Shown piece by piece: positions 1 to 64,000 of a DNA stretch of 64,000 nt. The notes below the pieces were generated by a model. The model was not told the origin of the DNA. It was given only the letters and a program-made list of their open reading frames with translations, and searched no databases. Both the position numbers and the translations under genes were made by a program. Each line of letters opens with the position of its first letter. Position 1 is the first letter of the stretch. The DNA comes from Oscillatoria sp. SIO1A7 (GTDB lineage: Bacteria > Cyanobacteriota > Cyanobacteriia > Cyanobacteriales > Laspinemataceae). The stretch is from NCBI GenBank assembly GCA_010672965.1, contig JAAHFN010000022.1, forward strand, positions 1 through 64,000. Reading direction: 5' to 3'.

Positions 1-135
1 TTCAAATCCGGTTAAACAGTCACAGTTTGTAGGGGTTCCCCGTGCCCGCCCCGGCCGCCTCAAACGCTCCCGGGGCGGGCACGGGGAACCCCTACGGAGT
101 TTATTTATAGAACAGCTACGCGGATTTGATATTAG
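1..135. repeat. Family A palindromic repeat (copy 1)
   Basis: The element has outer ends TTCAAATCCGGTTA and GCGGATTTGATATT. Its inner arms are GTAGGGGTTCCCCGTGCCCG and the complementary CGGGCACGGGGAACCCCTAC, so it would fold into a long hairpin. A second copy at 34113-34245 is almost identical in the flanks, and related copies lie at 18328, 23433 and 38903. It has no coding capacity and looks like a MITE-like or extragenic palindrome. Confidence 0.8.
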
Positions 136-270
136 TAACCAGAGTCGGGGAAGTCGATAGAAAAATATACTATAAAAACCTCCGCGTATAGATGCGATCG
201 ATAACATCTCGGCACGGAGGATTCTAAGCTGTCTGGAAAGATCGATCTTTTTAGCAAATATTATCACTGA

Positions 271-2322
271 TTACTTAGCGATCGTCTTTTGCCGTTGCAG
301 CTTGCGTTTGAGCCAGCCAAAACCTATAACTCCTAACCCTGCGACGCTGAAAGGCTCGGGCACTTCTTCAGAGTTTGCAGATCCTAGAGAACTATCCCCA
401 GAAGATGGCTGACCGCTGGCGATAGGAGACGAATCTGGAAACAGGATGCCATTATTAACCTGTGCTGTATTGTCAGAATTATAACCATAGCTAATGCTAG
501 TATCTGGCTGTGTCTCTCCATAAGCTATTGATTCGTTGTTGGGTACTGGATTGAGTATCTGTTCCAGCTCGGCTTCGGTAGTAGGGACGCCGCCAGAGGC
601 CGATGTCCGAGGACCTCCAAGTTCTGTCTCTAGCTGCTCTTGTTCCGCAGCAGCAACTTCCAAGACTTCCTTACGTTTAGCTGCGATTATGTCCCGAATC
701 TCGTCCTCTAAGTTCTGCTTGTCATTCTTGATACCTTTCTGAATATTTTTCTGAGCTGATAGCTCTTTATTGAGAAGCTTGAGTTCTGCCTCCCGTTGCA
801 CGTAGTCTGGACGATCCTCTCGGATCTGAGCTATAATTGCCTTGTAGTTTTTGTTGGCTTTGTCTAGCTTTGCCAGCACATCTCCAGCTTTTATATCATT
901 GATATGCTGCTGAAGATTATGAATTTCAGCTCGGTAAAATTCTATTTTTTCGACTTCGACATCAGTCAATTCATTCCCTTGAGCTTGTTTTTTATTTAGT
1001 TTATTAAGTGCTTTTTGATGTTTGTTTAATTGCTTTTGTAGCTTGCTTTTTAGGGTACCGCGAGCATCAGTATTAATATCGGCTATTTCCTGGGCTAGCT
1101 GCAGGGTGTTCTGCCCTTGGAATGCTAAGTCTTCTCCATCTTTGCGAGTCCAGACCTCTTCTGGAGCAGCAGAAGCCTGCTCTACTGGGGACATGGCATC
1201 CCATTTTTCCTTTTTCTCTATCAAGACTTTTAGAACTTTGTTAGCCTTGGTCAGTTTCTTCTTAAGATTGCTACGTTTCTTGCTAGTATTTTTGAAATCG
1301 TTGGCTGCATAATGCCCGGGGGTAGAGTTCCGGACTCCTTTATTAAGATTGCTTAGAGGCTTAATTTCTTGATTTTTTAAGCGGGCAATCTCGCTGCTAG
1401 CCGCGTCGTTCCGGGTATCAAATTCGGTAAGCTCATCTTCCCAAGTCCAATCAACACCTAGTTCTGCTGCCTGCTCTCGCAAGGGAGCTTGGTACTGGAG
1501 AGCTTTTTTGTCGAACTTGAAAGCTATAGTCTGCTCCCCTGCAAATTGGTTTAAATCAAAATCATTGAGAAGAATGTCATCAAGGCCAAGCATGGCAAAT
1601 CCATCATTCTGGACTTTAGTTCCCTTGGCGATCGTATTGTAGCCCGTACCGACATCTAAGTAGGGATTGTCCCCGGTTAGGTCGCTTGCGTCTAGGTCGC
1701 CGAGGAAGTTAGCCACATCGCTCTTGACTTGGTGGTTCGGATCGTTGTCGATTAAGTTGATATAGTCTTCTACAGTACGATGGCCGAAGTTATTCACTGC
1801 GACACTTTTGGCGGTTACGCCGCTGTAAACACCTGTCTGGCGAACTCCGGATTCATTGCGATCGGCAAAGCGAACTCCAAATAAATTGCCAGAGTTCATG
1901 GTTTGACCAAAAGTATTGTCTAAGCCGCTGCTGAAAAAGATATCCCCCCAGACAACCTGACGGGCATTGCGATCGTAACCGGTTCCCGTCAAGGGAGTGT
2001 TGCCGCTGAGTACGAATACTATCTCATCTTCGGTTTCTTTGCTGGCCATGCCCAAGATGTCGTAGAAAAAACCATCGGTGTTATCCCCTTGGGCATCGTG
2101 GGTGTAGTGCCAGCCGCCGATTTGGGTGTTGTCGTCGATTTGATGGACGATACCGTCGTTATTGCACTCCAAGAATAAGCTGAAGGTGCCCGTTAAACGA
2201 CCCGCTCTGGCTGGTTCCCCGGCCACAAGTAGCAAGCCAATGGTGGCTGCTATTCCTTTAATTCCTCTTTGAAAATTTTTAGCGATCGCTTCCTTATTTT
2301 GAATCCCCAATTGAATTGCCAT
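271..2322 (-). CDS. PEP-CTERM-type surface protein with long coiled-coil centre
   Basis: This 683-residue protein is predicted to be exported and anchored or processed by an exosortase system. An N-terminal signal peptide ends near residue 40 (hydrophobic stretch AATIGLLLVAG, then ARA). The C-terminus carries the PEP-CTERM tripartite signal: VPEPFSVAGLGVIGFGWL followed by a basic tail (KRKLQRQK). Residues about 40-280 form a compact, Asp/Gly-rich domain that looks like the exosortase-dependent surface proteins common in cyanobacteria. Residues about 330-560 are Lys/Glu/Gln-rich and strongly helical, probably coiled coil, and a Ser/Gly/Pro-rich linker precedes the sorting signal. The start at 2322 is preceded by AAGGAATAAGG, a plausible ribosome site. 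No exosortase gene lies in the window. Family membership is from sequence recognition; the function of the central coil is unknown. Confidence 0.8.
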   Translation of the reverse strand: MAIQLGIQNKEAIAKNFQRGIKGIAATIGLLLVAGEPARAGRLTGTFSLFLECNNDGIVHQIDDNTQIGGWHYTHDAQGDNTDGFFYDILGMASKETEDEIVFVLSGNTPLTGTGYDRNARQVVWGDIFFSSGLDNTFGQTMNSGNLFGVRFADRNESGVRQTGVYSGVTAKSVAVNNFGHRTVEDYINLIDNDPNHQVKSDVANFLGDLDASDLTGDNPYLDVGTGYNTIAKGTKVQNDGFAMLGLDDILLNDFDLNQFAGEQTIAFKFDKKALQYQAPLREQAAELGVDWTWEDELTEFDTRNDAASSEIARLKNQEIKPLSNLNKGVRNSTPGHYAANDFKNTSKKRSNLKKKLTKANKVLKVLIEKKEKWDAMSPVEQASAAPEEVWTRKDGEDLAFQGQNTLQLAQEIADINTDARGTLKSKLQKQLNKHQKALNKLNKKQAQGNELTDVEVEKIEFYRAEIHNLQQHINDIKAGDVLAKLDKANKNYKAIIAQIREDRPDYVQREAELKLLNKELSAQKNIQKGIKNDKQNLEDEIRDIIAAKRKEVLEVAAAEQEQLETELGGPRTSASGGVPTTEAELEQILNPVPNNESIAYGETQPDTSISYGYNSDNTAQVNNGILFPDSSPIASGQPSSGDSSLGSANSEEVPEPFSVAGLGVIGFGWLKRKLQRQKTIAK

Positions 2323-2717
2323 TTGACTTGCCTTATTCCTTTTTGAAGTTTGAATCTCTTTGCTTGCTTACCTATCATTGTCTCCTCCTTTACTTCAAAA
2401 AGCATCAGCCAAATAGCGTAATTTATACTTAGAGACATTACTGAAATTATTTATATTTGTTTGTTTTTTTTTCGTAAAATGCCTGAAATGGCCAAGCAAA
2501 CAGCAGAAGCTAAGACCGTGTATTTAGGAGTAAATTAGCGCAATACAAGACAGCATGTTCAGCAGGAACGGCCTTAAATATCCCTATTTGTACTGAGATA
2601 ATATCAATTTTGCTTTAATAGACCCACAAATCTTTTAGGGGTAGCAATGCGTGGCTGCCCCGGTTGGTCTGGGGCGCTCCCGGGGCGGCCACGAGGAATC
2701 CCTACAAATACTGTCAG

Positions 2718-3043
2718 CACTTACGCAAATTGTACAGATGCGCCTTAAGTGTAGGGGTACTCCGGCCGTTGACCCCTACCAGATATACCAGATATAGAGT
2801 GGGAGCATTTCAATTTTGCACGCCCACCGCCTGACGCCTATAGGCGTAAGCCCCGCCTCCGCTCGCGGCTGGCGCGGCTACACAAAACAAGCGCCCTCCG
2901 GGCTGCCCTGTTACAAAAGTGAAATGCTGCCTATAGAGTATAGAGTCGTGCCCAAGGAGGGCATACGGCCGTATGCCCTCCTTGGGCAAGCTCCGCCTAC
3001 GCCCCTACATTTAGGTTTACATGAGACAATTTGCGTAAGTCCT
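2718..3043. repeat. Family B repeat, interrupted by a family D element
   Basis: The ends are CACTTACGCAAATTGT and ACAATTTGCGTAAGTCC, inverted relative to each other. Other family B copies in this window are about 100-125 bp. This one is longer because a family D palindrome (2801-2932) and GTATGCCCTCC/GGAGGGCATAC palindromes lie inside it. Confidence 0.7.
2801..2932. repeat. Family D palindromic repeat (copy 1)
   Basis: It begins GGGAGCATTTCAATTTT and ends CAAAAGTGAAATGCTGCC, with CCGCCTGACGCCTATAGGCG and GGCGCGGCTACACAAA inside. The same element lies within the reading frame of the first TPS gene at 14660-14757. Confidence 0.75.
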
Positions 3044-3063
3044 GGCATAGTAAGTGCATAGTA

Positions 3064-3194
3064 AGGGACTTGCAAGTTAATAATGTACCGGCTATGCCCT
3101 CCTTGGGCAGGCTTTCGCCTACGACAAGCGAGCGCCCGAACGGTGACGGTTAAAGAACACTATTACTGGTACTAAATTTGCTGCGCAAGTCCCT
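3064..3194. repeat. Family C palindromic repeat (copy 1, inverted)
   Basis: The ends are AGGGACTTGCAAGTTAATAA and GCGCAAGTCCCT. Its reverse complement matches 10675-10826 over most of its length and matches the ends and core of 45107-45210, the copy inside a protein-coding gene. Confidence 0.8.
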
Positions 3195-3203
3195 AAGCGC
3201 TTA

Positions 3204-3953
3204 CTAAGCATAAATGCGATCGCTACTGACAGTGGAGAGAGCCTCAACCAAACTGCGGACGCCAGCAATCATGGCTACTTCGCTGTCAAGTCGATTGATA
3301 GCAGCACCGACGCCAACTCCGGCAGCACCAGCAGCGATCGCCATTGGTGCGGTAACGCAGGAAATTCCCGAAGCACAGAGAACCGGCACCGAGACCGCAC
3401 GGGAAATTTCCGAAGCCGCAGCTAAGGTCGGCGCTGCTTTTTCAATCAGTCCCAGAGTACCAGCATGAGCGGGCCGGCTGCTAGCCCCTCCCTCGGTCTG
3501 AATAATATCGGCACCTGCTTCGACCAATTCCTCCGCCAGCTCCTGCTGCTCGTTCATTGCCAAAATATGGGGAACCGTCACTGATAGCGCGATCTCGGGC
3601 AAAAGTTGCCGCGTTTCCCGGGTTAGCTGTAGCACTTGGGCCGCTTCAAAGCGAATCCCCCGAGCGTAGAAGGCATCGAAATTGCCAATTTCAATCAAAT
3701 CCGCACCAGCTTGCACCGCTGCCACGAACTTGTGGGGTTCGACCGCCGAGACGCAAACGGGCAAGTCGGTTAAGTTTTTGGCAAGCTTCACCAACACTGG
3801 GTCGGCGGCGATATCTACAAAAGTGGCACCGCCTCGGTCTGCGGCGCGGACGACATTAGCCACGCGATCGGCGTCAAAATTGGTCAAGCCGCTGATAATT
3901 TTTAGGGCGCGGCGCTCTATCAAGGCTTGCCGCAAGGTTGGAGGCATTGTCAT
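3204..3953 (-). CDS. ycf23: Ycf23/DUF561 family TIM-barrel protein
   Basis: This 249-residue protein is predicted to be a soluble TIM barrel of the DUF561 family, which includes the plastid-encoded Ycf23 of red algae; the biochemical role of the family is not established. The whole sequence matches the family pattern: N-terminal ALKIISGLTNFDADRV, then GGATFVDIAADP, ADLIEIGNFDAFY, IIQTEGG, and near the C-terminus PVLCASGIS and GAAGVGVGAAINRL, a phosphate-binding-like glycine cluster. Length is typical. The start at 3953 has AGAGGA about ten bases upstream; a second in-frame ATG two codons later is possible. It is monocistronic and faces away from the NACHT gene. Confident family call, function unknown. 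Confidence 0.85.
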   Translation of the reverse strand: MTMPPTLRQALIERRALKIISGLTNFDADRVANVVRAADRGGATFVDIAADPVLVKLAKNLTDLPVCVSAVEPHKFVAAVQAGADLIEIGNFDAFYARGIRFEAAQVLQLTRETRQLLPEIALSVTVPHILAMNEQQELAEELVEAGADIIQTEGGASSRPAHAGTLGLIEKAAPTLAAASEISRAVSVPVLCASGISCVTAPMAIAAGAAGVGVGAAINRLDSEVAMIAGVRSLVEALSTVSSDRIYA

Positions 3954-4027
3954 GGTGTTTTCTATCCTCTTACAAAGTTAGAAACATTTTGGCATTGACC
4001 CGACAAAACAGACCAGTGGGTCTGGGC

Positions 4028-4156
4028 TCTTGGGGGCCTCGGGTGTGTGGGGAGTGTGGGAGGTGTGGGGAGTGTGGGGAGTGTGGGAGGTGTGGGAAGT
4101 GTGGGAGCAGAGGGAGCAGGGGAGCAGGGGGAGCAGGGGGAGCAGGGGGAGGGCCC
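4028..4156. repeat. Low-complexity GTGTGGGGA / GGAGCAGGG tract
   Basis: Iterated GTGTGGGGAG, GTGTGGGAG and GAGCAGGGG units. It is open in one frame and fuses to the NACHT gene downstream, producing a Trp/Val/Gly-rich N-terminus that is almost certainly not native. Similar tracts occur at 10160, 20230, 30720, 31850 and 59185. Confidence 0.8.
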
Positions 4157-4209
4157 TAAAAGTTTTGGCTCAGTTCTTAATTCCCAAAGTTCTTCAGGAC
4201 TGGAGCAAA

Positions 4210-6321
4210 ATGTCCATATATAGTGTTTGTAGGGGCAATCCCCCCGCGATTCTCCTTACGGAGACGCTATGCGCTTGCGCGCAGGCTCCGCCAACGCGAA
4301 CGCCCCGATTGGCTTGGGGCGGGCACGATCGCAGTCGCACCCCCGCAGAGACAAGGCGCGATCGCCAGCTCCAGAATTTACAAGAAAGTATTGCCCAAAT
4401 TAGCGAAAAGCTCGCCGGTCTGGCCAGCCTCGCAGAAATTAAAGGAGAAATCCGTCAATACCTGGCTCTTCTGGCAGGCAATAATAGCCAAAAGTCATTC
4501 TCGGAAACGGCCTTCTCGGAAACGGATTTTGTCCGGCAACTGCGCGATTGGTTTGAGGCTTTATACGAATTTGAGGCAGACGAAGTTTGGGCAGAAGACT
4601 ATTTTGAATGGACGATACAAGTTCCGTCGCGGCACGGCTACGATCGCATATTAGTGCGGGGCGTCGAGGGAGAAGCCAATATCAACCATCTCAATGCCCT
4701 GCGCGATTCGGTGAAGGCGCGCAACACCGATGAAGGCTGGCTGGTAGCGCCGAGTCGGGTTTCTCAGGTGGCTCGGAATGCAGTAGAAAAAGATAGAAGA
4801 TTTTTTTGCTACAGTTTTGACGAACTAATCGACGAAGCGGCGGACTTTAGGGGCTATCTCGATTGGCTGGAGACCGAGGTAAAGCGCCAAGAAATCGATA
4901 CCCTCTATGTGCCTCTGGCTTGTACTAAAGAAGAAATCGACCCAAAAACCAAGCGCAGTTTGGGCAAAAGTCGCTATGACGGGCAAAATGGCTGGATAGA
5001 TCGCTACCTTAACCAATGGCTCGACGACCCCGCCAAAGAGCATATCTCTATTTTGGGAGAATTCGGAACTGGCAAAACTTGGTTTGTCCTCCATTATGCG
5101 TGGCAAGCAGTGCAGAAATATCGCGAGGCCAAAGCCGAGGGGAGCAAGCTGCCCCGCCTGCCTTTGGTAATTCCCCTGCGCGACTATGCCAAGGCAGTCA
5201 CTGTCGAATCGCTTTTTTCCGAATTTTTCTTCCGCAAGCATAAGATACGCCTGCCCAGTTACGGTGCTTTCGAGCAACTGAACCGCATGGGCAAACTGCT
5301 GCTAATTTTTGATGGCTTTGACGAAATGGCCGCCAAAGTGGATCGCCAGCTAACGATTAATAATTTTTGGGAATTGACCAAAGTAGTAGTGCCCGGTTCC
5401 AAAGCTATCCTCACTTGTCGTACCGAGCATTTTCCCGAAGCCCAAGAAGGACGGGAGATTCTCAGCGCCGGTAGGGGCGATTCGCGAATCGCTCCTACCG
5501 GCAACCTCAGACGGGAATCGCCCCAGTTCGAGGTACTGGAACTGGAAAAACTTAACAACGAGCAAATCCGGGCGGTGCTTTCCAAGCGAGGAAAAAAGCC
5601 GGAAACCATCGCCAAAATTATGGCCAATCCCGAATTGCTGGATTTAGCCCGTCGTCCGGTAATGGTCGGCTTGATTCTGGAAGCCCTGCCGGATATCGAG
5701 TCTGGCAAGCCAGTGGATTTAGCTCGGGTTTATCTCTATGCCGTGCGTCGCAAAATAGAACGGGATATTAAAACCGAGCGCACCTTTACCTCGATGGCGG
5801 ATAAGCTCTATTTCCTCTGCGAGCTAGCCTGGGAAATGCTATCGAGCGATCGAATGAGCCTCAACTATCGCGATTTTCCCGACCGGATTCGCCGCTGTTT
5901 TGCCCAGGAAGTGCAGGAGCAAAAAGACTTAGACCACTGGCATTACGACATGATGGGTCAGACCATGCTGATCCGCAATGCCGACGGCGACTATTCTCCC
6001 GCCCATCGTTCCCTGTTGGAATTTTTTGTAGCTTATAAATTAGCAGCGCAATTGGCTATCTTAGCGCCGGACTTTGCCGAAGTCGCTACTATTTCATTTG
6101 CGGATAACTTGCGCGATACCTTCGGCAAAGCTCCCCTGACCAAAGCCGTGCTGGATTTATTGCTGCCCATGCTCGACCCCGAGACAAGCAAACAGCGGCT
6201 TCACTTGCAATCATTTTGCTACAGCAGTGGCCATAAACTTAAACCGTTTATTTGCTTGGTGGCAGGAAGTACCCGTTGCAAGGAGCCGGACTTCTCGTTT
6301 TGCTCGTCTGTCTGCACTTGA
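4210..6321 (+). CDS. NACHT ATPase with N-terminal nuclease-like domain; both ends look decayed
   Basis: The core is a STAND/NACHT NTPase: Walker A GEFGTGKTW (nt 5056-5082), Walker B LLLIFDGFDEMA (about 5296-5331), then a TCRTEHF sensor-like motif and a winged-helix-like region ending HRSLLEFFVAYKLA. Residues encoded from about 4520 to 4830 (DWFEALYEF, YDRILVRGVEGE, DEGWLVAPSRVS) resemble a restriction-endonuclease-like domain found before NACHT in cyanobacterial proteins that usually end in pentapeptide repeats. Two oddities stand out. No convincing native start exists: the frame is open back through repeat DNA, with ATG codons only at 4030 and 4210, while conserved sequence begins near 4366 (QLQNLQESIAQ). 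The C-terminus leaves the family pattern after LLLPMLDPETSKQR and stops with an unrelated Cys-rich tail, so pentapeptide repeats are missing. It also contains a palindrome (5468-5501). It may be expressed from 4210 or be a pseudogene in progress. Confidence 0.65.
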   Translation: MSIYSVCRGNPPAILLTETLCACAQAPPTRTPRLAWGGHDRSRTPAETRRDRQLQNLQESIAQISEKLAGLASLAEIKGEIRQYLALLAGNNSQKSFSETAFSETDFVRQLRDWFEALYEFEADEVWAEDYFEWTIQVPSRHGYDRILVRGVEGEANINHLNALRDSVKARNTDEGWLVAPSRVSQVARNAVEKDRRFFCYSFDELIDEAADFRGYLDWLETEVKRQEIDTLYVPLACTKEEIDPKTKRSLGKSRYDGQNGWIDRYLNQWLDDPAKEHISILGEFGTGKTWFVLHYAWQAVQKYREAKAEGSKLPRLPLVIPLRDYAKAVTVESLFSEFFFRKHKIRLPSYGAFEQLNRMGKLLLIFDGFDEMAAKVDRQLTINNFWELTKVVVPGSKAILTCRTEHFPEAQEGREILSAGRGDSRIAPTGNLRRESPQFEVLELEKLNNEQIRAVLSKRGKKPETIAKIMANPELLDLARRPVMVGLILEALPDIESGKPVDLARVYLYAVRRKIERDIKTERTFTSMADKLYFLCELAWEMLSSDRMSLNYRDFPDRIRRCFAQEVQEQKDLDHWHYDMMGQTMLIRNADGDYSPAHRSLLEFFVAYKLAAQLAILAPDFAEVATISFADNLRDTFGKAPLTKAVLDLLLPMLDPETSKQRLHLQSFCYSSGHKLKPFICLVAGSTRCKEPDFSFCSSVCT
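4224..4368. repeat. Repeat patch at the 5' end of the NACHT gene
   Basis: It begins GTTTGTAGGGGCAATCCCCC and runs through CTCCTTACGGAGACGCTATG and AGGCTCCGCCAACGCG to GGGGCGGGCACGATCGC. These blocks recur elsewhere in the window. It lies directly before the first conserved codons of the NACHT gene and seems to have replaced or displaced its original start. Confidence 0.6.
5468..5501. repeat. 34-bp near-perfect palindrome inside the NACHT gene
   Basis: The arms CCGGTAGGGGCGATTCG and CGAATCGCTCCTACCGG differ from perfect complementarity at one position. It is read as GRGDSRIAPTG between ILSA and [25 protein letters not shown] cores of this kind are common in the intergenic repeats here, so this looks like an intragenic insertion in a surface loop. 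Confidence 0.75.
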
Positions 6322-6380
6322 ATTGTTTTCACGGTATCTGGGGGGTCATCACCATCATTCGCCACCAGTATCCAGGAGTT

Positions 6381-6490
6381 GTAGGGGTAGGGGCGAATGG
6401 CATTCGCCCTCCCGGGCAGGAGCATTCGCCCTCCCGGCGGGCAGGCGGGAGCCCCAGAGGGCAGGCGGGAGCCAACGCCTACGCCCCTAC
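6381..6490. repeat. GTAGGGG palindromic repeat cluster
   Basis: It starts GTAGGGGTAGGGGCGAATGG, includes repeated GGGCAGGCGGGAGCC units, and ends GCCTACGCCCCTAC. It fills the gap between the NACHT gene and dnaK. Confidence 0.7.
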
Positions 6491-6531
6491 AAACAAGAGT
6501 GTCCTAAGCCGCCTTAGTAGTACAATAAAAC

Positions 6532-6559
6532 AAAAAAGAGCAGGCTTATAAGCCCACTC
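6532..6559 (-). terminator. Probable Rho-independent terminator of dnaK
   Basis: On the minus strand, GAGTGGGCTTATAAGCC continues into TGCTC and then a run of T residues. The stem has two internal mismatches. It sits about 30 bases after the dnaK stop codon. Confidence 0.6.
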
Positions 6560-6588
6560 CCAATTAATAAAAAACTTGATGGTTGTTT

Positions 6589-8502
6589 CTATTTGGTTTC
6601 GGAGAACTCAGCATCAATTACATCGTCTTCGCCGCCGCTAGAAGAACCACCAGGAGTGCCGCCATCGTCGCCGTCAGGGGCTCCTGTAGGAGCAGCGCCT
6701 TCACCTTGTTGGTAGATACTGCTGCCAATGTTGTATAGAGTTTGTTGCAGTTCTTCGGTCGTTGACTTCATGCGATCGTAGTCTTCTTTTGCGATCGCAT
6801 CCTTGAGGTCGGACACCAAACCATCTACCTTGCTCTTATCGTCAGCAGAGACCTTATCGCCCAGCTCGTTCATCTGCTTCTCGGCTTGGTAAGCCAAAGA
6901 ATCTGCTTGGTTCTTCAGGTCTATCTTCTCGCGGCGTTCTTGGTCTGCCTCGGCATTCGCTTCTGCTTCCTGAACCATCCGATCCACTTCATCGGAGGGC
7001 AGAGTAGAAGCGCCAGTAATGCTAATCGACTGCTCCTTACCAGTTCCTTTATCTTTGGCGTTGACATTCAGGATGCCATTAGCATCAATATCAAAAGTCA
7101 CCTCAATTTGAGGTACGCCACGGGGTGCTGGGGGAATTCCATCCAAGCGGAAAGTACCCAAGCTCTTGTTATCCGTTGACATTTCCCGCTCCCCTTGGAG
7201 AACGTGGATTTCCACATTGGTTTGGCCATCAACGGCGGTAGAGAATACCTCTGATTTCTTGGTAGGAATAGTGGTATTGCGAGGGATAATCTTGGTCATA
7301 ACGCCGCCCAAGGTTTCTACACCCAGAGACAGGGGAGTAACGTCTAGCAGCAAGATATCCTTCACTTCGCCAGACAGCACCCCTGCTTGAATTGCAGCGC
7401 CCACGGCCACCACTTCATCGGGGTTAACAGTCTCGTTGGCTTCCTTGCCCAGAACCCGCTTGACCAACTCTTTTACTGCGGGAATCCGAGTAGAGCCGCC
7501 AACCAGAACCACTTGGTCTATACTGCCGGTCTGTAGTTTGGCGTCTTTGATAGCTTGCTTGACGGGGATACTGCAGCGATCGATTAAATCGCTGCACATG
7601 CTTTCAAACTGAGCCCGAGTTAAAGTTAAATCTAAATGCTTTGGCCCGTCTTGGGTAGCAGTGATAAAGGGCAGATTAATTTCCGCTTGGGTAACGCCAG
7701 ACAATTCGATTTTGGCTTTTTCCGCCGCTTCGGTCAAGCGTTGCAGGGCTTGCTTGTCTTTGCGCAGGTCTATCCCTTCATTTTTATTAAATTCTGCGGC
7801 GAGAAAGTCCACAATTTTCTTATCGAAGTCATCGCCACCTAGGTGAGTATCTCCAGATGTGGCCAATACTTCAAAGACGCCATCGCCTACTTCCAGGATG
7901 GATACGTCGAAGGTGCCGCCGCCCAAGTCAAAAACGAGGATGGTTTCGTTGCTCTTCTTGTCTAAGCCGTAAGCCAGAGAAGCGGCGGTGGGTTCGTTGA
8001 TAATCCGCTTGACTTCAATCCCGGCAATTTTGCCTGCGTCTTTAGTAGCTTGGCGTTGAGAGTCGTTGAAGTAAGCCGGAACGGTAATTACTGCTTCGGT
8101 TACGGTTTGTCCCAGATATTTGCTGGCGTCTTCGACTAGCTTGCGCAATACCTGAGCGGAAATTTCCTCGGGAGCGAATTGCTTGCCCTGAGAGGGGCAG
8201 TCCAGTCTAACGTTGCCACTAGAGTTGAGGACTTTGTAGGAAACTTCTGTGGTTTCGTGGGTTACTTCGTCAAACCGACGGCCAATGAATCGCTTAACAG
8301 AATAAAAGGTGTTTTCTGGGTTCATTACCCCTTGACGCTTGGCGATTTGACCGACTAGGCGATCGCCATTTTTGGCATAGCCTACCACCGAGGCAGTCGT
8401 CCGAAACCCTTCAGCATTAGCGATTACAGTGGGTTTGCCTCCTTCCATCACGGCCACGCAAGAGTTCGTCGTTCCCAGGTCAATTCCAACAACTTTACCC
8501 AT
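6589..8502 (-). CDS. dnaK: Hsp70 molecular chaperone DnaK
   Basis: This is a 637-residue ATP-dependent chaperone working with DnaJ and GrpE co-chaperones in the cytoplasm. The ATPase domain starts [15 protein letters not shown], with phosphate-binding [16 protein letters not shown] and adenosine-binding [13 protein letters not shown], and the linker is [13 protein letters not shown]. The substrate-binding domain ([24 protein letters not shown]) and a helical lid follow. The C-terminus is Gly/Asp-rich and ends [12 protein letters not shown], close to the conserved EVIDAEF tail. Length is that of a canonical DnaK. TTGGAG lies upstream of the start. Cyanobacteria have several DnaK paralogues; the full-length sequence and standard tail suggest the general-purpose type (DnaK2-like). 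No dnaJ or grpE is adjacent. Confidence 0.95.
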
Positions 8503-9201
8503 GTTTTATTTCAACTCCAATTACTACGCAATTTTTTAAGCTGGCAAGGGACCTTATAGCATTCCGAGCAAACCGCTCGCTATAGCTTTCTTTCCTGCTA
8601 CCTCGCAATCGGGATTGCGGGTCTGGAACGCGAAACATACCAGCTCGAATTATTTTATTGCCTACTGTTATATATGGTGTGCCCCCTTTGCCCGGTTATG
8701 AAGGGGTATTTGCCGAACCTAGCTTGGGACGGTTTCCGCAAAAATGGCCATTGGGGCATAGGGCATGGGGCATTGGGCATGGGGCATTAGGCATGGGGCA
8801 TTGGGCATGGGGCATTAGGCATGGGGCATTGGGCATTGGGCATTGGGCATTGGGCATTGGGCATTGGGCATTGGGCATTGGGCATGGGCATTAAGCATTG
8901 GGCAACTGTAGGGATTTTCCGGCCGTAAGCTCTATGCTCTCCTTGGGCAGGCTACGCCAAAGGCTTTGCGCATAGGCATGTCCCGAGGCTGTCGAGGGAG
9001 CCCTCCGAGCGTGCTTTTCATATCGCGACAGCGAAACGCTCCTATTCCAGCTACTCCACCCCCTTGTTATTCAATACCTCTGAGTTAGCTGTAAATTGGG
9101 ACCAATAGAAGGCTGAAACACGGTATTTTGCCGTTTACGATCTATGCCCAATGCCCAATGCCCGATGCCCAATGCCCCATGCCCAATGCCCCATGCCCAA
9201 A
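8503..9201. other. Intergenic region: dnaK upstream and 7-mer arrays
   Basis: No gene is evident. The 150 bases next to dnaK are unique and presumably carry its promoter; I could not identify a CIRCE-type inverted repeat. From about 8748 to 8903 the sequence is an array of CATTGGG/CATGGGG 7-mers. GC-rich palindromic blocks (8905-9050) follow, then a second array in the opposite orientation (9143-9199). Confidence 0.75.
8748..8903. repeat. 7-mer tandem array (GGGCATT / GGGCATG)
   Basis: About twenty consecutive or near-consecutive copies of a heptamer, mostly GGGCATT with GGGCATG and AGGCATG variants. Heptameric short tandem repeats (STRR class) are known in cyanobacteria. Arrays of the same unit or its complement occur at 9143-9199, 36060-36192, 37080-37122, 37339-37378 and 41483-41519. 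Confidence 0.85.
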
Positions 9202-9807
9202 CTATTCTTCTTCATCGCCCCAGTCAGTCCAACCAAAGTTATGAATCTTGATTCTGAAGCAAGGTTCGGACTTGGCCAAGTTCGTCCTAAACTTGCTAGA
9301 AAATTCTTCAATAGCCCGATCGCAAAAGCTCTCCTCCAGCATCCAATCTTGAATTTCTTCGTCTGCTTGTCGAGAAAAGATTATCCATTGCACCACCACC
9401 CCATAGCATAAATTTGCTCCGACTCTTTCCCCTATTGCCCGAATCAGGGGCAATAGTTCTGGCATTTTTCTGAGTTTTTCTCTGGCAAACTTATTGTCCT
9501 GGGTGGAAGTTAAGTCTATGGCGACTAAATCGGCATCGTTAATCCATAGCAAAAAGTCTATTCCCATATTGTCCAGTAAGTTGGCCGCGTTTGTCTTTTG
9601 ATGTTCGCTTCTTAAATCGTAAAACTTACTGGGATATTTTCTTTTGCACAATTCTTTAAAAGCATCTTTCTTGGCATTATGGAAAATTTTCTCAATATCT
9701 AAGAAGATGCCAATGTCTGGAGGAATTAGGTCGCAGAACCAGTCTTCCTGGAGCGTTCTGCCCCGCAATACTGTCAACTCAAAGTCTTCAATATTCGTCG
9801 CCATCAT
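9202..9807 (-). CDS. Hypothetical protein
   Basis: I do not recognise this protein of about 200 residues. It is soluble, with no signal or membrane segment. The motif LLDNMGIDFLLWINDADLVAIDLTSTQ has alternating hydrophobics and acidic residues (a D...D-x-T pattern) that could suit a small nuclease-like fold in the PD-(D/E)XK style, but this is only a suggestion. The frame is open nine codons further upstream (MLTAILLFP); I prefer the ATG at 9807 or 9804 (MMATNIEDFE) because the extension adds an isolated hydrophobic stretch. No clear ribosome site is seen for any start. The C-terminus is acidic (WTDWGDEEE) and stops within a few bases of a 7-mer array. Confidence 0.6.
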   Translation of the reverse strand: MMATNIEDFELTVLRGRTLQEDWFCDLIPPDIGIFLDIEKIFHNAKKDAFKELCKRKYPSKFYDLRSEHQKTNAANLLDNMGIDFLLWINDADLVAIDLTSTQDNKFAREKLRKMPELLPLIRAIGERVGANLCYGVVVQWIIFSRQADEEIQDWMLEESFCDRAIEEFSSKFRTNLAKSEPCFRIKIHNFGWTDWGDEEE

Positions 9808-9834
9808 TGGAAAAAGTAATATAGCAGTAAGCAA

Positions 9835-10860
9835 TCAGCCAACAGCGATCGGCTCAGAAGCTCCACGCAGCAGAGCGCCAACAGCACAAGTGTCGCCCTT
9901 AGTGCTTTGGCAAACTAAGAGTCTAAAATAGTTATCAAGACTAGGAGCGAACCGATCGCTACTAATAACCTCCAGCCCTAGATAGCTGCTCTATGCCCGA
10001 GGTCGCAAAGGTTTGATGATTCTCGTATTAAGCAAGAAAATTATCGATCGCTTGGCTTGAACTTTAGATGGGTGCGATCGCTCCACAGGGTTTCCCAGAA
10101 ATCGATAACCCCCTTCCTATATTTTACACCATCTTGGCTTTTTGGTTTTTGGGACCCTTGTAGGGAGGGTGGGAGGTGTGGGAAGTGTGGGGAGGGTATG
10201 TTTTTTAGATTTGACGTCTGAGTTGGCAGATAGACCCTCGCAATAAGGCGTAGGGGGGCGTAGGGGCGACAGCATTCCCGAGATTTCCTTTGCCTTCGAC
10301 TAAACTTATAAACTGGAATGCTTCGCCCCAGACATTTATGCCCCTCGCTGGCAACTCCTAAGCAAGCAAAAAAGAGGCGGCTGCCCTGCCCCCCAACCGA
10401 AAAAAACTTAGAAGATTTATATAACTGATTGATTTAAATGGTTTTTAGATGACTTGACTGTCAATGCTAAAAGCGATTCGCCAAGGCTGTCTCAGCTTGG
10501 CTTGCGATAAATAGATTATAGCGCATAAAAGGCGTTCTGGCAGGCCATATATATAGTGTCAGTTTATCTAGCTAGCTATAAAGTTATTGTTTGTACGGGT
10601 TCCATCCGGTTCCGTCCTCGACTCTCCTGGATTTAAGGCGAGCCAAATTACGAGCGATCGCAAATTTAGCAGTAAGGGACTTGCGCAGAAATAAAGTACC
10701 AGTAAGAGTGTTCTTTGAGCGTCACCGTTCGGGCGCTCGCTTGTCGTAGGCGTAGGCGTAGCCTGCCCTCTGGGGCATAGCCTGCCCGGAGGGCATAGCC
10801 GGTACATTATTAACTTGCAAGTCCCTAAGCAGTCAGTTTATACGTTGCAGGTTCCCGGAC
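9835..10860. other. Kilobase intergenic region with repeats, no recognised gene
   Basis: It contains a GGGTGGGAGGTGTGGGAAG tract (10155-10200), a GTAGGGGCGACAGCATTCC / GGAATGCTTCGCCCC inverted pair (about 10240-10345), unique AT-rich sequence (10380-10560), and a family C element (10675-10826). Short open frames here are repeat-derived. Confidence 0.7.
10675..10826. repeat. Family C palindromic repeat (copy 2)
   Basis: It runs from AGGGACTTGCGCAGAAATAA to TTATTAACTTGCAAGTCCCT, with a GTCACCGTTCGGGCGCTCGC core. It matches the reverse complement of 3064-3194 and, at the ends and core, the intragenic copy 45107-45210. Extra GGCGTAGGCGTAGCCTGCCC blocks make it the longest copy. It sits 35 bp before the NACHT-HEAT gene. 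Confidence 0.85.
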
Positions 10861-13800
10861 ATGCTTGCTAGGATGGCAGAGAAATTGGTTTCAATCCAGT
10901 TATGGCCGCGCATTGGTATTGCTTGGGAGCGTTGGCCAGCACCGAGGAACGACTATTTAACTAATTTGGCGATATCTATGATAGAGCTGTTACCATTTTT
11001 GGCCGAGCCTTTAAAAAACTGCGCGATCGCGATCGCCTCAACGGCAGCCTCAACCGCAGCGCGTCACGCTGTCAACAAAAAGCTAGAAGCAGGCAAAATC
11101 CAGAAGTTTCTCAACGCGGGCATCGAGGCCGCCGCAGCCTGGGACAAGAAACGGGATGTAGAAGAACATCTTTTTTATCGCTGCGAGCCAGACTTTATTG
11201 GCCAATTTTTCCAGCAGTTTTTCCAATATCCAGGAGTGACTGAGGAGCTACAAAAGCCCATAGCCAAGGAGGAGATGCCCCAAGTCGCTTTTTTGGTAGA
11301 GGCTTTCAAGGAGGCATTGGCAGGATATTCCAAGTTCGCTGGCAAAATTGACGAAGAACGAATCGAGCCTTGGCTAAGAGTCTTTGCCGAAAATTATTTG
11401 GCAGCAACCAGTAAATACTATTTAAGACTACGAGTAGCCACAGATAACTACCGTAAAAAACTGCTGCTTAAGTTAGACCATATTAAGTTTGCGGGTATGG
11501 CGATCGCAGCGAAGGAAGGCGATCGGTCTCAGCAGCTTGAGACAATTTTTGTTATGCCCGATGTTTTGGAAGAGGCCAAACCGGAGTTGCCTTTATCGAT
11601 CGCGGATTTTGAGAAGGCCGCCAATAAGAGCAAGCGCCAGCCAAGATCCTTGCAGGGACTGGAGCGAGGGGGGCGATCGCTGCCAGCAGAGGAAATATTA
11701 GAGCTAGCTCCTTCCCCTCAAAAAAACCAGCAAAGGAGAGTTGTCATTTTGGGAGAACCGGGGAGTGGCAAGACTACTTTGCTCGCCCATTTTGCCGTCG
11801 AGCTGGCTAAGGATAATCTGGCCGATAACCGGGCGAACAATCCGGCTCAGAATAAATTGGCAAAATCCGCAGAGCCGGACTTGCTGCCTATTTTAATTTC
11901 AGTTCGAGATTTGGTCGGGCATCTCGATGTGAGCATTCTCGATTACCTGCGGCAATTTGCCGAGAAAAACCTGGAAATTGCATCCCTGCCCGGTGGTTTT
12001 TTTGAATATTGGCTGGAGGGGGGACGGGCGCTGATTTTGCTAGACGGACTGGACGAGGCCGCCAGCGAAACCAAGCGACGCCAAATCGCCGAGCGGATTG
12101 AGTTGTTTCTGGCAGAATATCCCAGAAATCCGGCTATTATCACCTCTCGCCCAGCGGGTTATCGGCACGACTTTTTCCGCACCGCCGATATGCCTCACTA
12201 TACTATGCAGCCTTTTGACGATGCCAAAATAGAGGAATTTATCGACAATTGGTATGAAAGCAGAATCGAAGATCCGCAGGAGGCAGGGCGGTGGAAAAAG
12301 AGTCTCAAAAACGCTTTAGACGAGCAGGAGGCAATCAAGCAATTAACTCGCAATCCCCTATTGCTGACAATTATTTCCCTAATTCATCGCTATGAAGCTC
12401 ACTTGCCGAAAGAGCGCTACAAGCTTTACGAAAGCGCGGTGCAGACTTTGTTAATTAACTGGGACAAAAAAAGAGAGTTAGAGCCAAGAGATCTGGAATA
12501 TTTGGTGCCAAATGATTTTAAACGCTTGATGGAGCGGCTGGCCTACTGGGTTCACTGCCAAGCGATCGCCGGAGAGGAGGGAGAGGGCGGCACTCTAATC
12601 GAGAGAGAGGAGCTAATCGAGCAACTCACCCAATATATCAAGGAGCTGAAACCGATGAAACAGCTCCAGCGATACGAGGCGAAATTGGAAGCAGGGTGCT
12701 TTGTCGATTATATCCGAGAGCGCACCGGCTTGCTCAACGAATATGGGGTGGACAAGTACGCTTTCGTACATAAGACTTTTCAAGAATATCTAGCGGCTGA
12801 AGAAATCCGCTATCGCCAGGAAGACGACGACTTTGAAGAAGTGCTGGAGCATATTGAAAAATATCTCCATAATTCCCACTGGCGCGAAGTCTTGCTGCTG
12901 CTGATTGCCCAACAAAAACCCAAAAAAGCTACCAAGGTTTTGCGGAAAATCCTGGAGCAACCCACCCCTTACGAATCCTGGCTGCATCGAAATCTATTCT
13001 TTGCCGGTCGCTGCTTGGCAGAAGATATCGAGGTTTCCGACCCAGATCTGGTTAAAAATATTTTAGAGCAATTTGTGGACTTGGAGGCAAAAGGCCATTA
13101 TCGGGTTGGTGATAGAGTTAGATCTGAGGTTTTTAAGGTTCTGTCCAGTTTGAGTCAGACGCAGTTTGACGAGACGGCGCTGGAATTATTGCAGGAGAGG
13201 CTAAGGGATAGTAATAAGGGAAGATTGCCAAAATACTGGGCAGCCTTCGCCACAAAGGAAGTTGCGACTAAAGCGATCCTACTTATGCTTAAGGATGAGA
13301 GCGATTCGGTGCGCGGTAGTGCAGCCTCTGCTTTAGGCAAGTTAGGGGGCAAGTCCGAGGCGGTAATCTCAAAACTTCTATCTCTGCTTAAAGATGAGAG
13401 CGATTCGGTGCGCGTTAATGCGGCCTCTGCTTTAGGCAAGTTAGGGGGCAACTCCGAGGCGGTAATTTCAGAACTTCTATCTCTGCTTAAAAACGAGAGC
13501 GAAGACGTGCGCATTAATGCGGCCTCTGCTTTGGGCAAATTAAGGGGAAATTCGGAAGCGGTAATTCCAAGACTTCTATCTCTGCTTAAAGATCGGAGCT
13601 ATTGGGTGCGTGGGGAAGCGGCCAATGCTTTGGGCAAGTTAGAGGGCGATTCGGAGGCGCTAGTTTCAGGACTTCTATCTCTGCTTAAAGATGAGAGCGA
13701 GGAGGTACGCCGAAGTGCAGCCTATGCCTTGGGCAAGCTAAAGGGCGACTCGGAGGCGGTAGTTCCAGAACTTCTGCCCTTGCTTAAAGATGAGAGCGAC

Positions 13801-14463
13801 TGGGTGTGCGGGATTGCGGTCTATGTTTTGGGGAAACTAGGAGACAACTCGGAGGCGGTAATTACAGAACTTTTGCCCTTGCTTAAAAATGAGAGTAAGT
13901 GGGTGCGTGCGATCGCGGCCGTTGCTTTAGGGGAGCTAGGGGGCGACTCAGAGGCGGTAGTTCCAGGACTTCTAGCTCTGCTTAAGGACAAAAGTGAATG
14001 GGTGCGTGCGATCGCGGCTTTAGCTTTGAGCGAGCTAGGGAGCGACTCGGAGGCGGTAGTTCCAGGACTTCTATTTCTACTTAAAGATGAGAGCAATTTT
14101 GTGCGTGCCATCGCGATGTATGCTTTAAGCCAGTTAGGGGGCGACTCGGAGGCGGTAGTTCCAGAGCTTCTATCTCTGCTTAAAGATGAGAATGATTTGG
14201 TGCGCGGGAGTGCGGCCTCTGCTTTAAGGGAGCTAGGGGGCAACTCGGAAGCGGTAATTCCAGGACTTCTATCTCTGCTTAAAGATGACAGTGATTTGGT
14301 GCGCTCGAAAGCCGCCGATGCTCTGGTTAAGTTAGGTAAGTCTTATGGCAAAGGTGCTGAAGCCATTATCGCGCAATGGATTGAAGACAACCGGGATTTT
14401 GAAAATCTGGGAGATGCTATAGATACTTTGTGGGATATTACCAGCGAAGAGGAGAAAAACTGA
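10861..14463 (+). CDS. NACHT-domain STAND NTPase with C-terminal HEAT-repeat array
   Basis: This 1200-residue protein is predicted to be an NLR-like signalling ATPase. The order is: an uncharacterised helical N-terminal domain (about 40-290); NACHT ATPase with Walker A GEPGSGKTT (Lys 304), Walker B ALILLDGLDEA (Asp 395), and the IITSRPAGYR sensor motif; a winged-helix and helical region with FVHKTFQEYLAAEEI; then eleven 33-residue HEAT-like repeats (residues about 806-1168) of consensus LLSLLKDESxxVRxxAAxALGKLGGxSEAV. Bacterial NACHT proteins of this plan include known antiphage proteins, with the repeat array as presumed sensor; a defence role here is inference. The ATG at 10978 (MIELLPFLAEPLK), at the start of the domain-like sequence, may be the real start rather than 10861; neither has a strong ribosome site. 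No separate effector is visible, so the N-terminal domain may be the effector. Confidence 0.85.
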   Translation: MLARMAEKLVSIQLWPRIGIAWERWPAPRNDYLTNLAISMIELLPFLAEPLKNCAIAIASTAASTAARHAVNKKLEAGKIQKFLNAGIEAAAAWDKKRDVEEHLFYRCEPDFIGQFFQQFFQYPGVTEELQKPIAKEEMPQVAFLVEAFKEALAGYSKFAGKIDEERIEPWLRVFAENYLAATSKYYLRLRVATDNYRKKLLLKLDHIKFAGMAIAAKEGDRSQQLETIFVMPDVLEEAKPELPLSIADFEKAANKSKRQPRSLQGLERGGRSLPAEEILELAPSPQKNQQRRVVILGEPGSGKTTLLAHFAVELAKDNLADNRANNPAQNKLAKSAEPDLLPILISVRDLVGHLDVSILDYLRQFAEKNLEIASLPGGFFEYWLEGGRALILLDGLDEAASETKRRQIAERIELFLAEYPRNPAIITSRPAGYRHDFFRTADMPHYTMQPFDDAKIEEFIDNWYESRIEDPQEAGRWKKSLKNALDEQEAIKQLTRNPLLLTIISLIHRYEAHLPKERYKLYESAVQTLLINWDKKRELEPRDLEYLVPNDFKRLMERLAYWVHCQAIAGEEGEGGTLIEREELIEQLTQYIKELKPMKQLQRYEAKLEAGCFVDYIRERTGLLNEYGVDKYAFVHKTFQEYLAAEEIRYRQEDDDFEEVLEHIEKYLHNSHWREVLLLLIAQQKPKKATKVLRKILEQPTPYESWLHRNLFFAGRCLAEDIEVSDPDLVKNILEQFVDLEAKGHYRVGDRVRSEVFKVLSSLSQTQFDETALELLQERLRDSNKGRLPKYWAAFATKEVATKAILLMLKDESDSVRGSAASALGKLGGKSEAVISKLLSLLKDESDSVRVNAASALGKLGGNSEAVISELLSLLKNESEDVRINAASALGKLRGNSEAVIPRLLSLLKDRSYWVRGEAANALGKLEGDSEALVSGLLSLLKDESEEVRRSAAYALGKLKGDSEAVVPELLPLLKDESDWVCGIAVYVLGKLGDNSEAVITELLPLLKNESKWVRAIAAVALGELGGDSEAVVPGLLALLKDKSEWVRAIAALALSELGSDSEAVVPGLLFLLKDESNFVRAIAMYALSQLGGDSEAVVPELLSLLKDENDLVRGSAASALRELGGNSEAVIPGLLSLLKDDSDLVRSKAADALVKLGKSYGKGAEAIIAQWIEDNRDFENLGDAIDTLWDITSEEEKN
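13276..14364 (+). repeat. Eleven-unit 99-bp tandem repeat encoding HEAT repeats
   Basis: Units share long identical stretches such as GAGGCGGTAGTTCCAG and CTTCTATCTCTGCTTAAAGA, so the array is conserved at DNA level and not only at protein level. This points to recent expansion or homogenisation. Variation concentrates at the codons for two or three residues after the conserved Lys-Asp and around VRxxA. Confidence 0.85.
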
Positions 14464-14568
14464 CCCAGAAAATTATTATTTTAGGATGTTGCTGGAGCCA
14501 GTGAGAGAATTGTCAAATGACGGAAGATTAATTGAGGGACAAAAAGACTATAGAAGGGAGGTGGGAGT

Positions 14569-17500
14569 ATGTTTTCTGTAGAGCGTGGAGGAAAGGCAGG
14601 GGAGCAAGGGAGCAGGGAGCAGGGGAGACCTGGAGAGCGGGGGACTCGGAGACCAGCTTGGGAGCATTTCAATTTCCCACGCTGCCGCCTGACGCCTAAA
14701 GGCGCGGCTACACAAACAAAGCCCAAGAGGGCTATGGTTACAAAATTGAAATGCCCCCGATCAGCTTTCCCCAAGTCCCCAAGTCCCCTGGTTCCCAAGT
14801 CCCCTTGCCTCCCTGCTCCCTTGCTTCTTCTTTTGGCTGTAAGCTCAATCCTACTGCCAGCGACAGCCCGATCGCAAATACTGCCCGATCGCACTCTTGG
14901 CTCGGAAAGTTCTGTAGCAACTCCAGAAGTGATTAATAATATAGAGAGCGAGCGGATATCGGGGGGTGCGATTCGCGGCAATTCTCTGTTTCACAGTTTT
15001 CGGGAATTTAATATAGATGTCGGACGGGGGGCGTACTTTGCCAATCCCGCTGCAATTGAAAATATTTTTACCCGGGTGACAGGGACAAATGCTTCCAATA
15101 TTTTGGGAACTCTCGGGGTTTTGGGGGAAGCTAACTTATTTTTGCTCAATCCCAACGGCATTCTTTTCGGCTCGGAAGCGAGACTGGATTTGCGCGGTTC
15201 CTTTCTGGCTACTAGCGCCGATAGCGTTCTATTCGATAATGGTTTTGAATTTAGCGCCAGCAAGGCGATCGCTCCACCCCTGCTAAATGTGAATATTCCA
15301 ATAGGCTTGCGGCTGCGCTCGAATCCGGGGGCGATCGCGGTTAGAGGAGAAGGAACGAACCAACCGATTACAGAGGCAATCTTCCCAGATCTAAGCTTTC
15401 AACAAAATACTCTCGCCAGCGATATTGGCCTGCGGGTGGAGCCGGGGAAAACTTTAGCACTAATCGGCGGCGAACTAGACATATCTGGAGGGATTATCGT
15501 TTCTCCGGCGCTGGGGCGAATAGAACTATGGTCGGCTCGGGACTCGGAACTAGCCATTGGCGATCGCGACGGACAAATAAGAATAGAAAACGGACAAGGA
15601 GCAATAGACTACAGCGATATTGAAATTTCCGGTAAGTCGGTAATTTTTGCCAGCGGCGATCGGGGGACTATGCAGCTAAGCGGTCGCCGCATTTCGGTTA
15701 GCGACGGTTCCCGGGTAGAAGCCAATGTCCTGGGAGCGGAACCGGCGGGAGGTATAACGGTAAACGCTTCAGAATCATTAACAATAAGCAGCTCGACGGA
15801 CGGACAGTTTCCCAGCCTTCTCGGGTCGAGAACTTTCGCCGTAGGAGACGCGGGCAGCGTTGATATATCCACCGATCGCCTAACAATTAGAGACGGATCT
15901 ATCCTCGGAGCCAGTACCACCGGTCGAGGTCGAGCGGGAAAAGTGACTGTAATAGCGAGGGAATCTGTCGAAGCAACAGGAACTACAGCAAACGAGCAAA
16001 TTTTTAGCATTTTGGGGGCGGAGAGCAGAGGCGAGGGCAATGCTGGGGAAGTAACCGTGGAAACAAAACGTTTAATAATTCGCGATGGGGCGCAGGTAGG
16101 AGTAGGCACCGATAGTTCCGGTCGCGGAGGAATTGTCAGAATTAACGCCTCGGAATCTATAGAAATTAGCGGCACCTCGCCGAATAGAACTTTTGCCAGC
16201 AGCATCATAGCCAATAGCCTAGGAGCCGGAAAAGCTGGAGATGTAATAGTATCGACGGCGCGGTTAATTCTGCGAGATGGGGGAAGAGTAGAGGCCAGTA
16301 CCGTCGGCGAGGGAGAGGGAGGAACTCTAACGGTTCGCGCTTCCGAATTGGTCGAGGCCAGTGGCGTCGGAGGTAACGATCCGACTGTTTTGGGGGCTCG
16401 GGCTAGGGCTGCCGGAAATGCGGGCAATGTCACTATTGAAACCAAGCGATTAATCGCTAGAGACGGAGCATTTGTCGGAGCTACGACCAGCGGGGAAGGC
16501 AATGCCGGAACTCTAGTTATTAATGCTTCCGAATCGGTGGAAGCTAGGGGCGTATCTCCCCTGGAAGCAGAGAATAGCACGCAGCTTGGTGCTAGCACTA
16601 CCGGCGCTGGAAATGCAGGCAATATTACTATTGAAACCGGACGCTTAATTATTGAAAATGGGGCAGAGGTAGGGGTAGAAACAAAAGGCAGTGGGGCAGC
16701 GGGAACGGTTACGGTAAGAGCTTCGGAGTTGGTGCAAGTTACGGGTATATCGCCGTCCGGCCAAGACCAGAGCGTTTTGGGTGGGGTAACTTTTGGTGCC
16801 GGAAACGCGGGACAAGTGGAGATATCTACCCGCCGGTTAGTTGCTGACCAAGGAGGTCAGATAGTAGTAGGCACTTTTGGCACTGGCAGGGCGGGAACTC
16901 TGATTGTTAATGCTTCGGAATCTGTGGAACTTTCTGGAATTTCGGATAACGGGCAGTTTATCAGCGGCTTGCTGGCTTTGAGTGAAGGGAGCGGAGATGC
17001 CGGAGAAATAGAGATATCCACTCAGCGCTTAACGGCTAGAGATGGAGCTGCAGCGATCGCTGATGCCCAGAGCGAAGGTCGGGCGGGAACTGTGACAGTG
17101 CGGGCTGCACGGGTGGAATTAAGAGGAATTGGAATTACTCCCAGCGCCGCTACAAACAGCGCTTTGGCCGCCGTGACTCAAGGTGCGGGAGATGCCGGAG
17201 ATGTGAGTATTGAAACCGAGCGGTTGACTGTCGGAAATGGAGGAGTAGTATTGGCGGATACCTCTGGGGACGGTCGGGCGGGAACTGTGACAATACGAGC
17301 TTCGGAATATGTGGAACTCGGGGAAGGCGGTAGCCTGGGCGCTAGAACTTTAGCAGCCGGAGATGCGGGCAATATTGCTGTTGAAACCGGACGGCTGACC
17401 ATTGAGAATGGTTCTGTGGTTATTGTCGATGGTTCCGGGTCGGGGAATCCAGGGAGCATCTCAGTTGTCGCGCCAGAAATTAGGTTGAGCGATCGCGCCG

Positions 17501-18261
17501 GTATTACTGCTGCATCGGCTACGGGTCGCGGCGGCAATATCAATCTGACCAGTCGCGATATCCAGCTCCGCCGCCAAAGCAATATTTCTGCTGCTGGCAG
17601 CCAAACCGGCAATCTGACCCAAGAAGGCAATATTTCTCTGAATACCGAAACTCTGGTTTTGCTCCAAGGCAGCAACATTATTACTAGCGCCGCCGACCCA
17701 GCCGGAGGTAGCAATATTAGTATCGCACCCCTCGACGGTTCGCAGCTAGTAATTTTTCAGTCTCCCGATAGCACCATCAACGCTCGCGGCCAATTGGATA
17801 TCGATACTTCTATAGAAATAGAACCCCCCGACCCCACTCCTGCGGAAATCGTCGATCCAGCCGATCGGATGGCGTTGCATCCCTGCAAGCAAGCTGCGGA
17901 AAACCGATTTGTTATTACCGGACGCGGCGGCTTGCCCCCCAACCCGAACGAACTGCTTGAAGACGATGTGCTAGAATTCGATTTAGTCGAACCCGTCCCT
18001 TCAGAGAGTTCTGAGTTCTCAGTTTTGAGTTTTGAGTTTTCAGAGCTTAGGGAAAGTTTTCAGTTTTCAGTTTTGAGTTTTGAGTTAGATTCTTTAACTC
18101 AGAAGTCAAAACTCAGAAGTCAAAACTCTCTGCAAAACTCTGCGATCGTTCCAGCGCGAGGCTGGACAAGAAACGAGCGAGGGGAAGTGGTTTTGACCGC
18201 CTACGACCCCACCGGCAAGGAAACCAGGCGATCGCCCAGAATTTTGGGGTGTGGGGTGTAG
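14569..18261 (+). CDS. TPS-family filamentous haemagglutinin-like exoprotein (1)
   Basis: This 1230-residue secreted beta-helix protein is of the two-partner-secretion (TpsA) type, expected to cross the outer membrane through a FhaC/TpsB partner that is not in this window. The secretion domain starts after the signal peptide: SQILPDRTLGSESSV, INNIESERISGG, NLFLLNPNGILFG (the NPNGI box). The body is repeating beta-helix of about 70-residue units (AGNAGNITIETGRLIIENGA type). The C-terminus has the cyanobacterial signature FVITGRGGLPPNP and ARGWTRNERGEVVLTAYDP. The start follows GGGAGGTGGGAGT. The signal core PLLLLLAVSSILLPATA begins only at residue 84: between start and core lie a low-complexity tract and a family D repeat. 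Another repeat block (18001-18140) lies in the C-terminal linker. Function is probably adhesion or surface interaction. Confidence 0.85.
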   Translation: MFSVERGGKAGEQGSREQGRPGERGTRRPAWEHFNFPRCRLTPKGAATQTKPKRAMVTKLKCPRSAFPKSPSPLVPKSPCLPAPLLLLLAVSSILLPATARSQILPDRTLGSESSVATPEVINNIESERISGGAIRGNSLFHSFREFNIDVGRGAYFANPAAIENIFTRVTGTNASNILGTLGVLGEANLFLLNPNGILFGSEARLDLRGSFLATSADSVLFDNGFEFSASKAIAPPLLNVNIPIGLRLRSNPGAIAVRGEGTNQPITEAIFPDLSFQQNTLASDIGLRVEPGKTLALIGGELDISGGIIVSPALGRIELWSARDSELAIGDRDGQIRIENGQGAIDYSDIEISGKSVIFASGDRGTMQLSGRRISVSDGSRVEANVLGAEPAGGITVNASESLTISSSTDGQFPSLLGSRTFAVGDAGSVDISTDRLTIRDGSILGASTTGRGRAGKVTVIARESVEATGTTANEQIFSILGAESRGEGNAGEVTVETKRLIIRDGAQVGVGTDSSGRGGIVRINASESIEISGTSPNRTFASSIIANSLGAGKAGDVIVSTARLILRDGGRVEASTVGEGEGGTLTVRASELVEASGVGGNDPTVLGARARAAGNAGNVTIETKRLIARDGAFVGATTSGEGNAGTLVINASESVEARGVSPLEAENSTQLGASTTGAGNAGNITIETGRLIIENGAEVGVETKGSGAAGTVTVRASELVQVTGISPSGQDQSVLGGVTFGAGNAGQVEISTRRLVADQGGQIVVGTFGTGRAGTLIVNASESVELSGISDNGQFISGLLALSEGSGDAGEIEISTQRLTARDGAAAIADAQSEGRAGTVTVRAARVELRGIGITPSAATNSALAAVTQGAGDAGDVSIETERLTVGNGGVVLADTSGDGRAGTVTIRASEYVELGEGGSLGARTLAAGDAGNIAVETGRLTIENGSVVIVDGSGSGNPGSISVVAPEIRLSDRAGITAASATGRGGNINLTSRDIQLRRQSNISAAGSQTGNLTQEGNISLNTETLVLLQGSNIITSAADPAGGSNISIAPLDGSQLVIFQSPDSTINARGQLDIDTSIEIEPPDPTPAEIVDPADRMALHPCKQAAENRFVITGRGGLPPNPNELLEDDVLEFDLVEPVPSESSEFSVLSFEFSELRESFQFSVLSFELDSLTQKSKLRSQNSLQNSAIVPARGWTRNERGEVVLTAYDPTGKETRRSPRILGCGV
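14660..14757. repeat. Family D repeat inside the TPS leader (copy 2)
   Basis: It begins GGGAGCATTTCAATTTCCCA and ends ACAAAATTGAAATGCCCCC, with CGCCTGACGCCTAAAGGCGC between. It matches the intergenic element at 2801-2932. It is translated in frame (WEHFNFPRCRLTPKGAATQT and onward) between the start codon and the signal-peptide core. Confidence 0.85.
18001..18140. repeat. GTTTTGAGTTTTGAG inverted repeat in the TPS C-terminal linker
   Basis: Repeated TCAGTTTTGAGTTTTGAG is followed by the complementary AACTCAGAAGTCAAAACTC. It encodes a Phe/Ser/Leu-rich linker (FSVLSFEFSE, FQFSVLSFEL). The same repeat is intergenic at 29885-29960 and 33952-34010 and lies in the second TPS gene at 23098-23280. 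Confidence 0.8.
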
Positions 18262-18571
18262 GGTGTGGGGTGTGGGGGGGACAGGCGGGACGCCCGTCCT
18301 ACGGTTAGGATTTTAAATTTAGGACTTATATCAAATCCGGTTAATCGCCCATAAATCCCGTAGGGGCAATCCCCCCGTGGTTGCCCCGGTTAGTGTGGGG
18401 GCGGGCACGGGGGCACCGCCCCTACAAATAGGGCGATTAACCGGATTTGATACTACTATCAAATCCGGTTAATCGCCCTAAAAAGGTCAAGTTCTGCGTA
18501 GGACGGGCTTCCGAAAAGTCCGCCAGCCTGGATAGGGACTTGCCCTTAAAGACTTTTGCTAGCAGCTTGCC
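18262..18571. other. Intergenic gap with family A repeats
   Basis: It holds a GGGGACAGGCGGGACGCCCG block, a complete family A element (18328-18453: ATATCAAATCCGGTTAATCG to CGATTAACCGGATTTGAT) and a second left end alone at 18458. No gene is visible. Confidence 0.75.
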
Positions 18572-19168
18572 CTAACGTTCTGATGAAGACCTTGTCTTTT
18601 GCCACTCGTCCACAAAACCAAGAACGAAAGAGGCCGCTGGGTGATTGAGTAATTGCTTAAGTGCTTCTACACCTCCCGCGCTAATTACGCTAATCACCTC
18701 TTCATACTCTGGATCGTTTTCAATCTTCTCGACCGCCTCTGTAGCAAGCACAATCTTTTGAGCTTTCGTCGTAGTTGGATAAGTTTCAGACAGATGATCT
18801 AATAGCTCATCAATTTTAATCGCTGCTTCCTTAAGATCTTGTTTTTCATTGTATGTATTAAATACATCGCGATACCTGTAACTGTTGTTATAGACATGAT
18901 AGGTGTTACCCCAAATTGTAGATGAAGAGTTTGTTGCGGGTTCTTCCATACACCTTCTAAAAGCATCTAAGGCGCTTATAAAAGCTAAACCTGCAATTGC
19001 TACCAAGGTTTGTTGTAGCGTTACTGCCATGCTGACAGTTACGAGAACCAACAGTATCAGGCACGAAACAACTAATAGAGTAATTCCTACAAAAAACCTG
19101 TATTGTTTCTCAACTTTATACCGTTCCAAAGAAGTTCTTTCTGTTTCAAAGTTGGTCTCAGTTTTCAT
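18572..19168 (-). CDS. Two-TM membrane protein, TRADD-N-associated-like
   Basis: This protein of about 198 residues is predicted to sit in the cytoplasmic membrane. After a charged helix (ERTSLERYKVEKQYR) come two hydrophobic segments, FFVGITLLVVSCLILLVLVTV and a shorter one ending IAGLAFISALDAF, then a spacer (GNTYHVYNNSYR) and a helical C-terminal domain. The C-terminal pattern LKEAAIKIDELLDHLSETYP, then EAVEKIENDPE and GGVEALKQLLNHPAASFVLG, belongs to a very widespread cyanobacterial domain. From memory it resembles the proteins grouped by Pfam as cyanobacterial TRADD-N-associated 2TM (CyanoTRADDas_TM), which were proposed to act in apoptosis-like immunity; a profile search is needed. The ATG at 19168 is chosen because GGAGG lies five bases upstream; the frame is open further up (ATG at 19213). 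It overlaps the upstream gene by 11 nt, so the two are probably coupled. Confidence 0.75.
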   Translation of the reverse strand: MKTETNFETERTSLERYKVEKQYRFFVGITLLVVSCLILLVLVTVSMAVTLQQTLVAIAGLAFISALDAFRRCMEEPATNSSSTIWGNTYHVYNNSYRYRDVFNTYNEKQDLKEAAIKIDELLDHLSETYPTTTKAQKIVLATEAVEKIENDPEYEEVISVISAGGVEALKQLLNHPAASFVLGFVDEWQKTRSSSER

Positions 19169-19697
19169 CTCTGCCTCCAATGCCTTCGTCTTGGTATTTT
19201 CTTTTGTCTCCATAAAACACGCTTGGAGGTTGCCTCCTGGTTTCAGACAGCTTTTCAAATAATCCTAATACCTCGGCAAGAAAATAATCTAACATTTTAG
19301 CAACCCCTAGAATTAGAATTAACACACCAAATAGAGGGGAATTATTAATCAAATACAATCCCACTGCTACGGCTGCAGCGCTTCCTACTATGGTACGGAT
19401 TTTCTGTTCTATGGTCAGTTTGCGACTAAAACTAATTTCTTTTTGTGCCTCCTCTAGCCTAATTAGATCGGCTTTTTGTTCTGTCTGCCTCCGACCTTGC
19501 TCTAGTACAATTTCATTTTGCTCTAGTACAATTTTATTGAGTTCCAGGTATTCTCTAATTTCTTGTGGAGTCTTACCCTGTTTGACAAGTTCGTTAATAG
19601 AAACTAAGTCAGACTGCTCTGAAAGTTGGATGCTGCTACCAGAGCTATCGGACTGAGGAACTATTCCAGAGGTATCTTCCTTAGAGCCTTCAGCCAT
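19158..19697 (-). CDS. Hypothetical coiled-coil two-TM protein
   Basis: This is a 179-residue protein of no recognised family. A Ser/Asp-rich N-terminus is followed by SINELVKQGKTPQEIREYLE, a predicted coiled coil with duplicated NKIVLEQNEIVLEQ, and a Glu/Lys/Arg helix. Two membrane segments follow (IVGSAAAVAVGLYLI and PLFGVLILILGVAKML), then a short amphipathic helix and a polar tail. It is the upstream gene of an overlapping pair; the partner also has two membrane segments, suggesting that the proteins act together in the membrane. The pair runs opposite to the flanking TPS genes. The start ATG at 19697 has only a weak purine stretch upstream. Confidence 0.75.
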   Translation of the reverse strand: MAEGSKEDTSGIVPQSDSSGSSIQLSEQSDLVSINELVKQGKTPQEIREYLELNKIVLEQNEIVLEQGRRQTEQKADLIRLEEAQKEISFSRKLTIEQKIRTIVGSAAAVAVGLYLINNSPLFGVLILILGVAKMLDYFLAEVLGLFEKLSETRRQPPSVFYGDKRKYQDEGIGGRDEN

Positions 19698-20175
19698 CGA
19701 GTCCGTATTCCTGAGAAGTTTTTGGGGTTAAACTGCACAGTTGCTCCAACTGGATGCAGAATTGCTAATTGGGCCGCACTTTACCCAAACTAGCATCTAA
19801 CTAAATATTGCACTAGCAGTACAAATACATAGTTCACCCCAGGCTACCGCATATTTTATCTTGTGTCAATAGCCACTCAAAAAATTTTGCTACGCCAGAT
19901 TCGAGAGCGATAGATTAAGCCGAACTCCATCATTAGGGGCCATAAGACAGGAGTTGGTCGGGTTTTGCTACCGCTCCTCAGTAGAGCTTTGCAAAACCTG
20001 ACAACCCACTATCCGTATCTTAGTGCAACTATTCAAAAAGGACAATAAAGAGCTATGCCTAAGAGACAGAGAATGTCGAATTGAGATTTTAATTCTTATA
20101 CTTATTGAATGACAGACGAGGGAGAGATAGCAATATTATTCTTTCAACAAAGATAGAAAAGCAGGAGGTATGAGT
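19698..20175. other. Divergent intergenic region between the two-TM pair and TPS 2
   Basis: This is largely unique AT-rich sequence, likely holding divergent promoters. One notable inverted repeat at 19957-20002 has arms GTCGGGTTTTGC and GCAAAACCTGAC (one mismatch) around a 22-base loop. No gene is seen. Confidence 0.6.
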
Positions 20176-23100
20176 ATGTTTTTCGTAGGGCTGGCAGGAG
20201 AGCGATCGCCCTCTCAAGAGGCAGAGGGGCAGAGGGGATGGGGAAGGGTGGGAGGAGTGGGAAGGGTGGGAAGGGCTCAAGAAAGTTCTACCCACACTTC
20301 CCACACTTCCCACACTTCCCACACTCCTCTACTTCTTCTCTTGGCCATAAGCTCAGTCCTATTGCCAGCTAAAGCGCGATCGCAAATACTGCCCGATCGC
20401 ACTTTAGGTTCCGAGAATTCTGTAGCAACTCCAGAACTGATTAATAATATAGAGAGCCAGCGGATATCTGGCGGCGCGACTAGAGGCAGTTCTCTATTCC
20501 ACAGCTTTCAGGAATTCAGCATAGAAGCCGGACGAGGGGCGTATTTTACCAACCCCGCAGGAATTGAAAATATTCTGACCCGAGTTACCGGCAGCAATCC
20601 TTCGACTATCTTAGGAACTCTCGGCGTTTTGGGACAAGCAAACTTATTTTTGCTCAATCCCAATGGCATAGTTTTTGGGGCACAAGCACGTCTGGACTTG
20701 CGCGGCTCGTTTCTAGGAACCAGCGCCAATAGCCTCCTATTCCAAGAAGGATTTGAATTTAGCGCTACCAACCCGGAAGCTCCACCCCTGCTAGTAGTAA
20801 ATATTCCCATAGGCTTGAGATTTCGCGACAATCCAGCCGCTATTGTCAATCAATCTAATGCTCTAGATTCTAACGGCGATATAGTCGGTCTTCAGATACT
20901 CCCCGGCGAAACTCTAGCTCTGGTTGGAGGAGATATCCACTTAGATGGCGGAAGCATCCAAGCTGTTGGAGGTCGCATAGAATTAGGCGGCTTATCCAGC
21001 GCCGGAACTGTCAGCATTTTTGGCGATTCCGTAGGACAGGCGTCCCCGCCTGTCCCCAACCAAACTAATAACCCCGACCAAAACCCCGATTCCGTAGGAC
21101 AGGTGTCCCCGCCTTTACCCGATCAAAATTTCCTAAGACTCGATTATCCTGCTGACGTTGAAAGAGCGGATGTAGCTTTGACGAATGAAGGTTTTGTCAG
21201 TGCTGCTGGGGAAGGTGGGAATATTATAGTGCAAGCTCGCAATTTCAATCTTGCCCAAGAAAGCATCCTGCTCGCTGGGGTAGATTCAAATCTAGCTTCG
21301 GATTTAGCTGCAGATTTAGATGAAAATAATGGCTTGCCTGCGGATCGAGCCGGAGATATCGATATTAATGCTACGGGCTCGATCGCTCTTACGGAAGGTA
21401 GCAGTATTGCCAATATCGTGCAACCGAATAGCACCGGCAATGGCGGCAATATTAAGGTGACTGCTGGGGGCTCGGTCTCCTTGGCCGGTGCTTCTCAATT
21501 TATTACCAGCACTTTTGGGCGGGGAAATGCAGGTAATGTTGCGATCGCTGCCGGAGAAACTATTTCTTTTGACGGCAGCTCTGAGGATGGCTTATTTTCT
21601 AGCGGAGCTTTTAGCAGCGTCAATCGTTCGGCGATCGGCAATGGCGGCGATATAACTCTGACGGCGAACTCGGCGATCGTCAGCAATGGCGGCCAACTCA
21701 GCACTAACAGTTTTGGAGAGGGAGATGCAGGAAATATAAGTCTGACGGCGAACTCGGCGATCGTCAGCAATGGCGGCCAACTCAGCACTAGCAGTTTTGG
21801 AGAGGGAGATGCAGGAAATATCGCGATCGCTGCCAACAATACTGTTACTTTTGAGGGAACAAATAGCAGAGCTTCCAGTATATTAGATTTCGGAGGAGTG
21901 GGAAATGGTGGAGACATTACTATATCCACCGGCTCTTTGACAGTTAGGGACGGAGGCCAATTACGAGTCGATACTGCCGGCCAAGGGAATGGAGGAAATT
22001 TGAAGATAGTGGCCAGGGGAAATGTATCTTTTGATGGGAATCCAACTGGAGCATTTGGTAGGGTGGATTTGGGCGGTATTGGTAGAGGGGGTAATATAGA
22101 AATTGAGGCCAGCTCTTTAAGCGTTAGCAATGAGGCGCAGTTGCAGGTGCTAACTCTTGCCGAGGGAGATGCGGGAAATATAACCATAACTACTAGCGAT
22201 CGCGTTTCTTTAAATGACGGTAGTATATTAAGTCAAGTGTTATTCTCAGGGGTCGGTAATGGAGGTAGCATTGCAATTTCTACCGGCTCTTTCAGCGCGA
22301 TCGACGGTGGCAGGCTAAGTGCAGTAAGCGCTGGTGTGGGAAATGCTGGCAGCATTAATATAGTGGCTCGCTCCAGAGTAGATTTTGATGGCAGCAATGC
22401 CTTGAGTTCGGCAAGCCAAGAAGCTGTAGGCAATGCTAACGATATCAATATAGCGACTAAATTGCTCACCGTTCGCAATGGCGCTGCCTTGATAGCGAGC
22501 AGTGAAGGAGATGGCGCTTCCGGCAATATTCAGGTACGAGCGGATTCTATTCGTCTGGAAAATGAAGCCTTTCTGGGTGCGGAAACTCGTCAGGGTGAAG
22601 GCAATATCAATTTGCGATCGCGCGATATTCTCTTGCGCCAAAACAGCAACATTACTACCAGTGCTTTTGGCGAAGCTGCTGGCGGTAACATTGCGATCGA
22701 CGCGGAGAACTTAGCAGCTCTAGAAAATAGCGACATCAGAGCCAATTCCGAAGAAAGCTTTGGAGGCAGAGTTATTGTCAATGCCGAGGGAATTTTTGGC
22801 ACTCAATTCCGCGATCTCCCAACCCTACAAAGCGATATCACTGCCACCTCTCAACTCGGCCCAGAGTTTAGCGGCACCGTAGAAATCAACACTCCAGACG
22901 TTGACCCCAGTTCCGGGCTAATCCAATTTCCGACTCGGGTCGTAGATCCAGAGGAACTAATCGCCCAGAACCCCTGCGAACAAGGAGTCGAAAGTGCATT
23001 TATCATTACCGGACGCGGCGGCCTGCCCCCCAACCCCAACCAAACCCTAGAAGGAGATTTGCTAGATATCGATTTAGTCGAACCAGCTCCCTTGGAGAGT

Positions 23101-23412
23101 TATGAGTTTTCAGTTTTGAGTTATGAGTTCTCAGTTTTGAGTTTTGAGTTGGGGAATATTCCTAGAGTCTCAAGTATGCTAGCCCTGGAGAGTTTTGAGT
23201 TTTCAGTTTTTAATTTTGAGTTAGAAGAGCGAGCTAATAACTCCAACCTTGTAACTCAAAACTCAAACCCCAAAACAGAGAACTATCAGATTACTCCGGC
23301 CCGAGGCTGGATAAGAAACGATCGAGGCGAGGTGGTTTTGACTGCTGACGACCCAACCGGCAGGACAGCCCAGCGCCAGAACTTCTCCTATCCTATTTGT
23401 GGAGGGCTCTGA
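20176..23412 (+). CDS. TPS-family filamentous haemagglutinin-like exoprotein (2)
   Basis: This paralogue of the preceding TPS gene has about 1078 residues. AGGAGG precedes two ATG codons; the second (20176) has proper spacing and gives a start like that of the paralogue (MFFVGLAGE against MFSVERGGK). The signal core PLLLLLAISSVLLPAKARSQ begins near residue 51, behind a low-complexity Gly/Val/Arg and Thr/His/Ser leader. The secretion domain is closely similar to the first protein (ILPDRTLGSENSV, INNIESQRISGG, LNPNGIVFG). The beta-helix body includes an exact-looking 84-bp duplication. The C-terminus carries FIITGRGGLPPNP and ARGWIRNDRGEVVLTADDP. Repeats lie inside the frame at 21027-21110 and 23098-23280. 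It probably shares a TpsB transporter, encoded elsewhere, with its paralogue. Confidence 0.85.
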   Translation: MFFVGLAGERSPSQEAEGQRGWGRVGGVGRVGRAQESSTHTSHTSHTSHTPLLLLLAISSVLLPAKARSQILPDRTLGSENSVATPELINNIESQRISGGATRGSSLFHSFQEFSIEAGRGAYFTNPAGIENILTRVTGSNPSTILGTLGVLGQANLFLLNPNGIVFGAQARLDLRGSFLGTSANSLLFQEGFEFSATNPEAPPLLVVNIPIGLRFRDNPAAIVNQSNALDSNGDIVGLQILPGETLALVGGDIHLDGGSIQAVGGRIELGGLSSAGTVSIFGDSVGQASPPVPNQTNNPDQNPDSVGQVSPPLPDQNFLRLDYPADVERADVALTNEGFVSAAGEGGNIIVQARNFNLAQESILLAGVDSNLASDLAADLDENNGLPADRAGDIDINATGSIALTEGSSIANIVQPNSTGNGGNIKVTAGGSVSLAGASQFITSTFGRGNAGNVAIAAGETISFDGSSEDGLFSSGAFSSVNRSAIGNGGDITLTANSAIVSNGGQLSTNSFGEGDAGNISLTANSAIVSNGGQLSTSSFGEGDAGNIAIAANNTVTFEGTNSRASSILDFGGVGNGGDITISTGSLTVRDGGQLRVDTAGQGNGGNLKIVARGNVSFDGNPTGAFGRVDLGGIGRGGNIEIEASSLSVSNEAQLQVLTLAEGDAGNITITTSDRVSLNDGSILSQVLFSGVGNGGSIAISTGSFSAIDGGRLSAVSAGVGNAGSINIVARSRVDFDGSNALSSASQEAVGNANDINIATKLLTVRNGAALIASSEGDGASGNIQVRADSIRLENEAFLGAETRQGEGNINLRSRDILLRQNSNITTSAFGEAAGGNIAIDAENLAALENSDIRANSEESFGGRVIVNAEGIFGTQFRDLPTLQSDITATSQLGPEFSGTVEINTPDVDPSSGLIQFPTRVVDPEELIAQNPCEQGVESAFIITGRGGLPPNPNQTLEGDLLDIDLVEPAPLESYEFSVLSYEFSVLSFELGNIPRVSSMLALESFEFSVFNFELEERANNSNLVTQNSNPKTENYQITPARGWIRNDRGEVVLTADDPTGRTAQRQNFSYPICGGL
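20221..20325. repeat. Self-complementary low-complexity leader insert of TPS 2
   Basis: Purine-rich GGGAAGGGTGGGAGGAGTGG units are followed by pyrimidine-rich CCACACTTCCCACACTTCC units, so the transcript can fold back on itself. It is read as GRVGGVGRVGRAQ and THTSHTSHTSHT between the start and the signal-peptide core. Confidence 0.8.
21027..21110. repeat. Paired GTAGGACAGG repeats inside TPS 2
   Basis: Two copies of GATTCCGTAGGACAGG(C/T)GTCCCCGCC lie 66 bp apart; the first continues into TGTCC, making GGACAGGCG...CGCCTGTCC. They are read as DSVGQASPPVPNQ and DSVGQVSPPLPDQ. The same GGACAGGCG block is intergenic at about 18274 and 38960-39000. Confidence 0.75.
21658..21825 (+). repeat. 84-bp tandem duplication inside TPS 2
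   Basis: Two consecutive 28-codon units begin CTGACGGCGAACTCGGCGAT at 21658 and 21742 and are identical or nearly so. They encode one beta-helix turn each (LTANSAIVSNGGQLST, then FGEGDAGNI). Confidence 0.85.
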
Positions 23413-23721
23413 TTATCTCTTGACCCACCCCTAATATCAAATCCGGTTAATTAACCTAAAAAACAATCCGCTCGTCCTGAGCCTCTTCGTTGGACGTTAC
23501 AAATTTTTTCTGCGGGTATTTAACCGGATCTGATATAACCCCTCCTAGGAGGGGAAAAGAGCCTAACGGTCGGGGTGGCAGGGCAGAACCCCAAAGCGTA
23601 ATTTTCCAATGAGTTTAGACACACTATATAATATAAAGAGCCAAGAGGATTTGAAGGGCGGCATCTGTAGCGAATTTGAAAATGGTAAAATTCTTGTTTT
23701 TAGTCGAGCCAAAGGGAAGAT
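23413..23721. other. Intergenic gap with a diverged family A element
   Basis: A family A copy with a different centre occupies 23433-23537 (ATATCAAATCCGGTTAATTA to TTTAACCGGATCTGATAT). The remaining 180 bases before the CHAT gene are unique and may hold its promoter. Confidence 0.7.
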
Positions 23722-26700
23722 ATGAAGCAAGCAAACAAAAGCAACCGAGATAAGCGAAGGAAATCGTCTATATATAATAGAGTCGAGGAGGGTTTCCTAG
23801 ATATTGTCGCAAATACTTTCCGAAATATTGCCGCGTTTTTAAGGAGTTGTTTGCCTTTGCAAGGCTCCCCCCGCGATTCCGGCGATCGCGATCGCGCCAC
23901 CCTCCCCCGAATCCCCTCTCGGGAAAAAACTAGGGGATGGCTGCGAGCTTATCGTTCCAGGATTGGCATAGCCCTATTATTTTTTCTCTCAATTCCCATA
24001 CCCTGGATTTTCGCCCAGATGCCCGGGTCAGCCCATATTGCTCCCGGAGGAGAGCATCAACTTTCAACTACCCCTACACTCTACACTCTACACCCTACAG
24101 CCCACACCACACCCTACACCCCTACAGCCGCAGCTTCGCCGGGAGAAATAGTGCAACAGGCGCGGCAACTTTATCAGATCGGGGATTTCGAGGCAGCGGC
24201 TAGAACCTGGCAGCAAGCGGCGGATGCTTTTGCCAATTTAGGCGATCGCCTGAATCAAGCAATGGCTTTAAGCAATCTTTCCTTAAGCTATCAGCAGCTA
24301 GGCCAATGGGACGAAGCAGCCGGAGCGATCGGCCAAAGCCTGGATGTATTGCAAAGTCTAGACAAGACAGAAGACCAATTGCGCGTTTTGGCCGAAAGTT
24401 TGGAAATCCAAGGTTTCGTGCAGCGCTCCAAAGGCGCGTCTCTTGAAGCATTAGAGACTTGGAGGCAGGCGGAGGAAATCTATGTTCAAATGGCCAATCG
24501 ACCCGATCGCTTTAATTCGTCGGACTTGATTCGCGAGAATGCCATTCAAAAGAAAATCGCTAAAAACCAAATTCGCCAAGCAAGAGCCCTACAGGATCTA
24601 GGACTATATCGGAGAGCTTGCAAAACTTTACTCGGAGCTTTGGAACTGGACAATCGAACTTGCCAGGTATCCGAGCCGGAACTTTTTGCTTTTCGCGAAG
24701 GATCGGAACTATTACAAATCGAAGGTTTGGTTGCTCTTGGGGATGTCTTGCGCGTTACCGGCAAGCTGGAGCCAGCCTACGATATTTTGTCTGTAACTCT
24801 AAAAGAAGCTCGGGAGATAGGCTACCCAAAAATTGCCTCAATTTACCTCAGTTTGGGCAGTGCCGAACGAGCCCGGGGCAACGAAAAAATAGCATTAGAT
24901 TTTTACAAAACCGCCGCATCGAAGGCAATATCTCCAACCAGGCGACTTCAGGCACAACTCAATCAACTCAGCTTGTTGCTGGAGGATAAAAACTGGTCGT
25001 TAGCAGAATCTTTGTGGCGAGATATCGCACCGGCGCTCGATAACTTACCTGCCAGCCGCGCTGGAATCTACGCTCAGATTAACTTTGCAGGCAGTTTGGT
25101 AAAAAATGTCGAGTTAAGAGCCAATATAAACCTCGATAATGCCAAACAAAATATTAACTCTCTATTATCGATTCTCGACTCTGCCGACAGAGTTTTAGAC
25201 CGAGCGGTGTCCCAGGCGAAAATGCTGGGAGATACTCGCGCCGGAGCATACTCCCTGAGTGCGCGGGGTCGGCTCTACGAGCTAAGGCAGGAATGGCAAA
25301 CTGCCCAACAATTTACCGAAGAAGCGCTCAATCTGGCTCCAGTCTATAAGGAACCGGATATTGCTTACCAATTATTATGGCAGTTGGGACGGATTCGCAA
25401 AGCTCAAGGAAATAGACAGGGAGCGATCGTTGACTACACGGAAGCAGTGAAAACCCTGCAATCCTTAAGGAGCGACTTAGTAGCAGCCAGCTCGGAAGCT
25501 CAGTTTTCTTTCCGAGAAAGCGTCGAACCCGTCTATAGAGAGCTAGTCGGTCTTCTTTTGCCAGCAGAGGGGGAAGCTACCCAAGCAGAATTGCGAGAAG
25601 CTCGCAAATCGATTGAGTTTCTCCAAGTAGCAGAATTGGATAATTTCTTTCAGGATGCTTGTGCAGACGTGCGTCCGGCTCAAATAGATGCAGTCGATCC
25701 CAAGGCGGCGGTTTTTTACACGATTATTTTACCAGAACGACTGGAAGTAATTGCCGCCCTACCGGGGCAACCTCTGCGCCGTTACGGGACGGCTTTGCCT
25801 CAGGAAGAAGTAGAAGCGACGGTAAAAGAACTACAGCAGGCGGTAACTGTCCGTCGGTTTATCTTAGATATCAAACGCTTTTTTAAACCGTCGCAAAAAG
25901 TCTATGATTGGTTAGTTCGCCCGGTAGAAGCCGAGCTGGCAGAAAGCGGAGTGAAAACTTTGGTTTTTGTCTTAGATGGCAAGCTGCGCAGTATCCCCGT
26001 TTCCGCTCTCTATGACGGAAAGCAATATTTAATAGAGAAGTACGGCGTAGCGGTGACTCCGGGGCTGCAGCTCTTAGACCCGAAACCTTTGCCTCGACAA
26101 GAACTAAAGGCGATCGCAGCGGGACTGACTCAGGCGCGCCAGGGATTTTCGCCGCTTCCCAATGTCGGCTTGGAATTAAATCGCATCGAAGCGGAGGTCG
26201 AGAGCGAAGTGCTGCTCGATGGTTCTTTCACCGAATCCAATTTTCAGAATATAGTTGAATCTTTCCCCTTCCCGGTAGTCCATGTTGCCACTCATGGAGA
26301 ATTCAGTTCTAGCGCCGAAGATACCTTTATCCTTACCTGGGACGATCGCATTAATGCCACCGAACTCAGCAACGTTCTGCGCAGAGATACTCGGGAAACA
26401 ATTCCTATCGAACTCCTTGTTCTCAGTGCTTGCCGAACTGCTGTAGGAGACAAGCGAGCTGCTTTGGGCTTGGCAGGAGTAGCAGTGCGAGCGGGAGCGC
26501 GCAGTACCCTAGCATCTCTTTGGTATGTTTCCGATGAAGCCACCGCTATTTTGATGGAGCGTTTCTATCAAGAACTTGCCAATAGCTCCGTCACCAAAGC
26601 CGAAGCCCTCCGCCGCGCCCAGGAGGCAATTTTGCAAGACCGGAGACTATCCCATCCTTATTATTGGTCGGCCTTCATGCTAGTTGGCAATTGGCTGTAA
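23722..26700 (+). CDS. TPR-CHAT protein, caspase-like peptidase, secreted or membrane-anchored
   Basis: This 992-residue CHAT-family cysteine protease candidate has TPR repeats. A positively charged N-terminus of about 80 residues precedes a hydrophobic segment (IGIALLFFLSIPIPWIFAQ), either an unusually placed signal peptide or a TM anchor. TPR-like helices follow from about residue 140 (ARQLYQIGDFEAAARTWQQA; LNQAMALSNLSLSYQQLGQW) to about 600, then the CHAT domain with catalytic His 858 (HVATHGEF) and Cys 904 (LVLSACRTAVG) and the C-terminal HPYYWSAFMLVG box. Both catalytic residues are present. CHAT proteins next to TPS exoproteins are common in cyanobacteria, and CHAT proteases act in other defence systems; the substrate is unknown. 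A Thr/Pro/Tyr/His-rich insert (CTACACTCTACACCCTACA repeats, 24066-24130) lies between the hydrophobic segment and the first TPR. The start follows GGGAAG. Confidence 0.9.
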   Translation: MKQANKSNRDKRRKSSIYNRVEEGFLDIVANTFRNIAAFLRSCLPLQGSPRDSGDRDRATLPRIPSREKTRGWLRAYRSRIGIALLFFLSIPIPWIFAQMPGSAHIAPGGEHQLSTTPTLYTLHPTAHTTPYTPTAAASPGEIVQQARQLYQIGDFEAAARTWQQAADAFANLGDRLNQAMALSNLSLSYQQLGQWDEAAGAIGQSLDVLQSLDKTEDQLRVLAESLEIQGFVQRSKGASLEALETWRQAEEIYVQMANRPDRFNSSDLIRENAIQKKIAKNQIRQARALQDLGLYRRACKTLLGALELDNRTCQVSEPELFAFREGSELLQIEGLVALGDVLRVTGKLEPAYDILSVTLKEAREIGYPKIASIYLSLGSAERARGNEKIALDFYKTAASKAISPTRRLQAQLNQLSLLLEDKNWSLAESLWRDIAPALDNLPASRAGIYAQINFAGSLVKNVELRANINLDNAKQNINSLLSILDSADRVLDRAVSQAKMLGDTRAGAYSLSARGRLYELRQEWQTAQQFTEEALNLAPVYKEPDIAYQLLWQLGRIRKAQGNRQGAIVDYTEAVKTLQSLRSDLVAASSEAQFSFRESVEPVYRELVGLLLPAEGEATQAELREARKSIEFLQVAELDNFFQDACADVRPAQIDAVDPKAAVFYTIILPERLEVIAALPGQPLRRYGTALPQEEVEATVKELQQAVTVRRFILDIKRFFKPSQKVYDWLVRPVEAELAESGVKTLVFVLDGKLRSIPVSALYDGKQYLIEKYGVAVTPGLQLLDPKPLPRQELKAIAAGLTQARQGFSPLPNVGLELNRIEAEVESEVLLDGSFTESNFQNIVESFPFPVVHVATHGEFSSSAEDTFILTWDDRINATELSNVLRRDTRETIPIELLVLSACRTAVGDKRAALGLAGVAVRAGARSTLASLWYVSDEATAILMERFYQELANSSVTKAEALRRAQEAILQDRRLSHPYYWSAFMLVGNWL

Positions 26701-27198
26701 TCTATAGGAATTGGGAAGAGCGGAATTGGCCAAAAAACGCGGGCGTGTAGGGACTGACTCGCGCCTGGGATTTTGGCTGGGTGCCATCATCGCTACTCCG
26801 ACTTGCATGGGGGCGAGATACCCTAAGGAAGGTTATAAGTGTTTTCTATAAGTATTGAACCGGATTTAATATTAGTTTCCGGCATTTGTATCAATTTTAA
26901 ATAAATAGTCAAATTATAGCGTTTCTCAAATAAGTGTAATAAAAGAAACGTAGGGGCGATAGCATCCTTTGGACTATCTCGACGCTCCGAACGGTAATTC
27001 CCGTACTGGGATGCAACGCCGGTGACTCCTTACATCAATTTGAGAACCGCTATATGTTTTTCAGTGATTAAACGTATTTTTTTAAAACAGCTCGCTCCGT
27101 ATAATTTCGTATTGATGATTTATTTGTTTTTTTGAGTCACTAATGGTATAATGAGATACGCAAGCTTGGTAGAATATATGCCTTTGAAGGTTGACCTT
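26701..27198. other. Intergenic region with a family E element
   Basis: Unique sequence follows the CHAT gene, then a family E element at 26915-27054 (TATAGCGTTTCTCAAATAAG to TTGAGAACCGCTATA). AT-rich sequence before the cupin gene may hold its promoter. Confidence 0.7.
26915..27054. repeat. Family E palindromic repeat (copy 1)
   Basis: The ends TATAGCGTTTCTCAAAT and TTTGAGAACCGCTATA are inverted, with inner GTAGGGGCGATAGCATCC and GGGATGCAACGCCGG. Other copies lie at 27678-27809, at 54457-54606, and split at 41568-41837. Confidence 0.8.
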
Positions 27199-27489
27199 AT
27201 GAACCAAAAAACAATGGAAATAAAGGTAGAACGCCAAATAAATCAAGAAAGGCTCGAAAAACTTGGGATTACAAGTTGGCCTATATGGACAAAAGAACAA
27301 TCCGAATTTCCTTGGACTTATGACGATACAGAAACTTGCTATTTTTTAGAAGGATATGCGGTGGTAATTCCCGATGGTGGCTTACCTGTAGAAATAGGCA
27401 AAGGTGACTTGGTAACTTTTCCCGCTGGTATGTCTTGTGTTTGGACTATTCGCCGCGACGTAAAAAAACACTACGCTTTCGGACTTTAG
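27199..27489 (+). CDS. Cupin domain protein (Cupin_3/DUF861 type)
   Basis: This protein of about 96 residues is a single small beta-barrel of the cupin_3 (DUF861) family, related to ureidoglycine-aminohydrolase-like and EutQ-like cupins; the ligand is unknown. The diagnostic order is ITSWPIWTKEQSEFPWTYDDTETCYFLEG, then GDLVTFPAGMSCVW and KKHYAFG at the end. The frame is open from 27151, but ATG 27199 (MNQKTMEIKV) has AAGG at suitable spacing and fits the family length; ATG 27214 is an alternative. It stands alone between repeats. Confidence 0.8.
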   Translation: MNQKTMEIKVERQINQERLEKLGITSWPIWTKEQSEFPWTYDDTETCYFLEGYAVVIPDGGLPVEIGKGDLVTFPAGMSCVWTIRRDVKKHYAFGL

Positions 27490-27975
27490 GATTTGAGAGG
27501 GCGTCATTTGTTTTTTGTAAGGCTGGTGGTTATTCTCAAATGATGAATGTCAGGGGTAGAGAGAATATAGCAATCCTATCGTAGGATACCATACTAGCCA
27601 GAGCCAGAAACCCGGTGCGCATCTTGCTGGGTTTCTCATATATAGCTCTTGCCTGGGTTCTCATATATAGAGTCCCTAATTGATGTGAGATTATCTGGGG
27701 CGAAGCATCCCAGTATGGGGGTTGTCGTTCGGGGCACAGAGATTGTCTTGGGGATGCTGTCGCCCCTACGCTTCGTTCATTACACTTATTTGAGAAATGG
27801 CATTATAGCAACCCCTAATTGCTATAGTGCCATGTTGAAAATCCCTACATATCGAGAAAAACCTCCAGGCGAAATCTCCCCGATCGCTCCCCACTCTCGG
27901 TTATCCGCGATCGCTCCGGAATGGTAGAATAGAAAGGAGTAATAATGTAATGTAATGTAAAATAAAACCTAAATT
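27490..27975. other. Intergenic region with hairpin and family E element
   Basis: A hairpin AGAAACCCGGTG...CTGGGTTTCT lies at 27606-27636 and a family E copy at 27678-27809. A short TAATGTAATGTAATGTAAAA repeat immediately precedes the SLH gene. An open frame of about 90 codons here is repeat-derived. Confidence 0.7.
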
Positions 27976-28647
27976 ATGCTAATTTCGCTTCAAAATGGTA
28001 TAGCCCGAGGAAAAGCGATCGCCCTGCTATCTTTGACTGTAGCGATCGTTGGCTTGCCCTCGGTGGTTCTGAGCCAAGAAATGGTGGGTCGAATAGAACA
28101 AGTTGTCAATGCTGGAATAATGTCTGAATATCCCGACGGACAGTTTCATCCAGAAAGAGTTCTCGTTAAAGCCGAAATAGCAGCAATTTTAGTCAAAAAT
28201 TTCAACCTAGACCAGCGTCGGACGGGACAGACAGGTGCGGTGTATGTGAAAGACGTGCCTCAGAACCACTGGGCCTACCAGTACGTTCAGACTGTGGTTA
28301 GAACTGGGGTGATGAAACTGGATCGAGAGGGAAGGTTTCAGCCCGGAGAAAAAGTAACTAGGGCCGCTGGACTGACAGCCTTTGCCCAAGCTTATGGGCT
28401 GTTTCAAATGACCCAGGGAGAAATTGGCAGAGTCTTAGATTCTTATAGGGATGCCAATCAAATACCGGATTGGGCTAGAGTAGCGATCGCTACTCTTATA
28501 TTTGAAGACTTGACCAACATCGATACAGCAAGCAACCGCATAGAACCCTTAAGGCCCATGACTCGCGGGGATATTGCTTACACCTTGAGTCAATATCTAG
28601 CCAAACTCCAGAATCCCGGAACCATTCCTAGTATTCCCCTCGATTAG
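27976..28647 (+). CDS. SLH-domain exported protein
   Basis: This 223-residue protein has a signal peptide (IALLSLTVAIVGLPSVVLSQ) and three S-layer-homology-like segments: VVNAGIMSEYPDGQFHPERVLVKAEIAAIL, DVPQNHWAYQYVQTVVRTGVM with FQPGEKVTRAAG, and IPDWARVAIATLIFEDL with LRPMTRGDIAYTL. In cyanobacteria SLH domains link outer-membrane proteins to peptidoglycan. Unlike the large SLH-OprB porins it has no barrel, so it is a stand-alone cell-wall protein. The start at 27976 directly precedes the signal peptide; no strong ribosome site is seen (AT-rich TAATG repeats lie upstream). Family call is confident; partner unknown. Confidence 0.8.
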   Translation: MLISLQNGIARGKAIALLSLTVAIVGLPSVVLSQEMVGRIEQVVNAGIMSEYPDGQFHPERVLVKAEIAAILVKNFNLDQRRTGQTGAVYVKDVPQNHWAYQYVQTVVRTGVMKLDREGRFQPGEKVTRAAGLTAFAQAYGLFQMTQGEIGRVLDSYRDANQIPDWARVAIATLIFEDLTNIDTASNRIEPLRPMTRGDIAYTLSQYLAKLQNPGTIPSIPLD

Positions 28648-28799
28648 GATTTGGTGTTATAGCACTCAGCACTCAGCACTCAGCTCGCTCGCACAAGCAT
28701 TGCCAGGATGTAGGGGGACGTAGGGGCGTTGGCGGAGCCTGCCCTTACGGGCCAACGCCCCTACTACTCTCCTGCTATAAAACATATATCGATTAGTTT

Positions 28800-29405
28800 T
28801 GTTCTAGGTTCCGAAAAAAGCTTCGGCGATCGCCATCAAAAAGCGCGATAAAACCGAACTCAAGCTCGAAGCAAATCTCGATAGAGTAAAAACAAGCAAC
28901 AAGCTAAAGCATATATAGATTAGTTTTGTTGTAAGGTTGCTAAATTCGGCGATCGCCATCAAAAAGCGCGATAAAACCGAACTCAAGCTCGAAGCAAATC
29001 TCGATAGAGTAAAAACAAGCAACAAGCTAAAGCATATCGATTAGTTTTGTTGTCAGGTTGCTAAATTCGGCGATCGCCATCAAAAAGCGCGATAAAACCG
29101 AACTCAAGCTCGAAGCAAATCTCGATAGAGTAAAAGCAAGCAACAAGCTAAAGCATATATCGATTAGTCTTGTTGTAAGGTTGCTAAATTCGGCGATCGC
29201 CATCAAAAAGCGCGATAAAACCGAACTCAAGCTCGAAGCAAACCTCGATAGAGTAAAAACAAGCAACAAGCTAAAGCATATATAGATTAGTTTTGTTGTA
29301 AGGTTGCTAAATTCGGCGATCGCCATCAAAAAGCGAGACAAAACCGAACTCAAGCTCGAAGCAAAGCTTGATAGAGTAAAAACAACAAACAAAAAAGGAG
29401 ATTTC
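28800..29405 (+). repeat. Five-copy 121-123 bp tandem repeat forming the hsp20 leader
   Basis: Anchor CGGCGATCGCCATCAAAAAG occurs at 28824, 28947, 29068, 29191 and 29314 (spacings 123, 121, 123, 123). Units 1-4 are nearly identical. The length variation is from ATAT or ATATAT in the AAGCATATATAGATTAG joint. The last unit diverges slightly and runs into AAAAAAGGAGATTTCTACC and the hsp20 start, so the array seems to be an amplified hsp20 upstream region. Open frames inside it are artefacts of the near-multiple-of-three period. I see no CIRCE operator. Confidence 0.9.
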
Positions 29406-29409
29406 TACC

Positions 29410-29847
29410 ATGACTCTGATGCGCTACTACTCTCCCTTCCGCGAAATGCAAAGCCTGCAACGGGAAATGAATCATTTATTTGAAAGTTTAGCTCCCGTTA
29501 CCAACAAAGACAAACTAGGATTTGTGCCAGCGGCGGAGATGGAAGAAACTCGCGAAGCGATTAATCTCAAACTAGAAGTGCCGGGAATCGACCCCAAAGA
29601 TATAGACGTAGAAGTCACGGCGGAGTCGATAACCATTAGCGGCCAGCGCCACGAAGAAACCAAGACCGAAGAAGAAGGCACCACTCGCACCGAATTCCGC
29701 TACGGGCAATTCAGCCGCACCATTGGCCTGCCAGCGCGGGTTCAGAATACCGAAGTCAAGGCCGAATACAAAGATGGAATTCTGAAAGTGACCCTACCGA
29801 AAGCGGAAGCCGAAAAAAACAAAGTGGTTAAAGTGAACGTCGGTTAA
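29410..29847 (+). CDS. hspA: Small heat-shock protein Hsp20/alpha-crystallin
   Basis: This 145-residue protein is an ATP-independent holdase that binds unfolding proteins and thylakoid or soluble clients under heat. It has a short N-terminal arm (MRYYSPFREMQSLQREMNHLFE), an alpha-crystallin domain from about residue 40 (LEVPGIDPKDIDVEV, ITISGQRHEE, GQFSRTIGLPARV) and the conserved end of the domain (EYKDGILKVTLPKAE). The C-terminal IXI-like motif is weak (VVKVNVG). Length matches cyanobacterial HspA. Ribosome site AAAGGAG lies nine bases upstream. Its 5' region is the five-copy tandem array, which probably affects its control. Confidence 0.9.
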   Translation: MTLMRYYSPFREMQSLQREMNHLFESLAPVTNKDKLGFVPAAEMEETREAINLKLEVPGIDPKDIDVEVTAESITISGQRHEETKTEEEGTTRTEFRYGQFSRTIGLPARVQNTEVKAEYKDGILKVTLPKAEAEKNKVVKVNVG

Positions 29848-30819
29848 TTTAGGGTGTGGGGTTTAGGGTGTAGGATTTAGGGAAAGTTTTAAGTTTTAAG
29901 TTTTGAATTTTAAGTTAAGTAATTGCGACTGTGAAAATCAAGGCTCAAGACTCAAAACTCCCTTGTCTTCCTACCGCTTACGTCTTACACTCTACCCTGC
30001 TGGACTGTCTGGCTTAAAATTGTCGGTTGCTTGAGGAAGTAACTCCAGGAAAAGATTGCTTTGGTTTTTCTTCCTCAAGCAAACAAATTATAGCGTTTCT
30101 CAAATAAGTGCGATCGGCCACCCACTCTCCCCTTTCTAGTGTAGGTTTTTTATTTTTCCCCTTTTTGCTGTTGCCGGCTTGCGGCATAAATTCTTGGTTG
30201 TATAGCACTACCGATTAAGGTGTTTGACAGTTGCAAAACGCCAACATCTTGAATTGGCAAGGCTTTGACGCTCAAGCTGAAAGCTTAAAGCATGTCCCGA
30301 GGCTAAGTCTAGGCGTAGGCGTAGCCTGCCCTCTGGGGCATAGCCTGCCCTCCGGGGCATAGGGCTGACTGCTTACTGCTATACCAATCCAGTTCATAAA
30401 TGAGCTTCGAATTGCAATGATGACCTCGGGAATGCTGTCGCCCCTACGCCTTATTTCGTTGGTCGCACTTGGCAAAAAAACATCAAATCTATATAACATT
30501 CCCAAGACAGACCGCACTCCCCTTTCATTGGGTTGTAATTTAAATTACCCTTTTAGAAGTTGCCTGCTTGCGGCATAAATTTCAGGGCGAAGCATACAAT
30601 TTCTTAAATCCTCGTCTATAGCATAGGCTATCTCGGGAATGCTGGGAATGCTGTCGCCCCTACGCCTTATTTCGTTGGTCGAACTTGGCCAAAAAACATC
30701 AAATCTTTAAAACTAACCCTTCACCACCTCCCACACTCCTCACACCTCCCAAACCTCCCACACTTCCCACACTCCCCCACACCTCCCACAGTCCCCTTCA
30801 CCACCTCCCACACTTTTAT
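29848..30819. other. Intergenic kilobase with duplicated fragments
   Basis: It contains a GTTTTAAGTTTTGAA tract (29885-29960), two diverged copies of a 70-bp sequence (30121-30192 and 30512-30581, both ending TTGCGGCATAAATT), and a second direct pair (about 30424-30490 and 30640-30700, sharing GCCTTATTTCGTTGGTCG). A CCTCCCACACTCCTCACACC tract follows (30722-30815). A 64-codon minus-strand frame covering the first copy (30014-30208) is interrupted in the second copy, so I do not call it a gene. Confidence 0.65.
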
Positions 30820-31725
30820 CTATTTCCCCGCTTTTGAAATTGGGGGTTTGGAATGGTGGAACCTAATGCCCAGGAAGATATCGTAAACAAAATGTAAAAA
30901 GTCTTTTCCTTTGAGCAGTCCCAAAGATTGGGGGCTGCCCTTTGCATCTAAAAGAGGTTTTACCGCATGGTAGGCAGGCTGATAGCTGTACCAGGGAATA
31001 GAAGGCCATAAGTGGTGAATTAGATGATAATTCTGACCCAAAATTAAAATATTGAGAATGGGACTGGGATAAACCCGAGCATTTTTCCAGCGCTCTCGCT
31101 CTTCAAAGGGACGGTGGGGTAAATAGTCAAAGAACAATCCCAGAGCTAAGCCCACCACCAAAGAGGGACAAAACCAAAAATTGAGAATATAGCCCAAAAA
31201 ATCGTAGTGAACCGCAGCCAAAACTACTAGGACGACAACCATCCTGCTTAAGAACCATTCCAGCAGCTCGTATTTGCGCCAGAGACGGCGCTTGAAGAAA
31301 TAGACTTCGTGGTAGAAAAAGCGAGCGGCAATCAGCCATAGCGGTCCGCCAGTTGAGACAAAATGGTCTGGGTCGTTTTCTGGGTCGTTGACATGGGCGT
31401 GATGTTGGTGGTGGACCCGCGTAAATACCGGGAAAGCAAATCCCAGCATCAACGCACTTCCATGACCCATGATTGCATTGAGACGGCGATCGCGGTGGGC
31501 TGCATAATGAGAAGCATCGTGAATCACGGTCCCTGCTCCATGCAAGGCAATAACATTCATCAAAAAGCAGCACCAACCGGGCAAGTCCCAAAGCCAATAA
31601 GCGACAGTAGATAGCACCACCAAGGCAACGGCAGCTAAAAACATCGCCAAGGTAGGATTGATGTCGCCAGGAGGGGGCCCGAGAAACTCTTTAGGAACTG
31701 TCAGTGGTGGCTTGGCCTCCGGCAT
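30820..31725 (-). CDS. crtR: Beta-carotene hydroxylase CrtR
   Basis: This 301-residue integral membrane di-iron hydroxylase of the fatty-acid-desaturase superfamily converts beta-carotene to zeaxanthin in the thylakoid or cytoplasmic membrane. All histidine boxes are present: HDASHYAAHRD, RVHHQHHAHVND, and HLIHHLWPSIPWY, the last being diagnostic of CrtR-type enzymes. Hydrophobic segments occur near residues 25-45, 50-65, 160-180 and 185-205. GAGGAG precedes the start. It is monocistronic. An alternative is a related ketolase (CrtO/CrtW group), but the HHLWPSIPWY box favours CrtR. Confidence 0.9.
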   Translation of the reverse strand: MPEAKPPLTVPKEFLGPPPGDINPTLAMFLAAVALVVLSTVAYWLWDLPGWCCFLMNVIALHGAGTVIHDASHYAAHRDRRLNAIMGHGSALMLGFAFPVFTRVHHQHHAHVNDPENDPDHFVSTGGPLWLIAARFFYHEVYFFKRRLWRKYELLEWFLSRMVVVLVVLAAVHYDFLGYILNFWFCPSLVVGLALGLFFDYLPHRPFEERERWKNARVYPSPILNILILGQNYHLIHHLWPSIPWYSYQPAYHAVKPLLDAKGSPQSLGLLKGKDFLHFVYDIFLGIRFHHSKPPISKAGK

Positions 31726-32154
31726 TGTTCTCTTTACTCCTCAACGCGAATTTTTGCTAAGTATAAGATAGAGTGAGTACATTGTAAACTTTTGTAAAGA
31801 AAATTCATAGCGGTCAGCTCTCAGCTCTCAGCTTTCTTGGGAATTGGGCACCACACTCCCCACACTCCGTAGGCGTAGCCGCCCCAAAGGGGCACCACAC
31901 TCCCCACACTCCCCACACCCACACCTCCCACACCTCCGACACTCCCCAAACTCCCCACCCTTCCCAAACTCCCCACCCTCCCCACACTTGGTAGTGCAAT
32001 AAATGAGAAACTAGCCTGACGAGGGCTGGGCAGTCCGGGGTGTATCCAAAATCGAGAAAATCTATTTGGGGTCCAAACCAGATGCTTTTTCTAGAGCGAA
32101 TGCTCCTTTGGAACTGCCAAGCAATCTACCACCATCTACCCTTTTCTCCCGTTC
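31726..32154. other. Divergent intergenic region crtR/pyk
   Basis: About 80 unique AT-rich bases upstream of crtR (31730-31810) are a likely promoter. A CACACTCCCCACACTCC low-complexity tract (31848-31988) interrupted by GTAGGCGTAGCCGCCCC follows. The last 150 bases before pyk are unique. Confidence 0.65.
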
Positions 32155-33942
32155 ATGCAAGCGCGAAACAACAGGCATCGGACAAAAATTGTCGCAACTA
32201 TCGGACCGGCAACTAGCAAACCAGAGGTGCTTCGACAACTAATAGAAGCGGGCGCTACTACCCTGCGCCTTAATTTTTCCCACGGCACCCACGAAGACCA
32301 CCAACGGAGCATTCGCCTCATCCGACAAATATCCTTTGAGCTGAATCAGCCAGTTGGAATCCTGCAAGATTTACAAGGTCCCAAGATTAGACTGGGAAAA
32401 TTTGAAAACGGCTCCATAGAACTGCAAAAGGGCGATCCCTTTACTCTGACGAGCAAACAGGTAACTTGCGATCGGGGAATCTGCTCGGTTACCTACGAGC
32501 CCCTAGCCCAAGAAGTACCCGAAGGGGCCACCATTCTCCTAGACGATGGCAGAGTGGAAATGCGCGTCGAAAAAATAGATCGCGCCGCCGGAGAACTTTA
32601 CTGCCGGACAGTTGTTGGGGGCAAGCTCTCCAATAGTAAAGGAGTCAACTTTCCGGGAGTCTATCTATCCATCGCAGCCCTAACCGAAAAAGACCGCAAA
32701 GACTTAGTATTCGGTCTCGACCAAGGGGTAGATTGGGTAGCCCTGAGCTTTGTCCGCAATCCCCAAGACATTTTAGAGATCAAAGAACTAATCTCCTCTG
32801 CGGGCAAGAACGTTCCGGTCATTGCCAAAATCGAAAAGCACGAAGCCGTGGAACTTCTCGATGAAATTCTGCCTTTGTGCGATGGAGTGATGGTAGCTCG
32901 CGGGGACCTCGGCGTTGAAATACCCGCAGAAGAAGTGCCGATTATGCAAAAGCGCATGATTGCCTTAGCCAACCGCATCGGAATTCCGGTGATTACCGCA
33001 ACCCAGATGCTCGATAGCATGGCCAACAGTCCTCGGGCCACTCGTGCCGAAATATCCGACGTAGCCAATGCCATTCTCGATGGCACCGACGCGGTGATGC
33101 TCTCGAATGAAACTGCCGTGGGCAACTACCCGGTGGAAGCTGTAGCGACAATGGCACGAATTGCCTGCCGGATAGAACACGACCAGGCGATCGGTCAAGT
33201 CACCAGCCACGACAAGGGTCGCTCTATCCCCAATGCGATTTCTCAAGCGGTAGATAAAATTGCCGAACAGCTAAGGGCGGGGGCAATTATGACTCTGACT
33301 AAATCCGGGTCAACAGCGCGCAATGTCTCCAAGTTCCGACCCCAAACCCCCATCCTCGCTGTAACTCCCCATGTGGAAGTGGCGCGCAAGCTACAACTGG
33401 TCTGGGGAGTGAAACCCTTGCTCGTTCTAGATTTGCCCTCTACCGGTCAAACCTTCCAAGCGGCAATTAATGTAGCCCTAGAAAAAAATCTCGTTTCTGA
33501 AGGAGATTTGGTCGTTATGACTGCTGGCACTTTGCAAGGGGTTTCCGGCTCCACGGACCTGATTAAAGTGGAAGTGGTTACCTCAGTTCTGGGCAAAGGC
33601 ATCGGCTTGGGCAAGGGATCGGTCAACGGCAGGGCGCGAGTCGCTCGCAGTTCTATGGAAGTGGGCAACTTTAGTCCCGGCGAAATCCTGGTGGCATCGG
33701 GAACCGACGCCAGTTATATAGAAGCTATTCGCAAAGCGTCTGGGGTGATTACTGAGGAGCAAAGCCTAACCAGTCACGCCGCCACTATCGGTATGCGCCT
33801 CGGCATACCAGTAATAGTCGGGGTAAAAAATGCAACGGAAACAATTCGCGAAGGAGCAATCCTGACCCTAGATTTAGAACGGGGTTTTGTCTATTCTGGT
33901 GCAGTCAGTCCCGATCGCCCCGATGGAGTGTTAGAACCGTAA
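32155..33942 (+). CDS. pyk: Pyruvate kinase with C-terminal PEP-utiliser-like domain
   Basis: This 595-residue enzyme converts phosphoenolpyruvate and ADP to pyruvate and ATP in lower glycolysis. The barrel has RTKIVATIGPATSKPE, LRLNFSHGTHEDH, and the active-site region VIAKIEKHEAV followed by GVMVARGDLGVEIP and ITATQMLDSM. The C-terminal alpha/beta domain contains MTLTKSGSTARNVSKFRP. After residue about 480 comes an extra domain (GEILVASGTDASY, GVITEEQSLTSHAATIG), the PEP-utiliser swivelling-domain fold found in the long cyanobacterial and Bacillus-type pyruvate kinases. The start has no Shine-Dalgarno sequence; the first codons MQARNNRHRTK fit the family. Confidence 0.93.
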   Translation: MQARNNRHRTKIVATIGPATSKPEVLRQLIEAGATTLRLNFSHGTHEDHQRSIRLIRQISFELNQPVGILQDLQGPKIRLGKFENGSIELQKGDPFTLTSKQVTCDRGICSVTYEPLAQEVPEGATILLDDGRVEMRVEKIDRAAGELYCRTVVGGKLSNSKGVNFPGVYLSIAALTEKDRKDLVFGLDQGVDWVALSFVRNPQDILEIKELISSAGKNVPVIAKIEKHEAVELLDEILPLCDGVMVARGDLGVEIPAEEVPIMQKRMIALANRIGIPVITATQMLDSMANSPRATRAEISDVANAILDGTDAVMLSNETAVGNYPVEAVATMARIACRIEHDQAIGQVTSHDKGRSIPNAISQAVDKIAEQLRAGAIMTLTKSGSTARNVSKFRPQTPILAVTPHVEVARKLQLVWGVKPLLVLDLPSTGQTFQAAINVALEKNLVSEGDLVVMTAGTLQGVSGSTDLIKVEVVTSVLGKGIGLGKGSVNGRARVARSSMEVGNFSPGEILVASGTDASYIEAIRKASGVITEEQSLTSHAATIGMRLGIPVIVGVKNATETIREGAILTLDLERGFVYSGAVSPDRPDGVLEP

Positions 33943-34286
33943 TTTAGGGGAGAGTTTTGAGTTTTGAGTTTTAAGTTTTGAGTTTTGAGTTTTGAGTTTT
34001 AAGTTTTAAAACCCTAGGCGAATGGGGCGAATGCCATATGCCCTCCTTGGGAAGGCTCTGCCAACGCCCCATTCGCCCTCTCCTTTGCCATTGCGTTTCG
34101 GCGATCGCACTTATATCAAATCCGCTTAAACAGTCACAGTTTGTAGGGGTTCCCCGTGCCCGCCCCGGGAGCGTCTGAGGCGGCCGGGGCGGGCACGGGG
34201 AACCCCTACGAAGTTTATTTATGGGTAATTAACCGGATTTGATATTATTTGAGAAACGCCATAAGTAAATATAAGGAAATACAAAA
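33943..34286. other. Repeat-filled gap before the small paralogue cluster
   Basis: GTTTTGAGTTTTAAG tract (33952-34010), a GGGCGAATGCC block, then a full family A element (34113-34245). The 40 bases before the next gene hold its leader ATATAAGGAAATACAAAA. Confidence 0.75.
34113..34245. repeat. Family A palindromic repeat (loop inverted relative to copy 1)
   Basis: The flanks are the same, in the same orientation, as at 1-135 (AACAGTCACAGTTTGTAGGG on the left), but the loop reads GGGAGCGTCTGAGGCGGCC where copy 1 has the reverse complement. Confidence 0.85.
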
Positions 34287-34664
34287 ATGACAGCTACATT
34301 AGTTTTAGATGGTTTTTCAATTACCCTCAAAAGTCTGGTAGAACTTTTAGAGTTAGAGGAGGAAGACGACTACGGTATTCTCCGGCCGACTACCTACGCG
34401 TTCACCTCAACGATGAAATTGGTATTAGAGGCATACGAGCTAATAGGAGATAGCTTTCCTCCCGCCTCACCTTGTACCGATGATGAAGGAGGTATAAGAC
34501 TGCGTTGGACTAGCCGAAACCCAGAGAAATCCGTTTGCCTGTTCTGTCCTCATAACCCAGAACAGCCTGCCGACGTTTATCACTCAACCAAGGATGATTC
34601 TGGCGTTGAAGATATTTTGTCCGTTTCAACATTAGTTTATTGGTTACAGTGGTTCAACGAATAA
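34287..34664 (+). CDS. Small acidic protein, paralogue 1, coupled to a partner
   Basis: This 125-residue protein is of no recognised family. It is strongly acidic, with [58 protein letters not shown], and a C-terminal hydrophobic end (LVYWLQWFNE). No signal or membrane segment. Two paralogues follow (35134 and 35647) with the same leader type (ATAAGGA before the start). Its stop codon overlaps the next start (TAATG at 34662-34666), so it forms a coupled two-gene unit with the 34664 gene. An acidic first gene overlapping a basic second gene is the usual arrangement of antitoxin-toxin or immunity pairs, but no known family was recognised. Confidence 0.75.
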   Translation: MTATLVLDGFSITLKSLVELLELEEEDDYGILRPTTYAFTSTMKLVLEAYELIGDSFPPASPCTDDEGGIRLRWTSRNPEKSVCLFCPHNPEQPADVYHSTKDDSGVEDILSVSTLVYWLQWFNE

Positions 34665-35062
34665 TGAATTCAGAATCTTATCGCAGGACGTCAGGCTCGG
34701 AACCTTTAGGAGATGGCGAGATTGTCTATCGAGCTTTATTGCGGAAACAGTGGCTAGATCGAAACACAGGAGAAGTTAGCCCTGATGCCTACTTTTTGCG
34801 GAAGAGCAAAAACGAACAAGGGCTTTCTGTGAGAATGGCTAGTGCTTGTACCCCCGAGGAATTTGCTGCTAGATTCCGCAATTGCTACGGCATCGCTAGT
34901 TTAAAAGTAGGTGGCATTCGCTCCCTGGGTTTGGATGTCATACCCGATTCCCCATCTCACGCTCAGATTTTAGGTTTGCCCTATCGCGAAGATGACCGCA
35001 ATAGAGCAGATAGACTTGCTGAGTTATTAGCCAAGCAGTCTAGCATTGTCTGGTTACCCTAA
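34664..35062 (+). CDS. Unrecognised partner protein of the small paralogue
   Basis: This 132-residue protein translates from the ATG that overlaps the stop of the previous gene; the frame is open eight codons further upstream but the overlap start is preferred. Key patterns are DGEIVYRALLRKQWLDRNTGEVSPDAYFLR, GLSVRMASACTPEEFAARF, and ASLKVGGIRSLGLDVIPDSP with LAELLAKQSSIVW at the end. The Tyr-Arg and Arg-Lys pairs near the start and later His could be catalytic in a nucleotide-handling fold, but this is speculation. The two following paralogues of the upstream gene lack this partner. It may be a toxin or effector whose partner is the acidic protein. Confidence 0.7.
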   Translation: MNSESYRRTSGSEPLGDGEIVYRALLRKQWLDRNTGEVSPDAYFLRKSKNEQGLSVRMASACTPEEFAARFRNCYGIASLKVGGIRSLGLDVIPDSPSHAQILGLPYREDDRNRADRLAELLAKQSSIVWLP

Positions 35063-35133
35063 TCAGCAGTCAAATGCAGCAGCCGCAATCCATATTATGC
35101 TAATCTGAGTCATTATCATAAGGAAAAACAAAA

Positions 35134-35523
35134 ATGACATATCCACTACCGGATTCTTTTGCAGAAGCTATAAAAAATCTAGTATGCTTGATAGATGTTC
35201 AGCAACAATATCCTCAAGCAACACCGCCAACATCCGACGCTTTCACTACGGCCTTAAAATTGGTAATCCAGGCATACGAGCAAACGGGATACAGCTTTCC
35301 CTACCTTTATCATGCTTATACGGACGACTCAGGAGGCATAACGCTAACTTGGAGCAACCAACAAAATCCGAACCGACAGGTTGACCTGTTCTGTCCTCCT
35401 AGCAACGAGCAGGTACCGAAAGTTTCTTACTCAGAAACCATCGAGTATGCCATTGAGGATCTTTCGTATGATTCAACACTAGCTGATTGCTTTAACGAAT
35501 ACAACAATTATAACGAATCTTAA
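35134..35523 (+). CDS. Small acidic protein, paralogue 2 (orphan)
   Basis: This 129-residue protein shares the plan of paralogue 1: FAEAIKNLVCLIDVQQQYP, TSDAFTTALKLVIQAYEQTGYSF, YTDDSGGITLTWSNQQNP, VDLFCPPS. It is the most divergent of the three. The leader is CATAAGGAAAAACAAAA before the start. No coupled gene follows; the 120-bp spacer after it repeats part of the spacer before it (TATTAT...GCTAATCT...GAG), as if a unit was duplicated and the partner lost. Confidence 0.7.
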   Translation: MTYPLPDSFAEAIKNLVCLIDVQQQYPQATPPTSDAFTTALKLVIQAYEQTGYSFPYLYHAYTDDSGGITLTWSNQQNPNRQVDLFCPPSNEQVPKVSYSETIEYAIEDLSYDSTLADCFNEYNNYNES

Positions 35524-35646
35524 TTTACAATATTAACCCGCAGAGGCCACAATCAGTATTATATATGCTAATCTTGAGAGCCTTCATCTCTACCAGGATC
35601 GAGAAAATGCCGCCTATCAAGCCATTATTATAAGGAGGCAAAAAAA

Positions 35647-36027
35647 ATGACATCTACATTAGTGCAAGAAGAGTTTGCAATTACCCTGAAGCGTCTGGTA
35701 GAACTTTTAGAGTTAGAGGAGGAGGATGACCACGGCATTCTGCGGCCAACTACCTACGCTTTTATGTCAACGCTTAAGTTGATATTAGAGGCATACGAGC
35801 TAATGGGAGATAGTTTTTCTCCAGCTTCGCCTTGTACCGATGAGGAAGGAGGAATTATACTAACTTGGGCGCACTTAAATCCCGAGCTAGATTTAACTGT
35901 TGTTTTTCCTGCCAGCCCCGAGTATAATTCTTACATTTTTTACTATCCTAGCGATAAAGATACTGTAGAGTATGAGGTATCTGCGTCCAAATTAGTCGAT
36001 TGGTTACAGTGGTTGAAAGGCGAATGA
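35647..36027 (+). CDS. Small acidic protein, paralogue 3 (orphan)
   Basis: This 126-residue protein is very close to paralogue 1 in its first 80 residues ([50 protein letters not shown]) and diverges in the middle of the C-terminal half before [11 protein letters not shown]. Ribosome site AAGGAGG precedes the start. An ATG overlaps its end (GAATGA at 36022-36027) as in the coupled pair, but that frame runs directly into repeat DNA, so the partner is missing or was destroyed by the 7-mer array. Confidence 0.75.
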
Positions 36028-36059
36028 CAGAAAGACATTGCCCCTTTCAACGCTTTCCA

Positions 36060-36192
36060 ATGACCAATGCCCAATTTTATCCTGAGCCTGTCGTAGGCGT
36101 AGCCCGCCCTCTGGGGCGTAGGGGCCCAATGCCCAATGCCCAATGCCCAATGCCCAATGCCCAACGCCCAATGCCCAATGCCCAATGCCCAA
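36060..36192. repeat. 7-mer array (CCCAATG) with GTAGGCGTAGCCCGCC block
   Basis: About ten CCCAATGCCCAATG heptamers after a short GC-rich palindrome. It ends at the stop codon of the NucA-like gene on the other strand. Confidence 0.85.
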
Positions 36193-36198
36193 TAATTG

Positions 36199-37041
36199 TT
36201 ATTGGTCATCGACTCGACGCTCGATTTCATCTTGAATTGACTTAGGAACGTTGGAAAGAAAATCGTAGCCGGTCTTTTTTTCCACTTCATCCACCGATAC
36301 CCGGTAACTTTTCCAATCCCTGCTTTTGAGATTATCGGTGTTCGGAATTATAACTGAAATAACCCGGGTCTTGGCAGTGACGCCGCGAACGCCGGAACCC
36401 GGTCGCTCTAAAACTACGATAATTTTCCAAGTTCGCCTTGGCGCTAATACCTTGCGATCGCCTATTCTTTTTTTACTTCCATCTGGGCCGGCGATAATAT
36501 ACAGCTCCTTGCCCTCTTCGACCAAATCTCTGCTGTATTCCTCCAAATATTTCCAAGGTCCGCGATTATTATCGGGAGTTTGGGGCACGATGTTGGTCAT
36601 CAGAAAAGTGGCGCTATTATCCGCCTCCGTGCGAGTGCGATCGGCTGAAGGAGTCATATGTCCGCGATCGTAGCCGCTATTTGTATAGTCATTTCGGCTG
36701 ACCTGATACCATCTCTCTGGCAGAGATTCATCGGGTCGAAAGTCGTCTTGTCTTTCTGCGTTGCCTCGCCAAGACTGATTGAGCTGCCAGCTTACCCAAT
36801 TGGGCGTTCCATTCTTGGCATTGTACGAGAGGGAGTATTGCGGCTTTTGGATTAAATAATTCGTTTGGTTCGCCGGATCGCCAGTCGCATTGCTTGGGTT
36901 GCCTAGAATCAAATGAGCCTTTGAGCGATCGGGCGGACTGCAACCGACTAAGGCTACCAGCCAGAGAATTGCCGCTCCTTTTCCCAGAAGTTCTAGGGTA
37001 TTTTTCTGGCTCTTATTTAGTTTTGCTTTTTCTAGAAACAT
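36199..37041 (-). CDS. NucA-like DNA/RNA non-specific endonuclease, lipoprotein
   Basis: This protein of about 280 residues is a sugar-non-specific, metal-dependent endonuclease of the Serratia nuclease/NucA family. The catalytic motif is [14 protein letters not shown] (His 128 from this start), with downstream metal-ligand region [24 protein letters not shown]. The N-terminus has a signal segment and a lipobox ([12 protein letters not shown], Cys 34), so it is predicted to be a membrane-attached periplasmic or exported lipoprotein. The frame is open to 37116, but the first 25 codons of that version are 7-mer repeat (MPNARCPMPD); the ATG at 37041 ([10 protein letters not shown]) is therefore chosen. 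Roles in DNA scavenging or defence are possible. Confidence 0.88.
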
Positions 37042-37378
37042 ATCTTTGTTCTTTATAGTAATTATTCTGTCTAGAAATAATTGGGCATCGGGCATTGGGC
37101 ATCGGGCATTGGGCATCGGGCAAGCCCCGTAGGCGTAGCCCGCCCTCCGGGGCGTAGGGGCGCTACGCCTACGGAAAAATTTGCTGAATTTTCAAGGCTT
37201 TCTCTGAGGGTGCGCGAGGGATTGCCCCTACAGAATTTAAAAACAAATTCAAGTTATTTTCAAAGGTGCTTGGCGCGTAACACACAAAAATCTCTAGCTC
37301 AGAACTCAACACTCTCAAGCTAAGAAATTAAAATTACGATGCCCAATGCCCAATGCCCAATGCCCAATGCCCAATGCC
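37042..37378. other. Gap with two 7-mer arrays
   Basis: 7-mer array GGGCATCGGGCATT (37080-37122), a GTAGGCGTAGCCCGCCCTCC palindrome, about 180 bases of unique sequence, and a second array in the other orientation (37339-37378) abutting the stop of the CPBP gene. No gene is seen. Confidence 0.75.
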
Positions 37379-38200
37379 CTAATTTTTAGTGTCTAGCCTT
37401 ACTGAGATAGCAATAACAGCCATCCATAAAATGCCCATTACCCCAGCGAGGGGATTGCCGTTAATGCCGGTTATCCAAGTGGGAACTGCTCCAGAGTATT
37501 GTAAAAGTTGACCAGTATTAACGATGTAATATCCCCAGACCAAGCCAGCATGGAAACCCATTGGCAAGCCGAGGCGACCTTGGCCGTATTGCTTTGCCAA
37601 CACTAAGGTTAAACCCAAGAGCAATAGCCCGGGAAATTCTGGAAGGTGGGGCAGCAAATATTCCGGCGGTTTAATATAATGTAGGGTAGCAAAAATAGTG
37701 GCATTAGCCCAGAGGGCAGCTCTCGGACTGTAGTCTCGCTGGAGTTCGTCTAGAAGCCAGCCTCGGAATAGGAGTTCTTCGGCGAAACCTACAGCCAGAG
37801 CGATCGCCATTCCCTCTAAAACAATCTTGGTCAAACCCGGTTGCGGTGCATGCCACCCGAGCCAGCCGAACCATCCTTCAACTACTAACAGAGTTATGAC
37901 GGTCAGCAAGCCATATGCCAGTCCGGCCAAATGGTTTTGGCAATTCTTCCCAGTAAATTCCAGGCCGTAACTCCGGACAATTTGCGGTTGGCCGTAAACC
38001 AACTGAGCCCAAAACCCGACTAGGACAATAAATTCTATATATAACATTGCCATAGTCAGGATGCTGCGCCAGTTCGGGTCGCCCACCAGCCAGTAGATTG
38101 GAGCTGCTAAGGGCAACCAGAGCAAGAGTAAGATAAGAACAAAAATGGCCAGCCTGCGGGGTGCTGAATATTGACCGAGGCTGGTAACCTTGAGTTTCAA
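37379..38200 (-). CDS. CPBP-family intramembrane protease
   Basis: This 273-residue polytopic membrane protein is of the CAAX-protease/bacteriocin-processing (Abi) family. The conserved motifs are in order: EELLFRGWLLDEL (Glu-Glu...Arg), FATLHY, and GFHAGLVWGYY. About seven or eight hydrophobic segments. It lies 14 bp downstream of clpS on the same strand, so the two are likely co-transcribed. Substrates of cyanobacterial CPBP proteins are mostly unknown; prenyl-CAAX processing is unlikely in this context. Confidence 0.88.
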   Translation of the reverse strand: MKLKVTSLGQYSAPRRLAIFVLILLLLWLPLAAPIYWLVGDPNWRSILTMAMLYIEFIVLVGFWAQLVYGQPQIVRSYGLEFTGKNCQNHLAGLAYGLLTVITLLVVEGWFGWLGWHAPQPGLTKIVLEGMAIALAVGFAEELLFRGWLLDELQRDYSPRAALWANATIFATLHYIKPPEYLLPHLPEFPGLLLLGLTLVLAKQYGQGRLGLPMGFHAGLVWGYYIVNTGQLLQYSGAVPTWITGINGNPLAGVMGILWMAVIAISVRLDTKN

Positions 38201-38214
38201 TGTCGGTATTCTAG

Positions 38215-38496
38215 CTACTCGTCGGGTTCAATGGTACTGATGAGCCCGTGGTTTTTCAATGTTTCGCTGTAAAACTCAGCCGGTTCCAGGGCACAGGTAA
38301 TCACCAAAGCAATGCCATTGGTGTGGGCCTCCATCATTATGCTGACTGCCTGGGGCTGGGTCAAACTGGGCACGGTCTTCATTAAAGTTTGCACCACATA
38401 CTCCATTGGATTGAAATCATCATTATGGAGTAAAACTCGATAACGAGGTGCTAGCTTGCGGACCGTTGAACGCTTTTCCAGAGTCTCAACTGACAC
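38215..38496 (-). CDS. clpS: ClpS adaptor of the Clp protease
   Basis: This 93-residue adaptor binds the ClpC/ClpA N-domain and delivers N-degron substrates to the Clp protease. Family motifs: YRVLLHNDDFNPMEYVVQTL (with the NDD/DFN substrate-pocket acids), VSIMMEAHTNGIALV, and CALEPAEFYSETLKNHGL. Length is typical of ClpS1. It is first in a probable two-gene unit with the CPBP protease. Confidence 0.93.
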   Translation of the reverse strand: MSVETLEKRSTVRKLAPRYRVLLHNDDFNPMEYVVQTLMKTVPSLTQPQAVSIMMEAHTNGIALVITCALEPAEFYSETLKNHGLISTIEPDE

Positions 38497-39171
38497 GGCT
38501 TAATAACCTCTTCTAATGCGAGCTACAGTTGTTTTCTGGGCCGGGAAAGCCAAAGCAGGCGATCGGCAATAGGCGATAGGCGATAGGCGATCGCTCATAA
38601 TCTCGCTAATTGCCAATTACCAATTTCGATACAATCCGACCCAATAGCAGTAATTGCCTGCTAACCATCGTAGTCTAACTATTGTTAAGGGGGAATTGGG
38701 AATTGGGGAATTGGGAATTGGGGCATTGGCAAAGGGTTTTGAGTTTTAAGTTAAATATTGGCAATCTCAGACTATAAATATTTTTATTGGTCCTAGTAAG
38801 AATAGCTCTTTATTTCACAGTAATTACGCATTGCCCCTATATCTGGTAGGAGTGAGGATCGATTGCTCCTACATTTAGGGTTGCATCTCTACAAGAAAGC
38901 GTAATATCAAATCCGTTTAATTCCTCTAAACACAGATCCAGTCTCCCGTAGGACGGGCGGAGCGCCTGTCCCTAGCCCAGATGGCGGACAGGCGCTCCGC
39001 CCGTCCTACGGGAGATTCCAAGTTTTTTGTGCGAGCATTTAACCGGATTTGATATAAGTCCTATTTCAGTTCTGTAGGGTGCCGCACCTTACTAGCTTAA
39101 GAAACCCGGTTTCTTGAATTGAAAAAACCGGGTTTCTGGCTGCCAATGCGATCGGCTCCTATTTAGGATTG
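38497..39171. other. Intergenic region: family A element and hairpin
   Basis: Tandem GGCGATAGGCGATAGGCGAT, a GGGAATTGGGGAATTGGG tract, and a family A element with a different centre (38903-39055, inner arms CGTAGGACGGGCGGAGCGCC and complement). Hairpin 39099-39137 lies just after the stop of the 547-residue secreted protein. No gene is seen. Confidence 0.75.
39099..39137 (-). terminator. Hairpin after the PPC/NPD protein gene (family H)
   Basis: AGAAACCCGGTTTCTT and AAAAAACCGGGTTTCT form an inverted repeat 35 bp past the stop codon on the minus strand. A similar hairpin follows the neighbouring secreted-protein gene (41859-41891) and another is at 27606. It may be a terminator or a dispersed hairpin; there is no long T run. 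Confidence 0.5.
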
Positions 39172-40815
39172 CTATACAACAGCAAAACTATCCAGTCCAT
39201 TGCCCGTCAAAACCTCGGTGAAATTTGTTTCCCCTGCCAAAGACTCGACGGCGACTAAGGAATCGAGAGTGGAGCCATTTAAATTATTGCTGGCCAAACT
39301 GCCGGAGTCAACCGGATTGCCAGCAGTGAAATCTTGAATTAAAGATGCGCTTCCGTTGTTATCGAGAGAGTCGGTAAGAGACAAATCGGATTGGCTGAGA
39401 GCTGCATTAAAGCTGTCAGCATTATTGTCGCTAGCTCCTTCGAGGGCGTCGTTCGTCAGGATATCTCTAGGAATTGTGCGGGGAGAGGGAGCGTCGGAGC
39501 CCGTCAGAGTCAGGGTATAATTTGTGTCAGTAGCTCCACGAGAATCAACCAGAACAAAATAGGTGCCTGGCCTCAAAAAATCGCTTATATTTGCGTTGGC
39601 GCTGCCAACGAAGCCTTGAAATTGTACCAACTCACCACTTTCGTTGCGCGAGTTGAGATTAGTATCCCGAAAGAGGGTTAGGGTAGCAAATCCGCTACCT
39701 CTCAGGGATATGTTCACATGGCTAGGATCGGACAAGTTAAAGCGATAGTAGTCCGCGTAGTCGGTACTCCCTACGAATTCATTAAATCTGCGAGTACCGC
39801 TCAAAGTGCCTGCATCAAAAGCCGTCAGCCAAGTGTTCCCAACGCCATCAGGTGCATTGCCTGATATAGTGGAAGGCGTGCTTGATAATTGGAGATCGTA
39901 GCTGCTCGGAGAAGGGTCATCTGGAACTAGATCGGGAAGATCGTCAGCCAAGACAAAGCCCGACGCGACCCGAATAAAGTAGGTGCCTGGTTGTAGAGGA
40001 ATATCTTCTATCGACTCGACTATCAAACTAAAATTGGAACTCAATCCAAAAACTTCGTCGTTTACGAAAAAAATATCGCCGTCGCCGTCTGTGCCGTCTG
40101 TGTCTTGCAAAACAGAGACAGTAGCATCGTCACGAGGATTATTCAAGGTTACAGAAACATTCCTGGGCTCTGTGAGGATAAAGCGGTAGTAGTCCACAAT
40201 GTCGGCTTGACTTACAAAACCGCTGCCACTGCTTCTCTCAGTCAATATCCCGAGGTCAAAGGGATTGTTTGTACTGTTGCCGAGTTGGGCTGGTGGCGTG
40301 GCAGTTACTCCTCCCGGTGCCGCAATCCGTCCCTCTGCAATTCCGCTAAACACATAATGTTGCAGGGCTTGCTGGAGATTAAAGCCCGCTGCCTGCAAGT
40401 CGGGATTGGCAGTCAGATAGAAATTAGCACTAAAAGACTCGGAAGCTTGGCGTCCCTCATTGATGCCAAAACCGCGAAAATGATCGAAAAGCTGCTCGTT
40501 ACTCAAACCGGCGGCTGCCAAGTCGGGATTGGCGGCTCGATAGAAATTGGCATTAAAGACAAGGGAAAAAGTCCTGCCCTCAGCGACACCAAATGCCGAA
40601 AGGTGGTCGAATAGCTGTAGATTGGTCGTCAAGCCCGCTGCAGCTAAGTCCGGGTTATTGGTTCGATAGAGATTGAGATCCACATACTGCGAAAACGTCC
40701 GTCCCTCGTTGAGACCTAAATCGAGCAGGTGTTGGAAAGCTTGGGCATCGTTTAATCCGCTTAAGTCTGGGTTAAACGCCCGATAGAAATTTGGGTCAAA
40801 TAAGTTTACAGTCAT
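39172..40815 (-). CDS. Secreted protein: four NPD repeats plus two PPC-like domains
   Basis: This 547-residue protein has no classical signal peptide; export may be by a type I system (C-terminus hydrophobic, FTEVLTGNGLDSFAVV). Residues 1-165 form four repeats of about 41 residues with core FYRAANPDLAAAGL...LFDHF...GINEGR. Two bacterial pre-peptidase C-terminal-type beta domains follow: DYYRFILTEPRNVSVTL with PGTYFIRVASG, and DYYRFNLSDPSHVNISL with RPGTYFVLVDSRG. The acidic Asp/Gly stretch DTDGTDGDGD may bind calcium. AAGGGA precedes the start. The NPD repeats match those at the end of the neighbouring SBBP protein, so the two may share localisation. Confidence 0.8.
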   Translation of the reverse strand: MTVNLFDPNFYRAFNPDLSGLNDAQAFQHLLDLGLNEGRTFSQYVDLNLYRTNNPDLAAAGLTTNLQLFDHLSAFGVAEGRTFSLVFNANFYRAANPDLAAAGLSNEQLFDHFRGFGINEGRQASESFSANFYLTANPDLQAAGFNLQQALQHYVFSGIAEGRIAAPGGVTATPPAQLGNSTNNPFDLGILTERSSGSGFVSQADIVDYYRFILTEPRNVSVTLNNPRDDATVSVLQDTDGTDGDGDIFFVNDEVFGLSSNFSLIVESIEDIPLQPGTYFIRVASGFVLADDLPDLVPDDPSPSSYDLQLSSTPSTISGNAPDGVGNTWLTAFDAGTLSGTRRFNEFVGSTDYADYYRFNLSDPSHVNISLRGSGFATLTLFRDTNLNSRNESGELVQFQGFVGSANANISDFLRPGTYFVLVDSRGATDTNYTLTLTGSDAPSPRTIPRDILTNDALEGASDNNADSFNAALSQSDLSLTDSLDNNGSASLIQDFTAGNPVDSGSLASNNLNGSTLDSLVAVESLAGETNFTEVLTGNGLDSFAVV

Positions 40816-41203
40816 TAATTCCCTTGCGCAAAATTACCCTGCATTTCCGGTTCTTCAGGACCTTTCTTGTAAAGATTTCGGTAGATAGAGAGCAAAACCC
40901 TTACTATATCTAGCTTACAGGCTGCTTAAGGCAGCATTTTGTATCGAAAGTTACCGAAAATGACACGAATGCCTCTACTGATATATAGAACCAGAACAGT
41001 ACGCCGCTCTAGCCCAGTCCTAGTTGATTGGCAAGGCTAAAATGGTTCGTAATTGTAGGGAGCGGCCCGGGAACGAAACCCAACGCAACGATTGGTGGTA
41101 TAGTTGGGTTTCACTCCGTTCAACCCAACCTACGATTTTAAGGCAGACAGTCCACTAGATAAAATAGCAAGCGTTTCCAAAAAATTCACATAAAGAGGTC
41201 TAG
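40816..41203. other. Gap with a gene ghost and a family F element
   Basis: The segment 40987-41018 duplicates codons of the following gene (AGAACCAGAACAGTACGC). A family F element is at 41054-41135 (GTAGGGAGCGGCC to CAACCCAACCTACGA). Confidence 0.65.
40987..41018 (+). pseudogene. 32-bp fragment duplicate of the 41204 gene
   Basis: AGAACCAGAACAGTACGCCG with the following CTCTAGCCCAGT matches codons 11-21 of the downstream gene with two substitutions, one of which makes a TAG codon in the gene's frame. It appears to be the remains of a second copy. Confidence 0.6.
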
Positions 41204-41506
41204 ATGACACAACAAAGTTACCCGCCACTGGTTTTAGAACCAGAACAGTACGCGGCTCTAACCCAGTTAGCCACTCAACAACATCAGACTATCTCCGAAG
41301 TGGCGGTAGAAATAGTGAGTTTGGGATTAGAGGCTCTAAGACAAAGAGGAGAAAGAGGCGATCGCCAATCTCAGCGAGCCCTAGAAAGTTTAAACGCTAT
41401 CCGCAAGCAAATCCAAGAAAAACACGGCATCTATCCCGGCGATTTAGTTGCCGAGGTTAGGGCAGAACGAGAAGAACAAATATTGGGCATAGGGCATAGG
41501 GCATAG
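41204..41506 (+). CDS. Small antitoxin-like protein
   Basis: This 100-residue, charged, helical protein has the look of a ribbon-helix-helix-type antitoxin: LVLEPEQYAALTQLATQQHQTISEVAVEIVSLGLEALRQR, then a basic helix (SLNAIRKQIQEKHGIYPGDLVAEVRAERE). Ribosome site AAGAGGT precedes the start. The last codons (ILGIGHRA) and the stop are supplied by a GGGCATAGGGCATAG 7-mer array, so the native C-terminus and any downstream toxin gene seem to have been lost. Function is inferred from pattern only. Confidence 0.6.
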   Translation: MTQQSYPPLVLEPEQYAALTQLATQQHQTISEVAVEIVSLGLEALRQRGERGDRQSQRALESLNAIRKQIQEKHGIYPGDLVAEVRAEREEQILGIGHRA

Positions 41507-41901
41507 GGCATTGGGCATTGTCTCGGAAATGACTGTTGAAATATCAATACTAAATCTGCGGTTTTCAAATTGATGTGAGGGCGAAGAGGGCGAAGCATCC
41601 CAGTACGGGGGTTGCCGTTCTGTAGCTGAGATAGTCGAAGGGATGCTGTCGCCCCTACTGGTCTGTCTGCCTTAAAATTGTAGGGAGCGACCCGTCATCA
41701 ACGAAACCCAACGCAAAGATTAGTATAGTTGGGTTTCGTTCCTCAACCCAACCTACAGTTATGCACAATTTTAGATTTGCCAATCCACCTACGGTTGAAA
41801 ACTAGATCTAAATTACACTTATTGTAGAAACGCTATATGACGATGTATGAAAAACCAAAGAAACCCGGCTTTTTGAAAAAGCCGGGTTTCTGACTCAAAA
41901 C
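41507..41901. other. Gap: family E element split by a family F element, plus hairpin
   Basis: Left part of family E at 41568-41658, family F element at 41680-41757, right end of family E at about 41814-41837 (TTACACTTATTGTAGAAACG), and hairpin 41859-41891. No gene is seen. Confidence 0.7.
41859..41891 (-). terminator. Hairpin after the SBBP gene (family H)
   Basis: AGAAACCCGGCTTTTT and AAAAAGCCGGGTTTCT form an almost perfect hairpin ten bases past the stop codon of the SBBP gene. Same family as 39099-39137. Confidence 0.6.
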
Positions 41902-44900
41902 TCAAAACTCTCCAGTTCCTGGGCGACCTTCAGCAAAACCAATTAAGAGAAAATGTTCAAAACCGCTGGCCAAAGCTCCTGAATCTACAGCAGCGGCTAC
42001 ATCGGGGTTGGCATCCAGATAAAAGGCTTCGTCATATTGTTCGCTGGGAGCGCGGCCTTCAAATTGACCGACATCGATAAAGTGGTCGAAGCCGCTCTCC
42101 AATAAGCCGATCGCTACAGCTTCAGCGATATCGGGATTTTCTTCTAAATAAAATATCTCGTCAAAGAACGGACTGCCCTGACGACCGTCGGCGGATCCGA
42201 ACAGCAGGAAATGCTCGAATCCAGTTTGAAATTGCCCGATCGCCACAGCACTGGCTACATCGGGATTGTTCTCCAGATAAAAGCGTTCGTTATAAAGAGG
42301 ACTCGGCGATCGCCCCTCCAATTCTCCTAACCGGACAAAATGGTCGAAACCGCTCGTAAAAATACCGGCAGCGACATTCGGCGCGACGTCCGGATTCAAG
42401 AAGAGATAAAATCCTTCGTCAAAGAAGGGATTCGGGGCTCGTCCTTCCACTTGTCCGAATTGGATAAAATGATCGAAGCCGCTGCGGTAAAGGCCAGAGG
42501 CGACAGCATTGGCCACGCTCGGATTTTCGGCCAAATAAAATCTTTCGTCAAAAAGTTCGGTACGGCGATCGCGCCCTTCAAAAAACCCAAAGCGAATAAA
42601 ATGATCGAACCCGCTAATTATCGTTCCCCCTGCCACCCCAGCCGCTACATCTGGGTTTTGACTTAAATAAATTGCTTCTTCAAACAGGGGACTGGGCTGG
42701 CGTCTTTCAAACTGCCCGACCTGGATAAAATGTTCCAAGCCATTGCTGAAATCTCGCCGCGCCACCGCAGCAGCTACATCTGGATTGTCGGCCAGATAAA
42801 ATCCTTCGTTATAAAACAGGTTAAAGGGGTCGCGCTCGGTGGCAGTAACAAACTGGACAAAGTTTTGAAAATTAATTTCTCTCCCCAATCCGTCGGGGAC
42901 TATTTTCGCTAAAAAGGCATCGGTCAATCCCCCCAAGCTCCCTTGAAACGCGGTCTCGGTGGGAAAGTCTATAGATGAAGTAGAGCCAGCGATATAAACT
43001 GTCCCATTTTCCTCCACTACCAGGTTTTGCGCAGAATCGCTATTGGCTCCGCCCAGGTAAGTTGAGTATTCCAGGGATGCGCCGTCGCTATCGAGCTGGG
43101 TTATGAAAACATCGCTGGCACCACCTCCAAAGCGACTTTGAAACTCGTTTTCAAGGGGAAAGTCTAGAGAAGAAGAAGTTGTGCCGATGACATAAGCATT
43201 ACCAAAAACGTCCGTTGCGATCGCCTCCCCAATATCGGTTTCTCTCCCGCCTAGATAAGTAGAATATTCGAGATCCGTGCCATCGCTATTAAACTTAGTG
43301 ACAAAAGCATCCGTATCGAAATTCGCATTGATAGAGCCAAAAGTTTCTTGCAAGGGATTCCGGGTGGGAAAGTCGCCAAAAACTGCAACCGGCAATCCAT
43401 CGGGTGCGATCGCCACTTGCTCTGGAATTCTCCCTGTGCTTCCAGTCACATAGGCATTCCCTTCCAAATCGACGGCAATACCCAAACCGCGATCGTCATC
43501 TGTTCCGCCTAAATAAGTGGAATATTCCAGAGCCGAGCCGTCGCTATTGAACTTAGAGACAAAAGCATCGCTATTGGTAAAGTTGCCGCCGCCTCTGCTG
43601 GCTTGAAACGGATTTTCCACGGGAAAGTCTGTGGAGAAAGTCGTTCCCGTTAGATAAATATTTTCGGCATCGTCGGCGGTAATATCCAAAACCTCATCAT
43701 TGCTACTGCCGCCGAGGTAAGTAGAGTAGGAAAGGCTGTTGTCCTCGCCATTAATTTTGGCAACAAAGCCGTCAACGCCGCCGCCAAAACTACCTTGTAG
43801 CGCATTCTCGGTCGGAAAGTTAGTAGAGAGCGTGTTGCCAGCTACATAAACATTTTCGCTAGCATCCAAAGCAATGTTGCTGGGAGACTCGCTTTGATCT
43901 CCGCCGAGATAAGTAGAATATTCAATCGCGTCGCCATTGCTATTAATTTTGGTAACAAAAACGTCGGGGTTACCATTAAACTCGCTTTGAATGGCATTCA
44001 ATGTAGGAAAATCTGCCGAGGTAGTTACGCCCGTTACATAAACATTGCCTTCGCTGTCAACTTCGATGCCGCTGCCGGAATCAACGCCGCTGCCGCCAAA
44101 ATATGTAGAGTAAAATAGCCGCGTTCCATCTCTAAAAAATTTAGTGACAAAAACATCCTCGCCGCTACTGCCTTGCAAAGCATTTTGGATGGGAAAGTCA
44201 ACGGAGGTTGTAGAACCAGTGAGGTAAATATTGCCTTCGTCGTCTAGGGCGACATCCAGACCGCGATCGTTACCGCTCCCACCTAGAAACGTAGAATATT
44301 CTAGGGTTGGGTCGATGACCAGAGGGAAGGCAGGATTGTAATTTCCCAAGCTGAAGCCCACTCGAATCGAGGAGTTTTGGGAATTTAGCTCGGTGCCCGA
44401 TAGAGGGTTGTTCGCCTCATCGAAAAAAGCATAACTAGCCTGAATTGGAACCGACCTACTGTCTATTTCTTGATAGACCAGAGGCGGTGCTTCTCTTAAT
44501 TCTCCCGAAGCGGTTTGCAAGACTAAATGTCCATCGCGCAAAGCGATCGCCTCAACGCCGCTATAGCTCATGCGTATTTCTGTTGGGTCGGCTCCCGGTT
44601 GCACGATAAAGTCACTTTTCAGAAAGCCTTCGCTACCGCTATAAACTAAGTCGATGCCCTCGTACAAATCTCGATAAACCAGCCCTTGATATGTAGGCAA
44701 GTTTGTATGCCACTCATTTGGGTCGCTGCCTGCAATAAAGTTGACCAATCCAGGCAGCGGTGCTAGATATTCTAAGCTGGGAGAGGGATTGGCACCGGGA
44801 AAGTCAAGCTGTACTAAGGTTGGCTCGGCGACGGATTCGATTCTGAAAAGAATTTCTTCGGGGGTAAAGAAGATACTGTGGTTAGCACCTTTTACCAGGG

Positions 44901-45408
44901 AATTAATGTTGGCATCGGCTTGTCCGACATTGGGAATAAAACTTAGAGGAAGGGTAGTAATAGGTCCGTTTGCATCGGCAATAGTCGCCCCAGTAATGGG
45001 ATCTGGGTTCGTAGGGCTGGTGCTATTTGTTGGAGGGAAAGCGATCGCCTCTCTAGATTGCGGTTGCAGTTCGGCGGATCTAGGACTTCCTATTTCCCCA
45101 GCACTCAGGGACTTGCGCGGAAATAAAGTACCAGTCCCTAAGCGTTCCACCGTTCGGGCTGAGCCGGTCGTTGCCCCTTGAACTGGTACGTTATTAACTT
45201 GCAAGTCCCTCAGATATGTTTCTAGATCTATTTGCCTGGGAAACGGCTCGCTATCCAAGCCCTGATTAATTTTTTCTTGCCATTTCCAAGCCGGATCGGT
45301 TGGCTCGGGCTCTAAGCCAAACTGTGCGATCGCTTTGGCGGAGCCTGCAGGCAGTGCATAGCCTCTCCCAGGGAGAATCGCTTCCTGAAAACCCAGTAGG
45401 TCGTCCAT
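41902..45408 (-). CDS. SBBP-repeat secreted protein with seven NPD repeats
   Basis: This 1168-residue predicted extracellular protein has three parts. Residues about 140-360 match the domain that precedes SBBP beta-propellers (FIPNVGQADANINSLVKG, YEGIDLVYSGSEG, FIVQPGADPTEI). Residues about 360-830 hold about nine SBBP repeats (LEYSTYLGGSGNDRG...VDLEGNAYVTGST...DFP). The C-terminus has seven NPD repeats of about 44 residues (FYLADNPDVAAAVA...SGFEHFLLFG...EGR) like those of the neighbouring gene. There is no classical signal peptide. Two repeat elements lie in frame near the N-terminus: residues about 13-28 (PGRGYALPAGSAKAIA) and a family C element at residues about 67-101. They are absent from the domain structure and tolerated in a linker. 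Confidence 0.85.
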   Translation of the reverse strand: MDDLLGFQEAILPGRGYALPAGSAKAIAQFGLEPEPTDPAWKWQEKINQGLDSEPFPRQIDLETYLRDLQVNNVPVQGATTGSARTVERLGTGTLFPRKSLSAGEIGSPRSAELQPQSREAIAFPPTNSTSPTNPDPITGATIADANGPITTLPLSFIPNVGQADANINSLVKGANHSIFFTPEEILFRIESVAEPTLVQLDFPGANPSPSLEYLAPLPGLVNFIAGSDPNEWHTNLPTYQGLVYRDLYEGIDLVYSGSEGFLKSDFIVQPGADPTEIRMSYSGVEAIALRDGHLVLQTASGELREAPPLVYQEIDSRSVPIQASYAFFDEANNPLSGTELNSQNSSIRVGFSLGNYNPAFPLVIDPTLEYSTFLGGSGNDRGLDVALDDEGNIYLTGSTTSVDFPIQNALQGSSGEDVFVTKFFRDGTRLFYSTYFGGSGVDSGSGIEVDSEGNVYVTGVTTSADFPTLNAIQSEFNGNPDVFVTKINSNGDAIEYSTYLGGDQSESPSNIALDASENVYVAGNTLSTNFPTENALQGSFGGGVDGFVAKINGEDNSLSYSTYLGGSSNDEVLDITADDAENIYLTGTTFSTDFPVENPFQASRGGGNFTNSDAFVSKFNSDGSALEYSTYLGGTDDDRGLGIAVDLEGNAYVTGSTGRIPEQVAIAPDGLPVAVFGDFPTRNPLQETFGSINANFDTDAFVTKFNSDGTDLEYSTYLGGRETDIGEAIATDVFGNAYVIGTTSSSLDFPLENEFQSRFGGGASDVFITQLDSDGASLEYSTYLGGANSDSAQNLVVEENGTVYIAGSTSSIDFPTETAFQGSLGGLTDAFLAKIVPDGLGREINFQNFVQFVTATERDPFNLFYNEGFYLADNPDVAAAVARRDFSNGLEHFIQVGQFERRQPSPLFEEAIYLSQNPDVAAGVAGGTIISGFDHFIRFGFFEGRDRRTELFDERFYLAENPSVANAVASGLYRSGFDHFIQFGQVEGRAPNPFFDEGFYLFLNPDVAPNVAAGIFTSGFDHFVRLGELEGRSPSPLYNERFYLENNPDVASAVAIGQFQTGFEHFLLFGSADGRQGSPFFDEIFYLEENPDIAEAVAIGLLESGFDHFIDVGQFEGRAPSEQYDEAFYLDANPDVAAAVDSGALASGFEHFLLIGFAEGRPGTGEF
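45107..45210. repeat. Family C palindromic repeat inside the SBBP gene (copy 3)
   Basis: The element runs from AGGGACTTGCGCGGAAATAA to TTATTAACTTGCAAGTCCCT, the same ends as 10675-10826, with the CACCGTTCGGGC core. It is read in frame on the minus strand as RDLQVNNVPVQG through GTLFPRKSLS and introduces no stop. Confidence 0.92.
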
Positions 45409-45530
45409 AGATTACATCTAAATAGCTTCTTAGTGCCAGTAATGTACCATGCCCAGGCAGACCCCTAGGGACTACAATAAAAAGTCAAAAGTAATCCCGG
45501 ACGTGCATCAATTTCGTCAATACGTCACTA

Positions 45531-45908
45531 ATGGACCAGGATAGCAACTTTCAACCGGGCGAGATTGTTTGCTTGGAGCATGAAGGCATCTGTCTCTATG
45601 CAGAAGTGATTCAGATTCTCGTTGGTCGTCCCATGTTCTGGGTACGGCCCCTCATGCTGGCGGTTTGGCCGTCAGACAGCCCTCAGACATTTCCCGAATT
45701 GCCCGCTCAACTTTACGATTTACGCCAAGGTTCCGATTTAGTTTGGCCCATGAATCGATTCCGGCCAGCCCTCGACATAGAGGTTATTCCTCTTTTAACC
45801 GAGCTAGAAACGGCAACTAATAAACCGCCAGACGCCCTCGTTATTGCTCGCCGACAACTAAGAGATTTTGTTCAGCAAGTTTGGGAAGCTTATCCAGATG
45901 CCCTATAA
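45531..45908 (+). CDS. Conserved-looking hypothetical protein
   Basis: This 125-residue soluble protein is of no recognised function. It starts FQPGEIVCLEHEGICLYAEVIQILVGRPMFWVRPL, a small beta-barrel-like pattern, continues LPAQLYDLRQGSDLVWPMNRFRPALDIEVIPLL, and ends in a helix (ARRQLRDFVQQVWEAYPDAL). The style is that of single-copy cyanobacterial hypotheticals. Start chosen as the first ATG of the conserved-looking frame; no strong ribosome site. Confidence 0.75.
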   Translation: MDQDSNFQPGEIVCLEHEGICLYAEVIQILVGRPMFWVRPLMLAVWPSDSPQTFPELPAQLYDLRQGSDLVWPMNRFRPALDIEVIPLLTELETATNKPPDALVIARRQLRDFVQQVWEAYPDAL

Positions 45909-46139
45909 AAATTAGGGCCTCCCCGCTTCCTTCTATTCGCTCGGGCCAACCCACTCGGGGCTGCCCGCTCGGACCTGCTCGCCCAAGCGAGTAGGCAATT
46001 ATGTTAGTTGTCAGGGCGTCCGGTACTGCATCAAATGCAATTAATTCTTATCTCTATAATTAATGCGATCGAGCCGAAAACGGGCATTACTCCAGACATT
46101 TGGTAGCTTTTTAAGCTAGATTTTTTAAGGATTGCACTT

Positions 46140-46334
46140 TTAAGGATTGGATACTAACTGAATGCGCCCTGCGTCCATTTCAGCCATCAGTAACTCCAAA
46201 GCTTCAAAATCTACATCATCGATATAACCGAGTCGAGTTAACTCGGAGTTGATGCTATTTTCAATATCGGGAGTAAGTCTTTTAATATAGAGAGCTTTTT
46301 CCACTAGAGTCCGAATTGCGCGCGTACCTTGCAT
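46140..46334 (-). CDS. Short cyanobacterial conserved hypothetical
   Basis: This 64-residue protein reads GTRAIRTLVEKALYIKRLTP, ENSINSELTRLGYIDDVDFE, ALELLMAEMDAGRIQLV. I recognise this as a small, strongly conserved cyanobacterial protein of unknown role, all helical, without signal peptide. It is a lone gene between intergenic stretches. Confidence 0.8.
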   Translation of the reverse strand: MQGTRAIRTLVEKALYIKRLTPDIENSINSELTRLGYIDDVDFEALELLMAEMDAGRIQLVSNP

Positions 46335-47269
46335 TGCTTTTATTAAAACTCGGTACGGGGTTGATTGTCCGCTGAATGCTTCAGAAAATAAGCGATCGAA
46401 GACACCTAAATATAGAGATCTAAATCACTGTCATAAAGTTCCCAAACTGCAATACATATCCCGATCGGGTCAGCCTAAGTCTAGTCTATACAATCTTGCT
46501 CTTATGTGGAACGCGATTTAACTTTTTTCTCCATCGCCTCCGGTACGGAGACACAATAGCCCCTAATCTAGGGGGTGGGGCCACAAAGCTACTTCGGGGC
46601 TGCTACGCCTACAGCGTCGGGTTCTCGGGAAAATTACCGCAGCCATTATCCCTCTGTAGCTACATGAAAGGATTGCCCAAGCAGAGCATACGGCCGGAAA
46701 GCCCCTACGCCCCAAGAGATTGTCCGCTCCCTGAGTCCGTAGTGCTATATTCTATGCAATAGATACTCTGGGAATAGAAACATTTTCTGCCACCCCTCGA
46801 TCTCAGTTTTTCGTATATTTTCTTTCTTGTGACTTATAGGCAAAGATATCCCCAAATTGAAAATGACTGCTTTCTAAGCAAATTACAATTTTAAATCGAC
46901 AAGTGCAAACCAAGAAAATCTTTACTATGTATAGACAATCTCATTTTTCAGATGCAATTTAAATGCAAGACCGCTTAAAATCAAATCTACCACTTGTCCG
47001 AATACACACAAATATAACCATTAGTAAAAAGCGATACTAACAAAAAAAATATGTATAATTAAATACTTTAGATTGCATATATTTTTTACCTGAATTATGA
47101 TAACCATAGAGAGGATCCACTCTAAATTTGCTAAAGCTTCAAACAACAGTGTTTTATTGAAAAGATTAGATAAAGCTATCTATAATAGCCCCCGTTCCGG
47201 ATGAGATGGGTTTAGGCTTGTAAGTAATTAAGTTGGTTTCAATCTAGTTTTGCAGAAGAGAGTATTGTT
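46335..47269. other. Long AT-rich intergenic region before the STAS gene
   Basis: A GC-rich repeat patch (46545-46740) is followed by about 450 bases of unusually AT-rich, unique sequence (46790-47230). No gene or RNA was recognised. It probably contains the promoter and a long leader of the STAS gene. Confidence 0.6.
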
Positions 47270-47608
47270 ATGTACGCAAGCATTACCGATCGTGGACTCG
47301 TTACCGTTATTCGCCCCAGAGGTGAGATCAATGCCAGCAATGCAGCAGCATTTCAAGACCAATTGACCGACACAGTGGCCTCTGCTAGCAATTCTAGAGT
47401 GGTGGTAGATATGGACCAAGTAGAATCCTTGGATAGTTCGGGATTAATGGCCCTAGTTTCCGGTCACAGTCTGGCGGTGCGCCAAGGTTGCGAGTTTGGC
47501 GTTTGCTCTGTGTCTCCCTCAATCAGGATTATTTTTGAAATTAGCCAGCTCGATCGCGTATTTAAAATTTATGGAAGCCCCGCAGACGTTACCGCAGCGA
47601 TCGCCTAA
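47270..47608 (+). CDS. STAS-domain anti-sigma-factor antagonist
   Basis: This 112-residue single STAS domain is of the SpoIIAA/RsbV type. It has VIRPRGEINASNAAAFQDQL, RVVVDMDQVESLDSSGLMAL and FEISQLDRVFKIYGS. The DSSGL serine is the usual phosphorylation site through which a kinase/phosphatase pair switches the protein. In cyanobacteria such proteins act in partner-switching cascades and cell behaviour. No cognate kinase or phosphatase is adjacent. Ribosome site AGAAGAGAG lies upstream. Confidence 0.9.
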   Translation: MYASITDRGLVTVIRPRGEINASNAAAFQDQLTDTVASASNSRVVVDMDQVESLDSSGLMALVSGHSLAVRQGCEFGVCSVSPSIRIIFEISQLDRVFKIYGSPADVTAAIA

Positions 47609-47700
47609 AATACTATATATCTAGGGCCTGTGCTTGCGCTGGTTCTTAAAGAAATAAATTTAATTTTGTAGGGCAGGCGTCTCGCCTGCCCTATCTGCTC

Positions 47701-47799
47701 TAGGACTTACGCAAAATATCCATATTTGGCGGATTGTAGGGGCAATCCCGGCAATCCCCCCGTGGTTGCCCTCCCCGTAGTGCCGTTGCGTAAGTCCTA
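47701..47799. repeat. Family B repeat
   Basis: Ends TAGGACTTACGCAAAAT and GTTGCGTAAGTCCTA, with GTAGGGGCAATCCC and CCCCCCGTGGTTGCC inside. Other family B copies: 49616-49740, 50759-50847, 55117-55223, 57421-57545. Confidence 0.8.
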
Positions 47800-47902
47800 T
47801 GCTCTATATATGTCCGATCGCTCTTGTTGAGGTATTATTGAACAATACTAAAAATTGTCGGGGACTGTTGGTTGACAAAACCTCAAAAATTGACTATATT
47901 AG

Positions 47903-47916
47903 AATGAACGTTCGAT
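47903..47916. promoter_or_regulatory. Possible TetR operator overlapping the start codon
   Basis: AATGAACGTTCGAT contains the perfect palindrome GAACGTTC, a half-site pattern common in TetR-family operators. A related GAACGAATATTC is at 48500-48511, between the regulator and the SDR genes. Assignment is inference. Confidence 0.35.
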
Positions 47917-48479
47917 ATACAGACAAAAAACAGCGCATTCTGGACGCGACTATGGAACTAATCGCCGAAAACGGTTTGCATGCGACGCCGATGTCCCAGA
48001 TTAGCAAGCGCTCCAAGGTCTCTGCTGGGGCCATTTATAATTATTTCCCGAGCAAAGAGGCACTTATCAATCATCTGTATATCGAACTAAAGAAAAAGCT
48101 TGTCAATGAAATTTTTCGTGGCTATAACATCCAGGCTCCCTATAAAGAGAGGTTTTTCCTGATTTGGAGGAATTGGTTTAACTATTTTATATCTAATCCA
48201 ATGGAATTATCTTTCATAGAACAATGTTATTGGTCTCCCGTTATATCAGAGGAGGCGCAAAAAACAAGCGCTAGATACTTAGCTACTTATATAGGATTTA
48301 TCGCAGAGGGTATCGAATCGGGTCATATCAAAAAAATAGATACTCAGCTAATCGTCTATCTTCTATACGGGAGCATAGTTAGCACGGCTAAACTACATTT
48401 GTCGGGGTCCCTGGATATTACCGACGAATACTGTGATGCTGCAGCAAGGACCTGTTGGGATGGGCTGAAAGCAGTATAA
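47904..48479 (+). CDS. TetR-family transcriptional regulator
   Basis: This protein of about 191 residues has an N-terminal helix-turn-helix of TetR type: KKQRILDATMELIAENGLHATPMSQISKRSKVSAGAIYNYFPSKEALINHLY. The C-terminal ligand-binding part contains FLIWRNWFNYFISNPMELSFIEQCYWSP. The frame is open to 47799 but the ATG at 47904 (MNVRYTDKKQR) fits the family. The inverted repeat GAACGTTC overlaps the first codons and GAACGAATATTC follows the gene, both possible operators. The adjacent SDR genes on the same strand are probable targets. Confidence 0.88.
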   Translation: MNVRYTDKKQRILDATMELIAENGLHATPMSQISKRSKVSAGAIYNYFPSKEALINHLYIELKKKLVNEIFRGYNIQAPYKERFFLIWRNWFNYFISNPMELSFIEQCYWSPVISEEAQKTSARYLATYIGFIAEGIESGHIKKIDTQLIVYLLYGSIVSTAKLHLSGSLDITDEYCDAAARTCWDGLKAV

Positions 48480-48768
48480 TTTTTTTTTGGTACGTTTAGA
48501 ACGAATATTCATCCTATGCGATCGCATAGGAGCAGTCAGCAGTCAGCAGTCAGCTTTTAGCACAAGCATTGCTCCTTGCGTAGGGGCTTCCGGCCAGAAA
48601 GCCCCGGAGAGCAAACTTTATATAAGCGGCGTAAGTCCTATGAGACTTTTAAGCACTACGGATGCTTGGTTAAGAAGGTTACAAAATGCCCATAGCTAAG
48701 AAAGGCAAGACTTTGGCGCTCTAGCTGACCGCTGATAGCTGACCGCTGATAGCTATAAGGAGAAAAAA

Positions 48769-49590
48769 ATGAGCAAAAAAACAGTCCTTGTCACCGGGGC
48801 ATCATCAGGGATAGGCAAGGAAACGGCCAAAACTCTGATTCGAGAAGGCTACACCGTTTACACCGCAGCTAGGCGCATAGAACGGATGGAGGATCTCTTT
48901 GAGTTGGGTGGCATCCCGATAAAGATGGATATCACCAAGGACGATGAGGTAGTTGCAGCGGTCGAGCAGATCCAGCGAGAGTGCGGCGGCGTGGATATTC
49001 TGATCAACAATGCAGGTTTTGCGCTTAATGGTCCGATCGAAGATATCCCTATAGATGATGCGCGTTACCAGTTCGAGGTTAATTTATTCGGATTGGCTCG
49101 TCTTACCCAACTGGTGCTGCCATATATGCGCGAAAAGCGAGCGGGCAAAATCGTTAATGTTTCTTCGGCATCAGGCAAGATTTACTTCCCTTTGGCGGCA
49201 TGGTATATAGCTACCAAACATGCCCTTGAAGGTTGGAGCGATTGTTTGCGACTGGAAACGAAGCCCTTCAATATTGATGTCATCATCATCCAGCCTGGGG
49301 TTATAGGCACAGAATTTGGAGATTATTTAGAACCGATGCTGAAGCGCTCTGGGAAGGGACCATATAGCACTATGACCAACGCTTTAGCAAAAGTTTCTCG
49401 GGATAATTATTTAGATCCTAACGGTAGCTCGCCTCCTTCATTAATCGCAAATATAATTTTAAAAGCGATTAAGTCCAGTCGTCCCGGAACGCGCTATGCG
49501 GCCGGCAAGTCGGCCAAACCCCTGATCTTTGCCCGGAAATGGTTTGGCGATCGCTTTTTCGATCGGGTTTTGGAAGGAATGATTCGCTAG
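48769..49590 (+). CDS. Short-chain dehydrogenase/reductase (SDR), copy 1
   Basis: This is a 273-residue classical NAD(P)-dependent oxidoreductase. It has TGASSGIGKETA, the cofactor-preference region YTAARRIERM (basic residues suggest NADPH), DILINNAGF, and catalytic VNVSSASGK and WYIATKHALEGW (Tyr-x-x-x-Lys). Substrate unknown. Ribosome site ATAAGGAGAAAAAA precedes the start. It is followed by a near-identical paralogue; the TetR gene upstream is a likely regulator. Confidence 0.92.
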   Translation: MSKKTVLVTGASSGIGKETAKTLIREGYTVYTAARRIERMEDLFELGGIPIKMDITKDDEVVAAVEQIQRECGGVDILINNAGFALNGPIEDIPIDDARYQFEVNLFGLARLTQLVLPYMREKRAGKIVNVSSASGKIYFPLAAWYIATKHALEGWSDCLRLETKPFNIDVIIIQPGVIGTEFGDYLEPMLKRSGKGPYSTMTNALAKVSRDNYLDPNGSSPPSLIANIILKAIKSSRPGTRYAAGKSAKPLIFARKWFGDRFFDRVLEGMIR

Positions 49591-49615
49591 AGGGTAATTG
49601 AATTGAACTGAATAA

Positions 49616-49740
49616 AAGACTTACGAAAATTATCTTATCTACCTACTTAAAAGTAGGGGCGTTAGCAACGCTCTCTTTACATTGTATGGAGTATGCCCTC
49701 TGGGCAATCCGCAGGTTTGCCCCTAATCGCGTAAGTCCTT
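49616..49740. repeat. Family B repeat between the SDR duplicates
   Basis: From GACTTACGAAAATTATC to CGCGTAAGTCCTT, with GTAGGGGCGTTAGCAACGC inside. It separates the two SDR genes. Confidence 0.75.
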
Positions 49741-49764
49741 AGAGATTTTTATAAGGAGAAAAAA

Positions 49765-50589
49765 ATGAGCAAAAAAACAGTCCTTGTCACCGGAGCATCA
49801 TCAGGGATAGGCAAGGAAACGGCCAAAACTATGATTCGAGAAGGCTACACCGTTTACACCGCAGCTAGGCGCATAGAACGGATGGAGGATCTCTTTGAGT
49901 TGGGTGGCATCCCGATAAAGATGGATATCACCAAGGACGATGAGGTAGTTGCAGCGGTCGAGCAGATCCAGCGGGAGTCCGGCGGCGTGGATATTCTGAT
50001 CAACAATGCAGGTTTTGCGACTTATGGTGCGGTCGAAGATACTCCTATGGATGATGCGCGTTACCAGTTCGAGGTTAATTTATTTGGATTGGCCCGTCTT
50101 ACCCAGCTGGTACTGCCATATATGCGCGAAAAGCGAGCGGGCAAAATCGTGAACGTCTCTTCGGCAGCAGGCAAGGTTTACGTCCCCTTGGGGGCATGGT
50201 ATATAGCTACCAAACATGCCCTTGAAGGTTGGAGCGATTGTTTGCGACTGGAAACGAAGCCCTTCAATATTGATGTCATCATCATCGAGCCGGGGGCTAT
50301 TGGCACCGAATTTGGAGATGTTTTTTTAGAACCGATGCTGAAGCGCTCTGGCAAGGGACCATACAGCACTATGACCAATGCTTTCGCAAAATTCTCCCAG
50401 GATACTCTGGCAGATCCTAACGGTAGCTCCCCTCCTTCAGTAATTGCAAATACGATTTTAAAAGCAATTAAGTCCAGTCGTCCCGGAACGCGCTATGTGG
50501 CCGGCAAGTTGGCCAAACCCATGATGTTTGCCCGGAAATGGTTTGGCGATCGCTTTTTCGATCGGGTTATAGAAGGCGCGATCCGCTAG
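49765..50589 (+). CDS. Short-chain dehydrogenase/reductase (SDR), copy 2
   Basis: This 274-residue tandem paralogue of the preceding gene has the same leader (ATAAGGAGAAAAAA) and the same first 26 residues except one. Catalytic motifs are intact (TGASSGIGKETA, NNAGF, VNVSSAAGK, WYIATKHALEGW). Differences concentrate in the substrate-facing segments: FATYGAVEDTPMDD, VIIIEPGAIGTEFGDVFL and AFAKFSQDTLADP, so the copies may have different substrates. Confidence 0.92.
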   Translation: MSKKTVLVTGASSGIGKETAKTMIREGYTVYTAARRIERMEDLFELGGIPIKMDITKDDEVVAAVEQIQRESGGVDILINNAGFATYGAVEDTPMDDARYQFEVNLFGLARLTQLVLPYMREKRAGKIVNVSSAAGKVYVPLGAWYIATKHALEGWSDCLRLETKPFNIDVIIIEPGAIGTEFGDVFLEPMLKRSGKGPYSTMTNAFAKFSQDTLADPNGSSPPSVIANTILKAIKSSRPGTRYVAGKLAKPMMFARKWFGDRFFDRVIEGAIR

Positions 50590-51178
50590 AGGTTAATTTT
50601 TTTTTGCTTGTGGGGGTTCTGGGGGATAAAAATCTCGGGACTCTCGGGACAGTCAGTAGATTTAATTGAATAATGACGACGAACAAAAACCTCGGCTCTA
50701 GGGCCGGGGTTTTTGCGTACCCGATAAAGGGGGCCTATAAAAAAGGAAAACGCAGAATTAGGACTTACGCATTAACTTTATATATGGTAGTATCAACGTA
50801 ATTTGACCCCTACAGGTGGTAGTGGACGATCGCATTCGCGTAAATCCCGTGAATATGACAAAGCTATGAATTTGACTTGGCGATCGCAAATCGACTATAG
50901 TTGTAGTTAAGGAGACGAGCTATTCCTTGAGAACAGAACCCAATTAAAGGCGGCGCAGCTTGCATGCCGGGATTTGTCGAGGCTGTTTGTAAAAAAAACA
51001 GCTCAAAAAACTAGGGTTAAAGAACTAGGGTTAAGAACGGCCCCGCGTATTGCAACTACCCCCTCAAGGAAAATTGGTTCGGCTCGATCGCAATTACTTT
51101 GAAGGCGATAAAGGGATAACTTACCCAAACGCCGTGAAGGCAAAAATATTTAGCAACGCGAATTAAAAGAGTAGTGCT
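50590..51178. other. Intergenic region: terminator, family B repeat, promoter region of the radical SAM gene
   Basis: After the terminator comes a family B copy with one altered end (50759-50847), then about 330 bases of mostly unique sequence with AGGCTGTTTGTAAAAAAAAC/AGCT hairpin potential near 50980. No gene is seen. Confidence 0.6.
50685..50714 (+). terminator. Rho-independent terminator after the SDR pair
   Basis: AAAAACCTCGGC and GCCGGGGTTTTT form a 12-bp stem with one G-T pair around a six-base loop. The T run lies in the 3' arm. It lies 96 bp after the second SDR stop. Confidence 0.8.
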
Positions 51179-53845
51179 GTGGCGCTTGCAGTAGAAAGAC
51201 TTTTAACAACAGAGATATCGCAACCGGCTCGCTATCTAGGGAACGAATTAGGAGCGGCTCACAAGCCCTGGGAGGCAGGGACGGTTCGTTGGGTCTTGAC
51301 TTACCCAGAACTGTATGAAGTTGGGGCCTCTAATTTGGGTCATATCATTCTATACAATATATTGAATGCTCAGCCCCGGCAATTATGCGATCGCGCCTAC
51401 TTGCCAGCTCCAGATTTAGCCAAAAAACTTCGAGAAAGCAAAACAGCCCTGTTTGCAGTGGAATCGAAGCGACCCCTAACAGACTTCGATATCCTGGGCT
51501 TTAGTCTCAGCTATGAATTGGGAGCCACCAATATCCTAGAAATGTTGGACTTGGCAGGCATACCTCTAACTTGGCGAGAAAGGCAGGAGGTAGGCAAAGA
51601 AACATCCTATCCCCTCATATTTGCAGGGGGCCAAACAGCAACATCCAATCCGGAACCCTACGCCGAATTCTTAGACTTTATAGCCCTCGGAGATGGGGAA
51701 GAGCTACTGCCGGAAATTGGCCTGATACTTGAAGATGGCAAAGCTGCCGGACTCAGCCGAGAAGAATTGCTCCTGGATTTAGCCCAAATACCGGGAGTTT
51801 ATGTGCCCCAATTTTACGAGATGGCGGCAGATGGCTCGGTTAGGCCGAACCGCTCGGGGGTGCCAGAGCGAATCCTGCGACGAGTAGCCAAACCGATTCC
51901 AGCCTACTCGGTAGGATTGGTCCCTTATATAGAAACGGTTCACGACCGACTAACAATGGAAATCCGGCGAGGCTGCACCCGGGGCTGTCGCTTCTGCCAG
52001 CCGGGGATGCTGACCCGACCGGCTCGGGATGTCGAGCCAATGGAAGCAATAGAAGCGATAGAAGCTGGAATGCGAGAGACGGGATACAATGAATTTTCTC
52101 TATTGTCTCTGAGTTGCTCGGACTATCTGGCTCTGCCGTCGGTGGGGATGGAAATCAAAAACCGACTCAAAGACGATAATATTTCTCTATCGCTACCCAG
52201 CCAGCGAGTAGATAGATTTGACGCGAATATTGCCAATATTGTCGGCGGTACCCGCCAGAGCGGTCTGACCTTCGCACCCGAAGCCGGAACCCAGCGGATG
52301 CGAGACATTATTAATAAGGGTCTGACGAACGAAGAATTGTTGCGGGGCGTAAAAACTGCGTTCGATAAGGGCTGGGACAAAGTTAAACTGTATTTTATGA
52401 TCGGCTTGCCAGGAGAGACTGATGCGGATGTATTGGGAATTGCCGAAACCGTGCGATGGCTTCGGCAAGAATGTAGGGCGGCCGGCCGGAAAAGTCTGAG
52501 TTTCAACCTGACGATTTCCAATTTTACGCCGAAGCCGCATACTCCCTTCCAATGGCATTCAGTCTCGAAGGCAGAGTTTGAACGCAAGCAGGGAATGCTG
52601 CGGGAAGAGTTTCGTCGGCTCAAGGGAGTGAAGGCAAATTTCACTGACCCGAGAATATCGGCGATGGAAGATTTTTTGGGTCGGGGCGATCGCCGCCTCG
52701 CGCCAGCTATCCATCGCGCTTGGGAACTGGGAGCCGGAATGGATGCTTGGTTTGAAAGTTTAGAACGGGCTTTCGGGGCCTGGAAAAAGGCAATAGACGA
52801 AACGGGTCTATCCTGGAAATACAGCAGCATCGAAAACGGCGAGTGGAACCTTCCCGAGAGCGATCGCGCCGAGGAAAAGACTAATAGCCAAGAAGATATC
52901 GAGAACTCCCCTATTCCTAATTCGGAATTTGGGCAAGGTTCCCTAGATGGTCCCTTGCCTTGGGACCATATGGATACCGGCATTGATAAAAACTGGCTTA
53001 AAGCAGATCTAGAAAGAGCCCTAGAAGCGGCAACAGTACCGGACTGCTCCTTTGAAGGCTGTTCTCATTGTGGAGTCTGCGGCACCGACTTCGGTCACAA
53101 TATAGTAGTAGAGCCGCCGCCGATTCCAGAATTTGCGGGTCACTTCCAACCCCCAGTAACTCGGGCCGCACGGATGCGGGTATGGTTGGGCAAGCAGGGG
53201 CAGATGGCATTAGTATCTCACCTGGATTTGATTCGCTTATTCGACCGAGCGGTAAGGCGAGCCTCTTTGCCGATTGCCTATACCGGAGGCTACCATCCTG
53301 GGCCGCGCATCTCTCCAGCCAATGCTCTATCCCTAGGAGCGACTTCTAGTGGCGAGATTGTTGACTTTGAACTGAGGGAGCCGATGGATACGGCGGAATT
53401 TGAAGCTAAATTAGCGGCGCAACTACCTCCAGAACTGCCGATTTACCGGGTGGAACAGGTGGATGTGAAGGCTCCTTCGGCAACCCAACAGTTGGAAAGG
53501 GCGGAGTATTTGATTAAAGTGGAGGCTACCTCCCCAGAAATGAAACCCCCTCCTTGGCAGGATTGGATTAACGCGGTTCTCTCTTGCTCGGAGATATCTT
53601 GGGAACAGACGAGTAAGAAGGGCAAGGTAAAGCAAGTGAATCTGCGCGATCGCTTATTTGACCTGGAACTGCTAGAAGTATCCGATCGCGAACCGACAGC
53701 GGTTATCCGCTACGTCGGTAGCTGCCGCAACGACGGCACTAACTTGCGCCCCGATCGCGTAGTCTATATGCTGGAGAGCCTCGCCAAAGAACCTTGTCAA
53801 CTATTGCAAGTCCACCGACAGCAGTTGATTCTGGGGGAAGGCTAA
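51179..53845 (+). CDS. TIGR03960-type radical SAM protein fused to DUF2344
   Basis: This 888-residue iron-sulfur enzyme is of uncertain reaction. The N-terminal region resembles the B12-binding-like domain of the family (YPELYEVGASNLGHIILYNI). The radical SAM cluster motif is RRGCTRGCRFCQPGM (Cys 266, 270, 273), followed by LTFAPEAGTQRMRDIINKG. A variable linker holds SPIPNSEFGQGSLDGPLPWD and a Cys-rich patch (CSFEGCSHCGVCGTDFGH). The C-terminal DUF2344 domain starts at RMRVWLGKQGQMALVSHLDL. The start is GTG. It lies upstream of rne in the same orientation, an arrangement seen in many bacteria, and may act in tRNA or ribosome maturation; that is inference. Confidence 0.9.
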   Translation: MALAVERLLTTEISQPARYLGNELGAAHKPWEAGTVRWVLTYPELYEVGASNLGHIILYNILNAQPRQLCDRAYLPAPDLAKKLRESKTALFAVESKRPLTDFDILGFSLSYELGATNILEMLDLAGIPLTWRERQEVGKETSYPLIFAGGQTATSNPEPYAEFLDFIALGDGEELLPEIGLILEDGKAAGLSREELLLDLAQIPGVYVPQFYEMAADGSVRPNRSGVPERILRRVAKPIPAYSVGLVPYIETVHDRLTMEIRRGCTRGCRFCQPGMLTRPARDVEPMEAIEAIEAGMRETGYNEFSLLSLSCSDYLALPSVGMEIKNRLKDDNISLSLPSQRVDRFDANIANIVGGTRQSGLTFAPEAGTQRMRDIINKGLTNEELLRGVKTAFDKGWDKVKLYFMIGLPGETDADVLGIAETVRWLRQECRAAGRKSLSFNLTISNFTPKPHTPFQWHSVSKAEFERKQGMLREEFRRLKGVKANFTDPRISAMEDFLGRGDRRLAPAIHRAWELGAGMDAWFESLERAFGAWKKAIDETGLSWKYSSIENGEWNLPESDRAEEKTNSQEDIENSPIPNSEFGQGSLDGPLPWDHMDTGIDKNWLKADLERALEAATVPDCSFEGCSHCGVCGTDFGHNIVVEPPPIPEFAGHFQPPVTRAARMRVWLGKQGQMALVSHLDLIRLFDRAVRRASLPIAYTGGYHPGPRISPANALSLGATSSGEIVDFELREPMDTAEFEAKLAAQLPPELPIYRVEQVDVKAPSATQQLERAEYLIKVEATSPEMKPPPWQDWINAVLSCSEISWEQTSKKGKVKQVNLRDRLFDLELLEVSDREPTAVIRYVGSCRNDGTNLRPDRVVYMLESLAKEPCQLLQVHRQQLILGEG

Positions 53846-55425
53846 ATTTTTTAGTCAAAAAACCCAATTGTGCGGATGAGTATGGTAATATCGTCCAAAC
53901 AGAGGGGGAAGGCCAAGTCTATTCCCCGGGGTTTCAATCCGGAATTACTTGATTAGAGTTTGAATGAATGTAAGCCACGAACGGGTATTGGCGTTGAAGA
54001 TGTTAGAAATGTCAAGTCCCGTTCAGAGGAGTTTTGTAAAATGATAGCAAAGATAGCGAAGAATCAAATCGGAACGCCTAACAAGCAAACCCCTATTATG
54101 TTGGGGTATAAAAATAGAGAAAGCATTGCTTAGGGATTTGCAAATAAATATTTCTCCCTCGCTTCCCCGTAGGACAGGCTTTCGAGAAGTCTCTCGGCAC
54201 CAGGCGCTCCGCCCGTCCTACGAGTTGGGGAATTTATTTCTTGTAATTTCCCTTAGACCCAACCCTAGGGTAAAAGCAAAGTAATTGTGAATGAAAGTGC
54301 TGAAATAAAAAAGAGGAAATTCGTGCCAGAAGCGCGAGAAAAGCTAGAAAGTCGGACTTAGGCAGAGGTCAAGAAAAGCCAAGAAAAAGAAAAGCCAAGA
54401 AAAGGTGAAAAACGCAAAGGTATATTGGTTATGCTTAGAGGCTCGTCGATACCCTATATAGCGGTTCTCAAATTAGTGTAACGAAGGAAAACGTAGGGGC
54501 GACAGCATCCCCGCAACCATCTCGGCTGTATAATGGAAATTTCCGTAATGGGATGCGCGGGCCCGCTTCGCCCGAGAAATATCACATCAATTTGAGAACC
54601 GCTATAAACGATGTATGTGGCAAATTGAATGGAGTATAATACCTATAAAGGTAAGGATAGAAAAATTATTTGCCGCTTCTGGCGTACAGTCAATATATTA
54701 CCTGTTGCCAGTTGCCTATTAAAAGGCATTGATGTCTTAAGCCTTTTAATGCTGCACCGGAGATAGAGGTAGGAAAAAGAGGTAAAATTTTGATTGCTCG
54801 CTGGATATGGCTGAATCAAAGCCTAAGGATAATTTACCGAAGCGGGCAGTGAATGGGAAATGAAAATGCGTAAGTAAAGCCTAATGGTTGTTGCGTAGAG
54901 CGCGCAAGGGTTACATAGGGTAAATTTGAAATTTTGACGCCCGGAAAGTTCGTTCGCGTTTTGACTAAAGTCCTCTGTGGAATCCTCGGGACATTGGCCT
55001 TGGATAACCGCCAGTGGCAATACAAATTTGAGATTAAATCATCTGTAGCCCGATATAGCTGGAAGTGAATCGGATAAACACTCGTCAAGCGTTTCCTGTG
55101 GCGATCGCATGAACTCGTGACTTATGCAAATTACCAGTGTCAGATCTATATATAGCGTGCAGAATATAGCGTGCGGGATGCGCGGGGGCGCGTCCTACAA
55201 ATAGATTCGTTGCGTAAGTCCTGGAATTGTAAGAGCTTGACCGAGGCTTCAACAGGGGCAAAGATTAGGGTTTTTTTCACAGAATCATTGTTTTTGAGAA
55301 AGCGCTTGGATTTCAGCAGGTCGCGATCGACGGAAAAATGCGTTTGCGCAGTATGGGCGCAGCGCGATCGCGCTTTAGCTGACATCCGATAGCTATAAAT
55401 TGAGGAGATTTAAGGAAGGTCTTGA
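53846..55425. other. 1.6-kb region upstream of rne: three repeats and an unusually long leader
   Basis: A GTAGGACAGG...CGTCCTAC palindrome (54168-54222), a family E element (54457-54606) and a family B element (55117-55223) account for part of it. About a kilobase is unique with no convincing reading frame; purine-rich AAGAAAAGCCAAGAAAAAG is at 54370-54400. The rne genes of other cyanobacteria have long, self-regulatory 5' untranslated regions, and this could be one. Confidence 0.6.
54457..54606. repeat. Family E palindromic repeat
   Basis: From TATAGCGGTTCTCAAATTAG to TTTGAGAACCGCTATA, closely matching 26915-27054 in ends and in GTAGGGGCGACAGCATCC. Confidence 0.85.
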
Positions 55426-57372
55426 ATGCCAAAGCAAATTATTATCGCCGAGCAGCATAGAGTTGCCGCAGTTTTTGCAGAAGATCGCGTCCAGGAACTG
55501 GTTGTAGCGAAAGGGACCCATCAGGTCAGCGACATTTATCTAGGCTCTGTTGAGAACGTCATATCTGGGATTGATGCGGCCTTTGTAAATATCGGCGATC
55601 CAGAACGAAATGGATTTATTCACGTCACTGACTTGGGTCCTTTGCGGCTGAGGCGATCTTCAGGAGCCATTACAGAACTGTTGGCACCGCAGCAAAAAGT
55701 GCTGGTGCAAATAATGAAAGAGCCAACGGGTAATAAAGGGCCAAGGCTAACTGGTAATATCACCCTCCCAGGTCGCTATTTGGTACTTATGCCCTTTGGT
55801 CGCGGGGTCAATCTATCTCGGCGCATCCGCTCTGAAGCAGAACGGAGCCATCTGCGAGCATTGGGAATTCTGATTAAACCATCGGGTATGGGCCTGTTGA
55901 TGCGCACGGAAGCCGAGGGAGTAGAGGAAGAAGCAATTCTAGAAGATCTAGAATCCCTGCAAAAACAATGGGAAGCCATCCAGCGAGAAGCAGCGACTAA
56001 TCGAGCGCCAGCACTGCTGAATCGGGATGATGATTTTGTGCAGCGGGTGCTGCGGGAAATGTATAGCAATGATGTCAATCGGATTGTTGTAGATTCTCCA
56101 ACTGCAGTACCGCGAGTCAAAAAACAAATTGCTTTCTGGAATGGCGGCAAGAGCCCTCAAGGGGTTTTGATTGACGAGCATCAGGACGATCGCCTGCAAA
56201 TTCTGGAATACTTCCGAGTGAATGCTGCAATTCGGGAAGCGCTGAAACCGAGGGTAGATCTTCCTTCTGGCGGTTATATAATCATCGAGCCTACTGAAGC
56301 CCTGACGGTTATTGATGTAAACTCCGGTTCTTTTACTCGCTCGGCTACGGCTCGCGAAACGGTCCTCTGGACGAACTGCGAAGCCGCTACAGAAATTGCC
56401 CGTCAGTTGCGCTTGCGCAATTTAGCTGGCGTAATCATTGTCGATTTCATCGATATGGATTCCCGCCGCGACCAGATACAAGTTATAGAACATTTTAATA
56501 AGGCCCTCAAGGCAGATAAAGCTCGGCCTCAGATCGCTCAATTATCGGAACTCGGTCTCGTAGAGCTGACCCGCAAGCGCCAAGGCCAAAATATCTACGA
56601 GCTTTTTGGTCGCCCCTGCCCGACCTGTGCCGGATTGGGACATATAGCTGTAATGCCCGGAGAACAACAAGCGGCCATTTTCGATGCGATGCCTTTGCCT
56701 CGTAGCAGCGCGCCGGTAGCAGCCCCCGAAGTTCCGGCACCTGTCGTTCCCCAGGTAGAAGAAAGCCGCATCCCGGACGGGAGCAGCGCAGAGTTGCCGG
56801 ATTTGGAACCTGCTAATGACCTGCAAGAACTGGATCTGCTCAATCATCCTAGCTATCAGGAAATAGGGGCGGCATCCACTCGCCGCCGCCGCCGCCGCCG
56901 CTTAGACTCTCCGGAAGAGGGAAGTCCTGTAAGCGATCGCCCCATCATTCGCTCTGCTGTCGCCAATAATAATGTCTCTGCAGAATTTGGCTCCGATACT
57001 GAAAGCACGGGAGCGCGGATCGAAAAACCAGAGCGCGTTCGCACCCGAGTACGGGAAATTGAGAAGCCCCCAGCCGAACCGCCAGAAGTCATTTCCATCA
57101 AAATGACTTCTGACGAACAGGATATTTATGCTCTGATGGGGATTTCTCCTTTGGTACTTTTTGATGGCGAAGTGAAAAATCCTAAAAATGCCATGATTTC
57201 TGTGAAAGAACCGGGTAAGTCTGGCCGTTCGACATCCCCAGAAAAACCAGTGCCTGCAGTGGCAGCACCTCACTCTCCCGAAGGGGATGCGGCACCTCCA
57301 GAAGAAGATGGCGAACCCTCGGCACCGCCGACAACCCGTCGCCGTCGCCGTCGTTCTTCTGCCATAGAATAA
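55426..57372 (+). CDS. rne: Ribonuclease E/G
   Basis: This 648-residue endoribonuclease acts in mRNA decay and rRNA maturation. It has the N-terminal S1/RNase-H-like part (VSDIYLGSVENVISGIDAAFVNIG), catalytic aspartates in LTVIDVNSGSFTRS (Asp 297) and GVIIVDFIDMDS (Asp 340), and zinc-link CPTCAGLGH (Cys 398, 401). The C-terminal tail is disordered, with two arginine runs: TRRRRRRRLDSP (about residue 490) and a terminal RRRRRRSSAIE. The terminal RRRRRRSSA matches the nonapeptide reported to bind PNPase in cyanobacterial RNase E, so a degradosome contact is likely. AAGGAAGG precedes the start. A perfect palindrome follows the stop. Confidence 0.94.
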   Translation: MPKQIIIAEQHRVAAVFAEDRVQELVVAKGTHQVSDIYLGSVENVISGIDAAFVNIGDPERNGFIHVTDLGPLRLRRSSGAITELLAPQQKVLVQIMKEPTGNKGPRLTGNITLPGRYLVLMPFGRGVNLSRRIRSEAERSHLRALGILIKPSGMGLLMRTEAEGVEEEAILEDLESLQKQWEAIQREAATNRAPALLNRDDDFVQRVLREMYSNDVNRIVVDSPTAVPRVKKQIAFWNGGKSPQGVLIDEHQDDRLQILEYFRVNAAIREALKPRVDLPSGGYIIIEPTEALTVIDVNSGSFTRSATARETVLWTNCEAATEIARQLRLRNLAGVIIVDFIDMDSRRDQIQVIEHFNKALKADKARPQIAQLSELGLVELTRKRQGQNIYELFGRPCPTCAGLGHIAVMPGEQQAAIFDAMPLPRSSAPVAAPEVPAPVVPQVEESRIPDGSSAELPDLEPANDLQELDLLNHPSYQEIGAASTRRRRRRRLDSPEEGSPVSDRPIIRSAVANNNVSAEFGSDTESTGARIEKPERVRTRVREIEKPPAEPPEVISIKMTSDEQDIYALMGISPLVLFDGEVKNPKNAMISVKEPGKSGRSTSPEKPVPAVAAPHSPEGDAAPPEEDGEPSAPPTTRRRRRRSSAIE

Positions 57373-57384
57373 ACCTTTGTAGCC

Positions 57385-57420
57385 CCTAAATAAACCGATC
57401 GCGCGATCGGTTTATTTAGG
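57385..57420 (+). terminator. Perfect 36-bp palindrome after rne
   Basis: CCTAAATAAACCGATCGC and its exact complement GCGATCGGTTTATTTAGG are joined with no loop. A probable transcription terminator for rne that would also function in reverse; the centre is a HIP1-like GATCGCGCGATC. Confidence 0.7.
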
Positions 57421-57545
57421 ACATGACTTACGCATAGACTCTATTTGTAGGGTGCGCTGCGGCGCACCAAAGCCTATTTGTAGGGTGCGCTGCGGCGCAC
57501 CAAAGCCTATATATAGATTCAAACTGATGATTTGCGTAAGTCCTA
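57421..57545. repeat. Family B repeat with internal duplication
   Basis: Between GACATGACTTACGCA and ATTTGCGTAAGTCC the unit TATTTGTAGGGTGCGCTGCG with GCGCACCAAAGCC is present twice in tandem (36-bp period). Confidence 0.8.
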
Positions 57546-57607
57546 TAGGATCTGGGATGTAGGTTTTGGAGCGTGACAGAGCCGATGTTGGAATGGATTG
57601 AGCAAAT

Positions 57608-58234
57608 ATGACAGAAGAATTTGGAAAACAGCTCAGTTTATGGGAAGAACCGCCAGAAATGTTTCTTAAGCGGGTTGCTGGGGTTGATGAAGTGGGGCGG
57701 GGTGCCTTATTTGGTCCGGTTGTTGCGGCTGCAGCGATTGTGCCCCCAGAGGCAACCGAGCAACTTATATCTGCTGGAGTCAAAGATAGTAAAAAGTTGA
57801 CGCAACACGATCGCAGCCGCTTGGCAGAATTGATTTTGGCAGTGGCGTCCGACTGCAAAATCGGTATTGCCTCCGTGCGGGAAATAGACCGACTCAATAT
57901 CTTGCAGGCTTCACTGCTTGCTATGAAGCGGGCAATTCTCAAATTGAAAGTTAAACCAGACTTGTGTCTTATCGATGGCAATAAGCGCATTCCTAACTTG
58001 TCTCTGCCACAAAAAACTATTGTCAAGGGAGATAATTTATCTCTGGCGATCGCATCTGCTAGTATTGTCGCCAAAGTCTGGCGGGATAAGCTAATCGTTC
58101 GCTTGGCTGCAAAATATCCCCATTACGACCTGGCTAATAATAAAGGATATGGAACTGCCAAGCATCGGGAAGCTTTGAACTTCTACGGTGTATCGCCCCA
58201 ACACCGTCGCTCTTTTAGTCCTTGTCAGTTGTAA
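57608..58234 (+). CDS. rnhB: Ribonuclease HII
   Basis: This 208-residue enzyme removes ribonucleotides and RNA from RNA-DNA hybrids. Motifs: VAGVDEVGRGALFGPVVAAA (Asp-Glu active site, residues 27-28), GVKDSKKLT, LCLIDGNKRI, IAIASASIVAKVWRD, YPHYDLANNKGYGTAKH. Length is normal. It follows rne after a terminator and a repeat, so it has its own promoter. Confidence 0.94.
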   Translation: MTEEFGKQLSLWEEPPEMFLKRVAGVDEVGRGALFGPVVAAAAIVPPEATEQLISAGVKDSKKLTQHDRSRLAELILAVASDCKIGIASVREIDRLNILQASLLAMKRAILKLKVKPDLCLIDGNKRIPNLSLPQKTIVKGDNLSLAIASASIVAKVWRDKLIVRLAAKYPHYDLANNKGYGTAKHREALNFYGVSPQHRRSFSPCQL

Positions 58235-58279
58235 TATTTTAATACCCGTTCCGACGTTCTAGTAAGCTTCATTTAAACT

Positions 58280-58996
58280 ATGACAGACTTAATAGGCGAT
58301 ATTTTAGTAAAAATAGGCTCTCTAAAATCGCCATTACCCGAGGATTTTGAGAGTTTAGAAACTTACACGGTGAAGAAAGTATCAGATGCAGACACCATTG
58401 ATGCGATCGCTCCTTCTGGAGAAGAAATAACCGTGCGATTCGTGTATATCGATGCCCCTGAAACTCCGAAAGGTTGGGGATATAAAAGACTTGAAGACGC
58501 CAACAAAGATAATCGATTCTATCAAACGCAATTTAAGTGGGGAGAAGAAGGCAAAAGGCGAGCAAAACAGCTAATCGAGGAAAGCAACAATAGGGTAAAG
58601 TTGAGAGTTACCGATATAGATACCCGCTATGGCCGTCGAATTGCTGAAGTCTATTTGCTCGATGGCACCTTCATGCAGCATCTTTTAGTTAAAGAAGGAC
58701 TAGCCAATATTTATTATGATTATTTTTATAAATGTCCCAGAGAGCTAGGAATAATACTACTCTTAGCCGAAGCTGAGGCAGAAAGAAATAAACAAGGTTT
58801 ATGGCAAGAGAGTAGATCGGAGTTTATCTCGCCTTGGCTATTTCGTTCCCTCAAGAGTAAGCAGAAAAAACTTATTAAAGACCCAGAAGAAAGCAGAAAG
58901 CTGCTGGAGGAAGTTCAGCTCCTTGCTAAGGATTGGGAAGCCAATCGGATAACTCAAGCTGAGTTTGAGGAAAATTTTAAGCAAATCCTAAAGTAA
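58280..58996 (+). CDS. Staphylococcal-nuclease-like (thermonuclease) protein
   Basis: This 238-residue SNase-fold protein has VKKVSDADTIDAIAPSGEEITVRFVYIDAPETP (metal-binding Asp and catalytic Arg), RVTDIDTRYGRRIAEVYLLDG (second Arg) and the barrel-closing MQHLLVKEGLANIYY. A basic helical C-terminal extension of about 60 residues (SLKSKQKKLIKDPEESRKLL) is not part of the nuclease fold. No signal peptide, so it is probably cytoplasmic. 45 bp after rnhB in the same direction, possibly co-transcribed. Confidence 0.88.
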   Translation: MTDLIGDILVKIGSLKSPLPEDFESLETYTVKKVSDADTIDAIAPSGEEITVRFVYIDAPETPKGWGYKRLEDANKDNRFYQTQFKWGEEGKRRAKQLIEESNNRVKLRVTDIDTRYGRRIAEVYLLDGTFMQHLLVKEGLANIYYDYFYKCPRELGIILLLAEAEAERNKQGLWQESRSEFISPWLFRSLKSKQKKLIKDPEESRKLLEEVQLLAKDWEANRITQAEFEENFKQILK

Positions 58997-59534
58997 TCTA
59001 TATCTCATCTGCAACCCCTAAGACCTGCTATTGCATTGTCGATCCGGCTTTTGCCATTTTAAACCCGACCCCCCTTAGTACCCAAGAGTCACCCTCTTCT
59101 CTCCTAAAATATCTGCAATCTAGCGATAGCTCCAATAAATTACATCCCTTAATTAACCTACATAGGGCTTGCTGAAAAAGGCAGAGTGTGGGGAGTGTGG
59201 GGAGAGGGGGGAGTGTGGGGAGAGGGGGAGACAATTTTATTTAATTCTTCCCACACCTCGTAGGCGGCCTCGTAGGCGGCCTCGTAGGCGGCCTCCCACA
59301 CCCCGGCTTTTTAGATTTATTCACAGGCGCTACATATAGTGTTTATTAACCTATGGCGCACTAAATAAACTGTATATGCGTAATTATTTAGATTTTGTGG
59401 GAGCCACCAAGTAAGCCAAAAGGCAAAACAATCGCTACGATTAACTCAGACTATTTGGGAAAACGCCTATTTAGCTTTCTTGCCAATACAGAACAATCCT
59501 TGCACCGAATTCCAGCAAATAAAAATTGCACCTG
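58997..59534. other. Intergenic gap with low-complexity and 12-bp tandem repeats
   Basis: GAGTGTGGGGAGAGGGGG tract (59185-59230), then three tandem copies of CTCGTAGGCGGC (59258-59293) enclosed by CCCACACC. The remaining 200 bases before scpA are unique. No gene is seen. Confidence 0.7.
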
Positions 59535-60365
59535 ATGAGCGTTTCTCTGGCGCAAGATGCGATTGCGCTCCTGATTGACTTGGCAGATAGGGGGGAAATA
59601 AACCCCTGGGATGTCCAGGTAATTGAGGTAATTGACAGATACTTGAGCAGACTAATTCCAGGTCCCGAGGGCGGAACGCGCCCTGGGTCTGCGCAGGACG
59701 ATCGCGGCCAACGGGAAATGGCGCTGTCTCAATCGGGACAGGCATTTTTGTATGCAGCTATGTTGGTACTGCTCAAGGCAGATAGTCTCGTTCGTTCTGA
59801 ATTTGTCGAAAATGAAGGTTCAGAAGAATCAGAAGCGGAAGAATATATAGAAGCAGAAGTTATGGACCCAAATAGCTCTGGCCCGTTGAAGCTGGAGCGC
59901 CAACTACGACGACGTCCCGTGGCTCCGGCGCCGAAAAAACGCAAGGTTACGCTCCAGGAGCTTATCGAGCAGTTGCAAGTAATGTCGGTAGCGATCGAAA
60001 CTTATCAAAGTCGCCCCAAAGCCCGTAAGTCTAGCAGCGCAAAATCTAAAGCTAAGACCGCAGGAGCCTTGCAAGAGCTGGCCAACCAAGACAATCTCTC
60101 TGAAGTTGCTGCTGGTCTGGACAAGTTTTTATCCAATTGGCCTGCTCTACCGGAAGGCCAAGATTGGCTCAATATCGAGGATCTAGTCGAGCGATGGACT
60201 ACTTCTAGAGCTGCCTATCTCCCTAATAGCGCTACAGCGAAATCGCCGGATCTAGTTGGGGTCTTTTGGGCTCTGCTGCTCTTGTCAGCCCAGTCTAAAG
60301 TGGAATTGGCCCAAGAAGAATTCTACCAAGATTTAAAAATCAGGGTCTTGCCGGTATCTGCATAG
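59535..60365 (+). CDS. scpA: ScpA-type segregation and condensation protein
   Basis: This protein of about 276 residues is a kleisin subunit that bridges SMC heads in chromosome condensation together with ScpB. The N-terminal pattern is DAIALLIDLADRGEINPWDVQVIEVIDRYL and the next block is LSQSGQAFLYAAMLVLLKADSL. An acidic linker and a basic helix follow, and the C-terminal winged-helix part has LVGVFWALLLLSAQSKVELAQEEFY. The frame is open from a TTG at 59526; ATG 59535 is preferred. The segment GPEGGTRPGSAQ between the two N-terminal blocks is encoded by a GC-rich self-complementary stretch and looks inserted. Confidence 0.88.
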   Translation: MSVSLAQDAIALLIDLADRGEINPWDVQVIEVIDRYLSRLIPGPEGGTRPGSAQDDRGQREMALSQSGQAFLYAAMLVLLKADSLVRSEFVENEGSEESEAEEYIEAEVMDPNSSGPLKLERQLRRRPVAPAPKKRKVTLQELIEQLQVMSVAIETYQSRPKARKSSSAKSKAKTAGALQELANQDNLSEVAAGLDKFLSNWPALPEGQDWLNIEDLVERWTTSRAAYLPNSATAKSPDLVGVFWALLLLSAQSKVELAQEEFYQDLKIRVLPVSA

Positions 60366-60856
60366 GCACAAAAGCTAGATAGGACGTAGCGCTTTCTCGT
60401 CAGCTCGAAATCTATATATATATATAGGTTTTGGTGCTAGGCAGGGCACCCTACATTTGGAGCCTTTGCGTTTGCGTAAGTCCTGCTAGAATCTGGTTTG
60501 TGACGTCGCCATTGATGTGCTGGGGGTGTTGCGTGGATTTTGGGGGCGCTTGTAGGGAAAGCTTTAGCAGGCTCAGAGGGCGCTTCTTTTGGCGAGGGTC
60601 CTTGGGCGTATCCGTAGGATAAAGGTCTCCTCTGAAGAATCGCCTCCTTGGGATTCTCACTGGGGGATTTTTAATCCAATACTAGGGTCCTCCCAAACAA
60701 CCTAAAAGCTAATTTCAGCAGCCTGGGATTTTTGCCTATTCTAAAATTATATCCGGAACGGGGAGATTTTCCCGGACAATCCGCAGATGATTTAAGATAA
60801 TTACCAGTTTGATTTTGGTAAAATTAATTAGCCTAAGACTGAGAGTATAAAAGCGT
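60366..60856. other. Intergenic gap
   Basis: A TATATATATATA run (60412-60426), a partial family B right end (TTTGCGTAAGTCC near 60473-60485), and mostly unique GC-variable sequence. No gene was recognised; likely promoter of the nucleotidyltransferase gene near 60790-60850. Confidence 0.55.
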
Positions 60857-62026
60857 ATGAAAGCCATGATTCTGGCAGCCGGGAGGGGCACTCGCGTCCG
60901 TCCCATAACCTTTACGATTCCCAAACCAATGATTCCCATCCTGCAAAAGCCAGTGATGGAGTTCTTAGTCGAACTGCTTCGCCAGCATGGTTTTGATGAA
61001 ATAATGGTCAATGTTAGCCATTTAGCTAAAGAGATTGAAGATTACTTCCGCGACGGCAGCAGATTTGGCGTCCAAATTGCTTATTCTTTTGAAGGCAGGA
61101 TTGTTAATGGCGAGTTGATGGGAGAAGCACTGGGTTCAGCAGGTGGAATGCGTCGCATTCAAGACTTTTATCCGTATTTTGACGATACTTTTATAGTTCT
61201 GTGCGGCGATGCCTTGATTGACCTGAACTTAACAGAGGCGGTCAAGTGGCATAAAGAAAAAGGGGCGATCGCTACCATAATTATGAAATCCGTTCGCCGC
61301 GAAGAAGTATCCAGCTATGGGGTGGTCGTGACCGACGATTCCGGTAGAATTAAGACTTTCCAAGAAAAACCATCGGTAGAAGAGGCACTCAGTACCGATA
61401 TTAACACGGGAATTTATATTTTTGAGCCAGAAGTGTTAAACTATATTCCTTCTGGAGTGGAGTATGACATAGGCAGTCAGTTATTCCCGCAGTTGGTAGA
61501 AAAAGGAGCGCCTTTCTACGGTTTGACAATGGACTTTGAATGGGTGGATATAGGTAAAGTCCCCGACTATTGGCGTGCAATTCGTGGAGTATTGCTCGGA
61601 GAAATTAAAAATGTTAAAATTCCCGGAAAGGAAGTTTTTCCAGGTATTTATACCGGCTTAAATGTCAAAGTCAACTGGGACAAAGTTAATATAAAAGGCC
61701 CAGTATATATTGGAGGCATGACTAGCATTGAAGATGGTGCTACGATTATTGGCCCGACTATGATTGGCACAAACTGCTATATCCACAAGGGGGCAACGGT
61801 AGAAAATAGCGTGATTTTTGAATACTCTCGCTTGGGGTCAGAGGTGCGTTTGGTAGATAAACTGGTGTTTGGTCGCTATTGCGTGGATAAAAATGGCGCG
61901 GCGATAGATATGGAAGCGGCAGCTTTGGATTGGTTGATTGCTGATATGCGGAAAACATCTGTGGTTCCGCCAGAAGAAAGAAATGCGATCGCAGAGCTTG
62001 TGAAAGAAAATAACAGCGATCTCTAG
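60857..62026 (+). CDS. NDP-sugar pyrophosphorylase (mannose-1-P guanylyltransferase / glucose-1-P nucleotidyltransferase family)
   Basis: This 389-residue enzyme transfers NMP from NTP to a sugar-1-phosphate to supply activated sugars for polysaccharides. The Rossmann-like domain begins MKAMILAAGRGTRVRPITFTIPKPMIPI (the GxGTRxRP signature and PKPM), followed by ALGSAGGMRRI, FIVLCGDALIDLN, FQEKP and DIGKVPDYWRA. The C-terminus is a left-handed beta-helix with hexapeptide turns (GATIIGPTMIGTNCYIHKGATVENS). The sugar and nucleotide cannot be decided by eye; mannose-GTP or glucose-UTP are likely. Confidence 0.88.
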   Translation: MKAMILAAGRGTRVRPITFTIPKPMIPILQKPVMEFLVELLRQHGFDEIMVNVSHLAKEIEDYFRDGSRFGVQIAYSFEGRIVNGELMGEALGSAGGMRRIQDFYPYFDDTFIVLCGDALIDLNLTEAVKWHKEKGAIATIIMKSVRREEVSSYGVVVTDDSGRIKTFQEKPSVEEALSTDINTGIYIFEPEVLNYIPSGVEYDIGSQLFPQLVEKGAPFYGLTMDFEWVDIGKVPDYWRAIRGVLLGEIKNVKIPGKEVFPGIYTGLNVKVNWDKVNIKGPVYIGGMTSIEDGATIIGPTMIGTNCYIHKGATVENSVIFEYSRLGSEVRLVDKLVFGRYCVDKNGAAIDMEAAALDWLIADMRKTSVVPPEERNAIAELVKENNSDL

Positions 62027-62252
62027 CCCTTGATGCGCAATTGTTTTTTTGTCAATATCTTGGTGCGCGAGCTAGTAGGCTTGCCATCCCTGCTAGCTCA
62101 CCTGCTAAACCGGGACAGTTGCGATCGCCTACAGGCGGCGAGCCGACTCCTGGAAACCCGACCCGATCGGGCTTGGGGCAGTCACCGGGGGAACCGGGGG
62201 ACTGCCCTTACGGTATTTATGGAACAGCTACGCGCGTATTTTATATAACTTA

Positions 62253-64000
62253 TCAAGGGAACAAATAAGTATATCCCTGCAGACTGCGTTCGTAGTTTTG
62301 AAGCAAATGTTGAGACTCATCAAGAGTAATTCGCTCTTGTTTTAAGGCTTGCTCGGTTTGTTGGCGAATACTTTCTACTAAATCCTCAGAGTCATATTGG
62401 ACGTAGCCGAGAACTTCTGTCATTGTATCCCCTTTGACCACATGTTCGATTTCATAGCCATTAGGGCTGAGCTTAATGTGGACGGCGTTGGTGTCGCCAA
62501 AAAGATTGTGAAGATTTCCCATAATTTCCTGGTAGGCTCCATTAAGGAACATCCCCAGATAGTAAGGTTTACCAGGCTCAAGCGGATGAAGTTCTAGAAC
62601 TTTTTTGACATCTAAAAGGTCGATAAACCGATCTATTTTGCCGTCGCTATCACAGGTGAGATCTGCCAGAGTTCCGCGCTGGATTGGTTCTTCATTGAGG
62701 CGATGGATCGGCATAATCGGAAATAGCTGACTTATGGCCCAGCTATCGGGAGCAGATTGGAAGACAGAAAGATTAACGTAGTAGATAGACGCCATAATTT
62801 TGTCCAAGTCTTCCAGGTCGTCTGGAACGTATTCTTGTTGGCGAGTAATTGCTGCAATTTTGTTGCAGCAAGCCCAGAATAGCTGTTCCGCTTTAGCTCG
62901 CTCGCGCAAGCTCAGATAGCCAAAGTTAAACAGGCTGATGGCTTCTTCTTTAAACTGAATTGCGTCGTGGTATGTTTCTTGATAGTTGTCGGTTTTTATA
63001 GATTCATAAGTATCGTATAAATTGCGGAGTATAAGATGTTGTTTTTCATTGCCTATTTCTGGTATTTCTGTAGAGACACCACTACTCGCGAGAATGTTAA
63101 AGATTAAGACGGATTGATGGGAAGCGATCGCCCTACCGCTTTCGCTAATAAGTGTCGGTACAGGTATATCCACTTCCTGGCAGGCTTCCTTCACCTCTGC
63201 TACAATATCATTGGCATAGTTTTGCATATTGTAGTTTTTAGAAGCGTGGAAATTTGTCTTAGATCCGTCGTAGTCCACTGCCAAACCACCCCCCACATCC
63301 AGATAGTTCATATTAGCTCCTAATTTAGCCAATTCTACATAAATCTGGCTTGCTTCTCTGATAGCATCTTTGATAACGCCGATAGAAGAAATCTGTGAGC
63401 CAATGTGGAAGTGGAGCAGTTGGAGAGATTCGAGCATATCGCTAGCAGCAAATAGATCTACTGCTTGGATAATTTCGGGAATGGTGAGGCCAAACTTAGC
63501 GCGATCGCCCGTTGAATTTCCCCACTGACCCATCCCCTTACTTTTCAGCTTAGCTCGCACGCCCAAAACCGGCTTAATTCCCAGTTCTTTGCTAACTTGG
63601 ATAGCCATATTTACTTCTTCTATCTGTTCGAGGACAATAATCGGCCTCTGTCCCAATTTGGCGGCCAGCATAGCTGTCTCGATGTATTCTTTATCTTTAT
63701 AGCCATTGCAAATAATCGGGGCACCGGGAGTTTTTAAGGTAGCCAAAGCAATCATCAATTCTGGCTTGGAACCAGCTTCCAAACCAAACTGATACGGTTG
63801 GCCAAAGCGCACTATATCTTCTATCAAGTGTCGCTGCTGGTTGCATTTAACTGGGAAGACTCCGCGATAGACGCCCCTGTAGCTATAGCGAGCAATAGCT
63901 TTGGCAAAGCAGGCATTCAATCTCTCGATTCTATCTTCCAAAATATCTGAGAAGCGAATCAGCAAGGGCAGTCCTAGATTTCGCTGGCGCAGAGCCTCTA
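62253..64000 (-). CDS. speA: Biosynthetic arginine decarboxylase, 5' end outside window
   Basis: The partial gene covers about the C-terminal 580 residues. This PLP-dependent enzyme converts arginine to agmatine in polyamine synthesis. Motifs: VFPVKCNQQ (PLP lysine), FGLEAGSKPELMIAL, LHFHIGSQIS, MNYLDVGGGLAVDYDGS, LISESGRAIASHQSVL. The frame continues past the end of the window without a stop (QRNLGLPLLIRFSDIL), so the N-terminus lies beyond 64000. The C-terminal end (LLQNYERSLQGYTYLF) is complete. Length and motifs indicate the biosynthetic SpeA type. Confidence 0.93.
   Translation of the reverse strand, partial: EALRQRNLGLPLLIRFSDILEDRIERLNACFAKAIARYSYRGVYRGVFPVKCNQQRHLIEDIVRFGQPYQFGLEAGSKPELMIALATLKTPGAPIICNGYKDKEYIETAMLAAKLGQRPIIVLEQIEEVNMAIQVSKELGIKPVLGVRAKLKSKGMGQWGNSTGDRAKFGLTIPEIIQAVDLFAASDMLESLQLLHFHIGSQISSIGVIKDAIREASQIYVELAKLGANMNYLDVGGGLAVDYDGSKTNFHASKNYNMQNYANDIVAEVKEACQEVDIPVPTLISESGRAIASHQSVLIFNILASSGVSTEIPEIGNEKQHLILRNLYDTYESIKTDNYQETYHDAIQFKEEAISLFNFGYLSLRERAKAEQLFWACCNKIAAITRQQEYVPDDLEDLDKIMASIYYVNLSVFQSAPDSWAISQLFPIMPIHRLNEEPIQRGTLADLTCDSDGKIDRFIDLLDVKKVLELHPLEPGKPYYLGMFLNGAYQEIMGNLHNLFGDTNAVHIKLSPNGYEIEHVVKGDTMTEVLGYVQYDSEDLVESIRQQTEQALKQERITLDESQHLLQNYERSLQGYTYLFP

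Follow-up and report, generated by a model that had tools for sequence, protein, structure and literature searches.

The hsp20 gene of Oscillatoria sp. SIO1A7 is preceded by five near-identical units arranged head to tail, and every unit carries an intact core whose elements and two spacings are conserved upstream of hsp20 in other genomes. The best reading of this arrangement is five complete promoters in tandem, predicted from their sequence to be of the Rre1 type. The parts of such a system are already known; the natural stack on a stress gene is a new variation on them. Stacking identical promoters is an engineering device of disputed benefit. Five stacked in nature on a stress gene would reveal whether evolution has adopted it too, and whether output grows with copy number.

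A five-unit tandem array upstream of hsp20

The window analysed here is the whole stretch of 64,000 nucleotides from this genome. Tandem Repeats Finder detected an array at 28778-29392 (period 123, 5.0 copies, 93% matches, score 1052), which is the top score in its list for the 64-kb window. Unit alignment and anchor positions resolve the array into five head-to-tail units on the plus strand, all with a period of 123 bp apart from one of 121 bp, and box-to-box spacing along it is 123, 121, 123 and 123 bp. The array is real and far beyond chance. A first-pass annotation had described five tandem units upstream of hsp20 with anchors at 28824, 28947, 29068, 29191 and 29314; the units were recovered by both Tandem Repeats Finder and the alignment, and the anchors are exact, each opening with CGGCGATCGCCATCAAAAAGCG. 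Its finer description needed revision. The array begins at about 28778 rather than 28800, with the left edge of the first copy diverged. Its similarity does not run exactly to the ribosome binding site but stops near 29392, a few bases before AAGGAG (29395-29400, plus strand), because the last copy diverges there, leaving the site outside the repeats. Nor does unit length alternate: the second interval alone is short, by 2 bp (ATAT for ATATAT). The units also differ by a C/A change (ATATCGATT or ATATAGATT). In a MAFFT alignment they are 87-98% identical pairwise, with divergence at the edges, on the left of unit 1 and the right of unit 5.

Searching the organism's own genome (182 contigs, 9,081,372 bases) with units 4-5 returned the array alone, which rules out a dispersed repeat, and the plasmids searched with the array unit gave no match. 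The gene downstream (29410-29847, plus strand) encodes a 145-aa protein of the Hsp20/alpha-crystallin family (Pfam PF00011, E 7.7e-23). Between the array and the SLH-domain gene upstream lies a perfect inverted repeat with 14-bp arms separated by 17 nt (28720-28764), which may terminate transcription arriving from upstream. Further upstream of the array, a TPR-CHAT protein of 992 aa is encoded at 23722-26700, and at 13286-14304 a 99-bp tandem repeat of 10.3 copies within a 3600-nt frame resembles a repeat protein. Minus-strand terminators were predicted six times against 1.6 expected, but these are not independent since they reflect the same weak stem in each unit (twice in unit 5), overlapping the box.

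A predicted promoter core and its candidate activator

A pattern search found one core in each of the five units, TTCGG-N27-CCGAAC-N22-TAGAGT, comprising a distal half-site, a proximal box and a -10 hexamer. The cores occupy 28822-28887, 28945-29010, 29066-29131, 29189-29254 and 29312-29377, all on the plus strand. Alignment shows a single base change between box and -10 in unit 4, and there are four changes in the two gaps of unit 5, the copy closest to hsp20. On the plus strand of the window, the pattern T.CGG-N27-CCGAAC-N22-TAnnnT occurs in the five array units and nowhere else. The ACCGAAC boxes begin at 28853, 28976, 29097, 29220 and 29343, the last of these 67 nt upstream of the hsp20 ATG. 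In all five units the distal half-site is imperfect, reading ATTCGG (CTTCGG in unit 1) against GTnCGG in relatives, a single mismatch. Each unit also contains one HIP1 octamer, GCGATCGC, between its half-sites (at 28826, 28949, 29070, 29193 and 29316, together spanning 28826-29323); in the window this octamer occurs about once per kb. A consensus scan of 28600-29500 for an ordinary -35/-10 pair found none against 1.2 expected, which suits an activator-dependent promoter.

To place this core in a wider context, we assembled 80 comparison hsp20 upstream regions, 29 from relatives and 51 from a scan of genome contigs, with gene starts placed by script. The search of relatives covered 59 genomes, including that of SIO1A7 itself, and 56 contained a match; the matches outnumber the 29 loci taken. 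At least two contigs, judged by equal length, are common to both subsets, two of the 51 scanned loci are non-cyanobacterial by title, and one locus (L041) has 225 nt of upstream sequence only. Dropping near-duplicates gave 64 non-redundant upstreams, with 45 boxes in 41 loci.

Because relatives are not independent, the counts from this survey are not probabilities, but they describe a consistent geometry. ACCGAAC/T was present within 250 nt upstream in 56 of the 80 regions and missing from 24; the same box with its letters reversed was found in none of the 80. The combination ACCGAAY-N22-TAnnnT occurred within 250 nt in 41/80. Among the loci from relatives, 22 of 29 had the box and 21 of 29 the box with its correctly spaced TAnnnT, the latter across 10 of 16 families. 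Within the non-redundant set, the gap from box to TAnnnT was 22 nt at 30 of the 45 boxes, and every other gap from 5 to 44 nt was seen at most seven times. Similarly, GTnCGG lay exactly 27 nt ahead of CCGAAY at 25 of the 45 boxes and 26 nt ahead at two, against two occurrences in all for the remaining gaps from 0 to 69 nt, and its reversed-letter control never appeared at these boxes (the pattern CGGnnn recovers the GTnCGG half-site itself and is no control). The full core, GTnCGG-N27-CCGAAY-N22-TAnnnT, was found in 34/80 loci (26/64 non-redundant) and, among relatives, in 15 of 29 loci from 8 of 16 families. Many hsp20 promoters in the same order thus follow one strict layout: GTnCGG, 27 nt, CCGAAC/T, 22 nt, TAnnnT. 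The inverted pair with a gap of 27 or 26 nt, present at 27 of the 45 boxes (L007-L072) and often enclosing a HIP1-like GCGATCGC, is a putative fixed-spacing operator before hsp20 in many cyanobacteria.

The half-sites resemble a published motif. According to a review, the LuxR/NarL-type response regulator Rre1 binds 5'-GTNCGGK-3' in S. elongatus PCC 7942, where the targets named as activated include chaperone genes and rpoD2/sigB (PMC13421787). Read on the opposite strand, ACCGAAC becomes GTTCGGT, so the proximal box fits this motif, and the distal half-site of the array fits it on the forward strand with one mismatch. ACCGAAC is present in all five units, and neither GTNCGGK nor MCCGNAC occurs elsewhere in 28601-29900. 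Across the 64 non-redundant upstreams, MCCGNAC in the forward orientation was found in 34 (shuffled mean 3.5, maximum 10, 100 shuffles) and GTNCGGK in 24 (shuffled mean 2.7, maximum 7, 100 shuffles). A 2026 report that used GTnCGG[t/g] places sites upstream of hsp20 and of further heat-shock genes in Microcystis C-1004, and upstream of fewer such genes in PCC 7806 (PMC13232611). Phosphorylated Rre1 is described as raising the hspA transcript, with some hspA mRNA accumulating independently of phosphorylation (PMC9321951), and in Synechocystis an rre1 mutant is said to lose osmotic induction of hspA, for which SigB is the main sigma factor named (PMC2758279). The array shares with Rre1 (Hik2/Hik34) heat-stress promoters such as that of hspA a chaperone target and a GTNCGGK-type box, and differs from them in its five near-identical tandem copies.

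The earlier proposal of a promoter in each copy is therefore well supported: all five copies have two half-sites and a -10 element, with the spacings seen before other cyanobacterial hsp20 genes and with half-sites resembling the published Rre1 motif. Recognition of the distal half-site slightly strengthens this promoter reading.

Rre1 is likely to be present in this genome. Eight LuxR-type domain matches were detected, seven of them over the cut-off. For one full-length regulator, each of 23 other genomes has a single clear best match, 69-83% identical. Among the NCBIfam models listed for this regulator (25 of 113) and for a second candidate (25 of 108), none reached its cut-off. The conserved regulator is encoded on contig C113 (67972-68619, plus strand), divergent from and about 1.5 kb away from a groES gene (66188-66463, minus strand) that is preceded by CIRCE.

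Outside the array, AACCGAAC-N22-TAnnnT showed no excess in this genome, with 5 matches against 17 for the backward control. The core was absent within 400 nt before seven other heat-shock starts (two groES, htpG, three dnaK and a second hsp20). Loose matches to GTnCGG or CCGnAC lie within the same distance of five of these seven (groES on C113, the three dnaK genes and the second hsp20), which says little because chance alone, with equal base use, would give about 0.8 such matches per 400 nt. If Rre1 controls these other heat-shock genes here, they would appear to use another arrangement.

Expected output of the array and alternative explanations

We favour, with moderate confidence, a tandem amplification of the hsp20 promoter in which each unit has a complete core, predicted to be bound by Rre1, and in which any effect on output would be modest and saturating. 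The inverted half-site pair TTCGG/CCGAAC, 27 nt apart, is probably the Rre1-bound element. During heat or a related stress, binding of phosphorylated Rre1 at as many as five of these sites would bring RNA polymerase to each of them. Assuming that RNA starts 7 nt past the -10 hexamer, the proximal box would lie at about -41 to -35, a position resembling class II activation, with the distal half-site some three turns further upstream. The start in unit 5 is predicted near 29384. Initiation at every copy would generate a nested set of transcripts whose leaders measure about 26, 149, 272, 393 and 516 nt, all leading into the one hsp20 frame. Output would then probably rise modestly and saturate, or the gene would respond more strongly when Rre1 activity is low.

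Engineered precedents cut both ways, hence the expectation of a modest, saturating effect for the array. Repeats of Ptrc, PP43 and PHpaII likewise place complete promoters head to tail before one gene. In Synechocystis, three or five tandem copies of Ptrc are reported to bring no gain in ethylene production (PMC5324202). In Bacillus, output reportedly climbed up to three promoter copies, with a further 1.7% only from three to four copies of PP43 and a drop with four of PHpaII (PMC6505213). These constructs are synthetic, whereas the Oscillatoria array is natural and presumably stress-controlled. Another comparison is with promoter repeats of varying number, such as those of Haemophilus hmw1A (PMC2424069, PMC8262952). 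There, as in the array, tandem repeats lie upstream of a gene and their copy number may influence its expression. The hmw1A repeats are short, with a unit of 7 bp, whereas the array units are predicted to be whole promoters.

A more ambitious version of the promoter reading treats the array as a natural rheostat, a minisatellite of whole stress-activated promoters in which slippage alters the number of live promoters before hsp20 and so tunes thermotolerance over evolution. We hold this to be rather doubtful.

The main rival is a neutral minisatellite that took in the hsp20 promoter by accident as it expanded through replication slippage or unequal crossing-over. Only the gene-proximal copy would then matter, the others being passengers homogenised by recombination. 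We judge this possible, if on the unlikely side. The window and 19 further 20-kb stretches of this genome, 444 kb in all, hold seven other arrays with a period of at least 50 bp that for the most part do not overlap frames of about 100 aa or longer, although one of them, at the edge of L130, may be a cut-off coding repeat. Such intergenic tandem expansion is therefore ordinary in this genome, and a neutral origin stays a serious rival. One of these arrays, with an 86-bp unit (L125:18653-19409), exceeds the hsp20 array in length. It corresponds to about 202.7-203.4 kb of contig C98 and is intergenic, and a run of N within it leaves the copy number uncertain; it comes after a frame that by eye resembles a Clp ATPase fragment. 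The lack of effect reported for a fivefold engineered promoter in Synechocystis (PMC5324202) also fits passenger copies. The copies themselves, 87-98% alike, are too similar to reveal selection. None of the 13 columns in box and -10 vary among them, against 24 of 120 overall (p 0.046), but with the diverged edge of unit 1 excluded the comparison becomes 0/13 against 12/120 (p 0.24, not significant), and we regard this invariance as weak evidence of selection. Against a purely neutral array, all five cores are intact and the duplicated piece spans the whole core together with the predicted RNA start, so the copies further upstream would be expected to fire unless they are silenced. Even as passengers, copies that fire could influence hsp20.

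It is improbable, in our estimation, that the upstream units act chiefly by offering Rre1 additional binding sites, raising the local concentration of activator or acting as a threshold sink, while transcription starts from unit 5 alone. Five identical boxes 121-123 bp apart would suit such an operator array. With a helical repeat of 10.5 bp, this spacing amounts to 11.5-11.7 turns, and the boxes are not exactly in phase. A pure operator, however, would have no use for a -10, and every box retains one, correctly spaced.

Similarly low is the likelihood that the copy number is an assembly error. The 615-bp array exceeds common short reads, the L125 array on the same contig has a run of N, and a two-copy 'duplication' in Okeania (L042) proved to flank an N gap. 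The hsp20 copies nevertheless differ from one another and the interior of their array is free of N, which shows that there is more than one copy; exactly how many there are is less certain.

The first-pass annotation had also raised a regulatory RNA element in each copy, possibly a thermometer, and proposed predicting the structure of one unit. An RNA element repeated in the leader now appears very improbable. There is precedent in a small heat-shock gene of another cyanobacterium, Synechocystis hsp17, which is reported to have an RNA thermometer (PMC4477652), and the hsp20 ribosome site AAGGAG is able to pair with CTCTCC in the early codons (29395-29430). This pairing partner, however, belongs to the coding sequence and lies outside the repeats. 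The ribosome site is also predicted to stay paired to nearly the same degree on warming: with the short leader the value drops from 0.75 at 25 C to no lower than 0.73 at 45 C, and with the longer leaders it goes from 0.64-0.67 to 0.60-0.64. In contrast to hsp17, the repeats thus lack predicted thermometer-like behaviour. Against 200 shuffles the fold of a single unit did not stand out (z = -1.27; 26 were as good), and Rfam returned six weak matches, at E values up to 5, none of which reached the gathering score. Taken together, these predictions in silico do not bear out an RNA element in each copy.

Control by HrcA was rejected, as CIRCE (TTAGCACTC-N9-GAGTGCTAA) is absent from 28600-29409, its core form included, and the sole inverted repeat reported (arms of at least 9 bp, within 80 nt) is a different one. 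A repeated peptide gene was likewise rejected: no listed frame of at least 60 aa spans all units, the frames being broken by the 121-bp unit and by a stop that the ATATAGATT variant brings.

Rarity of the array and diverged cores in Okeania

The array is a rare feature, found in a single genome, of an hsp20 promoter that is probably driven by Rre1. Among 388 genomes of the order, a search for two ACCGAAC cores 51-111 nt apart returned four pairs in the Oscillatoria genome and one match elsewhere, and its backward control gave nine matches in 6 of the 388 genomes. The sole outside match (G166) falls in a repetitive stretch with what by eye is a WD-repeat-like gene on the other strand. This pattern demands ACCGAAC in both boxes, so a pair such as that of L038, whose first box is ACCGAAT, escapes it. 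SIO1A7 is the one representative of its genus in the sets of 59 and 388 genomes. No natural array of whole promoters appeared in the titles and abstract beginnings of the literature searched, which leaves absence from print unproven.

At least two ACCGAAY boxes within 500 nt were found in 12 of the 80 comparison loci, and two box-N22-TAnnnT cores in two. One of these two, from Okeania sp. SIO3B5 (L042), is a scaffolding artefact, as its two 117-bp copies flank the run of N. The other, from Okeania sp. SIO1I7 (L038:320-600), is real: two full three-part cores precede hsp20 on one strand, with boxes at -228 and -92, and each has HIP1 between its half-sites, as in the array. These cores lie 136 bp apart and share 50 of 100 aligned bases, in contrast to the five near-identical copies in Oscillatoria. 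Because they are merely half alike, they would be old or independent rather than a recent array. The earlier statement that no similar arrangement is known thus stands for near-identical copies and falls for tandem cores as such: in the surveys made, the Oscillatoria genome is alone in its near-identical stack of five, and multiple cores before hsp20 are not unique to it.

Repeats are present in other hsp20 upstream regions, and by comparison of positions none covers the box. In five loci of the same family (L009, L010, L012, L014 and L015), tandem repeats of 31-36 bp lie on the far side of the box, and the upstream side of this hsp20 promoter seems to be repeat-prone in the family.
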